Of a stretch of DNA of 64,000 nt, positions 1-64,000 are shown piece after piece. The translations under genes and the position numbers were made by a program. The notes beneath the pieces were generated by a model, which was given only the letters and a program-made list of their open reading frames with translations, was not told the origin of the DNA and did no database searches. This DNA comes from Eudorina sp. 2006-703-Eu-15 (Eukaryota > Chlorophyta > Chlorophyceae > Chlamydomonadales > Volvocaceae). Numbering within the stretch: the stretch's first letter is position 1; the number at the start of each line of letters is the position of its first letter. The stretch spans positions 107,110 to 171,109 of the forward strand of contig BDSI01000166.1 of the NCBI GenBank assembly GCA_003117195.1, given 5' to 3'.

Positions 1-112
1 GGGATTGAAACAAGGCGGGGCAGGGCGGGGATTGAAACAAGGTGGGGCAGGGCGGGGATTGAAACAAGGTGGGGCAGGGCGGGGATTGAAACAAGGTGGG
101 GCAGGGCGGGGA
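1..112. repeat. 27-bp G-rich tandem repeat, about 4 copies
   Basis: Four head-to-tail copies of a 27-bp unit (GGGGATTGAAACAAGGTGGG plus GCAGGGC) with one C/T variant. No unique spacers separate the units. It is cut by the window edge and lies upstream of, or inside an intron of, the methyltransferase gene. Confidence 0.9.
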
Positions 113-486
113 CCAAGGCATCCATTGGTGTTAGAGGTTAGAGATCAGATGTGGGCTGGGGGCTGGGGGCTGGGGTTGAGGCTGTGGATTACGATTTCTA
201 ATGGGAGGTGGAGGTTGTGCTGGGGGGTCGGGTGGATCGTAGATCAGCCAAAGGGGGCTGAGGGGCCACGCAGGGCTGGGAGGTCCCAGGGAGGGTCGGG
301 CGGGTTTGTGGCGCAGTGTATGCCGAGTTGGATGCAGGGACAGGGGGATACGGGATATGGTCAGGATGAGGGGTTGGGAAGGATGACGGCGTGGGACACC
401 AAAGCCACACGGCATCTGCACCCCAACACCTTTGTGTTCTTGCGGCGCGCGCCCTCCGGGTTCCTTCGTTTTGACCCGTGGGTCAG
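113..486. other. Non-coding stretch, probably intron of the methyltransferase gene
   Basis: G-rich sequence with no recognisable protein similarity. It ends in a good acceptor (GGGTCAG, positions 480-486) right where methyltransferase homology begins, so it is most likely the last part of an intron. A long open frame crosses the 27-bp repeats here but only because the repeat length is a multiple of three. Confidence 0.5.
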
Positions 487-3400
487 GTTCCGAAGCGATG
501 TGGAGGCGGCGATCCGCTCCGAAACCGGCCTCAGCCGCATCGTGTGGCGGCCGCTGTGGAAGATTCTGGAGGAGGAGGGTCTGGAGCCGCCGCCGCCGGA
601 GGAGGAGGCGGCGGCGGCGGGGCCGGGGGCTGCGGCGGCGGCGGACGGGGAGGAGGGCGAGGAGCGCGGCGAGTCAGAGACGGTGGAGGTCCGGGAGGCG
701 GGCCTCCGGTTGCTGGCCAGCCCCAAGGTAGGACCGACGTACGGCAAAACGGTTTCCGCACAACTGCTCTAAGAGTGTGAAAGGCGGGTTAGTGGGGTCG
801 GGCTGGCGCCAGAGTGGAGCATACATTCCCTTCGTGACGTACGGTGCCGTACTCGCGCCTTGCGATCTCCTGGGCCTCTTTTAACCTCCGGAGGATCTCT
901 GCCCCCGGGTACGGTCCTTCACCTCCCGCCCCGTTGCCATCTTCCAGCTGCCCAGGCCCCCTGCCGCGCCTTTCACCTTTTCTGCTTGCATGCCTACGTT
1001 TCTCCCTACATTTACACGCGCCCGGTACCCCTATGTTGCTATCTTCCGAAACGGGGAAACAGAATTCCGCAGGTTTCCGGCCTGTCGCCAGTAGCCAAAA
1101 AAACTTTGGCAGGGCAGATTTTGGGGGGCTTCCTAGGTGCCAGGAAATCAAAACCTCCGAGGCAGGCCGGAAATATTTCTGCTTGTTTCGACAGCAGGGC
1201 CACTGCGACCACACCTACGACCAGGATTCTCAGTCTTGGAGGCCTGAAGCGCGCTTTCCTTGCGTCACGGATGCATATGGGAGGGTGGAGGCATTCGTGT
1301 GTGTTTTGGCGGTAGACAGGTGTACGATGCAGGAATTGCCCCTGCGCCTGCAGATTTCCAGGCCTTTTCGGTAGTCTGGAAAATAGTTAGCAGGGCAGAT
1401 TTCCTGCTCTCTACAGCGTCAAATAAATGAAATCTCGCAGGTTTCTTGGGGTCCGGGAAATAGAAAAACTCCGGATTTTCTGCCCGTAAATATTCTTTAT
1501 TTAAGATAGCAACACTGCCCCTATCCCTCGCATATTGACTGCACGCCGTACCGTACTTCACCCGTACCTCCCCCTGTATCTCCCCCCCGCAGGGCCAAAA
1601 GACCGGCTTCTACGCCGACCAGCGGGACAGCCGGGCCTTCCTCGCCGGGCTGGTTCGGGCCCAGGTGGCGGCAGGGAGGGCGCCGGCGCTGCTGGACCTG
1701 TGCTGCTACAGCGGCGGATTCGCGCTGGCGGCGGCGGCGGCCGGGGCGTCGCGCGTCACGGGTGGGTGTGGACGCCATCCCAGCCACGACCGTCCGTCAG
1801 TCTGGGGGAATGTCTACACGCTGGTTTGGCTGCGCCACGTCACGTCAAAGCCTTTTGAGAACAAGGCAATTGTGGCCAAATGTTGAACGTAACCTGAATC
1901 GAACGAACACTGAACATCATCGTCGTCCGGGCATCACAACCGGCCACCGCCCGCCACCCCCCTCCAGGCGTCGACTCGTCCGAGCCAGCCATCAAGCTCG
2001 CAACCGCCAACGCCCAACTGAACGGCCTGTCGTCAACCGCCACCTTCCAGCGCGCTGACGTCAGCGACTTCATGAAGACAGCGGTGGCGCAGGGGCAGCA
2101 GTACGACATTGTCGTACTGGATCCGCCCAAGCTGGCCCCCGACCGGAACGCGCTGGCACGCGCGCGGATCAAGTGAGGGAGGCCGCAGTGGGGGGGCGCA
2201 GTGTACGACGATGAGGGACAGTGTACGGCAGTGTACGGATGTAAAGTGTACGGAGCCGTCCACCTCTGGCACTGTACGTTCAGGCGTCTTGCGGACGCGT
2301 GCTTGGTGGACGGACACGATTGTGTGCGTGTCTGGCGCGCGGCTCTCCGCGAACGGGGCCCCGCAAAGGCGGATTGGGCGGGTTGTGATCCCCCGGGGTA
2401 TCGGCTGCAGTGTTGATCGCAGCGACGGTCCTTACGCCAAGGGGGAGAGCGGGTCCCCGCAACTCACGGGGCGTCCACATTCGCCCGTCGCGGCAGCGGC
2501 GGCCCCACGTATGACAGCCCGAGGTGGGCCTCTGCCGGCACCGGTCCAACGGTCCCCAACGGTCCCCAACGGCCTCACCCGCAGGTACCTGCGGCTCAAC
2601 TCGCTGGCTATGCGGCTGGTGCGGCCCGGGGGCCTGCTGATGACCTGCTCCTGCAGCGGGGCCATGACGCAGGTGGGGCGGGGGCCAGTCCATTGGGGGG
2701 CAGTCCATTTGGGGGCAGTCCATTGGGGGGCAGTCCATTGGGGGGCAGTCCATTTGGGAGGCAGTCCATTTGGGGGGCAGTCCGTTGGGGGGCAGTCCAT
2801 TGGGGGGCAGTCCATTTGGGAGGCAGTCCATTGGGGGGCAGTCCATTTGGGGGGCAGTCCATTGGGGGCAGTCCATTGGGGGCAGTCCATTGGGGGGCAG
2901 TCCATTGGGGGGCAGTCCATTGGGGGGCAGTCAATTTGGGGGCAGTCCATTGGGGGCCAGTCCATTGGGGGGCAGTCCGCTTGGGGGCAGTCCGTTGGGG
3001 GACAGTCTTACACTACCTGACGACGCCTGCCGTTCTTTTCCTGGCGCCTATCGCCCCGGCTGCGCTGAGTTGATCATTTGTCGGCTCCGCCTTTGCGGGA
3101 TGTCGTGACTTCCATACCCTCCCCTACGCCTTCCGCCATGCCCTCGCGCACGCCCTCGCCCTCCTCCATGCACCAACGTACAGAGCGGGGAGTTCCTGGA
3201 CATGGTGGTGGAGGCGGCCCAACAGGTGGGATTGGGGTAACGGGGGCTGGGCCGGGGGCCACCCGGACAAACACCCGGACAAACCAGTCTCGGCGTAGAA
3301 ATATCGTATCTGGCGCTGGTGTACGGATGCAAGTGTACGACAGAACACCCAGCGGGCGGATGGGCACTCACGCTCCGTGCATGCCCAAGCCAGCCGGGGA

Positions 3401-3767
3401 GGCAGCCGTGCGCTTGGGGGGTTTTAGGGGGTCGAGGGCCTCGGACTGTCCCGGCCCCCCGGGCATGCATGCATACATTGGGTATCTGATCCGTGCCTGT
3501 GTGTTGACAGCTCATGCCTTTACGTCCCTCGTTCTGACCTGCTTACATTCGAAACTCCACCCACCGATCTACCCCACCCACCCGCCCACCCATCTACCCC
3601 ACCCAACGCACCCTCTCCCCCGCCCTCTACCGCATCCTCAACCCCGCACCCAGGTTGGTCGCCAGCCCTCCCTCCTGCGAGAGGCCGGGGCGGCCCTCGA
3701 CCACCCGCTGAACCCGGCCTATCCCGAGGGACAGTACCTCACCAACGTCACCCTGCGGCTGCTGTAG
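487..3767 (+). CDS. RlmI-type class I SAM-dependent RNA methyltransferase, 3' six exons (5' end outside window)
   Basis: Exons 487-727, 1593-1761, 1968-2172, 2585-2672, 3184-3225 and 3654-3767 join in phase and give about 286 residues ending [12 protein letters not shown]. The COG1092/RlmI signature is clear: [12 protein letters not shown], the SAM loop [10 protein letters not shown], the acidic residue after the second strand (VDSSEPA), [12 protein letters not shown], and TCSCSGAM with the conserved cysteine. Bacterial RlmI makes m5C1962 in 23S rRNA; the target here is unknown and could be organellar or nucleolar rRNA. The N-terminal PUA domain expected in the family is not visible and probably lies before position 1. 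The first exon carries an algal low-complexity insert of E, P and A residues (about 588-660). The reading frame is intact; only the substrate is inference. Confidence 0.88.
2685..3008 (+). repeat. Intronic minisatellite, GGGGGCAGTCCATT-type units of 15-17 bp
   Basis: About twenty imperfect copies of a CAGTCCATT(T)GGGGGG unit fill most of the fourth visible intron (2673-3183) of the methyltransferase gene. Unit length varies by one or two bases in the G run, so frames open on both strands but without coding character. The sense strand carries regularly spaced runs of four to six G. Confidence 0.92.
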
Positions 3768-5453
3768 CACACGCGGGGGCGGGGACGGAAGGGAAGGAAG
3801 GGCGGGCCGAGGGATGCGCCTGATCGTGAGCTGCAGTTCCGTTTAGCGCGAGGTGCGGGCGCTAGACGGTGCTGACGTGGCCCAATGTGCAGTCAGTTGG
3901 GCAGGGGGGCCTGGGGCTGCGGGACAACGTGTGGGGTTGGGTGTGTGTGCCGTGACCCCCCGCCTCGCCGTTGGGAGGAGGCGCAGGGGCTTGTGGCTTG
4001 CCTCGACGGCAATTCGTTAGGCCGGGGGTCTGGCATGGCTGGTTGTCGGGATCCTCTGTCACACGCCTCACTCAGAATGGATTGCGACACGAAACACTCT
4101 AGAGGTCCCGAGGACCCTCTGTTTTGGACTGATGGGGAGCCGCAGATCCGCCATTGTCGTGTGGTGTGCTGCTGGGGGGAAGTGTGGGCTGCGATGCCCG
4201 GCGGGGGAGAAGGCGTGAGGGCACCTGCTGCGGGTCTGGGAACCGGCCGGCCTGCGGCCCCGCGGTAGGGGCATTGGGTTGGAGGTGCCTGGGTGGCGCG
4301 GGGCGGGTGGCGGGTACCGGCAGGTGGCGCGCGGGCATTGGAAGGACCGACTTTGATGGTTGGGCTCTCTGGCTGGGGGCGGTGACGGGCGAGGCTGTAC
4401 GTACGTACGCAGCCAGCCAGCACCGGGTCCTGATGACCTGATGAGGTGAGGCTCACGGCGGCCCCGCTCACCTGCCAGACGGCAACCCCTTGTGGCAACC
4501 CCCTGTGTCACCGATGACCTGCGCGCCGGGTCCGTCCCCTGCAACGTGGTTCAGTCACATGTCTTTTGACGCCGTTACTACATTAGGAACGGCCATCGGT
4601 CCTGCCATACATGCGAATACATCCAAGCAAGGCATCAGTAAATCATTGATTGGATCTACCGGTATCGGGCCCGGGAAATCCGCACCGCCAGCACTTTCCG
4701 TCACCGTAAGCTTGGCTTGTGTTTGTCCGCAATCGTCATCGCAAACATCAAAGCCGGGCAGCCGGCACACACACACACACACACGCTGGTGGGTTCCGTC
4801 TCTAAACACACACGCACAACATTGTGGTGTGAGTCTGTGTGGCCAAGGCAGCCGACCCACACCAGCTGGTAGACGAAAGCGCGCCAACTTAACAGCGTTC
4901 TTCGAATCTCGCAACCTTTTAAAATTTTTGTATGGGTCGGGCAATGGGAATATTTTATACGCATACGAGCAACTTTTGGGCGCTACTCTGCCCGTGCATG
5001 TCACGCACTCCTGTTCTGGCTGCCTAAGCAACACACACATACACATACACACACACACGCGTGTGCACTCAAGTACAAGAAACCCACCGGAAAGGCCCAT
5101 GTATGCCCAACACGCACACGCTCTACCGACCTGTACGGCGGCGGCGCGACTGCTGCATGGGGAACCACGCACGGCACGGCGGCCGGCACCCTCGCGTCCC
5201 GGGGCCGCCGGTACACGACAGAGCGAGAGACCTGCTATCGTACACGTCTGTTTGGCAAATAAATGCGCTACGACCCTGTCTGCCTGCTGCCGGCCTGACA
5301 CAGCCGTACATGCTGGCTCGTTGGCAATTCCTTTTTCATTGTTGCTTGTACTGCCTGCCTTGCTAAGAACACACTAGCACGATAATATGTATAATATATA
5401 GGTGATTATGTGCTGTGTGCAAGCCATCCAATAATAACAATAATAATGCCTGA
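3768..5453. other. Intergenic region between convergent genes
   Basis: No gene recognised. It separates the stop of the plus-strand methyltransferase from the stop of the minus-strand DUF2252 gene, so both 3' UTRs lie here. It holds CA microsatellites near 4766-4785 and 5031-5060 and an AT-rich patch near 5385-5450. Confidence 0.6.
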
Positions 5454-6136
5454 TTAGCACAGCCTGTTGGGGCCCCGGGACATGCTGTCTCTGAACAAGC
5501 TGTAGTCGTGCTCGACCTGGAAGGCATAGTTGGCGGCCACATCCGCAATCTCCTGCGCAAACTCGCCGCGCTTGCCTTTGGTCAGGTCCGCAAATACCTG
5601 GGCGAATGAGGGGGGCACGCCCAGGTCGCCGTTCCTGCGAGGGACCAGGAGGGCGGGGCGGGTGGGACGGACCGTGAACGGTGAAAGGCAAGGGGCGGGC
5701 CAGGTAGCTAGGCCGCAACGAACATGGTGGAACCAGCGATTTGAAGCAGGTATCCAAGCAAGCTTACGTTGGGCGCATCTACCGTCTGAGAGAGACACAG
5801 CGAGCGGATGTGTGAGGGTGTGCATGTGAAAAGAGATAATCACTTCGCATGCAAGGATTCTGGTAGGGCTGCAATCAAACAACGTGCCGAAACCCGAAAC
5901 CCGTCGTCTATCTGCGGGTCATCATCCATTTCACGACAACCTCCGTCGTGTTTACGCCATGGAGGATCTGTCCAACCTGTACATCAAACCCGCGTCTGTA
6001 TGTGTTGAAACCCTCATAATACAATCAACCCCAGAAGACCACATCTCCAAATGCACTATGGTGGGCCCAAAAAACGCCGCCGGCGGCGCCGCCAACCCGC
6101 CGACCCCCTCATCGTGCCCCCCAGAGATACGGAGAT

Positions 6137-6174
<38 letters not shown>

Positions 6175-9100
6175 CGCGAACCGGCGACCTGCTGTATGTC
6201 TGTGTGTTGCCTGTCCGCCTCTCTCTCTCTTACCCCTTGCTCGAGCGCTGGTGCGCGTTGGCCAGCATGATACCCCACTGCTGCGACAGCGTCTGCAGGT
6301 CCTCGAGCTCCAGGGGAACCGACAGGTTGAGCGTCTTCTTGTACGGCGACCGCTCGCGGACTGAGAAGAACTTGCCGTGGATCTCCATGTAGCCCAAATG
6401 GTCATCCGTACTGGGTGACACAAGAGCGTCAGGACATACATAACAGCAGCGGGAGTGAGACATGTACGTTAGTACGGCGCAAAAGGGCATTATTACGGTG
6501 GGTTGGGTGTTATTATGGTCGATCGGCGGGTCCGTGATGATGAGTTGTGATGGAAGGATGCGTGGGTCAGGGTCAATCCTCAGCATTACTACTTCTTTAC
6601 TTGCTTGGCATTTAGTTGGACGGATGGACGAGCATCGCGGCGGCACGCGCGGCACGGTAAGCCGTGGTGTATGTGGCAGTATGTATCCTGCTGCTCAGCT
6701 TGAATGTACGGTATGTGTTGTACACACACCGAGCAGAAGTAAATCGCAGTTTTTGGCAAGTATCCGGGCCTGGGCGGTTCTGGGTGGGCTTCTCATTAAA
6801 CGCACCGAGCAGACGGGGTTCCAGCTGGCAGCCCTGCTGGGCGTGTCGCGCCCCAGTGGTCTTGCGCGCGTGCGTACCCTTGACGCACGTCGTTGCGTGG
6901 TCTATCTGTGTTTACTGCTCGGTGTACTCGGTGGTGATAATGCTCTCACGGTGAGTTGAGGCAGGAACTTGATGTACCCGCCGGTCAAATTGAACAGCCG
7001 CCCGCCCTTTTCATTCCCTGCAACCTACCTACTAGGAAATGTGTGAGCTCGCTCGTTCGCTGTGCAGCGTTCGTTTCCGACATGCAAAACAGTGCAACGT
7101 GCACTACTACTGCTACATACCCACCGGCGCAGCAGGCTCTTGTACGCACGGACGGCGCGATCAGCGTCGTTGCGGACGTTCCTGTCCACCGCCTCCCGCT
7201 GCTCCTCATCCAGGTACTTGTACACCGCGGGTTTGCTTTGCAGCTTGACGTCCAGGATGCGGTCCGTGTCCGGGCCCTTGCTGTCACCAGCGATAAGAAT
7301 GTAGTACCTGTATGTATGTATACATATATGGACAGGCACGGCAGGAGGCAGATCTATGTACGTACTTGATTGGTTTATTCTTACCAACAGCAGGTATGTA
7401 CGGCATCGGCGGAAGGTTGCGATAGATAGGGTGTCATTATTAGGTGCATTCGGAAGTCGATATCGGCGGGAACTAAGCGAGGTAATAATAATGTCCGTCG
7501 GGGGGCCCGAGGCAGGTCGATGCATATATTAAAGGCTCCGTCCGGTATATGATCGGCGACCGACCCGCCCGCGGTTGATTGTTAGCTAGCTGGGGTACCT
7601 GCCGCCGCTATCAGCAGCCGGAATGAAACATACCCTCCGCTCTGGGTGGCCGGACCTACCCCACACAGCCGCCCGCCCGCCCGCCGGCAGCTGATGATTA
7701 GTACGAGGTCTTCTGTGTATGCCGTACGTACCCAGGGCTGGTCAACAGCGAGGTAGGTACGTAGGTAGTCCCGAGGCAGTCACATACACGCAACCCGCCC
7801 TGGGCGGGGCCGTGCATACCCGCGTACGCCTACCTGGCCAGCCTAGCCAGCCGAGGCCGCTCCCTCCCGGCCGCATCCCACCGACTCCTTATCTCTTGCT
7901 TCCACGCGCTCGCCCCATCCGTGCATCCTACATACGCCAGACTGATGCGTCAGCGGACCCACCCATCTTCCCACCGACCCACCTACCTACCCATCCACCC
8001 ACCTACCTACCCACCCACGCCACCACCCACCCAACTACCTACCCACCTACCCACCCTCACGTGGGTGACATCTATCTCCCAGCTAGCTAGCTACCTCACC
8101 TGGATGTGCCCAGTGATCCCGTGCCGGCGTTCTTGCGGGCTGCGATGTCGCGGATCTTGAAGTACTTCGCATTGCCCTGCAGGGACGACGACGTGACCGT
8201 GTCGGTGTAGTAGTCGACCACCGCGCGCTCGATCTCCTTGTAGTCATCTTTGCTGATCGCCGCCAGGTCGCTGGCGTGGTCGCCGGCGCCCTCGCCGTCG
8301 GTGATGAAGTAGCGCTTGCCAGAACCCTTGTCCACTGCCGACCATTTGTCCAGCATTTTCTGGACGAATGGAGGACAGTGTAGGGTAGGCCAATAGGTCA
8401 AGCACAGCAGATGGTCGCTCGCGTGCGGGTCCCAGACAATGAGAGAACAGCAGGCGCAAGCAGCTAAAGTAGCAGGCCGGCAGGTCATCATGCACGCACG
8501 CACGCACGCACCTTGCGCAGCTCTGCGGAGCTGCTGCGCTCCACCTTCTTCAGCAGGTCCTTGATGAGACCCGTCGCCCGGTCAGTGTCGTACGAGAACG
8601 GTTTGACGGTGTCGTCCTCAGCGAGGGCCTTGAGCTGCATTCGTACCGACCACAAATCCAAGTAGGTCGGAACACCAGCCATGCATGCAGGGCGAGCCAA
8701 TGACCAAGCTATCGATGTGAAGGATCGATTGATGATGACGATGATGATGGTAATAAAAATCTCTCCCCGCCATGGGTATGGTGCGGTTTCCAGGAGAGGC
8801 AAACCTGGCGCACTGGTGTGTTGGCTGGTGTGGCTGCATGACCCTCCCCTCGGCGCGGGTGAAGGAGGATGGGTGCGCAGTCCTTGCTTGGTAGAGGTTG
8901 ATGCGATGAGGTGCCAACTTACGCTATCTATCTGGGCCTGTTCGAACGCCCGGTCGGGACTACGGGTCCACCTTGTAACGGTTACGCAACACGGGTTTCA
9001 GATACGGCCGCCACCCGCCACCTGGATAGCCACCACTCACCTGGTCACGATAGGACTTGGCAAACATCTTGACACACGATGTAACCTGAAGGGCACACGA

Positions 9101-10721
9101 TAGACCGACCGTCGTCAATAATTTTGAGTGTCAGTAGTGTGCGTGGAAACCCCGATACGGCATGCATGACTCATGAGGCGGCGGCGAGGGGAAGTATGTA
9201 GTGGCAAACAGGTTCAAATTTGCAGTCGCCTGCACATATCAACAAACCAAGATGCACCAGAATAGTTAACACAACAAAAGCAACATCAATAATAGCTGTA
9301 CTAATAGTGTAGTATTAATAGTAGTAATACTAGTACGTAACAGAATAGTAGTCTGAATAATAAAACAACATTAGTAGGATTAACAACAATATGATATACA
9401 GGACATTAAGCAATGATAATGATAATGACGACAGTATAATTAAAATGAAAAAGAACAATAATTCATTTGATAACAACAATAATGAATAATAATTATATGA
9501 TTGATAATACAATCAATATAAATAATAATACAAATAATAGTATTAATAGTATTAGTCCCGAGATTTCAACTACAAACCTCCACAATCCCCATGCACTCAC
9601 ATCAGAGGAAGGCATGCTCTGGAGCCTGGCCACAAGCACGATGGACGTTGCAAGACGATATACGTCGTACAAATAGTTCGCCACGAAAGACTCATCAAAG
9701 TCGTTCATGTCGTACACAGCCTTGCCCTCATCGTTGTCAAAGCAACCCTGCATGATACATTAGGGGTGTCATGTAGGGTACATGGAGGTCGCGCGCAGTC
9801 ATGGACCCAGCCATGCACCCAGCCATGGCGACGAGGTCTTGGGCCCGTTGTTCAGGGATGGGCCGTCACTCGTCTTTCATAGCCATGACTAGGCGTTTTC
9901 ATGGCTGGCGAAGACATTCATGGGCCGGCTGTAGTAGGTGAGAGCTGGCAAAGGCTTCCCGATGCTGGGACAGTAGTGCTTCGCACTGTCTTTTAGGGGT
10001 GTGAAGGTGGACCTATCGATCGGCGGCACTCACCGCGTTCAGTACGTGCATGTCCCCCTGAATCCATGGCGTTGCCTTGCTGTCGTAGAAGTCGCTGTTC
10101 TCAACAGTCTTCTGGTCATGCATGTCGCGGTAGAAAAACACGTTGCTCCCACGGAAAAACTTCACCGGAGGCCATCCATGCGAGCAACCAACATCGGCAA
10201 GGGAGTCCGCCCGTTGGCCTCACGGAGACGGCGGGACTTTGCTCAGCATGGTCATCATCCGAGGACCCACCGGTAAACATCTTGACATTATCAATGAAAT
10301 TACACTAAGCCGTTGCGGGATGGCCAAGTCGAAAACCAGCCAAGGCGAAATAAACATGGATATGTTCACTATCTCTGCAAGTTTACTACCTGACACATGC
10401 TGAATGCCACAAAGCAGAAGAATATCAAATCATGCTAGCTAGTTTGAATTGGTCTTTTCCTTCGGCATCACGATTCAATGCGGTGACGCCTTCCGATATG
10501 GTTCTTACGGTGAAGGCGTTGACGGCCATGGCGTCCAGCTTTGTGTCACAATCTTCACGATGAAGAGCACCATTAATTGACTGCATCGCTTCCTCGTTCA
10601 GGAGCTGGCGTCTTTGCGCCGTTCCGGCTTCAGTACCCACAACGTTGTATAAACGCATATCCGCAAATCCAGGCCGGATCGCCAGAAAGCAAAGAACCAG
10701 GACTGGGATCCTGGCCCGCAT
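5454..10721 (-). CDS. Secreted DUF2252-family protein, multi-exon
   Basis: The ATG at 10721 opens a signal-peptide-like N-terminus (MRARIPVLVLCFLAIRPGFA). Exons, minus strand: 10721-10509, 10159-10034, 9747-9601, 9085-9041, a possible 15-nt microexon 8937-8923, 8634-8512, 8359-8100, 7307-7121, 7006-6950, 6410-6234 and 5634-5454. DUF2252 hallmarks appear in order: FFRGSNVFFYRD, QGDMHVLNA, AVYDMNDFDES, GTGSLG followed by YYILIAGDSKGPD, DDHLGYMEI and SVRERSPYKK, then the helical tail up to GPNRLC-stop. The family is common in bacteria and of unknown biochemical role; the acidic motifs recall nucleotide-binding kinase-like folds, which is inference. One junction (6950 to 6410) breaks phase, so a small exon is probably missing there. 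The signal peptide suggests entry into the secretory pathway. Confidence 0.82.
6135..6172. repeat. (ACAG)n microsatellite in DUF2252 intron
   Basis: Roughly nine tandem ACAG/GACA units inside the last intron (5635-6233) of the minus-strand DUF2252 gene. Confidence 0.95.
9230..9550. other. Extremely AT-rich patch inside DUF2252 intron
   Basis: About 300 bp composed largely of TAATAA, ACAATA and similar words, within the intron 9086-9600. Composition contrasts sharply with the neighbouring GC-rich exons. No coding or RNA gene signal is seen. Confidence 0.7.
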
Positions 10722-11295
10722 TTTGGAGCTGGGTTCTCTGTCGGAGGCCGAGACGGCGGGGCAAACTATCTTGTCCTCTGTTGCAAGGATACAAGATTCA
10801 GCAGTTAAAGCCTCTAATGATATATCTCAAACCAGGAAATGGCTGACGTGTGTGCGCGGGCGTGTGCAAGCGACTTTCAAAAGGGTTCGAATTGTACGAG
10901 TTTCCCGCACATCACCCGTTGCGACGTGAAGGACGTGCATGCGCATAACTCAGATTGCAGATCGAAAGAAGAATAATCATTCAACCGAGATGACGTCAAC
11001 GTGTTATCAAAAAAGAATTTCCCGTTGTCGTTGCTTGTGGTTGCCATCGGCACGAGCAACTGCTGCGATGACAATGTACTTCAGAAGTTCAGATTAAGTT
11101 GTAAGGTCTCATTCAGTATCACATCTCCATTCAGGTCATGAGCCTTGTGAACCCAAGACGATAAGGAGTCTAACAGCTCGATTGCACAGGATTGCAACGA
11201 AATGTCCAATGGCGGGCTGATTAAAGTTTGTCATCACTCACCTCGGACAGGCGGGACTCGCCTCGTATGATGATATATAGACATATATTGAAGCA
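10722..11295. other. Intergenic region between two minus-strand genes; probable DUF2252 promoter
   Basis: It lies between the stop of the glycosyltransferase model (11296) and the start of the DUF2252 gene (10721). It should carry the former's 3' UTR and the latter's promoter. I see no convincing TATA box or other named element. Confidence 0.45.
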
Positions 11296-14200
11296 TTATT
11301 GGACAGGAACCCTGATGCCGATGACGACCTTCGTCACCGCATTCGTTCCAACGTTTCCGTCAGACATACATCTCCAGATCATCGGGCCCTACCTCTGGAG
11401 ACAATTACCCCCACCGCATTATATCATGGTACAAGCTTGCTTGTATGATAGCTTCTGACAAACGGAGCGGGAGTTCGACTTACTGCATGTTGTGGTCGGG
11501 AATCGCAGATAGACCCCGCGCGTCGGAACTCAACCACACTTGAAGCGGAACAGCGCACCGCGCGCCGACCGCCCGCACGCGGCCCAGCACCAGCCCCAGC
11601 GGACGCACGTCGCGAACCGCAGGCCAGGACTTCGTGTACTCGGACCGGTCCGTCAATGCGCCACCGGGCGCCACTACTCCAACATATCTTCGCCCTGAAC
11701 CAAACTTCATAACCAAATAGCCTCGTCCCCCGCCCGCACGCCCGGCGTTCAGCGTTCAGCGGTTAGGATTGCCCCCACTAGGATTTGCCCCCACCGTTTG
11801 TGCGTGTGTTACCACACACTACGTACGTGGATGACGTTGGGTAGCCACAGCAAAAGGCCACCCGCACATGTTGGCAAATCTGGTGGATGGATGAATGACC
11901 GAATGAGTTGTTCCGGCGTGCGGACGACTTGTATGTAGGATCATTGCTGGTGCCTGCCTGCCAAGCAGGACCCGGAAAGACCCGGGGCCCCGCCGACAAC
12001 GCGACGACTGAAGAGGCACCCGCCCAGCACCGACCACCGCTGGCGCGTCAAGAAATGTGCATCCAGCGGGGCACCATTGATGAGTAAATGGCCTCAGGCC
12101 ACATACCCAGTACGCGCGCGTATGCGCCGGATGCAGCCAACGCCGAACAAGCAAGGGGCGGAAACGAATGATCGCCGTCTTCTGCTGTCGGCGTCCTAGA
12201 AAGGCGTCCTAGAAAGGCGTCCTAGAAAGGCGTCCTAGAAATCTTCACGTCCAGCCAGTCGGCCTCCAATCGAGCCAGCTATCGATCTACCAGAGCGCCT
12301 TTTGATCCTCCGGAAGGTCGATGTACTGAAGCACTCGACATCTGCAGGATGGACAGCGAGCAAAGCGCAGCAGACAGGCAGGACGGCAGCCCATCGACCA
12401 CAAAAGTCGCGGGGAAGCGAGCGCGCGGGCGCATGTGGCAGGCAGGAAGGGCAAGATGCTCTGCATGCACTGCTGCGTTGTAATACTGTCATTACGGACG
12501 CAGTGCGGGGCGAGCTTGAGTCACGCTTGCACCGAGCGACGTGAGCCAGCAGCGGCACAAACACCCACCTCAGATCAAGCGGGTCAACTGTTTGGCACTG
12601 CTACGTACGCCCCGCCTGCATGTCATCACGCGCCCTTGCTCTGCCTGCCTATGAAACACATGCACCACAGCAGGTCACCACTATATGATACACGCACTCG
12701 GATAGATGCTCTCTGCTCACCGTTGCTGCCAGGCCATGAGCATCGACGCGGCCGCATACTTCAGCCCATACACGTTCCGCACGGGCCTGTCAACCCAGAA
12801 TATGGGGACCCGCCCCGGGTCATGTTCGCGCTGCCGGTGCGACGACAGGGTCTCCCGGTTGAGCTGCTCCAGGTCGTCGTAATTGACGTCGTACAGCTTC
12901 AAAGGGTCCGTCGAATGACTGGAGGCTTTTGTACCCGTGCCGGCAGCCGCGTCGTCGTCCTGCAGGTGGGCGACCATTCTGAGTGCGAATGCAACCAGTG
13001 AGCAAGCGACGACCATACATTCCGGGAGGCAGGTATGCATGACGCACTCAATCAAGCCATTACGTACGTACCCTGGGGCCTGAGCCTGAAACGGACGGAT
13101 GAGCGGCCGGGACGGAACAACATTAGCATGTGCTAATACAACGCTACGCCAATGCATGCACACATATGCGCCCTCGCTCCGCTCGCTCGTATGTACGCAC
13201 GCGCGCACTGCACGCACCCGAAACAGCCGCAGAATCATCTCCGATGACGACCGCCCCCGCAGCGGCGTCGTCAACCCCTCGTGCGAGTAGTGCCGGCGTC
13301 GCAGGCGGGCGAACTCAACGGCCAGCATCCCCCGGCCCTGATCCACACCGTCATGCTGCAAGTTCATCAAACAGTCTGCGCGCACATGCGCATGCATGAC
13401 ACAAGAATGCGTGTATGGCGCGGTCTTGGTTTTGCGGTTTCGGTTTTGCAGTGCGTGTGTATGTGGCGAGGAGGCTATCACCCTCATCACCGATGTCACC
13501 GATGGATAATGACCCCATGAATAATGCATTGTGTGGAATGCAGGCTACGTGCAATACGTTCACTTGTAGTATAGTAAGTAGAGCACTGCGATGCTTACGA
13601 CGTACTGAGAAATAAACCCTCCCGACATACCAGTATGAACGTGCACATACATTGCTGCTGGCCAGTTACTGGTTAATAATATGACGGGTCGGTCCCATGA
13701 GCCGCTCGACGGTAACTGTTACTGCAACGGCCAGATATATTGACACGGAGAGCCGACCTGTACCTCAGCTCAACACATAATAACAGTGGCACTTCCCCAC
13801 GCGCGGCCATGGCACCAGCGAGAATAAACATGGATATGTGGATCGACACACGCACCTTCCGAGATGAAACCCGTCCACTCGCATTGCATGTGCCCGAGAT
13901 CGTCGCCAAATGGAAGCACCGTCCTTTGGGTGTTGATGTGGTCCCATGGAATCCGCATTTCGGCGGTGTGATAACACGGCTTGACCTTGCACCCTTTGTT
14001 CAGCACCTGCCACGCACCGCAGCCGCACGCAACAGCATTACATCCATTCTCAAATGATGTAAATGCCCGAGTGCTATCTATCTGATGACGACCACGCACC
14101 GCTCTTCGCCACCTAACCATGCATACCTCATTCGTTTGCTTGTTCCTGCATGCATGTGCCAGACTTGTTCGCCTATATAAACACACATATGTGCGCGAGC

Positions 14201-17200
14201 CAGTAACCTCGCTCATGACACAGCATACATCGATCCCGCCCGAAACAAATGCGCACGTCAAGCAAACGCAAACGGCGGTATATATCCACCACGCACGCAG
14301 TAGGGTAGGTAGCCAGCAGGCGGATACTGGGGGACGTACGTTTTCCCCGATCCAGATAGCCAGAGCAATCTTTATCACCTTCGTCCTGGACCACAAAGCC
14401 AGTTATGTACAGTCGGCGGTACGGATCTCAAACCATGAAATAAACCATCTGTTCGTGCATGGTTCGGCCCTGCTGGACGTACTGACGCCAGCTGCGGTAT
14501 GCATCGACCGGTAGGTACTCACCCACTCTGCTCCACAGGGTGCCGCTGGCCAGGCAACAACGCCGCCCAACGCCACCGCCAATTGCGCCAGGCCCTGAGC
14601 AGCCTGCACAAAATCTTCCTTTGCTGCATGGGTATGTGCACATACGCGCGCGGGGCGACGGAGGCAAATAAAAATCACACCTACCGCAGAACATAGCACA
14701 CATATATACCGACACCCGTCAGCAGGGTGCGTGAGTGCGCGATGCATGCATGCGTCCGTCCGGCATGCAGCAGCGCATCTCAACCTCAATCGACGGCTGT
14801 GCCGCCGCTTGAATGGACAGAATGAAGGCACGCGGGTGGTAGGTGCAGATGTAAGGTGCCGCTCCCCTGGCTACCTGCTGCCCTGCCCTGCTATCATCAT
14901 TCCGTACCTCCGGGGCCTCGTCGCGCCCCGGCATTATCGCGCAAAACAAAACAATCAGTTACGGTCGCCGTAGCGCCGCGGCGCGAGTTGCTGAATTAAC
15001 TTTTCGAAGGGTCGCGCAAGATTGCAGAAAAATCCCCCGCTGCCCCCTCGTTCAATCGTTCATATACGTCATAGGTTCATAACGCCCGGCCGCCGCACGC
15101 CCTAACACTTCAAACAATGTTGCCCCTTTCGTACGAGTGTACGCTTGTTGGTATTCGCCTGAACCCGCAGCACGCAGCAGCTGCAAATGATTTATTACTT
15201 TTATTTCGACAATAATTATCCTTAGCTATCCTTCTCGACAGCAGTAGTCTGCGCGAGCGTAAGAATAAATCCCAGCAGAAGCCCTGCGCGAGTTCAAACA
15301 ATATTCATTGCAGTCTTCTTACAGTTGCGCGACTTAAAAAATACCAATTTAATGGATCGAGGGGTGCACGCACGGCGATACCCCGGAGTCAGGTACGGTT
15401 GTCAGGCATTCGCGCGGCATGCACTTACTGACAGTGGACCTTATGGTCCCCGGTGTGTACGCCACAACGAGTTGAAGGTCAAGGAGCCGGTCCACCTCCC
15501 CGCGCATGAATGCTTCATAGCTGGGATAGTTGGCAAAGAACGCTCGCGAAGGGGCCCCAGCTATCCTGCGTGCACGTTAGGCCGATCCCCGATTAGTTCA
15601 TATGCATGTACGTAATAGTACGGTATGTGAATAAACAACCAAGGTAGGCAGGGCGGCTCTACGTACATACATACAGCGGGCGAGACAGAGTGTGACAGCA
15701 GTAATCAGCGCGCAGCAGGTTCGGCTGATAACAGCTGTGACGGACAGCCGGGCACCACTACTGCGTGTCACGACAGGTATCTTAATCACCAACTGCTTGA
15801 TGACTACAGGGTGGGCAATTCATTGTACGTCGCTTAATCGTCGCAGAAGGTAGATAGGCGGCCAGTTGCTTGCTGAAGCCGATAACTACTCCCAAGTCAG
15901 CTGAGTCCGATTGTGATCTGATCCACCCGCGACATTGTGTGCAGTTATGCGTTCTGTGGCTGCCGTACATAACAATGCCGGAGATATATCGATTATTAAG
16001 TTGATCTTACTTGGTGCAAATTATAAATGTATGCGAGGTGGAACCTTCGTGGCCCCGTTCGGCAGTCCCAACTGCTGTTCATACCCCACGCACGTCTAGC
16101 CCCCTGCCTGGAGCGCCATCTATTTCTGGCAGCACTTCACCTCAATGCCTGTACGGTCCCTTGCAGTTTCGTGCGACCCCATCCACCTTGTTTGTCTTCG
16201 CGGGTATTTAGGTACGGGCGTTTGGCGAGCACGCAACAGCGCCAGAGGAACCCACGCACCTGGCCGCCACTCGCCAGTCGTAGTGGCCCGCCGTCTGCAG
16301 CGGCACTGTCTTGACGAAGTCCCCATGGTACATCCCGGCGTGAATGTGGCCGACAGACTGCACGCACGGAGATATATATTGCAGGGTCTTTGTGCACGAG
16401 CGATTTACATTCCGTCATACATAATACAAACATTGTGTGGCCAGAAAAATTACCAAAAATACTCAACTCCATTATCAGCCCTATTATTACCCCTATTATT
16501 CACTTTATTGTATGTCAACCCCCGTTAGTGTTTTCGCACCTGAATCCTGGGCGGGTTGAGGTGAGTGTGCCAGAAGCCAAGGCGGCCGGTCAAAACCCAG
16601 TTGCTTTCCATCCAAGCTCCGCCGACTCTCCCGTCACCCAGCGCTAATATTGAAAGCGTAGGTTCCGGCCGGATACATCCGTGCTCGGCGGAGGGAGAGA
16701 CAGGTTGCCCATCACGCCAGGCACACCAAGAATCAAGCATGAAGCATGAGGATGGATGGGGTGGAGCCATATCAATGGCCTGCAACCCCAAGCATGGGCA
16801 TAAATCACAGGCAGGCCACGCCACATGGCTGCTAGCCTAGATATGCATGGGTTGCTTGCTTGCATGCTCGAGCAATTTACTTGCCCCGCCCGTGTATGTT
16901 CGGCAAAAACCACAACTGGTGCGCGCCTACCTACCTACCTACCTACCTTCCTACCTACCTCCTAAACCATCGGCTGATCTGCATACCTATCCCAGGCACT
17001 TCGCTGATTGCCGCACTTACGCATGGCTAGGAATCCAAACTGCTCAGGAGTAACTTGCTTAGCCGCGGCCTCGGTCGCAGGATCGTCAGGATCTGGAGGA
17101 AGAGGTACGCCTGTGTACACGCACGATATATATACACGTGTGCATGTTAACATCTATCTATTCTTGCACTCGCGAAGATAGCTGCAGGCACGCAAGGTCC

Positions 17201-20200
17201 ATGCATTTTCAAGGCTGCTTGCAGATCGGCTTGCAGATCGAAGGTGTCTTGGTCATGCGATGCGCGCCGCATCTATTCAAGTAACAGCGCCGCCAATTCC
17301 GCCGCCTTCGTTATGGGTTGTTACATCAGGGGCGGCTCGCCGAGTCACCGCGCAGGCAGGGGGGACTTGCAGCCATTGCACGCACTAGATACACTCACCG
17401 AGGTCCTTGAATGCCTGTCTGAAAGCCAGCGTGAAGGGCCCGATGTTCTGATTGAATGGATAGCTGCCAAACTTGTTGGGCCATTGCCTACCTGCAGGCG
17501 CCGATTGACGTACGTGCAATTGTAATGTTAGCACGGGCTGCTGACATTATTCCTGCAGCCTGGACAAGGTTTTGTGCAAACGGTGTAGTCGCGGTGTTCC
17601 GGCCCCTACCTCAACACTCACGCAGCGCAGCAACCCAACACGAAAGTGGCGCAATCAAGCACTTATTAACCGAATAACCGGATGGGTGTGCAACAGTGCG
17701 TCTGTAACGTCGTAGGGCAACCAGTGCCATGGAAACGGACCGGCGAGCGATGAGGGCCGCCAGGTCCAGGACTGCGGACGGGACCCCTAGGCCGCCAATG
17801 GATGCTGAAGGGCTAGCCGCCCGGCGGGCAGTGGCGGACTTTTGGAGCCGGCTCTGCGAATTCGCAGAGCTGGGAATACCAATGAAGGGGTGGTCGGCGA
17901 TGGGGGTTACACACCCCATCTTGAAGGTGCAGGATGGTCGTCTTGTGTGCCGTGACCCGGTTCCGTCAGGCCAGGCTTCTTCACCGAAGCCCAGTGGGCG
18001 TTCCGTAGTAATGGGCCGCGGGTGGACGGGGCACTGACACGCTCAACGGCCCGGTGGCGCCATCGCTAGGTTTGGGGGGTATATTTCGGCCCGGTGGGAC
18101 CGTACGGGCAGGCCCCTGATGGTGGCTGGCGTGCCCCGTGGCTCTCCAAGACTACGGGCCACCGATGACCCGCGGGGTCCGCTGTAACATCCTTAATAAT
18201 AATAAGTGATAGCCGGATCCAGCTAATCCGCATCCGGACCCCTGTCGTACGCTTTTACACCCTGCTGGTCCTATCGCGCTTATCGTGTACGATGCGTGGC
18301 GCCGGGGTGCGGCGCTGGTTTGTGCGTGCGCAATTACTTGCGGTTCCGAACTGGGTCAGTTACACGTGTATGCCTGTCGTACCACCAGCTACGTGCGAAT
18401 ATATCGGCTGCTGTATGTGGGGCCCAGAAATAAAGCCACGGCTCGGTCGATCGAGGGGAATGGCATATATATAAGCATCCGAGTGCTTAATCGTATTGGT
18501 TGTGCTATGCCTCCAAATATGTACCACTCTGCCCGTCGCTTGCTTGCCGTATTCATCTTTGCCCACCTCTTGCCCACGCACTTATCGACGGACCTTTGAT
18601 CACTCACCAAAGTGAGGCATCCTCATGAGCGCTGACGCGATGGTCACGTTGGGGCGTGCACGGTCACAGTCAAATGGCTCATGGATGTACTCGCATGTCG
18701 CATTCACCAGCTCTCCCTGCACCGTGTAGGTCTACGTACGTACATCGCGCGCATGTGCGAACAAACGTGTGTACGTACAATTACACGTTCGTTTGAGTTC
18801 GTTCTGTCAAGTAGCCGGCGGTTGACATTATTATAATCATTATGGCGCTCTCGGCCATCCATCTAGTTTCCAGTATCAAGAACACCGATCGACCAAGCCA
18901 CGCATGCGCACTCGTACGTAAGGTAGCCCAGGGTTGTCGTAATGTAATGATGCCACCCGATGTCCGTGTATGTTTGCGTGCACCTACATACCAATGCATG
19001 CACAGCAGCCCTTTCCTCCCTCCCTCCCTCGCGCACCTCGTCAACAAAGCAGCTGGCCGGGGGACTGTTAATCAGCAAGAAGTCCTGTGGCGTCCATGAT
19101 CGACGGAGTGAAGCGAGTTTGGGTGCGCACGTACAGCAGTGGCAAAATAGATACTAAACGCAACACATAAAGCGCTATCTACGTTTGCATTCAACAAGCT
19201 CGCCTATATATAACTACGGTACGTAAAACGAATACCGAAGGTATAGATATATATAGATATCAATCTAGCTCCCGGCGGCCAGCAGTGCCATACATGCGGC
19301 GATAGGTGTATGTCACAGTGATGAGATTCAGGTAATGTTTCAGAAAGATTGCGCGCGGCTGGATGGTGCATCTTAGAATGTCAGACACCAATTGCAACAA
19401 CATCTTACAGCAGCAACAGCATCGATGACGAACGACGTCAGTAACACAGGATCTTGATGGGTAATACATACAGCCATTTCCGTACGTGGGGTTTTTAACT
19501 GACCTCCGCGTCGCGCACTCCAAGGACTTGGGCTGCGACGGGATCATCCCGAATCATGCAGTTCATGATGCCAAATTGTGGCCTTCCCGTGAGTGTGTTC
19601 CAGAAAGTATCGGTCAGCATGCCCTGATCCATGGCTGCGCAGTCAACCAGCTCGGGGTTTTTCTCTGCGCGCGCGCGAAGTAATAAGCCAGCAACAGGTC
19701 ATTTGTACGTACGTATGAATAATGTAATAAAGTAAATGCGCGCGATTCGCGGCGGCACAGCTGTCACTTCGCGGCGGCTGCAGGTCACTTTTAGTGGAGA
19801 CGTTCGATGGGCAAATTAGCTAAATCAGCAATATGGCAATTCATTTGGCGACGGAATGAAGCGAGAGCACACCTGGATGGATCGATTATTTCCGGGTTTC
19901 TTCAGCAGGGGGTTTTCAGAGACGGGCGGGTCTCTTAAAACTGCCATACGCGTTGCCGTGCACGCAAAACGTGTTCTCCGTACGTACGCCACTGGCAGTG
20001 TGCATACTTAAGAACGACCTAAAGCTTTAGCGAGGTCGTCCAGAGAAGCGAGGCAGGTGTTTTTCTTGTTAGATGGCGCTTTTGAGACCTACGTAAGGAG
20101 CGCCAGCCCTCCCTCGCTCCCTCCCGTACTTTGTCCAAAACATGACCACACACTCACCAAGCGTGGGTGAGATCCCCGTAACAGCACTTGCATCCTCCGA

Positions 20201-22685
20201 CCAGCGAACTGCATTCACATACACACGCATCACCGCCGCCGCATTTGCGCACAAGATGCAATAGAACATAACGGTTCGTTGATTATGTTGTACGTATCTA
20301 CTGTATGTGATATTCCCATGCGTGTATAGGTATGCACACATGCAAGGCAGGGTAACTGGCTGGTAGGTGTACCGAGTGCGTGAAAACTCGCTCGCTCAGA
20401 AATTACTGCATTATATATAGTGCAAGGCACTGTTGTTTGCGGCGGCGTAGTCTGCTGCTGCTTCGTTGCTAGTTTATTGTACATGTACAATTCACGCGTG
20501 TGGAGGATTTCAACTCTATCTCCTTTCAGCCACCTAGCTGCCTGGTGCTGCACGCATCCCATCACCTGCCTGCCCGATGCACAGCCTCGTACATGAGCCA
20601 GAGCGACGGGCCGCGTGATGAGGCGTTCTGCGTGCGTGCGTTGCATGAGACTCACCAGCCGCCCAGCCAATAATGCGTGCCGCCCCCGTGAAAAGTACAC
20701 ACACACATGCATATAGGGGCGCGTGCGCGCGTGTATATACAGTGCATGAATGCATCGATGTATGTACGCTCGTGCGTAGGAGTTATGAGACGCCCATCCG
20801 CCGAGGACATCTGCTGCCTAAAAGGCATGACACACCAGCAGCAGTCTACCCGCGAGGTCGCCCGCTTATGGTTATTATGGCCCCCTACGTAATATACGTA
20901 ATTTATTTGAAAACCGCAAGAGGGCCAGCGAGCAGCAGCTAGATAGCAGGTTATTGCGGCTCCACACACTGTTTCGGTGTGCGGACAGAGATAGCCTTTT
21001 GATACATATACCGCCCGCCTAACCCGCCACCACACCTACCTGGATGTACATGAAACCGCTGTTGATGCAGCTCCTGCACTCGGCCTGGGCGAGCATGTGG
21101 TAGGCGCTCAGGGGTGGCTGCTTGACCCGCCAGTACCAGTCATCCAGAACCAACACGTCCGTGTCCACCGACATAACGTTGTACCCCAGCGCCACGGCGC
21201 GTGCTGCGCGGCCGCAAAATGAAACACACACATCAGCTGTCGTACCGCCATGTATGGCTAGCCATGTGCGTGTTTATGACGTGCAAGTAAGGACGAGCAC
21301 AACGAACGTGCAAGTATGCATTCACGCACGCTTACGTATTACTTGCACGTTCATTCGCTGTTGTGCAGGGACAGTCGGGCAGTCTGACTCAGGAACGTCG
21401 TTTGGTTCTTGCTACCTAGTAAGGATAGCAATAAGAACTGCGTGAGCGAGGTCACGGAAGCATATATGGCCACGTGCGTGATGCCTGCCATCGTGGCGGC
21501 AAGCAAGCGAGTAAGCCCAGGAAGCAAGCAAGCCTGGGAACGAAGCCATGGTGTGAGCCCGGTGCCCTGGCATCCGCGGGACGGATGAGCCTTTGGGTCG
21601 TACGCATGGGAGCCATGCATGAGCAATACGCACGTAAAGCGAGCAGGTGCGTCTGCTGGAGACGAGTGGCCGTTGCTAGCTTGGCGAGGTAGGCGAGGGG
21701 CCCAGTCCTACCGCCGTGTGTCTCTTACATACTTGGCAGCGTAGCTCACCCACTGTGAAGAGCTTCTGCCACGTGGGCAGGAGGCCAAATGGCCGCCTGA
21801 AGTACTGGAACCCCGACGGGTAGGGTTCGCCACTGCTGCACACACGCAAGCACGTGCATTGGTAACACATGTGAAGGAAGCCATCAATCGCGACATAATC
21901 GGCAAGCAGTTCGTTTTTGTGCCCCGATACGCACAGTAGCGACCATGCATACGTACATTTTTGTGCGGCATTGCTTGCTTATGCATCGCGGCTGACGAAG
22001 ACACACGCACGTGCACGCCGCGCACATGCACGTGCGTAGTGTGCGTGCATCTGTATGCATCCTGATGAAGATTGGCTGCTTGATGGGCTCGGATACCACA
22101 CAGCAGGCTGCGTAATACGCTCTACCGAAGCAAGCATGGCGAACGAAGGCGTTCCGCGCGCTGCGGCCGCAATAACTCGCCTCGGGTTGGTACTCGTGGC
22201 GGCCCCGCCCCTGTAGGTCCCTATAGGTCCATATACACATGTACGTACCGTTCGTCCGTTGTGGCATACGTTCCACAGCTGAGGTGGCCCTGTTCGCTCA
22301 CAAACGCTGAGAAGATTTGCACGAGGCGTTGACATTGCCGCGGCTCCGACATGACGGGCAGTACGTGACCGTACCCCGCAGCGCCCCGGATCCGGGCGAT
22401 GAACTGCGCCATCTCAGGAATGCGCGTGTCCGTTGCTATGATGATTTCCTTCTTGTACGCCGTTGCCGCAAGGGCCCCCTTGAGCTGCGCCGCAGTGTCC
22501 ACGGGTCCAACATAGCCCCCCACTCGCCCAATAGAGCAGTACTCGCCTCCACGCAATTCGCAAGCGAAAGCGATGAATTGTTTGAGTGGATGGTGAGAAT
22601 GATGGAGAGTGGCGTGAGGCAGCTGGGCGCTCACTGCTGCGAACGCAGCGGCTACCCCGAATAAGGCCAGGTTCCTGTTCACCAT
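11296..22685 (-). CDS. Secreted GT77/XEG113-like glycosyltransferase, 21-exon model
   Basis: The start at 22685 gives a signal peptide (MVNRNLALFGVAAAFAAVSA). Exons: 22685-22249, 21832-21750, 21203-21040, 20771-20656 (acceptor uncertain), 20569-20496, 20208-20158, 19664-19504, 19084-19037, 18731-18608, 17491-17399, 17110-17021, 16643-16540, 16357-16260, 15565-15429, 14623-14523, 14385-14340, 13993-13856, 13375-13218, 12959-12721, 11687-11484, 11371-11296. All phases agree and the sum is 2742 nt (913 residues plus stop). The N-terminal half has ALGYNVMSVDTDVLVLDD (DxD metal and nucleotide-sugar site), INSGFMYIQ and CAAMDQGML, the order seen in nucleotide-diphospho-sugar transferases of GT77 (RRA, XEG113). 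A second region, VQAAQGLAQLAVALGGVVAWP then IPWDHI, resembles the C-terminal part of XEG113. Family members arabinosylate hydroxyproline-rich glycoproteins in the Golgi; that role is inferred. It is longer than Arabidopsis XEG113. Confidence 0.75.
12190..12242. repeat. 13-bp tandem repeat, 4 copies
   Basis: Four perfect copies of GCGTCCTAGAAAG inside the glycosyltransferase intron between the exons ending at 12721 and starting at 11687. Confidence 0.95.
17729..18215 (+). mobile_element. LINE-like 3' fragment nested in a glycosyltransferase intron
   Basis: Plus-strand sequence inside the minus-strand intron 17492-18607. It encodes RRAVADFWSRLCEFAELGIP and GWSAMGVTHPIL, closely paralleled by RRAIADFWGRLHGFAQLGLP and GWTSMGPFHPFL at 31.7 kb. 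Downstream a GC-rich stretch ends near TAACATCC followed by AAT repeats, like the tail of a non-LTR element. A diverged copy of the tail sequence (GGCCCCTGATGGTGGCT, here near 18112) lies on the minus strand near 63.7 kb. Identification as LINE rests on this shared motif and tail, not on a visible RT core. Confidence 0.5.
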
Positions 22686-24959
22686 ACTCCAATGTTGTCC
22701 AGCCTTAACCTAACATCGTTTAATTAAGAGCTTATGCATTGTTACGGACCAAAACATGATTACATTGACAGTCAGCATTCAAAAAGGTTTAGTTCAGGCG
22801 GGCACGGTCATCGATTGGCTTAATACGTGTATTGTGTAAATTGAAAAGGAAGAACACGCTTGGCGTCTCTGAGTGTAGTCGTGCTGCTCGTCCTGTGGTC
22901 GTAATGCCTATAGAACATGGTGCTAACGCTCCGATAGGAAAATATTGCGCCTTACCTGAATCATTTAATCAAATAGTAACGGAGAATATTCGACCACAAG
23001 CTCATCACCAGATAGGTTTATTTCGCGCACGATTAGGCATCCATACATCAATAAAAAGGTTTTAACTACTCTTCCATTGGTGTGTTGCTTTTTAAGGACA
23101 TTTTTTCAGCGGTAGACAGCGGCGGATCCGCCAGAACTGATCAGCACCGTAAACGAGTAAAGTGCCTCTCAGTTGCCCTCTGGAATGACGCAGTTGCAGC
23201 GGCACTGTTGCCGGCTATCGCAGGCGCACACCTCCTCGTCGCGCCACCTCGCTATGTTTTGACGAGTTTCAACTATCTACTGCCGTACTTATCACGCCGG
23301 ATCACGCCACCTGCGGTAGCAACAACTTCGGAATAGGAGAACTCCATGGGGACAGGCTAAAGCAGCAGTCTCGCGTCCCAAAAATCCGAAACACATAAAT
23401 CTGAAGGGCCCATCCCAACGGCCGTAGTTAAGAGGCGGGCGGCCAGAATTCAGGAAATGGTCGTATCTGCATCTTCAGTGCGTTATTGTGCTTTGCATCA
23501 GTTATGTTGCGCTCGCGCACGTGATCAATGTAGACGCATGTGGCTGCTGGCCGGGTTTATTCTCCCGGGCTCGAACACCAATGCCGTACCGGACTCAAGG
23601 TATGGCAAACGTGCAGGTGACGAAAACCTTCACCCCGACGTACAGCATCCGCATCCGAGGACGACAACCCACAGCATCCGCCTGTGCTACCTAACAGAGC
23701 AGTCGAGCGGCGTCCCATGAAGTTGCTTCCTTCACAGCAGAACAGCTACTTTCCGGCTACTTCACGGACTACAGTGGGCCCCTCTGGTCATGGATGACAT
23801 CCGGTGACAGCCGCGGCCTCGTCACTACGCGCTGCAAAACAAATCCACGCCACCGTGGCGCACCGACCAGGCTCCATCCACAAGCGCACCGATGCACGCC
23901 TCGCACCCGCGTGTCACCCAGACGGTAATCACCCGTTCACGGGGGCCAATTACAACCACGGATAAAGTCCGCGCAGGCGTCGTTAGCCACCACGGCACCC
24001 ATGTAAGCGCACTTCCTCCAAGTTGTTAAGTCGCCGGCTGATCCAGTTCACAATCCGCCGGCGGAGTATAACCCCCTGATGACTCTGGGTCTAGCGCCCG
24101 CCCGCTCTGCGTTGGATGACCCATCCAGCACAGCGGCTACTGCACCCTGCCATTCCCCACGAATGTCGGCAACCAGGCCGTGGAGGGCCGTCAGGGTCGG
24201 TCCGTCCGCGCCTGGAAGTCATGTCGTCCCCCTGGGGGCCAGGTTGTCAAGAACTCAATTGTCGCCCCATCCGTCCTGCACCGGCGGGTGCCTTCAAGCC
24301 CCCTTGTGCGCAGCAGCTTCCTGGAAATTGCCAGCCGTGCGTGGATCCAGCCTCACCACGCCGGGCGGGCCACACTCTGCTGGGTGCCGGCTTCGGAGGC
24401 GGCCTCCTCGCGCCTGCAACATGTATGCAGTTCAGGCCAGCGTCGCCAGTGCTGCCCCTCGACTGCGTCCTCGGCCGCCCGATGCCCCAAGACGGCCGTT
24501 AACGCCACAGGGTGACCACCTCGGACCACCAGTCCCCGGGTGCATATATGGACATCATCCCCCGTACATGCCGGGATCGATCCAAGCAAGGGTTGCTATG
24601 TATTTGGCACGCGCTCTCGTCTGATCCGTAAGAGCGCTTTGCACGTCATTATGAGTGCAGGGCCAGCAACTTGTACGACACTTATTATATTGGCACATCC
24701 CTCCAGCCGAGCTGCAAACGGTCGGGCTACTGATTCCAACGGGGGAGGCGCTCCGGATGGTGACCGTCGGCGGGGTGCCGTGGACAGAGCAACATTCCAC
24801 AGGTTCCGCTCGCATGGCATGGTGCGCCGCACGAGCATGGGCGACCTTCGTGCACACATGACTGCCATGGCGCTCGCGCGGGGCCAGGGCGTTGGGGGGA
24901 CTGGCGGCAATGGGCCGAGCTAGACCGGCGCCTGGTAGGCCTTCGGGCAAAGATACCAG
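22686..24959. other. Region without a recognisable intact gene; degraded repeats
   Basis: It starts upstream of the glycosyltransferase start and should hold its promoter. From about 23.7 to 24.05 kb the sequence is a diverged copy of 63.4-63.6 kb (shared CGCCACCGTGG and GGATAAAG words in the same orientation). Short open frames at 24.0-24.6 kb look like broken transposon coding sequence. No confident gene. Confidence 0.5.
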
Positions 24960-25483
24960 CGGCCTAGGTGACAGCAGCCCAAAAGATACGGGCAGATGGT
25001 GCCCATGGGGCACACGTGCCAACGGAAGAGGAGGTGCCGGCCATGCTGCTCGATCGCATGGGTTGGCGGTTGAAGAATTGGGCTGAAGGTGGCCCTGGCT
25101 GGGAGAGTATTCGGTTCGGGTGGGTACGGCGATGCAACTGGCCGAGGTGGCGGATCGACACAGTTCGGCTCACTTGCTGTTTGCCTGCGAGGCGTTAGGG
25201 CTGGGGGCCACCGACCCTCTCACTCAGCCGGCGGCGGCCCGGATCAAGGGGCTGCTGAGCCGCCTCTGGCTTAATACCCGATGGGAAAATGAGCATGAAG
25301 AGACCTCTTGGCGCCGTACAATCGACGGCATCCCGTTGTTGGACAGTTCCCATATGCGTTGTGGGTGCGGCGGATACCCAGCCAGTGGAAGGCGGGAGAG
25401 GAGACACACCCCGCCAGCACCATTTCTGGTCGTGTCGGGCGGGTGGCCCAGGCGGTGGTGGGTCAGGTGGAATGTCGCCTAGG
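24960..25483 (+). mobile_element. LINE-like remnant, left part, interrupted by the gypsy insertion
   Basis: Frames here encode fragments such as LLFACEALGLGATDPL and LWVRRIPSQWKAGEE with no intact ORF. The block stops at the target-site duplication of the LTR element and appears to resume at 31516, where RRAIADFWGRLHGFAQLGLP matches the 17.7-kb LINE-like fragment. A retrotransposon therefore seems to have landed inside an older element. Confidence 0.4.
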
Positions 25484-25488
25484 GGCGC
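25484..25488. repeat. Target-site duplication GGCGC, left copy
   Basis: GGCGC directly precedes the left LTR and is repeated directly after the right LTR (31516-31520). A 5-bp duplication is the expected footprint of a Ty3/gypsy integrase. Confidence 0.85.
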
Positions 25489-25934
25489 TGTAGCAGGATG
25501 CTATCAAAATAGCTATTGATCTGCGATCGCTTCGTGCGGGGATCGATCCCGCGACCTTTGAACCTTGACTTTGTTACCTTAACGCTTCCGCAAGCAACCC
25601 GATGTCCTGAAGTGGAAGTAGCTAGTATATGTAGCGAGACGGATGGAAGGTCCGTCGAAGCGAAACCGGTTGTAACCTAGCTGTCGAGTATGGATAGACC
25701 CGTCGATCCGCCGGCTATCCGTTTGGTATCTTTGGTTAGTCGTTGAAGGGCCCGAGTGTCCGAGGGCCCCTCCTGGAGTGTGTACGACATGGAACGCTAT
25801 TTAAGTGGCCCCCAGGCCATTCCGGATTATTATCCTTGATTCCCCTTGACTCTCAGACAACCAAGCTTGTAACTGTTAAGTGTTACACCCGAGGCCCCTT
25901 GTCCCCAGTACCGGAGCACTTCCACCCTTCTCCA
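25489..25934 (+). repeat. Left LTR (446 bp)
   Basis: Begins TGTAGCAGGATG and ends CTTCTCCA. It matches the right LTR at every position I compared except the third-last base. Just beyond it, after one base, TGATATCGAGACCTAGG resembles an initiator-tRNA-type primer binding site, though imperfectly. The LTR contains an antisense tRNA T-arm-like GCGGGGATCGATCCCGC at about 25536-25552. Confidence 0.95.
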
Positions 25935-26149
25935 CTGATATCGAGACCTAGGTTGGCCGACGCGGCGGGGTTCGAATCCCACCGGCGGCAACGGTCCTGG
26001 GCGCGTGCACATTGGTGAGGGGACAGTCAACCCGCATTAGGGTTGAGGCGATCCCCATGTCTGGAACCCTCCCCGAGACCATACCCGGAGTTCCAAGACC
26101 CCAAGACCAAGTTCGATCGAGGACGATCGATTCCCCGAGTGTGGGAAGG
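25935..26149 (+). other. Retroelement leader with candidate primer binding site and a Pol III box-B-like sequence
   Basis: Sequence right after the left LTR, in the orientation of the integrase half. It has the primer-site-like TGATATCGAGACC, and at 25969-25979 GGTTCGAATCC, a perfect match to the tRNA box B consensus, set in a short GC-rich palindrome. I could not build a full tRNA around it. Confidence 0.45.
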
Positions 26150-26255
26150 TGTAGCAGGACAGCCAGCCCTGCTTACAGGCCGGACCGCAAAGAAAAAATA
26201 GCCCAAGAATGGGGTTCCAGACATCTCGAGTAAGCCTTTGTGTCGCGCTGCTACA
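26150..26255. mobile_element. 106-bp segment bounded by TGTAGCAG...CTGCTACA
   Basis: The segment starts with the same TGTAGCAGG as the LTRs and ends with its exact inverted complement CTGCTACA, giving 8-bp terminal inverted repeats. It abuts the left inversion junction. No target duplication is visible. It may be a mini-LTR of a related family or a chance pair of LTR-end motifs. Confidence 0.35.
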
Positions 26256-27555
26256 CTGGCATCAGCCGTTGGAAGGTGGCTGGGGCATTGGTTAGCCCGA
26301 ACGGCATGACCGTGAACTCGAAGTGCCCGTAACGCGTGTTGATCGCGGTCTTGGGAATGTCCTCCTCCGAAACTCGGATCTGGTGATAACCGGACTGGAG
26401 ATCGATCTTGCTGAACACTTTGGCGCCGTGGAGGCGGTCCAGCAATTCGTCTATGCGTGGCAGGGGGTAAACGTTGCGCACCGTGGCCTTGTTAAGGGCG
26501 CGGTAATCGATGCACATACGCAAACCACCATCCTTCTTGGACGCGAAGAGGACTGGGGCACCGTAGGGAGAGACGCTGGGCCGGATATGACCTTGGTCCA
26601 GCAACTTGGTGATCTGGGATTTGAGCTCGGCCAACTCTTCTTGCGACATGCGGTACGAGTTCCGACTCATCGGCTCATGGGTATTGAGCTCGATCTTGTG
26701 GTCCACCGCACGCTGCGGTGGCATCCCCTTGGGTTCAGTGAACACATCCGGAAACTGGTTAAGTACAGGCGACATGTCGACTGCGGGCTTGGACCCTTCC
26801 GGGGTGTCAACCTCGCGTACGACGCAAAGGTTGTACGACCGTGTGGCTCGGACCAGGCGCTTGAACTGGAGGGCGGACAGCAGCTTGGGTTTACGCTCTT
26901 GCATGGCCGTGGGCGGGTCCGAGTGCAGGACCAGCGTTTTGGCGCCTTGGGAAAGCGTGAGCGTGTTCTTTTGCCAATCGATCTGGGGGTTGAATCGCTT
27001 GAGCCAGGGTTTGCCGAGTACCACGTCAAAATCGCCAAGGTCAGTGGCCGTAAGGGTAACACGGCTCTTGTGCGACTTGAGGCAGACGGGCACGTGGGGC
27101 AACACATGGGGGCAATCTTGGTACTGTCCGTTGGCTAGCTTGACCCGAAGGTCAGGCACAGCCTTGGCCGCCTTGAGGTCCTTCCGAGCGAGCCACTTGG
27201 TGCTGACAAAATCACCGGTTGCGCCGCCATCCACAAGGATGAGCGCTCGGCGGCCGCAAACTGTTCCGGCGAAAAGCAGCTGCTGGGCACCTGCGTCCAG
27301 ATGCACGGCTGCTAAGAAAAGCTCTGGTTCTGGGGGCTCATGAGCATCTTGGGCCTGGGAATCCGGGGCTGGGGCTACGGGTTCCGGGGTCTGGGGCTCG
27401 GCTAGGGGCACAGGGGATGTACTGGGTTCCTGGGGGTTCTCGGGTTCCTCTGGGGTGTTCCTGGTGGTTTCTGGGACAGGGCTTGGAACAGACGAACCTA
27501 GGGGTTCAGAGGCAAGGGCCCCTAGGTTTACTTCTCGTTTTTTCGGAGCGGGCAC
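26251..27555 (-). CDS. Retroelement pol, first part: protease and truncated reverse transcriptase
   Basis: The frame opens upstream of gag's stop ([12 protein letters not shown]) and is entered by -1 frameshift from gag. After a P- and E-rich segment comes an aspartic protease ([15 protein letters not shown], with DGGAT in place of the usual DSGAT). Next come RT blocks: [80 protein letters not shown] and [19 protein letters not shown]. The polymerase YxDD block that should follow is absent because the inversion junction cuts the frame, so RT is non-functional as written. It lies inverted relative to the integrase half. Confidence 0.93.
27495..27543 (-). promoter_or_regulatory. Programmed -1 frameshift signal: AAAAAAC, 8-nt spacer, 10-bp hairpin
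   Basis: On the minus strand the heptamer A AAA AAC (27543-27537) is in the gag frame (CGA AAA AAC). An 8-nt spacer follows, then a perfect 10-bp stem AACCTAGGGG / CCCCTAGGTT (27528-27519 with 27504-27495) closing a 14-nt loop. Gag stops at 27530-27528, and slipping back one base enters the pol frame exactly. This matches the canonical X XXY YYZ plus structure layout of retroviral frameshift sites. Confidence 0.88.
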
Positions 27556-28655
27556 TCAATCGCCTTGTGCTTGCCGGTGCGGCACCGGAAGCAGAGGCCG
27601 CTCTCCATGAGCTTCGCCTTCTCCTCGGCCGACAGCTTCTGGAGCTTGGGCGGCGCGGAGGTATCGGTTTTGGGCTTGGGCGGCGGGCCGTTCTTGCCCT
27701 TCTTGGGCACGAACTTGCTTGGGTTGAGGGCGTTGACCTCCATGGCGCTGGTGTCCTTGGACGTGGAGGCACCGCCTTGGCGAGACGGCGCGCCAGCGCT
27801 CTTGATGGCGTGGTCAATGCTCTCTGCCTTGTCGCACAGCTCGCTGTAGGTGAGCTGGTCGGGCTTGGCCACCTGCACAGCCAAGGCAACGCGGACCTCG
27901 GTCGGCAGCGCCGCGATGAGGCGCTCCTTCTTCTCGGACTCTGCGATGTTGGGGATGTGCAGGCACAGCCGGTCGATCTGAGTGACCAACGCGGAGACCG
28001 ACCCCTTGTACATGACCTTGCGCAGCTTGGCTCGGGCCTTGTCGGCGGCAAGGTGGTCCGTGAACTTCTGGGCCAGGTTGGCCGTGGCGTCTGGGTACAC
28101 GAACACCTTGCCCTCGATGTGGGTACGCCAGTACAAGTTGGCGTCACCCGTGAGCATCTGCGCCATGGCGGTCATGCGGCTGGTGTCGTTGAGGCCTAGG
28201 GCATCGAAGTAGTTGTTCGCCCGGTAGATGAACTCGTCCCAACGCAGCTCGCCCTTCTTGCTTTCACCGGAAAAATTGGGCGGGCGCAGGTGCTTGAGCA
28301 CATCTTTCATGACCAGGGCTTGCAACGGGGCTTGGTGCGCGGTCGCGTAGGCAGTTTGCTGGGCTACTTGCTGCGCCGTGTGGTGGGCAACGGCGGCGGC
28401 TTGCTGCTGCGCGACGGCGGCTGCGTGCTGCACAACTTGGTGGGCAGCGGCGCTAGCGGCTTGGTGTGCGGCTTGGGAAGCTTGTTCAGCTGCAGAGTTG
28501 ATGGGGGACTGCAGCGTTTGCTGAACGTGACGCACTATCTCAGGCATGGCTTCACGCATCAACTCTTGCACCAAGCTACGCACGGCTGGGTCTTGGACAG
28601 GTGCAAGTGGGTGAGAGTCAGCATGCGCGGAGCGGGGCGTTTGTTGTTCCTCCAT
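27528..28655 (-). CDS. Retroelement Gag (capsid/nucleocapsid polyprotein)
   Basis: A 375-residue frame starting [15 protein letters not shown]. The N-terminal third is helical and rich in A, Q and H (coiled-coil-like). It is followed by a retrotransposon gag capsid region ([34 protein letters not shown] and [19 protein letters not shown]) and a C-terminal CCHC zinc knuckle [14 protein letters not shown]. It ends [13 protein letters not shown], with the frameshift site overlapping the last codons. Gag binds RNA and assembles virus-like particles. The frame is intact although it lies in the inverted block. Confidence 0.93.
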
Positions 28656-28810
28656 TGTTACAATTCAGAGGAACCCTCGACAACAACCACCGCCACTCGC
28701 AAACTACAGCTCCTTGGACGGCTTGGTTCCAGCCGCCGGCAGGCTAGCCCGCGACGGCTGGTTCTTCTCGGACCGGGACTCGGGCCTGGACTGGGACTTG
28801 GCGTCAGCCG

Positions 28811-30941
28811 CCGAATGGTTAAGGGATTCGCTCACCTTGCTACGCCCCTGACCAATCTGCTCGCCGGCCACACTGGCAAAGGCACCAAGCAGTTGATCAC
28901 GGGTTGGGACGACGATTGCACCAAGGCCTTTCAAGCCATCAAGGACGCACTTACGAGTGCGCCCGTCGTCGCCCCGCCGGACGCCAATTTGCCTTTCACG
29001 GTTACCACGGACGCGTCAGATTACGCGACCGGTGGCGTCCTGTCCCAGGTCCAAGACGGCACAGAACGAGTCATCGCATACGAGAGCCGCAAGCTCACTC
29101 CCACCGAGTGTCGGTACGCCGCGCACGATCGGGAGATGATGGCAGTTGTGCACTGCCTCCGTGTGTGGTGGCACCATCTCAAGGGTCCGCACCCAGTCAC
29201 TATCTGGACGGACAACTCTGCCGTATCCAAGTTCAAGACGCAGCCGCTGCTCAATCGCAGACAGGCTCGTTGGCTGATGGAGTTGGAGGAATTCAACTAC
29301 GTCATCGAGCACAAACCTGGCAAGACCAACGTCGTGGCTGATGCGATTAGTCGCCGGCCCGATTTCCGAGCCGCGGCCCTGACTGTTACAGTCGCCGCAC
29401 CCAAGGAGGACTTGGCCCACACGATCAAGGCGGGTTACCGCAAGGATGCTGAATACATGCAGCTCCGCCTTCAGGCCATGTCCAATCCCGAGTCGCCGTA
29501 CAAGCTGTACAACGGGCTGCTCTACTTCGAGCCCCCAGGTGCCCTGCGTGCACGCTTGGTGATTCCAGATATCCCAGGTCTACGCGCCAAGTTGCTACAC
29601 GAGGCGCATGACATTCCTCTGGCTGGCCATCTTGGCCGTGACAAGACCGTGGCCCGCCTGAGCCGCGCTTTTCACTGGCCGCGCATGGACCATGATGTTC
29701 GACGCTACGTCGACACATGCCCGTCCTGCCAGCGTATGAAACCCAGGCATGGCAAGGTGCCGGGCAAAGCCCAACCGCTGCCGATCCCCGAGAGACCGTG
29801 GCAGTCCATTTCGATGGATCTGATCACGCAACTGCCCAAGTCACACCGAGGCGATGACGCAATTGCTGTGTTCGTCGATCGACTGAGCAAGATGATTCGG
29901 CTGATCCCTTGCAAGACGGACATCACGGCCGAGTACCTGGCCGAGGTGGCGCATGATTGGATTTTCACCATGTTTGGCCACCCCGACAGCATTGTGTCTG
30001 ACCGAGATCCCAAGTTCACAAGCACCTTCTGGCAGACTCTGTTCTCCTTGTCGGGTACAGAGCTGGCCATGTCCACGGCGAACCACCCACAGACAGATGG
30101 GCAGACCGAGCGTGCGAATCGCACCTTGGAGGAGATGCTTCGGCACTATGTGGACGCCACCCAGAACAACTGGTGTGACCTCCTCTCCTCACTCGAGTTT
30201 GCCTACAACTCGTCTGTCCAGGCATCGACGGGGTACTCACCCTTCCGTCTGGTGCTTGGCTTTGAGCCCAAGACCCCACTGTCACTGCTGGAATCGCACC
30301 CGAACTGGGAGCCAGCGAACGTGGCAGTCACCGACTTCATGCTTGCCCGAGAACATGCCCTAGCAATCGCAAAGGCACACGTGCGCGCCGCGCAAACGCG
30401 ACAGGCCCGCCACGTGAACATCAAGCGCAAGGACGTACGCTACAAGCCGGGTGACAAGGTTCTGCTGACAACCGCAAACCTGCGCCTGCTGACGCAAACG
30501 TCCCGGACCAAGTTCAACCCGCGGTACATCGGTCCTCTCGAGGTCGAGTCAGTGGTGTCCCGCAATGCGATCAAGCTCAAGTTGCCGGCCCACATGCCGA
30601 TCCACCCATTTGTGAACATCAGTCAGGTACGCCCGTATCTGTCTGAGCCCAAATTCCCGCCCAGAGACAAGGACTCAGGCTCCACCGAGCCGATCATCAA
30701 CGACACCGGCGACCTGTTCTACGAGGTGGAAGCCATTCTCAAGCGCAACATCACCCCGGTCACGAACAAGGTCTCCTATCTGGTCAAGTTCAAGGGATAC
30801 GACGTTCACGAGAACCTCTACATCGACGAGGCGACCCTGCGCGCTGATGTGCCAGAGCTTGTCGCCCAGTTTGAGAAGGAGAACCCCAGGCCCGCGCAGG
30901 CCGTCAAGACCCGCGCCAACGTGCGCTCAAAAAAGCGCTAA
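28811..30941 (+). CDS. Retroelement pol, second part: RNase H, integrase, chromodomain
   Basis: Coding similarity begins at RRMVKGFAHLATPLTNLL; the open frame upstream of about 28811 is antisense to gag and its leader. RNase H shows FTVTTDASDYATGGVLSQ, the conserved E in CRYAAHDREMMAVVH, and IWTDNSAV. Integrase has an HHCC finger (HEAHDIPLAGHLGRDKT ... CPSCQRMKPRHG) and the DDE triad (SMDLITQLP, SDRDPKF, and E in HPQTDGQTERANRTLEEML). Near the C-terminus, FYEVEAILKRNI to YLVKFKGYDVHENLYIDEATL is a chromodomain, typical of chromoviruses, which target heterochromatin. No stop or frameshift is seen. Without the RT catalytic block this part cannot replicate by itself. Confidence 0.94.
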
Positions 30942-31054
30942 ATTAGGATATCATGCGAATGCGAGCGCGCCCCTAGGTGTCTACCGTGTCATCTTGCCTG
31001 CTGCCGTTGTGTGTTGCTGATCTGTGTGTGTCAGTTGCGAGGACGCAACCCTTC

Positions 31055-31069
31055 GTAGAGGGGGGATGG
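31055..31069 (+). promoter_or_regulatory. Polypurine tract before the right LTR
   Basis: A purine run (AGAGGGGGGATGG) sits immediately upstream of the right LTR start. This is the expected position and composition for the plus-strand primer of an LTR retrotransposon. Confidence 0.75.
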
Positions 31070-31515
31070 TGTAGCAGGATGCTATCAAAATAGCTATTGA
31101 TCTGCGATCGCTTCGTGCGGGGATCGATCCCGCGACCTTTGAACCTTGACTTTGTTACCTTAACGCTTCCGCAAGCAACCCGATGTCCTGAAGTGGAAGT
31201 AGCTAGTATATGTAGCGAGACGGATGGAAGGTCCGTCGAAGCGAAACCGGTTGTAACCTAGCTGTCGAGTATGGATAGACCCGTCGATCCGCCGGCTATC
31301 CGTTTGGTATCTTTGGTTAGTCGTTGAAGGGCCCGAGTGTCCGAGGGCCCCTCCTGGAGTGTGTACGACATGGAACGCTATTTAAGTGGCCCCCAGGCCA
31401 TTCCGGATTATTATCCTTGATTCCCCTTGACTCTCAGACAACCAAGCTTGTAACTGTTAAGTGTTACACCCGAGGCCCCTTGTCCCCAGTACCGGAGCAC
31501 TTCCACCCTTCTACA
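31070..31515 (+). repeat. Right LTR (446 bp)
   Basis: Begins TGTAGCAGGATG and ends CTTCTACA, so its ends form short inverted repeats (TGTAG/CTACA). One difference from the left LTR was found. Confidence 0.95.
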
Positions 31516-31990
31516 GGCGCGGTTACGTAGGGCGCATGTTTGGCTGGCGGAGCCCCCGCCGCCCCTGGAGCAATGTGTCTGGGATGTCGTTGTGTTGGCA
31601 GCGGTCGCGGCCATGGAGACTGGCCGCTGATTCATGGCGGCCGCCCTGCGGCGGACAGCGCCCGGTCAGGGCCCGACCATGTCACCGGGAGGGGAGTTGG
31701 CCAGAGCAAGGGAAGCGGCGTGCGATCGCCGACTTCTGGGGGCGCCTTCATGGGTTTGCCCAGTTGGGCCTCCCGCGACGTGGGTGGACCTCGATGGGAC
31801 CATTCCACCCTTTTTTGATAGTGTCGGGGGCGGGGAGTCTTGCGGTGTGCAGGGCCTGCTCCTGAGGGCTGAGGCACGGGCGCCCCCGTCCTCTGTTCTT
31901 GCTACGGGTTCACCTGCTCGTGGGCCTTGGCCCAAGTTGGGGACCTGGCCTGCCCTCAGCTGCTGTAGGGGGCCGGACTTCCGTTAGATT
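31516..31990 (+). mobile_element. LINE-like remnant, right part, starting with target duplication
   Basis: It starts with the GGCGC duplication, then encodes GYVGRMFGWRSP and, further on, RRAIADFWGRLHGFAQLGLP and GWTSMGPFHPFL. The latter two are paralogous to the 17.8-kb fragment. Frames are broken. It reads as the continuation of the element interrupted at 25483. Confidence 0.45.
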
Positions 31991-32075
31991 TTTGTTGATT
32001 GGTCATGGTATTTCGTCTGGATGCAGGTGGCTCCATTAGCGGTCGCTGGGCACTGTCCCGAGCCAGGCGTGGGCC

Positions 32076-33164
32076 TTAAAGACCTCGAGAGGATGCAGCG
32101 TTGGCCGCGCGGTTACCTAAAGATGCGGGAGTCCGTGTCCGACCGTCCGTTGCTGCTCTGGCTGTAGGCGCCGGGTTCCCCCTTGTGCCTCGGCTCGCCT
32201 TGTCCGCCGTCGCCGTGGCTGCGGCTGACGCCGTTGCCTGGCCTGAGGCGTGCTGTGGGTCTGTCTCCGACCTCGTTTGAGTCCGTACCGACGCCGCCGG
32301 GCGGGGGTCTGAGGGACCAGCGGCAGCCGCTGCCGCTGCTGCCGCCCGCTGCTGGTATCTCCTCTTGAGCCGGACCTCGTGCTCGATTGCCACAATCTGC
32401 TGCACGACGGGCCGCACTTTGTCGGCGGTTGTTCGCCAATGCTTTTCTCGGGCTGCAACGATGACCGCCCGTGGGGGCGGCTTGCTTGAGACGCTGGCCT
32501 CGCATCGGGGCAGCGGCATGCGCCTGAACGTCAGCTTGGCTCCGGCTGGCCGGTTGTGGACGTCACTGTACCTGAGCTCAAGCGTCTCAGGCAGCTTCGG
32601 GGCGTCTGGGCCCAAGCCCACCATCACGTCCGTGGACACATCCAGGCACCGGACATCCTTGACGTGGCCCTGGAGGCCTGGGGTGGCCCGCTGAAGCATG
32701 GATTTTACCATCCAGGGCTCAACATCCCAGGGTCGTCCACCGACGCGGTATTGCCTAACCGCGACCTTGGCAGCGTCGAGGATGCGGATCCGCCCGCAGG
32801 CCAGCTCAGGCTGTCCGGAGAGGATGGAAAACGGTGGCAGGTCTAATCCGTCCCCTTGTGTGAGCCGGGGTGCGAGCTTGGCCAGAGTCCCTTGCGTTGC
32901 TCTGACCCTGAAATTTAGAATCGTGGGCCCATCCGGAGTCGCTCGATAGGGTATGGATTGATCGATAGCTACGTCCCGTCGGGTCGATGGCTGTTGCGAC
33001 CGCGTACCCGAGGGTGCCATGTCGCACCCAGGTGACCATGTCCAGGTCCGCGCTGCCGATCGGGGCGCTAACTTCGCAGTGGATTGTCTCCCCGGGAATA
33101 ACAGGTTCATTAAGCTCCTCGTAAAATGCTCTCGTGTGGAACGCGAAGCGTTCGGGCGCCGCAT
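32076..33164 (-). CDS. Unrecognised 362-residue open frame, possibly transposon-derived
   Basis: An open frame on the minus strand with balanced composition in its middle (for example PTILNFRVRATQGTLAKLAP, LDLPPFSILSGQPELACGRI and DVSTDVMVGLGPDAPKLPE). The C-terminus is basic, rich in Ala, Thr and Arg, with a run of nine alanines. I recognise no domain. Its position beside LINE remnants suggests a transposon accessory frame, but a host gene or chance frame in GC-rich DNA is possible. No introns are evident. Confidence 0.3.
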   Translation of the reverse strand: MRRPNASRSTREHFTRSLMNLLFPGRQSTAKLAPRSAARTWTWSPGCDMAPSGTRSQQPSTRRDVAIDQSIPYRATPDGPTILNFRVRATQGTLAKLAPRLTQGDGLDLPPFSILSGQPELACGRIRILDAAKVAVRQYRVGGRPWDVEPWMVKSMLQRATPGLQGHVKDVRCLDVSTDVMVGLGPDAPKLPETLELRYSDVHNRPAGAKLTFRRMPLPRCEASVSSKPPPRAVIVAAREKHWRTTADKVRPVVQQIVAIEHEVRLKRRYQQRAAAAAAAAAGPSDPRPAASVRTQTRSETDPQHASGQATASAAATATADKASRGTRGNPAPTARAATDGRTRTPASLGNRAANAASSRGL

Positions 33165-33648
33165 CGTTGTCCGAGAGCGCCCAAAAAACTTGAATTCGGC
33201 ATATAGAGGTATTTTAGCACATGTTAGGAAAAAATTTGGAGAGTTCGGTGCTCAAGTGTTGTTATCTGTCATTTCTAATTGAATCCATGGTCGAGGCCCT
33301 AGTGGCCGACCAAGTGTGTGTGTGTGCGTGTGTGTGTGTTGGGGGTGAATAACCCCATACCTGTACAACTACCCGTACGAGCCGTTGGCCCAAGGGCACG
33401 CAAAAACGCCTAAAACCACACGTATGACTATGCACTAGCAGAAGAAAAAGGAGACTACTACCGGCTTCCAGCATGGTAGTGACCCTCCTCCGCGCGGATA
33501 TTATCGTACACAGCAAAACATGCCTTCGTCCTTTCGTCCTTTGTGTGTGTGGGGGGGGGGGAGGGCGTCATACGTTACGAGCATCTTGGCATGTTTATTG
33601 GTATATAATCATTTAACATTCATTATCTTGCACAACTGTTCGGATGAA
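33165..33648. other. Intergenic stretch with TG and G-run microsatellites
   Basis: Contains (TG)n near 33313-33341 and a TG/poly-G run near 33541-33562. No gene is recognised. The final part is the 5' flank of the tRNA gene. Confidence 0.6.
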
Positions 33649-33720
33649 GTCGCCGTAGTCTAGGCGGTTAGGATACGTGGCTTTCACCCACGCGACCCGG
33701 GTTCGAGTCCCGGCGGCGAC
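33649..33720 (+). tRNA. tRNA-Glu (UUC anticodon)
   Basis: A 72-nt cloverleaf without intron. The acceptor arms GTCGCCG and CGGCGAC pair over 7 bp. The anticodon stem CGTGG/CCACG closes the loop CTTTCAC with TTC at positions 34-36. The D region has TAGTCTAGGCGGTTAGGATA (box A), and the T arm is CCGGG-TTCGAGT-CCCGG (box B GGTTCGAGTCC). CCA is not encoded, as expected for a nuclear gene. Confidence 0.95.
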
Positions 33721-34693
33721 ATTATTGACTGTGATCCATGAGTATGAGTTTAAATTTAGCTGTGGACGTGAGTCCCCACGGCCGATTACCGGTTGACTGC
33801 AGCCATTATTGTTGGTCGTCATTGGACGCGGTGATAGCACGAGACCCCATGCCGCCAATGCAGCCCTGCACCTGTCCACTACGGTCCACTGCAGTGGCGG
33901 GCAGTGAAACCCCTTTTCGTGTGAGTTCATATGCATTCGTTCACTGGTTGTATCAGGTTGTATGAACCTGCTTAGGTTCATGGCAGGGCAGCAAGCGCAC
34001 GTTGCCCCACGCCAGCCCACGAGGCCCACGCACTGCACAGCACTGCAGATGTTGCCTAGTCAACTTTGCCAAATGAGATGCTGCGGGCACTGCAGCCGAT
34101 GGTGCTTGCTGAGGTTTTACTGCGGCGAACTGCTGCAGCAGCTTTGGCGACGCGGAGGACTGAGTTGTTGTACACCGCGTGACACCCAGCATATACGGTG
34201 GGTAAGTTCCTAACAATGGCACCTGTCGGTCCATGACCTTGAAAAAACCTCAACTTCTCCGAAAGATTTTGATTGAGTTGTACTGCGAAGAGCATATCTT
34301 GTGGATTGGTGTCCGGAAAGGTTACTAGTAAGGCTCGGCATTGCCTTGGTTTCGGGAAATCCATTTGCCTTATCTGAGACTCGCATGGAGGCTTGCATGG
34401 AGCTAAACTGTCCGAGGGGGCACGCACGCTTGCACGTAGTTAGGGCTTTGCTTGCCTCGTAATACATGGAGGCTCGCGTTATGGGCATAATTGGGCATGG
34501 GGGCTTAAAGACCGTTACTTTTAACTGTAAACAATATTGAACGCGACCTGTGCACCTGTCGATAAAATATGTCACGTCGTACGACGCCGCATTTAAACGC
34601 CCTACGCGCAGCTCAACATCCGCTGGGTTAAGACTTGGTTTGAATAGAACCTGGCCACCCCGCTGGCTTTGTAGTGAGTGGCCATTGGTGGCC
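33721..34693. other. Intergenic region upstream of DDM1
   Basis: Between the tRNA and the DDM1 start. No gene recognised; short open frames on both strands lack similarity. It should hold the DDM1 promoter and 5' UTR. Confidence 0.5.
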
Positions 34694-41090
<6,397 letters not shown>

Positions 41091-42999
41091 TGGTCTGCAG
41101 TAGCCGCGCGGGGCCACGGCCGCGGTGGCGGGTACAGCCCACGGCAGGGCTGTGGTCGCGGAATATTCGGGCGGGAGGGGCAGAGCGAACACCCGTGATG
41201 TCCGGCTGAGGAGTGCGTGAAAGACGCGTGGGACATGGAGTGACGTCTGAACTTGCCACATTTGACAGTTCAGACCCTGGGCGACGGGTTGGGAGCGGGG
41301 TCGGGCGTTTGGTGGAGGTGACTGGTTTCGGAGCAGCGCAGGTTTGTTTGTCTGCTGGTGGTGTGCACTGGTTGGCGAAACACGCAGGGCGGGGAGGGTC
41401 CGGGACTCACATGGAGGCGCTGCATGCGAGGTGGATGAAGGTTTTCTTGCTGGCAGCATGGAGGTACTTGGTTGATACTTGGTAGGCAGCTTGGTTGCTT
41501 GTCGAGGCGAGGGGAGTTGGTGATGTCCCACCCATGCATTGTGGGGCGTCGACCTCACCGACCCGACGGGCAGGTTAGGGAACGCGATGGGCGATAGCGC
41601 CTTGCTCGACGCTCATGGCCGGTCGCTTTGGGTGGCAATGGTTCGGTCTTTCTTTTCCGGGACTCTTTAGTTCGAGTATTGGCGTAAGCTTTCTGTCGTT
41701 TCTAATGTCCGCGTGATGGTGTGATGCACGCGCCCAGTTGAGGTATGTACGAATGAAGCCTGTCCAAATGAACTTGGACTTAGGGCGCCGGCTCCAGCGG
41801 GGGTCAATATGTGCGGGGCATTCCCATCGGCTGGTCAATCGTTTGTGTCTTTTTACCTTTGCCGCCGGTGCAGCTCCCGCCGATGTGCTATGTCGGCTAG
41901 GGAGTCCCGGTTGCCAGGTTTCGCGAACTTCCACGTTTCCATGGTAGCTGGTCCCAAGAGGCTCACAGCGGAGGTCCGGGCCAGGCTGCGCCAAGCATGT
42001 CAGTTGAGGGCTGCTGGCGATGCAGTAGGGCCAAGCATTTGCTCGGTCTTTTGAGCGCAGTTGTTATTAAGTGGTCTCCTACTGGCTTGGGTTGTGGAGG
42101 GCTACGGTGGAGATACCCCCTAGAGGCCCATAGCCGATGCATCTCTGAGCGATCAGACGGATTCGGCGACCTTTCGAACTAATGTCCCTCGTCGCAGGAG
42201 CAAGAGCGACCCAGCGTGTGGCCGACCGACACTAGATAGCAATCAGAACCTATCAATCCAAGGTTAGGGACGGTGGTGGAACCCTGTGGAACCTCAATGT
42301 GCACGGGCTGGAACACTAATATATGTGTTCCTAATATTATTTCATATCATTTATGACAAAAATATTAACAAAGGCCCCGGTTCCACGGGCGGTTCCGTGC
42401 TCAGCAAGTAACAAACTTCCTCACCCACAACCAGACAACAACCCTTTTGATAGCATTATAAGTTACTATGCATAGAGTAACATGATTGCGGCGGAGCACA
42501 CTCGAGTGCAAACAATGCTGGGTCGGCCGTCCAACATTGCTGGTTTGCTGCGCTCTGCCGCATTGCAAGAGTGCATTCACTCAACGCATTCCACATTAAG
42601 ATAATTGTAATTGTATTAAATTATTGGGAGTCATTGCGGCTTTATCCGAAGGGTCTCTTTAAATTGACAGACAGGGAAATGCCTCACAGCAACCAGGGAA
42701 ATGCCCCACAGCAAAGTAAGTTATGAACACACGAGACTTACATAGTCAAGTGCGGCAGCAGCTGAACAGACCTTCGTCCTGTGTGCGTGACGCCCCCGAA
42801 TGAAGTGTCGGTCCCCGATCCGTCGCTCAATCCCCTCACGACGACCAGCTTTCCGAACGGGCTTGCACACGGCGCACTTCTGATCGCGGTATGTCAAAGT
42901 TCCTTCGTAACAGTGCTGTTAGGCTGGGCAACCCTGCGCTGGGATATTCAAGACCTGTCGTACGGACGAAGACCGCTTGAAGCGCCAAACACCATGCAC
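41091..42999. other. Intergenic region downstream of DDM1
   Basis: No gene recognised. It includes the DDM1 3' UTR, a moderately GC-rich stretch to about 42.2 kb, and an AT-richer stretch (42.3-42.75 kb). Open frames at 42.78-43.22 kb on both strands run into satellite DNA and are not supported. Confidence 0.5.
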
Positions 43000-43238
43000 A
43001 CGGAAAGCCCGCTGCCTTCTCCCACCAAGTACTACACTGGTACTTGCGCGCAGAGCCTGTTCCCAGCAGGCGGCTACGGGTTGCTAGCGCCCTCTCCCAC
43101 CAGCTGCCCTCGCATGCTGCCCTCGCTCTCCCACCATTTGCTACACTGTTTTTTGCGCAACACCCGTTCGCAGCAGTTGGGTACGAATGTTGCGCGCCCT
43201 CTCCCATTACCTGTTCGACCACGCTTCAACTGCAACTG
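43000..43238. repeat. Degenerate satellite monomers
   Basis: Two to three diverged units containing CTCTCCCACCA, then CTACACTG near 43034 and TGCTACACTG near 43140, then CAGCAG-type words. Order and spacing recall the 112-bp array at 44.9 kb, so this is an older edge of the same satellite field. Confidence 0.6.
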
Positions 43239-44655
43239 CTACACTGGCCACTGGCAAGTGATAGAACAGCAATCCGACCAGCCGCGGCGACAGGGTGGGC
43301 CGAGAACCACATCGCACACCTGCTTGCAGTGTCCCCACACACGACCCCCCGGCTCGGAGGCAACCAAGCCCCGCGGCAGGCCGCCGCCAAGCCTCATGGC
43401 CGCCCGCGCCCTACCAGGGACGTGTTATTGCTACACTGGCCACTGGCAAGTGTCAGACCAGCAATCCGACCAGCCGCGGCGACAGGGTGGGCCGAGAACC
43501 ACATCGCACACCTGCTTGCCGTGTCCCCACACACGACCCCCCGGCTCGGAGGCAACCAAGCCCCGCGGCAGGCCGCCGCCAAGCCTCTTGGCCGCCCGCG
43601 CCCTACCAGGGACGTGTTATTGCTACACTGGCCACTGGCAAGTGTCAGACCAGCAATCCGACCAGCCGCGGCGACAGGGTGGGCCGAGAACCACATCACA
43701 CACCTGCTTGCCGTGTCCCCACACACGACCCCCCGGCTCGGAGGCAACCAAGCCCCGCGGCAGGCCGCCGCTAAGCCTCATGGCCGCCCGCGCCCTACCA
43801 GGGACGTGTTATTGCTACACTGGCCACTGGCAAGTGTCAGACCAGCAATCCGACCAGCCGCGGCGACAGGGTGGGCCGAGAACCACATCACACACCTGCT
43901 TGCCGTGTCCCCACACACGACCCCCCGGCTCGGAGGCAACCAAGCCCCGCGGCAGGCCGCCGCCAAGCCTCATGGCCGCCCGCGCCCTACCAGGGACGTG
44001 TTATTGCTACACTGGCCACTGGCAAGTGTCAGACCAGCAATCCGACCAGCCGCGGCGACAGGGTGGGCCGAGAACCACATCGCACACCTGCTTGCCGTGT
44101 CCCCACACACGACCCCCGGCTCGGAGGCAACCAAGCCCCGCGGCAGGCCGCCGCCAAGCCTCTTGGCCGCCCGCGCCCTACCAGGGACGTGTTATTGCTA
44201 CACTGGCCACTGGCAAGTGTCAGACCAGCAATCCGACCAGCCGCGGCGACAGGGTGGGCCGAGAACCACATCACACACCTGCTTGCCGTGTCCCCACACA
44301 CGACCCCCCGGCTCGGAGGCAACCAAGCCCCGCGGCAGGCCGCCGCTAAGCCTCATGGCCGCCCGCGCCCTACCAGGGACGTGTTATTGCTACACTGGCC
44401 ACTGGCAAGTGTCAGACCAGCAATCCGACCAGCCGCGGCGACAGGGTGGGCCGAGAACCACATCACACACCTGCTTGCCGTGTCCCCACACACGACCCCC
44501 CGGCTCGGAGGCAACCAAGCCCCGCGGCAGGCCGCCGCCAAGCCTCATGGCCGCCCGCGCCCTACCAGGGACGTGTTATTGCTACACTGGCCACTGGCAA
44601 GTGTCAGACCAGCAATCCGACCAGCCGCGGCGACAGGGTGGGCCGAGAACCACAT
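43239..44655. repeat. Satellite array A: 192-bp unit, about 7.4 copies
   Basis: CTACACTGGCCACTGGCAAG recurs at 43239, 43431, 43623, 43815, 44007, 44198, 44390 and 44582. The period is 192 bp, with one 191-bp unit caused by a C deletion. Copies are nearly identical with sporadic single-base variants. Because 192 is divisible by three, long repetitive open frames arise on both strands; none looks like a real protein. Confidence 0.96.
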
Positions 44656-44889
44656 GACATCTGTTGCTACTGTACCTTGTTTGTTAGCGAGTTTGCACTG
44701 GGAACAAAACGGCTTTGAAGTACTGCACTGTTGTTACCTGTCCCGGTCTTGTTCTGCATTATTATGGTATGTGTCATACGTCCACGATTTTAACCTTGTT
44801 GCTGTCAGCGGAAACGAGATGTTCGTACACAGACTAGCGTCCAATTTACATGACGTGCATGTTGTTCTGCCCCCTACCCTGTTGGAGCA

Positions 44890-45639
44890 GGGGGCCACCG
44901 AACCCATGCGGCCCTCCCACCAACTGCTACACTGGTTTTCGCACACATCGTGATCAAGTCCCGTTCCCAGCAAGCGGCCACGTGGTGCTCCAATAAGTCA
45001 GGGGGGCCACCAAACCCATGCGGCCCTCCCACCAACTGCTACACTGGTTTTCGCACACATCGTGATCAAGTCCCGTTCCCAGCAAGCGGCCACGTGGTGC
45101 TCCAATAAGTCAGGAGGGCCACCGAACCCATGCGGCCCTCCCACCAACTGCTACACTGATTTTCGCACACATCGTGATCAAGTCCCGTTCCCAGCAAGCG
45201 GCCACGTGGTGCTCCAATAAGTCAGGGGGGCCACCAAACCCATGCGGCCCTCCCACCAACTGCTACACTGATTTTCGCACACATCGTGATCAAGTCCCGT
45301 TCCCAGCAAGCGGCCACGTGGTGCTCCAATAAGTCAGGGGGGCCACCGAACCCATGCGGCCCTCCCACCAACTGCTACACTGATTTTCGCACACATCGTG
45401 ATCAAGTCCCGTTCCCAGCAAGCGGCCACGTGGTGCTCCAATAAGTCAGGGGGGCCACCGAACCCATGCGGCCCTCCCACCAACTGCTACACTGATTTTC
45501 GCACACATCGTGATCAAGTCCCGTTCCCAGCAAGCGGCCACGTGGTGCTCCAATAAGTCAGGGGGGCCACCAAACCCATGCGGCCCTCCCACCAACTGCT
45601 ACACTGATTTTCGCACACATCGTGATCAAGTCCCGTTCG
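44890..45639. repeat. Satellite array B: 112-bp unit, about 7 copies
   Basis: GCTACACTG recurs at 44926, 45038, 45150, 45262, 45374, 45486 and 45598, an exact 112-bp period. The unit also contains CCCTCCCACCAACTG and GATCAAGTCCCGTTCCCAGC. It breaks off at 45639 inside GTCCCGTTC, where the coding sequence of the neighbouring gene begins on the minus strand. Confidence 0.96.
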
Positions 45640-48535
45640 AAGCGGGGCGATGCGGCGCCCGTTCGGCATTTGTATGCCAAGTGCCCAGTCCTCCCACAGC
45701 TGCTCCGGCTTGAGGCCTGCACACAAGCCAGTCAAGAGATAGATGGGGTAAAGAGGCGAAATCCAGGCCTAGCGACATGCACGAGCAACATGGAATACAT
45801 GTAATGGGGCTCGCAACCCTAGTCAACAAGGACATACCTTCGAGGCCCGCGAATGTGCCCTTCCACAGCGTCCACTGCTGCACGTGCCCCTGGCTGCCGA
45901 TGACATTCGGCACCAGCCAATCAGGCCGCAGGTAGAACGACAGGCGAAGTTCAGCGACATTACCAGTCCTGTTCTCCTTATGGCCCGAAAGGGCAGCGAA
46001 GCGTATCAGTGTGGCGGTGGCCGCTGTGGCGGGGGCATCGCCATCCTCGCCACCAGGACGAATTTCATTGGATGCATCGGTTGCGGGCATCGGCGTGGGG
46101 CCGGGTTCAGTCGAGGCACTGCGGGCCGCCGCTGATGCCGCCTCCTGTCGAACTGCTTCCGCCATTTTAGCAAGCCGATGCTCTTGAAGTACATCACGTT
46201 GCCGGCGCAAACCGAAGAAGCCCGCCTTGCCGCTTACCGCAGCTGATTCAACGGCAGGCACGCCGTCGCGCTGGACATTTGCCAGCTGTAGTCCGCGGGC
46301 GACTGACGAGGTTTCCACGGTGACCTTTGCCACGTCGCTGAGGGCAGAGGCGATGGACATATCCACGTGCAAGGCTCGAAGTTGGCCGGCCTTGAGATCC
46401 CGCTGTGAGCGCTCAATCTCAAGCAACTGAGGAGCTAGAAGTTGGGCAGCCAAACGTGCAACAGCCGTACGATTTGGTGTCAGATCCATGCCCACATTGG
46501 CATCGCGGCCCAGTGCCACCCCAGGCTCCGCTCCCCGCGCCACGTACGCTCCGTGGCTGCCGCCGCCAACACCGTGAAAGGCACCGGCGGCGTTGACGCT
46601 TCCGCCCCCAGCCTGCTGCATAGACAACAACGGCAGCACCACAGCTGTTGCTGACCGCGCCGCTTGCAGGGGCCGCAACGCTCGAGGCATGGAGCCCAGC
46701 CATGGTGAGGTCATGTTGGAGCTTCTCAACCGTCTGCGAGGATCATAAGGAAAGTAATGCAAACCGTAAGATACGTGCAGTTTAGCAGGGATGCCTGTTG
46801 AAGCCACGCAGACGAACCGCGGAGCCCAACCCCAAAGCGCTGCTACACTGATCCACGCAGACGAACCGCGGAGCCCAACCCCAAGGCGTTGCTACACTGA
46901 TCCACGCAGACGAACCGCGGAGCCTAACCCCAAAGCGCTGCTGCACTGATCCACGCAGACGAACCGCGGAGCCCAACCCCAAAGCGCTGCTACACTGGTC
47001 CACACAGACGAACCGCGGAGCCCAACCCCAAGGCGTTGCTACACTGATCCACGCAGACGAACCGCGGAGCCCAACCCCAAGGCGTTGCTACACTGATCCA
47101 CGCAGACGAACCGTGGAGCCTAACCCCAAAGCGCTGCTACACTGATCCACGCAGACGAACCGCGGAGCCCAACCCCAAAGCGCTGCTACACTGGTCCACG
47201 CGGACCCAAACCCAAATCCAGTCCCATCCCAAGTTACTTGCCACTTAACTCGTACCTGAAGGGCATCTCGGCCAGCGACCGTCATGTCCGCCAGGGGCAA
47301 AGGCGCAACCCGTTTGAAGGACCGCATATTCTCCATGGCTCGCTCACGCTCGCGGCGCAGTTGCTTGGCAATCGCAGCATGGTCAGGGCTCTCGGCCTGT
47401 ACGTTGGCCAGAAAGAGCTCCATATGCCCACAGAAAGACAGTTGAATCGCTGCCCACCGGCCCCAGCTCCCTTCCTGGATCCACTTCTCGAACCAAGGCG
47501 TCCTGCGAGAAGTATTGCAGCATGGTCAAGCACCTCCACCATCCGACCCCCGAGGTTTGCCGTAACTTGCCCTCCATTGCCCCACCATGCCACCCCAGCC
47601 GCTGGGGCATTCCGTACACCATCCCAAAGCGTGCTGCACCTACCTGAACATCGGGTTGTCCGGGAACTGCCTGTGGAGGAACGGAATGTCCTGGAAGAAA
47701 ATCTTGTCCACCTCGATGTAGGCTTGGAGCATGCGCTCCCCAGCAAGGTCGACCTCCAGTGGCCCAGCGGTCGCATTCTTCTGCAAATGCGAACCAGTTA
47801 CCAGTAGTGGATGTGGAACACCTCACTGGCATAAGCGTCCTCCCATTCCCTGTCACCATCCTTCCACACACCCTTGGATAACATGAAAAAGGGGAAGGGA
47901 GGGGCCGCGATAAGCAAAAGTGGTGTTCGGTGTGGGTGACGGGAGAGATGGCGACGAATGAACGGTGACAAGTGAGACAAGGTCGGCGGATGTGCAAGCA
48001 CGGGGCCACGCAAGTCTGTAGTCACCATGTGCTGTCACTGTGTGCGCAGCATGTAGTGTGCGGCGAGGGCGACGGGAGATATTGCGACGAACGAACGGTG
48101 ACAAGTGACGGTTCCACCACAAACACAGTGCCGACACCGGCGCAACCTGTCTTTTCAAGTCTGAACAAGTCCATTACGTCCCCCAAACAACGTCCCCCAA
48201 ACAACGTGAGCCATACTGTCATATGGCTCGTGTGGGCGTACCCGTTGCTTCAGGAACGCAAATTGCACCAAGAGATGCACCAAGTTGACCCGCAGCGACA
48301 CCTCGCGGCCACCGCAGGAGACTCTGTAGAGTTTCGTGTAGTCAGCAGCCTTGCGGTGGTCGAAGTAGTGTAGCTTTGAGAAGGCGCAAGCGACATCCTT
48401 GCTCAAACCCTCGTCACTTAGGAAGAGGTGGAGGTCTGCCTCCAAAGGAATACATTCATGGACAATCTTACACGTTATGCATTTCCTGTCTGGCGCCAAG
48501 CCACCCAAGGACAGACAGCTGTGCGGTCTTGGCAT
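45514..48535 (-). CDS. Unrecognised multi-exon protein whose 3' exon runs into satellite B
   Basis: Exons supported by frame and phase: 48535-48242, 47780-47644, 47502-47256, a long exon ending 45838 (open from about 46807, acceptor unresolved) and 45716-45514. The peptide includes CITCKIVHECIPLEADLHLF, VDLAGERMLQAYIEVDKIFF, FRTPWFEKWIQEGSWGRW, a basic helix (IAKQLRRERERAMENMRSF), a long Ala-rich section with ALLSDVA-like helices, and FYLRPDWLVPNVIGSQGHVQ. I recognise no domain or function. The last exon encodes LWEDWALGIQMPNGRRIAPL and then continues through array B monomer sequence to a TGA, so the C-terminus appears to be satellite-derived, or the true 3' end has been displaced. The intron between the third and fourth listed exons contains array C. 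Confidence 0.55.
46795..47205. repeat. Satellite array C: 49-bp unit, about 8 copies
   Basis: Units with GCTACACTGATCCACGCAGA and CCAACCCCAAAGCGCT recur every 49 bp (46842, 46891, 46940, 46989 and on). The array sits in an intron of the unrecognised minus-strand gene. Units alternate between AAAGCGCT and AAGGCGTT variants. Confidence 0.95.
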
Positions 48536-50276
48536 TTGGGCCTTGGCCCTCGGGCTTGGGCCACAAGTGAGTCAACGCATTCAGCCTGAAGAGCTCTTTG
48601 ACATTCTACAAAAATCCGACAAAACGAAGCACAAAGCGGCAGTTCAAGTTTGGACTTGCACGAGTCAGAGGTCGAATGGGCCGTGCTGATGAGCAGTGGA
48701 CGCGTACAATAAAGAAGTATTGTTTGTTATAAAAGAGGCAACGTAAAGCTTACTTTTGAAAAGTTTGCAATACAATATTAGGGGCGGCACGCCATTCACT
48801 ATGATCGCCTGTTCCGTAATGAGGTGCCGCCCCGTACGATTGGGGTGCCGGTGGGTTCCACCACCATACTTATACCCCTGTTACGGACTTTAAAAGTGAG
48901 TCGGCGAACTGATTAGAACAAATGTAGCAGTGGACCTTGGCTCTCAGGCATGCGCTTGGATTGGCAACGCAGGTACTACCCTGGTACTACCAGTAGTAAT
49001 TAGGTACGTAACGTTTTCGTAGGGTTGCAGCCTTACGACATGCGTGCCAACCCCCGAAGGCATGGCGCGAAATGTCTCCAAAGATGACAACTAATTCAGT
49101 GCGCTGAATGTTGCGGTGACAAAGAACGCATGGAACGAAAGCAGGGCAAGGGATTCCATCGGAAGTTGGACAACTGGTGGGCAGGAGTCGGTAGCACCTG
49201 GCAGCAAACTATTAATAATAGTCACGAAGCTATCGCTACAGGTAGCAGTGATTATAAACATTATTTGATAATTAGGTGATGCCTTCCTAGGTGACGATCG
49301 CAGGCTGTCGGTTGGGCAGGGGCCATATGGGTCAAAGTCGAAGCGATTGCCAGTCTTTACAAGTAAATTTCTTACGTATGTCAGTTGGTTAAATATTAAG
49401 TCTTTTGCCCGAATGACTGCCGCGGGGTCCCCGCCCGCCGTGCAAGCCACCGCGCTCCTACCCGGCAGTGCTGACATGAGAGCCTGCTGCGTGGTTTTCA
49501 TTTTTCTTGCAACATCTCACGGTCCGTACAGGGCATTCATTTCGGGTGATCGAACAAAATTCTCTTTCCTACTTCGCAATACCACACTTCCAAGCCGATT
49601 TGTGGCACACATATCACCGTTTCAATACATCTGACATATATTTGTAACATAACCTACCTTTATCGGGAATAACCGGTACCCAGTCGCAAAACTCGACAGG
49701 CATACCGGACTTTGGCCCCAGCTTACCTGGACAGGAATACCTGCACTGGAATAAGCACATTAAAAGGTCGAAGGGGATAAATTATATCGTCCACCTGTCG
49801 TCGTTTTTTTTCTGGCGACACGCAGCTGACCTCGTCGCCTTGGGCACAGTTTGCAGCTGCCAACTGGACCTTCGGTCCACCCAAACCACTCCATGACATC
49901 TGGTGGTGGAGATAAGGAGCGGCCCAGGGCGTGTGTACCTCGAACGTCAGAACTGCAGCCCGCGGGACCTCCGACGGCAGGTCGCTCTCCTTGACACAAC
50001 CAGACAGCAGTCGGTGCCGCCCCGCACCCTGTCCATCCAACCGCCACCAGACAGACTCACGGTCCGCCTGCAGCCCACCATCGCTAAGACCAAGGCATCG
50101 CAGCCCCAGTATCACAGGCCCGCGGCATGGCCGCGGCAGCTGCAGCTGCAGACACACCTGGACGCGACGTGGGGGGCCGAGCGACACCGCCGCAATCCAT
50201 CAGCCCCACCCCTCTGAATCGCCCACTCCCAACACGCTGTCACAGACGCAAAGCCCCGTGTGCCGAGCAAAGCCCG
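48536..50276. other. Intergenic region between divergent genes
   Basis: It lies between the inferred start of the minus-strand gene (48535) and the pherophorin start (50277). It should contain both promoters. No TATA box or other element is convincingly placed. Confidence 0.45.
49091..49501 (-). CDS. Small hypothetical open frame with hydrophobic C-terminus
   Basis: A 136-residue frame, MKTTQQALMSALPGRSAVAC at the start and LALLSFHAFFVTATFSALN at the end. The C-terminal hydrophobic tail could be a membrane or GPI-type signal, but no clear N-terminal signal peptide or family is seen. It may be a chance frame in the lower-GC region upstream of the pherophorin gene. Confidence 0.2.
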   Translation of the reverse strand: MKTTQQALMSALPGRSAVACTAGGDPAAVIRAKDLIFNQLTYVRNLLVKTGNRFDFDPYGPCPTDSLRSSPRKASPNYQIMFIITATCSDSFVTIINSLLPGATDSCPPVVQLPMESLALLSFHAFFVTATFSALN

Positions 50277-53200
50277 ATGCGGCGCCGGCGCGGCCCGGCG
50301 CTGCTGTTCACGCGGCGCAGCGCCGCCTTCCTCTGGCTCCTGGCGGTGTTCGCCCTCCTCCAGGGGTGGCCCAAGGGCACAGCCGCATTGTCGCCGCCGC
50401 CGGCTGCGGCGCCGGCGGCAGTGGCAGCAGCGCCAGCCCGCGTACTGAGCTCAGCGTCCTCCTTCGCACGCTCCCGCCGCACGGCGCTGGAGGGCTCCCT
50501 TGCCAGCCAGATCGATCCAGGGGAGGCCATCGCGGAGACCCATTGGGACTCACCCATAGAGCCGGCAGCGGCACAGCCACCGGGGGGCTGGCCGGCGTTG
50601 CAGATGCCGTCGCCGGCGTACCAACCGGCGGTTTACCCGCCGCCAAAGTACCCACCCGCCTACCCGGCGGCATATCCACCGACATACATGCCGCTAAGCC
50701 CGCCGTATCCACCGGCTACCACGTTCGCGCCGTCGTACCTGCCGTCGCCGTCGTACCCGCCGCCGCCTTCGTACCCGCCATCGTACACTCCGGGTTACGC
50801 ACCACCACCATACACGCCGATGTTTGATGAGGACAATGGCGTCCTGTCGGCCAAGCCGAATCCCAATGTTCTGGGGCCTGGCACGTCGCTGAGCATGCAG
50901 CCACCCATGACACCACCGTCGCCACAGCTGCCGCCGGCGCCGCCACCACCAGGATTGACGGCTCGGGAAGCTCCTTCCACAGCTTCTAGCGGGTACGGCA
51001 TCCCCAGGGGAGGTTGGGGCGTGAGTTCGTGTTGAGGTGTGGCTGGCACACGGGTGATGCCGCCGCCGCCGCCAGCACATCTGCTGCGTGCTCCACTTCT
51101 GCCCTTGCCGCTGCACCCTTCGCAGGCAAGGCAAGGTATAGTAGCATGCTAGGGCCAGGGGCCATCCAATCCGATCCCAATCCGATGCCCTGAGAGCTAT
51201 ATTTGCCTTTCGGAGCCCCTGTCTTGATTCCGCGGCCCCCTTAGACATGGTGCCTGATCTGGCTCTGTCCTGTGTCCCGTGCGACCGCTTGCCCTGCCGC
51301 TCTCCCCATCCGCAGGTCGCCCTCGGGGCTCACTCCTCTACCGGTCGGCATGGGTGAGCAGCAGTAACAGCAACATCAGTAGCAGCAGCAGCAGCGGCAA
51401 TAGTAGTGTAAGCAGTTATAGCTGCAGCAGTAGCAGCAGTAGTAGCAGCAGTAATAGCAGCAGTAGTATCAGCAGTAGTAGCAGCAGTAGTAGCAGCAGT
51501 AGTAGCAGCAGCAGTAGTAGCAGCCACGGGCTTGTCGGGGAGGCGGGTAGAGAGACGCGTCATCGGGAAAACACAGAGCTGGACTGAGATGCTGTACACC
51601 CAACAAAGAGGGTCTGGAAAGGCCTACACGACATCCCGGAGATGTGTCAGTTGCGCAGACCCCCAAACCCCGTCTCAAACCCGCCTATCCCCCAAACCCT
51701 AAAACCCCGCGCAGCCCCCGTCTCAACCCCCCCGCCCAAACCCCGCCCAAATCCCCCTCCGTCCGTCCGCCCTTGTGTAGCGCCCGGTTGGGCGGACCTG
51801 GGCTCGCCCACCTGCGTGTTAAAGACGGCGTCCACCTCCGGATGGGGCTGGGGGGCCAGCAGCGCCGCCTCCGCGCCCTCCCAGGACGCTGCCGTACCGG
51901 AGCTGGGGGACGGCGTGCTGGAGGGCTTCGTGGGGACCTTCCCGAACATCCAGCGGTGAGCCCTCATCCAGGGGCGGGCGACGTGCCCGTGTGCCGTGGC
52001 GGGCAAGGGGTGGGGGCTGGGGGGGGGGTCACTGCGGGCTCTGCATCTGCAGCGCGCTTAGCAGTCGTCGCACTGTCGCCCCTAGAGGCTCCGGACCGCT
52101 GTACAGGCGGGTGAGGGCTGCGTGATTCGGGGCGGGGTTCAGGCATCGTACTCGATGCTCTCGGAGACTCGGCTCAGAGGCCTGACAATCTCATCGCAGA
52201 GTACAACCGCCGCCATCAACCGTTCCGTTGCCGCCGCCGTCAGAGCCGCCCCCGCCGCCGCCGCCGCTAGAGACGACCCCGAGCCTAGGCTATCCAAGTC
52301 TCCCACCTCCCCTCGAACGATTCAGCGGTGCTTTCTTTCGCCGAAGTCCACTGAGCCCATCTCCCGCCCCTGCCCGCCCCTGCACGCTCCGCGCTGTCTC
52401 CTTGCGCGCAGCTTCCCCAACACCTCCCTGGGGACCGACTGCGGCTGCGAGTCGTCCCCCTTCGGACTGGTCTGGGGTGCAGTGACCCAGATCGGGAACA
52501 GGTGGGGTCTGGGGTCTGGGGTCTGGGGTCTGGGGTCTGGGGTCTGGGGTCTGGGGTCTGGGGTTAAATTGAAGAAAATAAAAAACCGTAGAACGAACCC
52601 GGGCACACCCAGCATAACGCAGTATACTTACGGGGTGCGGTACCTGCAGAGCAAACGAAAAGATAGAGACCGCGCGCGGGCGCGGGGCGGCGCGGCCGCG
52701 CTGCCGCAGTGCCACAACAAGCAAACTGCGAACCCAACCCAACCCGGAAAAGACAGATACGTTACCGACCTGCGGTGGTAGACGGAGTAGCCGCGCCGCG
52801 AGCGATGTCCAGGGCCATGGCGATGCAGGGAGGGAAGCCGAGGAACGGAGTGAGCGAGGGTGGCAACGATTGCGAAGAATGACAAAAGCAAACATCAGAA
52901 AGAAGGCAGTATGCGAGAATGGCGGGGCGGCAGCGCGGCGCGAAAGAGGACAGGGCGGAGGAGGGGAAGCGGGATATGGGACGGGGACGGGAGGCGGTAC
53001 GACAGGTACGGCATGTACGACAGGGGGAGTAAGCATGGGGCAGGGACACGGGAACGGACGACCGGGTGGCGGGCCACGTTCGGGATATGGCTCCCCACCG
53101 TGCCCGGTCGTAGCGGGGCAGCCCCTGCATGTGGGGTGCCGCGTGGTGGCGCGCCTAGGGCGGTCGGGCGGGCTGCGATGGGTACGTGAGGTGCGGGGTG

Positions 53201-56200
53201 AGGTGGCGCGGGGGGGGGGGAGAGAGGGGCGGGGAGGCGAAGACGTCGTAACGGTTACAGGTGGGGGGGGCCGACACGGCCGGGCCGGCCCGGAGGCCGC
53301 GCGCCGGAGGGCACTCTCACACGAAACCCAACGCCGGCCCGGAGGGCATACGCGAGCGAAACCCAGCAGGGGCCCGAAGCCGACCCGCGCCGTCACACAG
53401 ACCCACGGGGTCTGGGTCTGGGTCTGGGGTCTGGGTCTGGGTCTGGGTCTGGGTCTGGGGTCTGGGGTCTGGGGTCTGGGGTCTGGGGTCTGGGTCTGGG
53501 GTCTGGGGTCTGGGGGTCTGGGGTCTGGGGTCTGGGGTCTGGGGTCTGGGTCTGGGGTCTGGGTCTGGGGTCTGGGGTCTGGGGTCTGGGGTCTGGGGTC
53601 TGGGGTCTGGGGTCTGGGTCTGGGGTCTGGGTCTGGGGTCTGGGTCTGGGGTCTGGGGTCTGGGGTCTGGGGTCTGGGGTCTGGGGTCTGGGGTCTGGGG
53701 TCTGGGTCTGGGGTCTGGGGTCTGGGGTCTGGGGTCTGGGGTCTGGGGTCTGGGGTCTGGGTCTGGGGTCTGGGTCTGGGGTCTGGGGTCTGGGTCTGGG
53801 GTCTGGGTCTGGGGTCTGGGGTCTGGGGTCTGGGGTCTGGGGTCTGGGTCTGGGGTCTGGGGTCTGGGGTCTGGGGTCTGGGGTCTGGGGTCTGGGGTCT
53901 GGGTCTGGGGTCTGGGTCTGGGGTCTGGGGTCTGGGGTCTGGGGTCTGGGGTCTGGGGTCTGGGGTCTGGGTCTGGGGTCTGGGTCTGGGTCTGGGGTCT
54001 GGGGTCTGGGGTCTGGGGTCTGGGTCTGGGGTCTGGGGTCTGGGGTCTGGGGTCTGGGGTCTGGGGTCTGGGGTCTGGGGTCTGGGGTCTGGGGTCTGGG
54101 GTCTGGGGTCTGGGGTCTGGGTCTGGGGTCTGGGGTCTGGGGTCTGGGGTCTGGGTCTGGGGTCTGGGGTCTGGGGTCTGGGGTCTGGGGTCTGGGGTCT
54201 GGGTCTGGGGTCTGGGGTCTGGGGTCTGGGGTCTGGGTCTGGGGTCTGGGGTCTGGGGTCTGGGGTCTGGGGTCTGGGGTCTGGGGTCTGGGGTCTGGGG
54301 TCTGGGGTCTGGGGTCTGGGGTCTGGGGTCTGGGGTCTGGGTCTGGGGTCTGGGGTCTGGGTCTGGGTCTGGGGTCTGGGGTCTGGGGTCTGGGGTCTGG
54401 GGTCTGGGGTCTGGGGTCTGGGGTCTGGGGTCTGGGGTCTGGGGTCTGGGGTCTGGGGTCTGGGGTCTGGGGTCTGGGGTCTGGGGTCTGGGGTCTGGGG
54501 TCTGGGGTCTGGGGTCTGGGGTCTGGGGTCTGGGGTCTGGGGTCTGGGGTGACCCAGATCGGGAACACGTGCGGCCCCCAGACCCCCAGCGGCAGGGCCG
54601 TCCACGCGGCTCCCCTACGCCTCCCGGCTTCCGCACACCCGTCACCGACCCCACTACCATACGTACCGTCAGCAGGCGATTGTGTGTGAGAATTCGCCCC
54701 AACTAACCAAGCCTGGCTCCAAACTGTCTTGTTGCGTTAGACCAATTGCACGTGTCTTGACGAGCAGTCACGACGGTACATTTACTCGTTCATTATGTCG
54801 TACAGAGTGAGCTGCTGCGCCCCGGCTTCCTTCATTCGCCTTCCCACCCAACCTCCACCGCATCTGTGGCAACTTCCCAGCGGCCACGTAACCCCCGCCT
54901 CCACCCTCCTACCCCCCCTCCTTCCTCTTACCCTCCTACCCTCCATCAACCGTCACCTCCTCCATCCGCCCCCTCCACGCACAGGCAGTTCTACCCCTTC
55001 CGACTGGAGCCCGTGACTCCCCAGCCGCCCAGCCCCGACGGCCGCGGCCCGCTGAGCCTCCTGGTCGTCCAGATGGACCCCGCCCGCGCCGCCTCGTGCT
55101 ACTCGGTCGACCCGACCGCCCCGCCGGTGGCTCCAGGGAGCCCCGGGCTCACCTTCCTGGGCGGCCTGTGGTTCCGGCCCAACGTGTCCTGGGAGGGCAA
55201 AGACCCCGTCGGCCTCAGCGTGAGGGCCTCCATGGGGTTCACCGCGGACTCGCAGTCCCTGGAGCTGACGCTGAACCTGACGGACCTGCGGAAGCGAGTC
55301 CAGACCGCGACTGGGCTGCCGTACAGAAGTTCCGCCGCCGCCGCCGCCGCCGCTGATGACCCGCTCACGCGCGGCGTGTTCCTGGTGGGACGCTGCCTCA
55401 CCTGGCCGCTGCGACGGCTGTGCACGTCCAAGCCCAGCCGCGACGGCGTGGTGACGACGTGCCTGGTGTCGTACATCTTCAGCGGCGCGCCGGGCGTGCC
55501 GGCGCCGGCGGCGCGGCCGCCGTCACCGGTGTCCGGGCTGCCGCCGCCGCCACCGCCACCGCTCGTTCCATCGGTGCCGCCGCCGCCGCCGCCGCCGCCG
55601 TCGCCGCCAGCGGCGCCTGCGGCGCCGCCGCCGCGCAGCCCATACCCACCCATCACCAAGAGCCCTGCTGGGCCGCCGATGCGGCTGTGGGACGCGACGG
55701 GCCAGACGGGATCAGGCGGCGAGGCAGCGCCGCCGATGCACCCCGTGGTGGTGCTGCCAGCTCCAGACGTCCCGTTGTTTGTGACACGACGCGGTGCGAC
55801 GACGGCGGCGGCGGTGATGGCGGCGGCGGAGGACATGCTGTCGTCGTCGCCGCCACCGCCGGCGGCGGCGGCGGCAGTGTCGGCGGCGGCACCTAGCCTG
55901 TCGGTCTGCTACAGCCGCCTCGCGACGGATACGATTATGTTGGAGCCGATGATATATTTCCCGCCGCCGGCGGCACCTTCGAGGCCTATCTCTTGGCCAG
56001 GGACGCCCGTACTGCTGCCCCAGGCGCCGCCGTCGCAATCGCCGCCGACCACGTCGGCGCCTCCGTCCAGGCCGCCGCCGTCACAGCCGCCGCCGTCGCC
56101 TTCACCACCGGCTCAACCCGCATCGCCGCTGCCGCCGCTGCAGAGCCCGCCATCGCCCGCGCCTCCGCCGCCTCGCCCGACGCAGCCGTCCCTGCCGTCG

Positions 56201-59200
56201 GCGCCGCCACCTTCGCCGATGCCACCTTCGCCGCCCGCGGCCCCGCCCTCTCCCTCTCCGCCGCCCGCGCGACCGTCGCAGCCCTCGCCCCCGCCGCCCT
56301 CGCCGCAGCCGCTGCCGCCCGCGCCCCGTCCCCGTCCTCCCTGGCCGCCGTCGCCCCAGAAGCCGCCTTCTCCACGCCCAGGGCCGCCGCCCCGACCCAG
56401 TCCGCGGCGTCCGCCGCCAAGCCCTCGCCCTCGCCCGCCGCCGCCCTTTCCTCCCAGCCCGCGCCCACAGCCGCCCTCGCCCCGGCCGAGCCCGCCGCCG
56501 CGGGCACCGCCGCCACCTAGCCGTCCGCCTCGTCCGCCGCCGCCGCCGTCGCCGGATCCACCCAGCCCTTGGCCGCCGCCGCCGCCGTCGCCGAGTCCGC
56601 CAAGCCCTCGGCCCGCACCGCCGTCGCCGCCGCCGCCCTCATTACCATCGCAGCCTCCCTTCCCTCCAGGCAACTCGGGTGCGACCCTCCTCGATCGGCC
56701 GGCCTTTGGCGCTGATGCTGGACGAATTAATCATTTTATTAAACCGACAACGCATTTTGAACGACGCTGAATGAAGAAATACTTAATTTGCAAGCGCGGC
56801 CACGCAGCAGTGGCCTAAGGACTCCGTCCGAGCCCTCCCCCGATGCACTCTTGTCGGTCCCCGACTGACAATGAGTCATGCTTTATTAAGGTTTTTTTTC
56901 TTGCATCTCTCCGCAGCAGCCTGCTCTTTTATTCTATCTGTCTGCCTCCCATGCCCCTCTCGTTGCCCTTGGCTCACCCTCTGCCCAACCGCTTCTGCCC
57001 TACCTCTATCTACCTCCCGCCTCCCGCATGTATCGCCCCATAAGGCCCCAACGAGACCGTCAAGTGCAGCGTCAGCTCCCAGGGCCTTGTCTTCACCGAC
57101 GGGGAGCAGTTCCCGTACGGCAGCTTCAAGTCGCAGGTGTGCGGCTGCGCCGCTTCACCGTACGGCATCCGCTTTGGCGAGGATATCGTCTACCAGGGCA
57201 TGTAAGCAGAGTCTGGCTGGACGGGAGCCCGCCGGGCGTGGGCACGTAATGGCAGTTGGGACGGAAGAAGGCCTTATTATGTCGAGACATCTCTTGGGAC
57301 ACCAGGACTTCAACGTGTGTTGGGAAAATGTTGGTGGCGATGTGTGGCTGTGGTGGTGTGAAACCAGGCGGCCTGCCTACCTGCGGTGCCAGCTCCCGAT
57401 TATTACTGGGAAATTACTTGATTGCGTCCTGCTGGCGCATAGATAGGACTCATGCGTGAGGCGCACATGAGTGCGCAATTTTACTGGAGTCAGCGCTGGT
57501 AGGTTGGTAGGAGGGTCGCGGCGGCAGGTCAAACCTGCTGCCCTGCCTGGCACGTGTCGATCTAGTCGATCCGACCCTCGGCGCGCGCTCTTACTTGCCG
57601 CTTCCCCACGCGCGCGCGCGGCGCTTGATTGCCCATCCACCTACCTACGGCCCCCTTTCATGACGCGCCTTCCCCCGCCGCCCATTTATCCCGCCCCTTC
57701 GTTCGTTCGCGCCCGGCCTCCCTCCCCCCTCCCCTCCCCTCCCCTCCCCCCGCCGAGCAGCACGTACCACACGTTCCGGGTGTACAACAAGACGTGCAAC
57801 GAGTCCCTGAGGGCCGCCGACGGTGCCCCCGTCTGCAGGTGAGTAATGAGTGGGGACGAAGGAGCAGGTGCGTGCGTGCGTGCGTTGCCGGGAAGACCTC
57901 GCAGTGTGTGTGTATGTGGATGTCATCGTCCCTTACAGATCGCGCGAACTATAAAGGACGGACCGGGACACCCCTTGGATTGCCACGCACCGTGCCGTGC
58001 GTTTAAGCCCCGTGCGTGGCCCGCCCCTCCGGTGTGATGATGCTGTTCGAACCCTGCGCAGTACGATTCGGCCCGTCCTGAATAAGATCGCCTTGCGGAT
58101 CGACAACGCGGCCACCCCTTGCTACAACAACGGCAACCTAACCACCATTGACCAAGGTTACAATGTCAGGTCGGTGCGCCGCCGTACAGCAGCAGCTGCT
58201 GCTGATGACGACGACTGGGCTTGCTCGAGAACACTCTTATGGCCATTATTGTGATGCACTGCCTCAGGGACGATACATAGCTGTCACCCAAACCTCCCTG
58301 TCTGGGCATCAATTACCAAGTCGATCCATACATGCAGTCGATACATTTTCGGATGCCACCCCTGCTGGTCAGGGAGGCCAACCGTGCCATGCCGCCGTGC
58401 ATGGTCACCTGCTGCATCCGGTGCAGCTGCACGCAAGTGCTTAGAATTAGCCTGGACGAAGCTGCCGCCGGCGACGGTGCACACGCATCGCACCCCGCCA
58501 TGTCTTAGCTTGCCTCGACGGCGCGCCTGCCTGTCTGCCTATCTATCGGCTGCTGCGGTGTCCTACGTGTCGCTCGCCCCCGTCTATCTACGGGGGCAAT
58601 CATCAGTCGCGCACTATCTAATAATCAAATCATACACGCTCATTATGCGTGCGCGGACATACGCACATGCAGGACCGTCCGGTTCTGGGTGGATGGGGAC
58701 GCGGCGCCCTCCAACTGGATGCAGGCGCGCGTCGGTACGTCTACATACTGGGTTGCGCGATAGATAGATAGATAGATAGATCACACGCAGTCGCTCGAGC
58801 GCCTTCACATATATTACATGTATATATGTACCTGCGTGAGCACGCGGTGTCCAACGGGCTGTCTAGCCCTGCGTCCTGAGTCACCCAATCCCGCCGGTCC
58901 AGGCATGAGTGTTTCGGCACACACTCTTAATGCGCTGGGATGAGCACGCTGGTTTGCGCCAATTCACACGACTACGCACACGCACCACACCGCACTGCAC
59001 TATATGTACCGACCGCACTAATAATCGCACCCTCGCGCATTAACAACATAACAATGCACCGCGCCGTCCCACGCACGCCCGGCCCCAATCTGCTGCCCGC
59101 CCCGCCGCTAACTACGCTAACACCGCCCGCAGGCACTTCGGTGGATAAGGCCCACATAGAGCTCTTCATCTACGGCCTCAAGACCGCGTACGACAATGGT

Positions 59201-59401
59201 CGCTTCATGCTCACGCGCTGCAACGCCACCGGCTCCTTCGCCGCCACGTGCAAGCGGTCCGCCGCGGGGCTGTGCCTCTTCGCCTTCGTGGACACGCCCG
59301 ACCACCGCTTCGTGACCATCTGCCGGGTGCAGGGCCTCGCGGTGCCGCCGATTCCGCCGGGCGTCACCCTGCAGATGGTGCGGCAGAGCGGCCGGGGCTA
59401 G
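50277..59401 (+). CDS. Pherophorin-like hydroxyproline-rich extracellular matrix glycoprotein
   Basis: Exons: 50277-51020, (one or more unresolved), 51781-51955, 52412-52501, 54985-56678, 57045-57201, 57761-57838, 58062-58169, 58673-58734, 59133-59401. From 51781 on, every junction agrees in phase. The first exon has a signal peptide (FLWLLAVFALLQG core) and a PPY/YPP-rich region. Then come globular domain A (CGCESSPFGLVWGAVTQIGN, then FYPFRLEPV to CLVSYIFSG), a long SPPP/PPSPRP linker of about 350 residues, and domain B (FPYGSFKSQVCGCAASPYGI, YHTFRVYNKTCNESL, IRPVLNKIALRI, RFWVDGDAAPSNWM, GLCLFAFVDTPDHRFVTICR) with regular cysteines. This A-linker-B layout is that of volvocine pherophorins, secreted wall and ECM proteins whose linker is hydroxylated and arabinosylated. 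Whether exon 1 belongs to this gene is likely but not proven. Confidence 0.85.
51357..51532. repeat. AGC/AGT trinucleotide microsatellite
   Basis: About 170 bp of AGCAGT, AGCAGC and AGTAGC triplets between the first and next recognised pherophorin exons. It gives Ser-rich and Thr/Ala-rich open frames that are not credible coding sequence. Confidence 0.9.
52503..52563 (+). repeat. Short (GGGGTCT)n tract beside pherophorin exon donor
   Basis: About eight GGGGTCT units start right at the 5' splice site of the intron 52502-54984. The donor GTGGGG merges into the repeat. Confidence 0.95.
53408..54549 (+). repeat. Long (GGGGTCT)n / GGGTCT minisatellite in pherophorin intron
   Basis: Over 1.1 kb of 7-bp GGGGTCT units with interspersed 6-bp GGGTCT variants, on the sense strand of the pherophorin intron. 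It ends in GTGACCCAGATCGGGAACA, a repeat of the end of the upstream exon (52483-52501). Long PQTPDPR- or VWGLGSG-type frames on both strands are products of the repeat. Dense G4 runs make G-quadruplexes in DNA or pre-mRNA plausible. Confidence 0.96.
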
Positions 59402-60188
59402 ATAGCTGGGTGTGTAAGATGAGGATGAATGAATCGCACGCCGGCGGCCGATCGAGCCCACCCGCGCGCGCGCGGGCGGCCGCCGCCGGGCACATACATC
59501 GTCCTCGCACGCACGCACGCACGCACGCGCGGCGGCGGCGGGGGAAAGTAAAGCCGGCTGGCGCACGTGCAGCGGCGCACAAACTCGGCCGGCGGCGCAC
59601 GCAGTGGATGGGGTGCGTGCGTGCGTGCGTGCTGGCAGGCTGCGGCCGGGTGCTTACTTGGCCCTTGATTTCATGCACCGCCGGCTGGATGCTCGGCAGC
59701 GGGCAGGAGTAAGCGGTGGGAAGTAGTGCCCTAGCTGGCGAAGCGGCGTGATGATGTGAGGCATCCCCGCCCTGCCTCTATCGATCACATACCGCACCGG
59801 GGTCGACCTGGGAACGCCGCAGGGCGTCCTTGCTTATGGGGGACGACTTCCAGCGGCGATGGCAAACATGCATGTGCGTCGGCCGCCGGACTGGGAACAC
59901 AGCGCGGCATCCTTGCTTGTGTTATCTTCCTGTATATTTGCGGACGGAAAAGCCAGGCGCGCGTGCGTGCGCGCGCGGCGGCCGAGCTGCAGGGCGGGGA
60001 TTACAAACATCAGGATGCGTGGAGCGCGTGACACGGCGATCGAGGCGTCTAGCGGCCTGCTGCTGCTGTTGTATGTGCGCGGGTCCGTAAAAGGGATCGA
60101 TGAAGCTGCGTGCTTTAGGGTACATGCATAGGACCCGCCGCCGCAAGGCTAGACCACAAGAGGCAAAGCAGGGAGCCGGGGCTGCGTG
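59402..60188. other. Downstream flank of the pherophorin gene
   Basis: It contains TGTAA at 59413-59417, the green-algal polyadenylation motif but very close to the stop codon, and a (GCAC)n tract near 59505-59530. No other gene is recognised. Confidence 0.4.
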
Positions 60189-60267
60189 ATAGGTGCGGGC
60201 AGGGTGGCTGGCGGGTGCGCGTTTAGATGAGAAACGCGCACCCGCCAGCCATCCTGCCCGCACCTAT
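60189..60267. ncRNA. Long hairpin, 36-bp arms and 7-nt loop (possible small-RNA precursor)
   Basis: Positions 60189-60224 and 60232-60267 are reverse complements over 36 bp with a single G-U type mismatch; the loop is AGATGAG. The fold is far more stable than expected by chance. It could be a miRNA-like precursor, a small inverted-repeat element or a template-switch product. The sequence right after it repeats AGATGAGAAAC from the loop and right arm. The RNA class is inference. Confidence 0.4.
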
Positions 60268-63200
60268 CAGATGAGAAACCCGCCCGACGTGTGATGATGA
60301 CGAGGAGACCGCACCTGTCGGCTGGCCTAGCTACACGCCGTCATCATGTATGGTCGCCAGCGCAGCCACTTTGCGTGGCCCTGGCGGCCTTGCCTACTAC
60401 TTGCCTCCATCTGTGTGTTCTAACGGCGTGTTTATTGCGTGAGAAACGCTGTTGCGCTTGGATGGGGAACGAGCGACATGGTGCAGGTATAGGTGCATGT
60501 ACGTATGTATGTACGCGTGTGTGCGTGCCTCGACCGATGGCCGGATAGGCCAGGCAGGCAGGCAACAAAGCAACCCGGCGGGTGTGTGCATGTGCGTGCG
60601 CATGTGGCCTATATAAGTGTACAGTGCGCCCACTTTTGGATGAGGAATGCATGCGTGGGGGATGGCTTGTAGGACCTATCTGAAACGGATAGATGCATGG
60701 CGCCACCGCGCCGGCGGCTGCGGTTGAATGAAGGCTGCTCGCTGCTGCCATCCGATGGCGGGATGCGAGCGAGGGACGGACCTCCGTTCCCGCATACGGC
60801 ACGCAGATGATGTGTCCGGCCCGCGGGTCCGTGAGGATGGGTACGTACGTAGGACGAGGCGGGATGATCGACGACGTCTGTTCATTCGCTAGTAGTACAC
60901 GCGCATGGATGGCATTGGATACCACAGGCACGCTTGCTTGGACATTCGACTCACGGAACGAACGAACAAACGTATGTATGTTTTCGACAGCACCGACCAA
61001 CGCTTCCATGATTGCCTTGTTTGGCTGCGTGGATGGCTGGACACGTATTAGATAGCCACTGGGGGGCAAGCTGCTGGTGCATTATTAGGCGCCCTGGTGC
61101 GTTGGTTGGCACTCGTGCGTTGGTTGGGGCTGGTGCGTTGATTGGGGCTGCTGGTGCGTCAATTGGGGCTGGCGCGTGAGGTAAGGCTGGTGCGTTAGTT
61201 GGGGATGGCTGCGGTTGTTGGGGCTGGCAGCCGTTGTTGGGGCTGGCTGCGGTCGTTGGGGCTGGTGCGTTGGGGCTGGTGCAGTTGGCTACATACGTAC
61301 ATGTGGAGATAGACTGGCCAGCTATATAGCGAAGGGCGGAATCCCACGGCGGAGATCGCCAGAGCCAAGGGCGGGACCCTTCGTTCGGGGGACATCGATA
61401 TCAGTCGTACTGTTCCGCCATATGAAGTGAGGCAGGTGCAGTAGGTCGCCGATGGGACCCCGGGGTACATGCCGCTCGGGGCGGCGGGGACCCAAGACAC
61501 GCTGGATAGATGCATAAATCTCCATCTGAGTAGATGGACCGACCGGCGGCGTCGGTAGTAGGCGTAGCGCACGCACGGTTTGCGGGCGAGTAGTAAACAG
61601 ACGGCGCCGCTACTAAACACTCGCGCGTGTGGTGCTGCGTGCCAAGCAAGCAGCGCAACTACTGCTGGATGCATGGCAGGCCCGCCCCTGCCTGTCCCGC
61701 CGTGCACGCGTGGTCCGGGTGCGTGGAAGACCGGGTTGTTTTGGAGGTGGGCGGTGTACATACATACACATATGGCTAGACAGCTGACGTGATGCCGTTG
61801 ATGCCGTTTCGTCGGTTGGAACGCGCGCGCGCGGGCGGCGGGACGCGTGCGTTATTCAAGGGGACACTTAAATAGACCCTAATCGACCCGAATCCTGCTG
61901 GCTCGGGAGATTTCGTCGATGTCTGTAGTCTGTGGTGGTGCGCGCGTGCGTGTGCCGCGGCTGCTGGTGCGCACGTCACTCATCATCACGCACTTGCTCG
62001 CTTGCTCCCGGGGGGGGGGGGGGTACGCAGGACCCCGCAACCCACGCACAGGCAGGACCGTGCGTGCCTTCACGAGGTGGATGGGCGGGCTAGCGGGGAT
62101 CTTTAGAGGTGCACTGGTGGTCGGTCATCGCTAGAACTAGAGAGTCGGTCCCCTACGATTTATGTGCGTGTGCGATTAATTCTTCTCGCATATATTCATG
62201 TATGCATGTATGGCTTAATAATAAGCCTTGCAAGGCGCCGAAATGCACCGGACGGTCCACAGAATATATAGCCCGCCCGGGATTTTTATTCAGGACACCG
62301 ACTTCAGAAAAATGGATGTATGGTGGCCGATTCTTGATCAATGGCTTGCTTGCGTACATGGCGTATGCTTGTACATATATGCCACCGTACGTAAAGATCT
62401 ATCTATGTCAGGAGCGAGGCCAGACCCGGACCAGCAAAGTGCCCGGACAGCCCGGGACCGGGCCGCCCGGGCCTGGGCCCGGGCTCCCGATCGACTCATT
62501 ACCACCCCAGCAGCCTTTACCAGCACGCAGCTGCCATGCATCAACATAACACCCGCAGGCAGCTATCTAGGGGTCACTAATTAGCTGCTTTAGCTAGGGA
62601 CCAGTAGCTCAGTGCTAGCGCACTCGTGGGAACGGCCTCCATCCAAATAAAGAGTCTTTTGGATCCATGAAGTCTCAAAAACTACTCACATGCGTACGTA
62701 ACTGCTTTGCACGGCGCCGACATGTTAAAAAGTACAACCGACAGTCGGAATTCCGCGTCGCGCGCACAAAACATAAGTACCGGCCTGGTTGACTTGACAA
62801 CTATATAACTTGATAACTAAATCCTTTTCTGGTTTATCACATGGCTCTTATTACAAGTAACATATCGGGCTTTTGCGCGATCCAACCGCTCCGCCGTCCG
62901 ACGTCAGGACACCAACAACTGTGACAGCAGCAGTGTCTTCATCATAACAACGTATGATAATGTTAGCAATTAAATTACGCAGGTGATTTTCTGTGCTCGG
63001 ATCGATCCGCAACCGGAAACCGTGCTGTGGAAACCGTGCTGCGGAGTGCTGTGAAAACCATGCCGTATACGCAGGACATGAAATGCCCGTGCAATGCCAT
63101 TCCAGGGCCTTCGCATGCGTATGAAATGAATGGCAGCAGCTTCCTGATTTTCACTGAAATAATCAAATATACCAATGTAACCACGAAGAATGGTTAACCT

Positions 63201-63379
63201 TCTTGGTCAGACTTGCTCGAGTCACAGCAGCAAGCAAGGCCGGCGGTTACCACTCGACCTAAGGGTGTGTTGAGGAGGCAGGATTCGGCTGTCATCGTTA
63301 CATCGGTGGGGTGCTCTGCATCCAAGAAGGCGGCGTGGAAAAAGGAATACGGTGGGGGGTTGTATTGATGTCAAGCCAG
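60268..63379. other. Non-coding region with microsatellites, no gene recognised
   Basis: Open frames are short and without similarity on both strands. It holds ACGTACGT-rich stretches, a poly-G run near 62011-62022 and the degenerate repeat listed separately. A box-A-like word (TAGCTCAGTGCTAGCGC, about 62608) has no matching box B. Confidence 0.45.
61076..61290. repeat. Degenerate tandem repeat, GGTGCGTTGGTTGGGGCT-type units
   Basis: About ten imperfect units of 18-24 bp built on TGCGTTGGTTGGGGCTG, including GCGGTTGTTGGGGCTGGC variants. Non-coding. Confidence 0.8.
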
Positions 63380-63780
63380 TAAGTGGACCCCAAAGGGTCA
63401 TCGGTGACAGCAGCAGCCTCCACACCGCACACTGAACACGTTCACGAAAAAACGCGCCACCGTGGTGCACTGGACAGGCTCCACAAGTGCACAGAAAAAC
63501 CCACTCCGCACCCACTCTACATACCAAGGATTTACCCCGTTCCTGAGGTTCAGCCGTAGCCAAGGATAAAGCCCGCTCAGGGGGAGGTAGCCACCGATCG
63601 AGGCGCCCCTAATGTAATGTAACCGTTACAAGGTGGACCCGTACCCCGACCGGGTGTTCCAACGCCCCTACTAGCGAACCAACGCGACGGGCAACACCGG
63701 CTCTCGTCTCCGGCGGTGGCCCGTAGCCGCGAGCCACCATCAGAGGCCTGTCCGGACGGCCTTGCATCTGGCTAGTCAAA
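63380..63780 (-). mobile_element. Diverged repeat copy related to the LINE-like 3' end and to 23.8 kb
   Basis: The minus strand near 63.6-63.76 kb reads CAGGCCTCTGATGGTGGCT followed by ACGGGCCACCG and GGGTCCACCTTGTAAC, paralleling 18.1-18.2 kb on the plus strand. The part at 63.4-63.6 kb parallels 23.76-24.0 kb in the same orientation. It looks like the 3' end of a dispersed non-LTR element that may continue beyond the window. Confidence 0.4.
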
Positions 63781-64000
63781 CACGCTTGACTCGTGCGGGC
63801 GACTCTTCAACAAACGCCAAAACCCACTCAACCCGCTCAAAGCGCTGCACTGCCAACACGTCAGGTCCAAACATACAACACAGGAATAACGCACCCTACG
63901 CTTAGCAGCCTCCGTCGGGCTCTGATGCTCCCTACTGACTCTCAATGCCGCCTTAATAAACCATCGTACGCCAACGCAGTCGTACCCAGCCATGTCCATC

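Follow-up and report, generated by a model that had tools for sequence, protein, structure and literature searches.

A recent chromovirus insertion in Eudorina with an inverted gag-RT block and a TRIM segment at its primer-binding site, most likely a chimera formed before integration

Layout of the insertion

Between positions 25489 and 31515 of the window, i.e. the whole stretch of 64,000 nucleotides that was analysed (part of contig C166 in our numbering), lies a retroelement that belongs to the chromoviruses on the basis of its RT-RNase H-integrase order, its C-terminal chromodomain, its LTRs and its 5-bp target-site duplication (TSD). The order RT-RNase H-integrase-chromodomain is kept in 10 collinear loci of the same family; in the window copy the gag-pro-RT part is inverted. 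The features are as follows, with L009, one of the collinear copies, as reference:

25484..25488, no strand: left copy of the TSD GGCGC
25489..25934, plus: chromovirus 5' LTR, with a single difference to the 3' LTR, at 25932
25935..25948, plus: spacer C and TRIM-type primer-binding site TGATATCGAGACC (in TRIM copies TGGTATCGAGACC); the LTR/TRIM fusion point
25949..26149, plus: remaining TRIM interior, with a purine-rich tract at its end
26150..26255, plus: TRIM 3' LTR, 106 bp, TGTAGCAGGAC...GCTGCTACA
26256..26259, plus: CTGG, as found after TRIM 5' LTRs, where the primer site starts; then junction 1
26260..28814, minus: inverted chromovirus block (L009 2116-4682) that holds the start of RT, the protease, gag and some of the leader
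28808..28814, no strand: junction 2, with the 7-nt microhomology CCGCCGA
28808..30941, plus: a single open frame for the end of RT, RNase H, integrase and chromodomain (L009 from 4991)
31056..31069, plus: chromovirus polypurine tract, by inspection
31070..31515, plus: chromovirus 3' LTR
31516..31520, no strand: right copy of the TSD GGCGC

A sequence-only reading of this DNA had described a recent insertion with an intact GGCGC duplication and LTRs that differ by one base, in which gag-pro-RT lies on the minus strand, RNase H, integrase and chromodomain lie on the plus strand, and the YxDD block of RT is missing. On all these points our analysis agrees with it. The two LTRs (446 bp each) have their sole mismatch at 25932 (C versus A), 3 nt from the LTR end and thus from the fusion point, and the TSD is intact on both sides. 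The minus strand carries a gag ORF, which is without a Pfam match, followed by the protease and the start of RT (RVT_1 profile positions 3-134 of 205). The Pfam domains on the plus strand are RNase H, H2C2, the integrase core, a Tf2-1-like SH3 and the chromodomain (Chromo, E 2.7e-07). By comparison with L009, two pieces are missing from the element: 308 nt of RT (L009 4683-4990), the natural translation of which contains YLDD, and the part of the leader that is equivalent to L009 1468 to 2115. About 2.1 kb downstream of the element lies a tRNA-Glu(TTC) gene (33649-33721).

The TRIM segment and the two junctions

The matches of the element to collinear copies end at 25948, inside the primer site, and restart at 26260. 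The 325 bp between the 5' LTR and the inverted block (25935-26259) are absent from all collinear copies compared; this segment is the key to the mechanism and had been overlooked in the sequence-only reading. It consists of a TRIM-like primer site, an interior (215 bp with the spacer), a 3' LTR and then CTGG, and it matches a dispersed repeat at at least 54 places (the window and partial matches included). The copy of this repeat on C2 is 427 bp long (~0.43 kb), with 106-bp LTRs and the TSD TCGCC, and TSDs were also found around the copies on C9, C88, C100, C174 and C68. With its two short LTRs, primer site, purine tract and 5-bp TSD the repeat qualifies as a TRIM, its non-coding nature being judged from its length. 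The bases CTGG follow the 5' LTR end in 9 TRIM copies and none of the 14 outer LTR ends (16 loci were scanned, of which C178 and the second copy on C49 yielded no outer end).

What the TRIM and the chromovirus have in common are the LTR tips and the primer-site region; beyond these, a comparison of the window TRIM piece with three collinear copies gives a best short match of 17 nt, which runs from the purine tract into the start of the LTR. The TRIM primer site agrees with the 3' end of a tRNA-Met(CAT) gene found in this genome; that of the chromovirus falls one base short of this match. tRNA-Met(CAT) is the predicted primer of both elements. The 3' end of tRNA-Met(CAT) has 40 exact occurrences, mostly in arrays spaced ~2.26 kb (on C11, C231, C363, C1261 and C2201), and one copy (L074) was confirmed as tRNA-Met. 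The sense strand of the TRIM interior at 25949-25993 resembles what we take to be a tRNA 3' half, with a B-box-like GGTTCGAATCC; ARAGORN made no tRNA call at this stretch, and 25900-26300 had no match in Rfam. An assignment to Helenus/TRIMp3, in which tRNA-derived sequence lies within the LTR, was rejected, as the tRNA-like stretch sits in the interior and not in the LTR.

The assembly (181.2 Mb, 3033 contigs) was searched for the family and for both junctions. The nearest named proteins, from Gonium pectorale (73%) and Volvox africanus (72%), place the host most likely among the volvocine green algae. Fourteen family loci were laid out and compared, more copies being present among the matches; 10 contain both halves, collinear in every case, and the other four contain a single part (one of these, L019, is the remainder of the C7 element in L018). 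The sequence-only reading had proposed a search for the same junctions at other flanks, and this search yielded no second copy of either. Among the matches listed (at least 51 places), no other extends further than 13 nt on both sides of 26260, and an overlap of this size is what a TRIM LTR with its adjoining primer site gives; among those listed for junction 2 (at least 40 places), only the window's own spans 28808-28814. Opposed LTRs on C46 were considered as another inverted element and rejected: they belong to a solo family LTR (TSD GCTTC) within an inverted duplication of host DNA (L066/L067, 544300-545200 and 549850-550700; 765 bp, 99.9%). A repeat present on C704, C2582, C148 and C599 (L068, L069, L071 and L072; in L068 with a tandem spacing of 3131 bp) holds a chromovirus RT fragment of ~156 bp (98%) that starts at L009 4989, two bases from junction 2, which is either chance or a common break hotspot.

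The fusion at the primer site was followed in the same way. In 9 family copies the chromovirus LTR end runs into the chromovirus primer site (11 matches; the contigs of the remaining two, C98 and C176, have no LTR match). Two loci have the TRIM primer site directly after the chromovirus LTR end, namely C32, where the match is exact, and the window, where it has two changes. The other 11 of these 13 matches are eight TRIM LTR ends, a similar LTR end with TTGGTATCGAGAC on C29 and C93 (on C29 adjoining a 79% LTR match) and a distant one on C536. The reciprocal fusion, i.e. a TRIM LTR end with the chromovirus primer site, is absent from the 11 matches obtained.

A wrong assembly of pieces from several repeat copies, favoured by a family rich in copies of ~99% identity, is very improbable in view of these data: the window is free of N, the inverted block is not flanked by inverted repeats of at least 20 bp, the joins rest on at most 7 nt, the same 5-bp TSD stands on both flanks, and a second chimera of the same partners (see below) has a TSD as well.

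A second chimera and the origin of the templates

Contig C32 (L051) holds this second chimera, which combines the same TRIM and chromovirus by other junctions. Its plus strand begins with an inverted TRIM LTR, interior and primer site, followed by an inverted chromovirus LTR end (from about window position 25810), at most 55 nt of filler, about half of which matches the leader of another copy, and finally the chromovirus from mid-leader to 3' LTR, minus L009 3152-4778. The outer ends are thus a TRIM LTR end and a chromovirus LTR end, and since both lie inside one 5-bp duplication, AGCTG, the chimera must have integrated as one molecule. Both chimeras contain the hybrid chromovirus LTR-TRIM interior-TRIM LTR, complete in the window and with a 5'-truncated LTR in C32; the end of the hybrid is joined antisense inside RT in the former, and head to head with a 5'-truncated chromovirus in the latter.

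The TRIM parts of C32 and the window differ in 19 alignment columns (two due to end cutting), and the TRIM copy on C9 differs from the window in 8 columns and from C32 in 13 (one each due to end cutting), which indicates that the TRIM templates of the two chimeras were different. The inverted LTR piece of C32 has the same variant pair, CGATTAT/A, as the 3' LTR of that insertion. Of the 21 LTR ends matched (at 23 loci, some of them overlapping), only these two and L022 show the pair; a small deletion in the same piece has no other occurrence (one match). In the window, both LTRs share two adjacent private bases that are absent from 20 other LTRs (of at least 380 nt), and the pair can therefore be traced to one RNA. 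As the TRIM-fused LTR carries the variants of the 3' LTR of its own insertion in both cases, each fusion probably arose in the reverse transcription of that insertion.

These findings bear on two further explanations. A normal or hybrid copy could have inserted and been rearranged later in the chromosome, break repair having inverted gag-RT and patched in the TRIM. Such repair also gives inversions and short-homology filler, and junction 2 indeed has 7 nt of microhomology, but in this case a TRIM lacking its 5' LTR would have to be joined precisely where LTR and primer site meet, with an inversion breakpoint at the TRIM end besides, while LTRs one difference apart leave little time since insertion and C32 indicates that such chimeras integrate as units. 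Rearrangement after insertion is therefore unlikely. Alternatively, the rearranged form may have arisen at an earlier locus and transposed as such to the window site, its LTRs, primer site and polypurine tract being all present, so that its transcript could in principle be copied by helper enzymes. This, too, seems decidedly unlikely: neither junction is spanned elsewhere in the 181-Mb assembly among the matches listed (a source copy may be missing from the assembly), and C32 was rearranged differently, with a different TRIM sequence.

The LTR most like those of the window is on C14, with 3 mismatches over 446 positions. For the inverted block the best match is C7 (6 in 2546), followed by C235 (12 plus gaps), and the rest of the coding part is about equally distant from both (14 in 2257 for C7, 13 in 2248 for C235). 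The affinity of the inverted block to C7 (Poisson P 0.001, in a test chosen after the data had been seen) suggests that a second chromovirus template contributed to the window element; alternatively, C7 may itself be recombinant. In six other copies the two LTRs differ at 1, 3, 3, 5, 14 (plus gaps) and 5 positions, small differences which indicate that the family is generally young.

Formation of the chimera and its relation to known insertions

The window insertion is real and recent, and most likely a chimera that predates its integration. The sequence-only reading had offered four origins without choosing between them, namely template switching during reverse transcription, a change after insertion, mobilisation of a rearranged form and an assembly error. 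Our results best support reverse transcription, given a second retroelement fused at the primer-binding site, LTRs that both derive from one RNA and the integration, as a unit, of a second and independent chimera with these partners; mobilisation of the rearranged form found no support, and the other two are unlikely.

In LTR-element reverse transcription, plus-strand transfer normally occurs at the primer site, and the fusion in the window sits exactly on the border between LTR and primer site. It is highly probable, in our view, that the insertion is a chimeric cDNA formed before integration, in a particle holding chromovirus RNA and TRIM RNA. Chromovirus plus-strand strong-stop DNA (the LTR with a copy of the primer site) would have been transferred to TRIM minus-strand cDNA via the common tRNA-Met primer site, which would result in the hybrid of chromovirus LTR, TRIM interior and TRIM LTR. 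The free end of this hybrid, with CTGG retained from a primer site, would then have continued, by extension or by joining, into the RT region of the chromovirus and have run antisense through RT, protease and gag as far as the leader. Pairing of that end over 7 nt (CCGCCGA) with a chromovirus cDNA, at a point close to where RT ends, would have supplied the remainder up to the 3' LTR, and integrase would have used the two LTR ends of the product for insertion, with a 5-bp duplication as the result. The sequence itself shows the segments, the TRIM piece, the primer-site fusion, the microhomology, the common LTR origin, the TSD and the second independent chimera; the co-packaging and the order and polarity of the joins are inferred, and the second and third joins may be either template switches or cDNA end-joining.

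A microhomology of 7 nt, as at junction 2, was reached in 0.04% of 200,000 random inverted joins. The folding of the RT region near this junction is not unusual (z 0.11 and -1.31) and lends no support to a structure at which reverse transcriptase would pause. Counting against the proposed course, junction 1 (26259/26260) has little or no homology (at best GAT, or GATG with wobble), the variant pair of C32 recurs in L022, and the tRNA match of the chromovirus primer site is incomplete by one base. Autointegration at junction 1 was set aside, as CTGG stands between the TRIM LTR end and the RT sequence. Taken as sequence evidence, the window element suggests that both elements were copied inside one particle, and from the two chimeras we infer that the TRIM is mobilised by the chromovirus, i.e. 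that TRIM RNA enters its particle.

The TRIM itself shows a further peculiarity. The first 28 nt of its LTR form a palindrome, and in six of the 10 copies read (C88, C9, C100, C174, C68 and C178, i.e. L052, L053, L056, L058, L061 and L062) the 5' LTR tip is swapped for the inverted arm (TGTAAGCAGG...); five of these six have matching TSDs. The 5' tip is normal in two (C2, C49) and truncated in two (C114, C127), and the 3' LTR tips are normal in all 9 aligned rows. Since the RNA carries the 3' U3 only, inverted 5' tips next to normal 3' tips suggest snap-back self-priming in each cycle. In L073 (C49:689300-690000), a miniature TRIM derivative with the TSD CTGCC, the right end is the inner palindrome arm (...CTTACA), which apparently served as an integration end. 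A more speculative extension, which we hold to be possible yet somewhat doubtful, is that TRIM and chromovirus nucleic acids are routinely co-reverse-transcribed in particles where self-priming and cDNA end-joining are common: snap-back would remake the TRIM palindrome in most cycles, leaving unlike tips, and the same tendency would produce inverted chimeras that integrase accepts. If so, inverted chimeras would be a readable record of which element copies which.

The insertion resembles a known kind, the template-switched insertions; new is the nearly unrelated TRIM partner, fused at the primer site, together with the inversion. Sabot and Schulman (2007, PMC1950507) recognised template-switched complex LTR-retrotransposon insertions in grasses by one TSD and matching outer LTRs, and explained them by co-packaged RNAs and template switching. 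The window element likewise has two parent sequences, one outer TSD (GGCGC) and highly similar outer LTRs (1 difference in 446). Unlike theirs, with an internal third LTR and two complete interiors, its third LTR is that of the TRIM, and the TRIM interior is complete while the chromovirus interior lacks pieces of leader and RT; moreover, its partner is a TRIM almost unrelated in sequence, and it has an inverted block. In the Dasheng/RIRE2 chimeras of rice (Jiang et al. 2002, as mentioned in PMC5473765), Dasheng is large and related to RIRE2 in its LTRs, and the passage mentions no inversion, whereas the TRIM of the window belongs to a 0.43-kb element that has only LTR tips and primer-site region in common with its partner, and a block is inverted. 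The maize tandem TRIM array of Gao et al. (2016, PMC4717578), two inverted TRIMs within the TSD CTTCA, is like C32 in having head-to-head retroelement units in one TSD, but consists of two TRIM units, with no autonomous partner mentioned in the passage cited. The Onsen recombinants of Arabidopsis (Sanchez et al. 2017, PMC5668417) arise by pairwise mixing of co-packaged RNAs and are, like the window element, new insertions that are mosaics of such RNAs; they concern one Copia family, and the cited part mentions neither an inversion nor a TRIM partner. A literature search covering titles, abstract openings and cited passages found no report of a TRIM-helper chimera with an inversion.

According to the passages cited from Gao et al. 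(PMC4717578), most TRIMs are without a known helper, related larger elements being given for 11 of 289 subfamilies, with the remark that interactions need verifying; Kojima (PMC10886601) argues, in the part cited, that trans-mobilisation is possible without LTR homology. The TRIM and the chromovirus described here share little beyond LTR tips and primer site, and a similarity search would therefore not pair them. Two independent chimeras do tie the one to the other, and their main value is as evidence that the chromovirus of the window copies its TRIM. They also indicate that a cDNA with a large internal inversion remains integrable, and in other genomes, too, chimeric insertions of this kind could be used as physical evidence that two elements were co-packaged.
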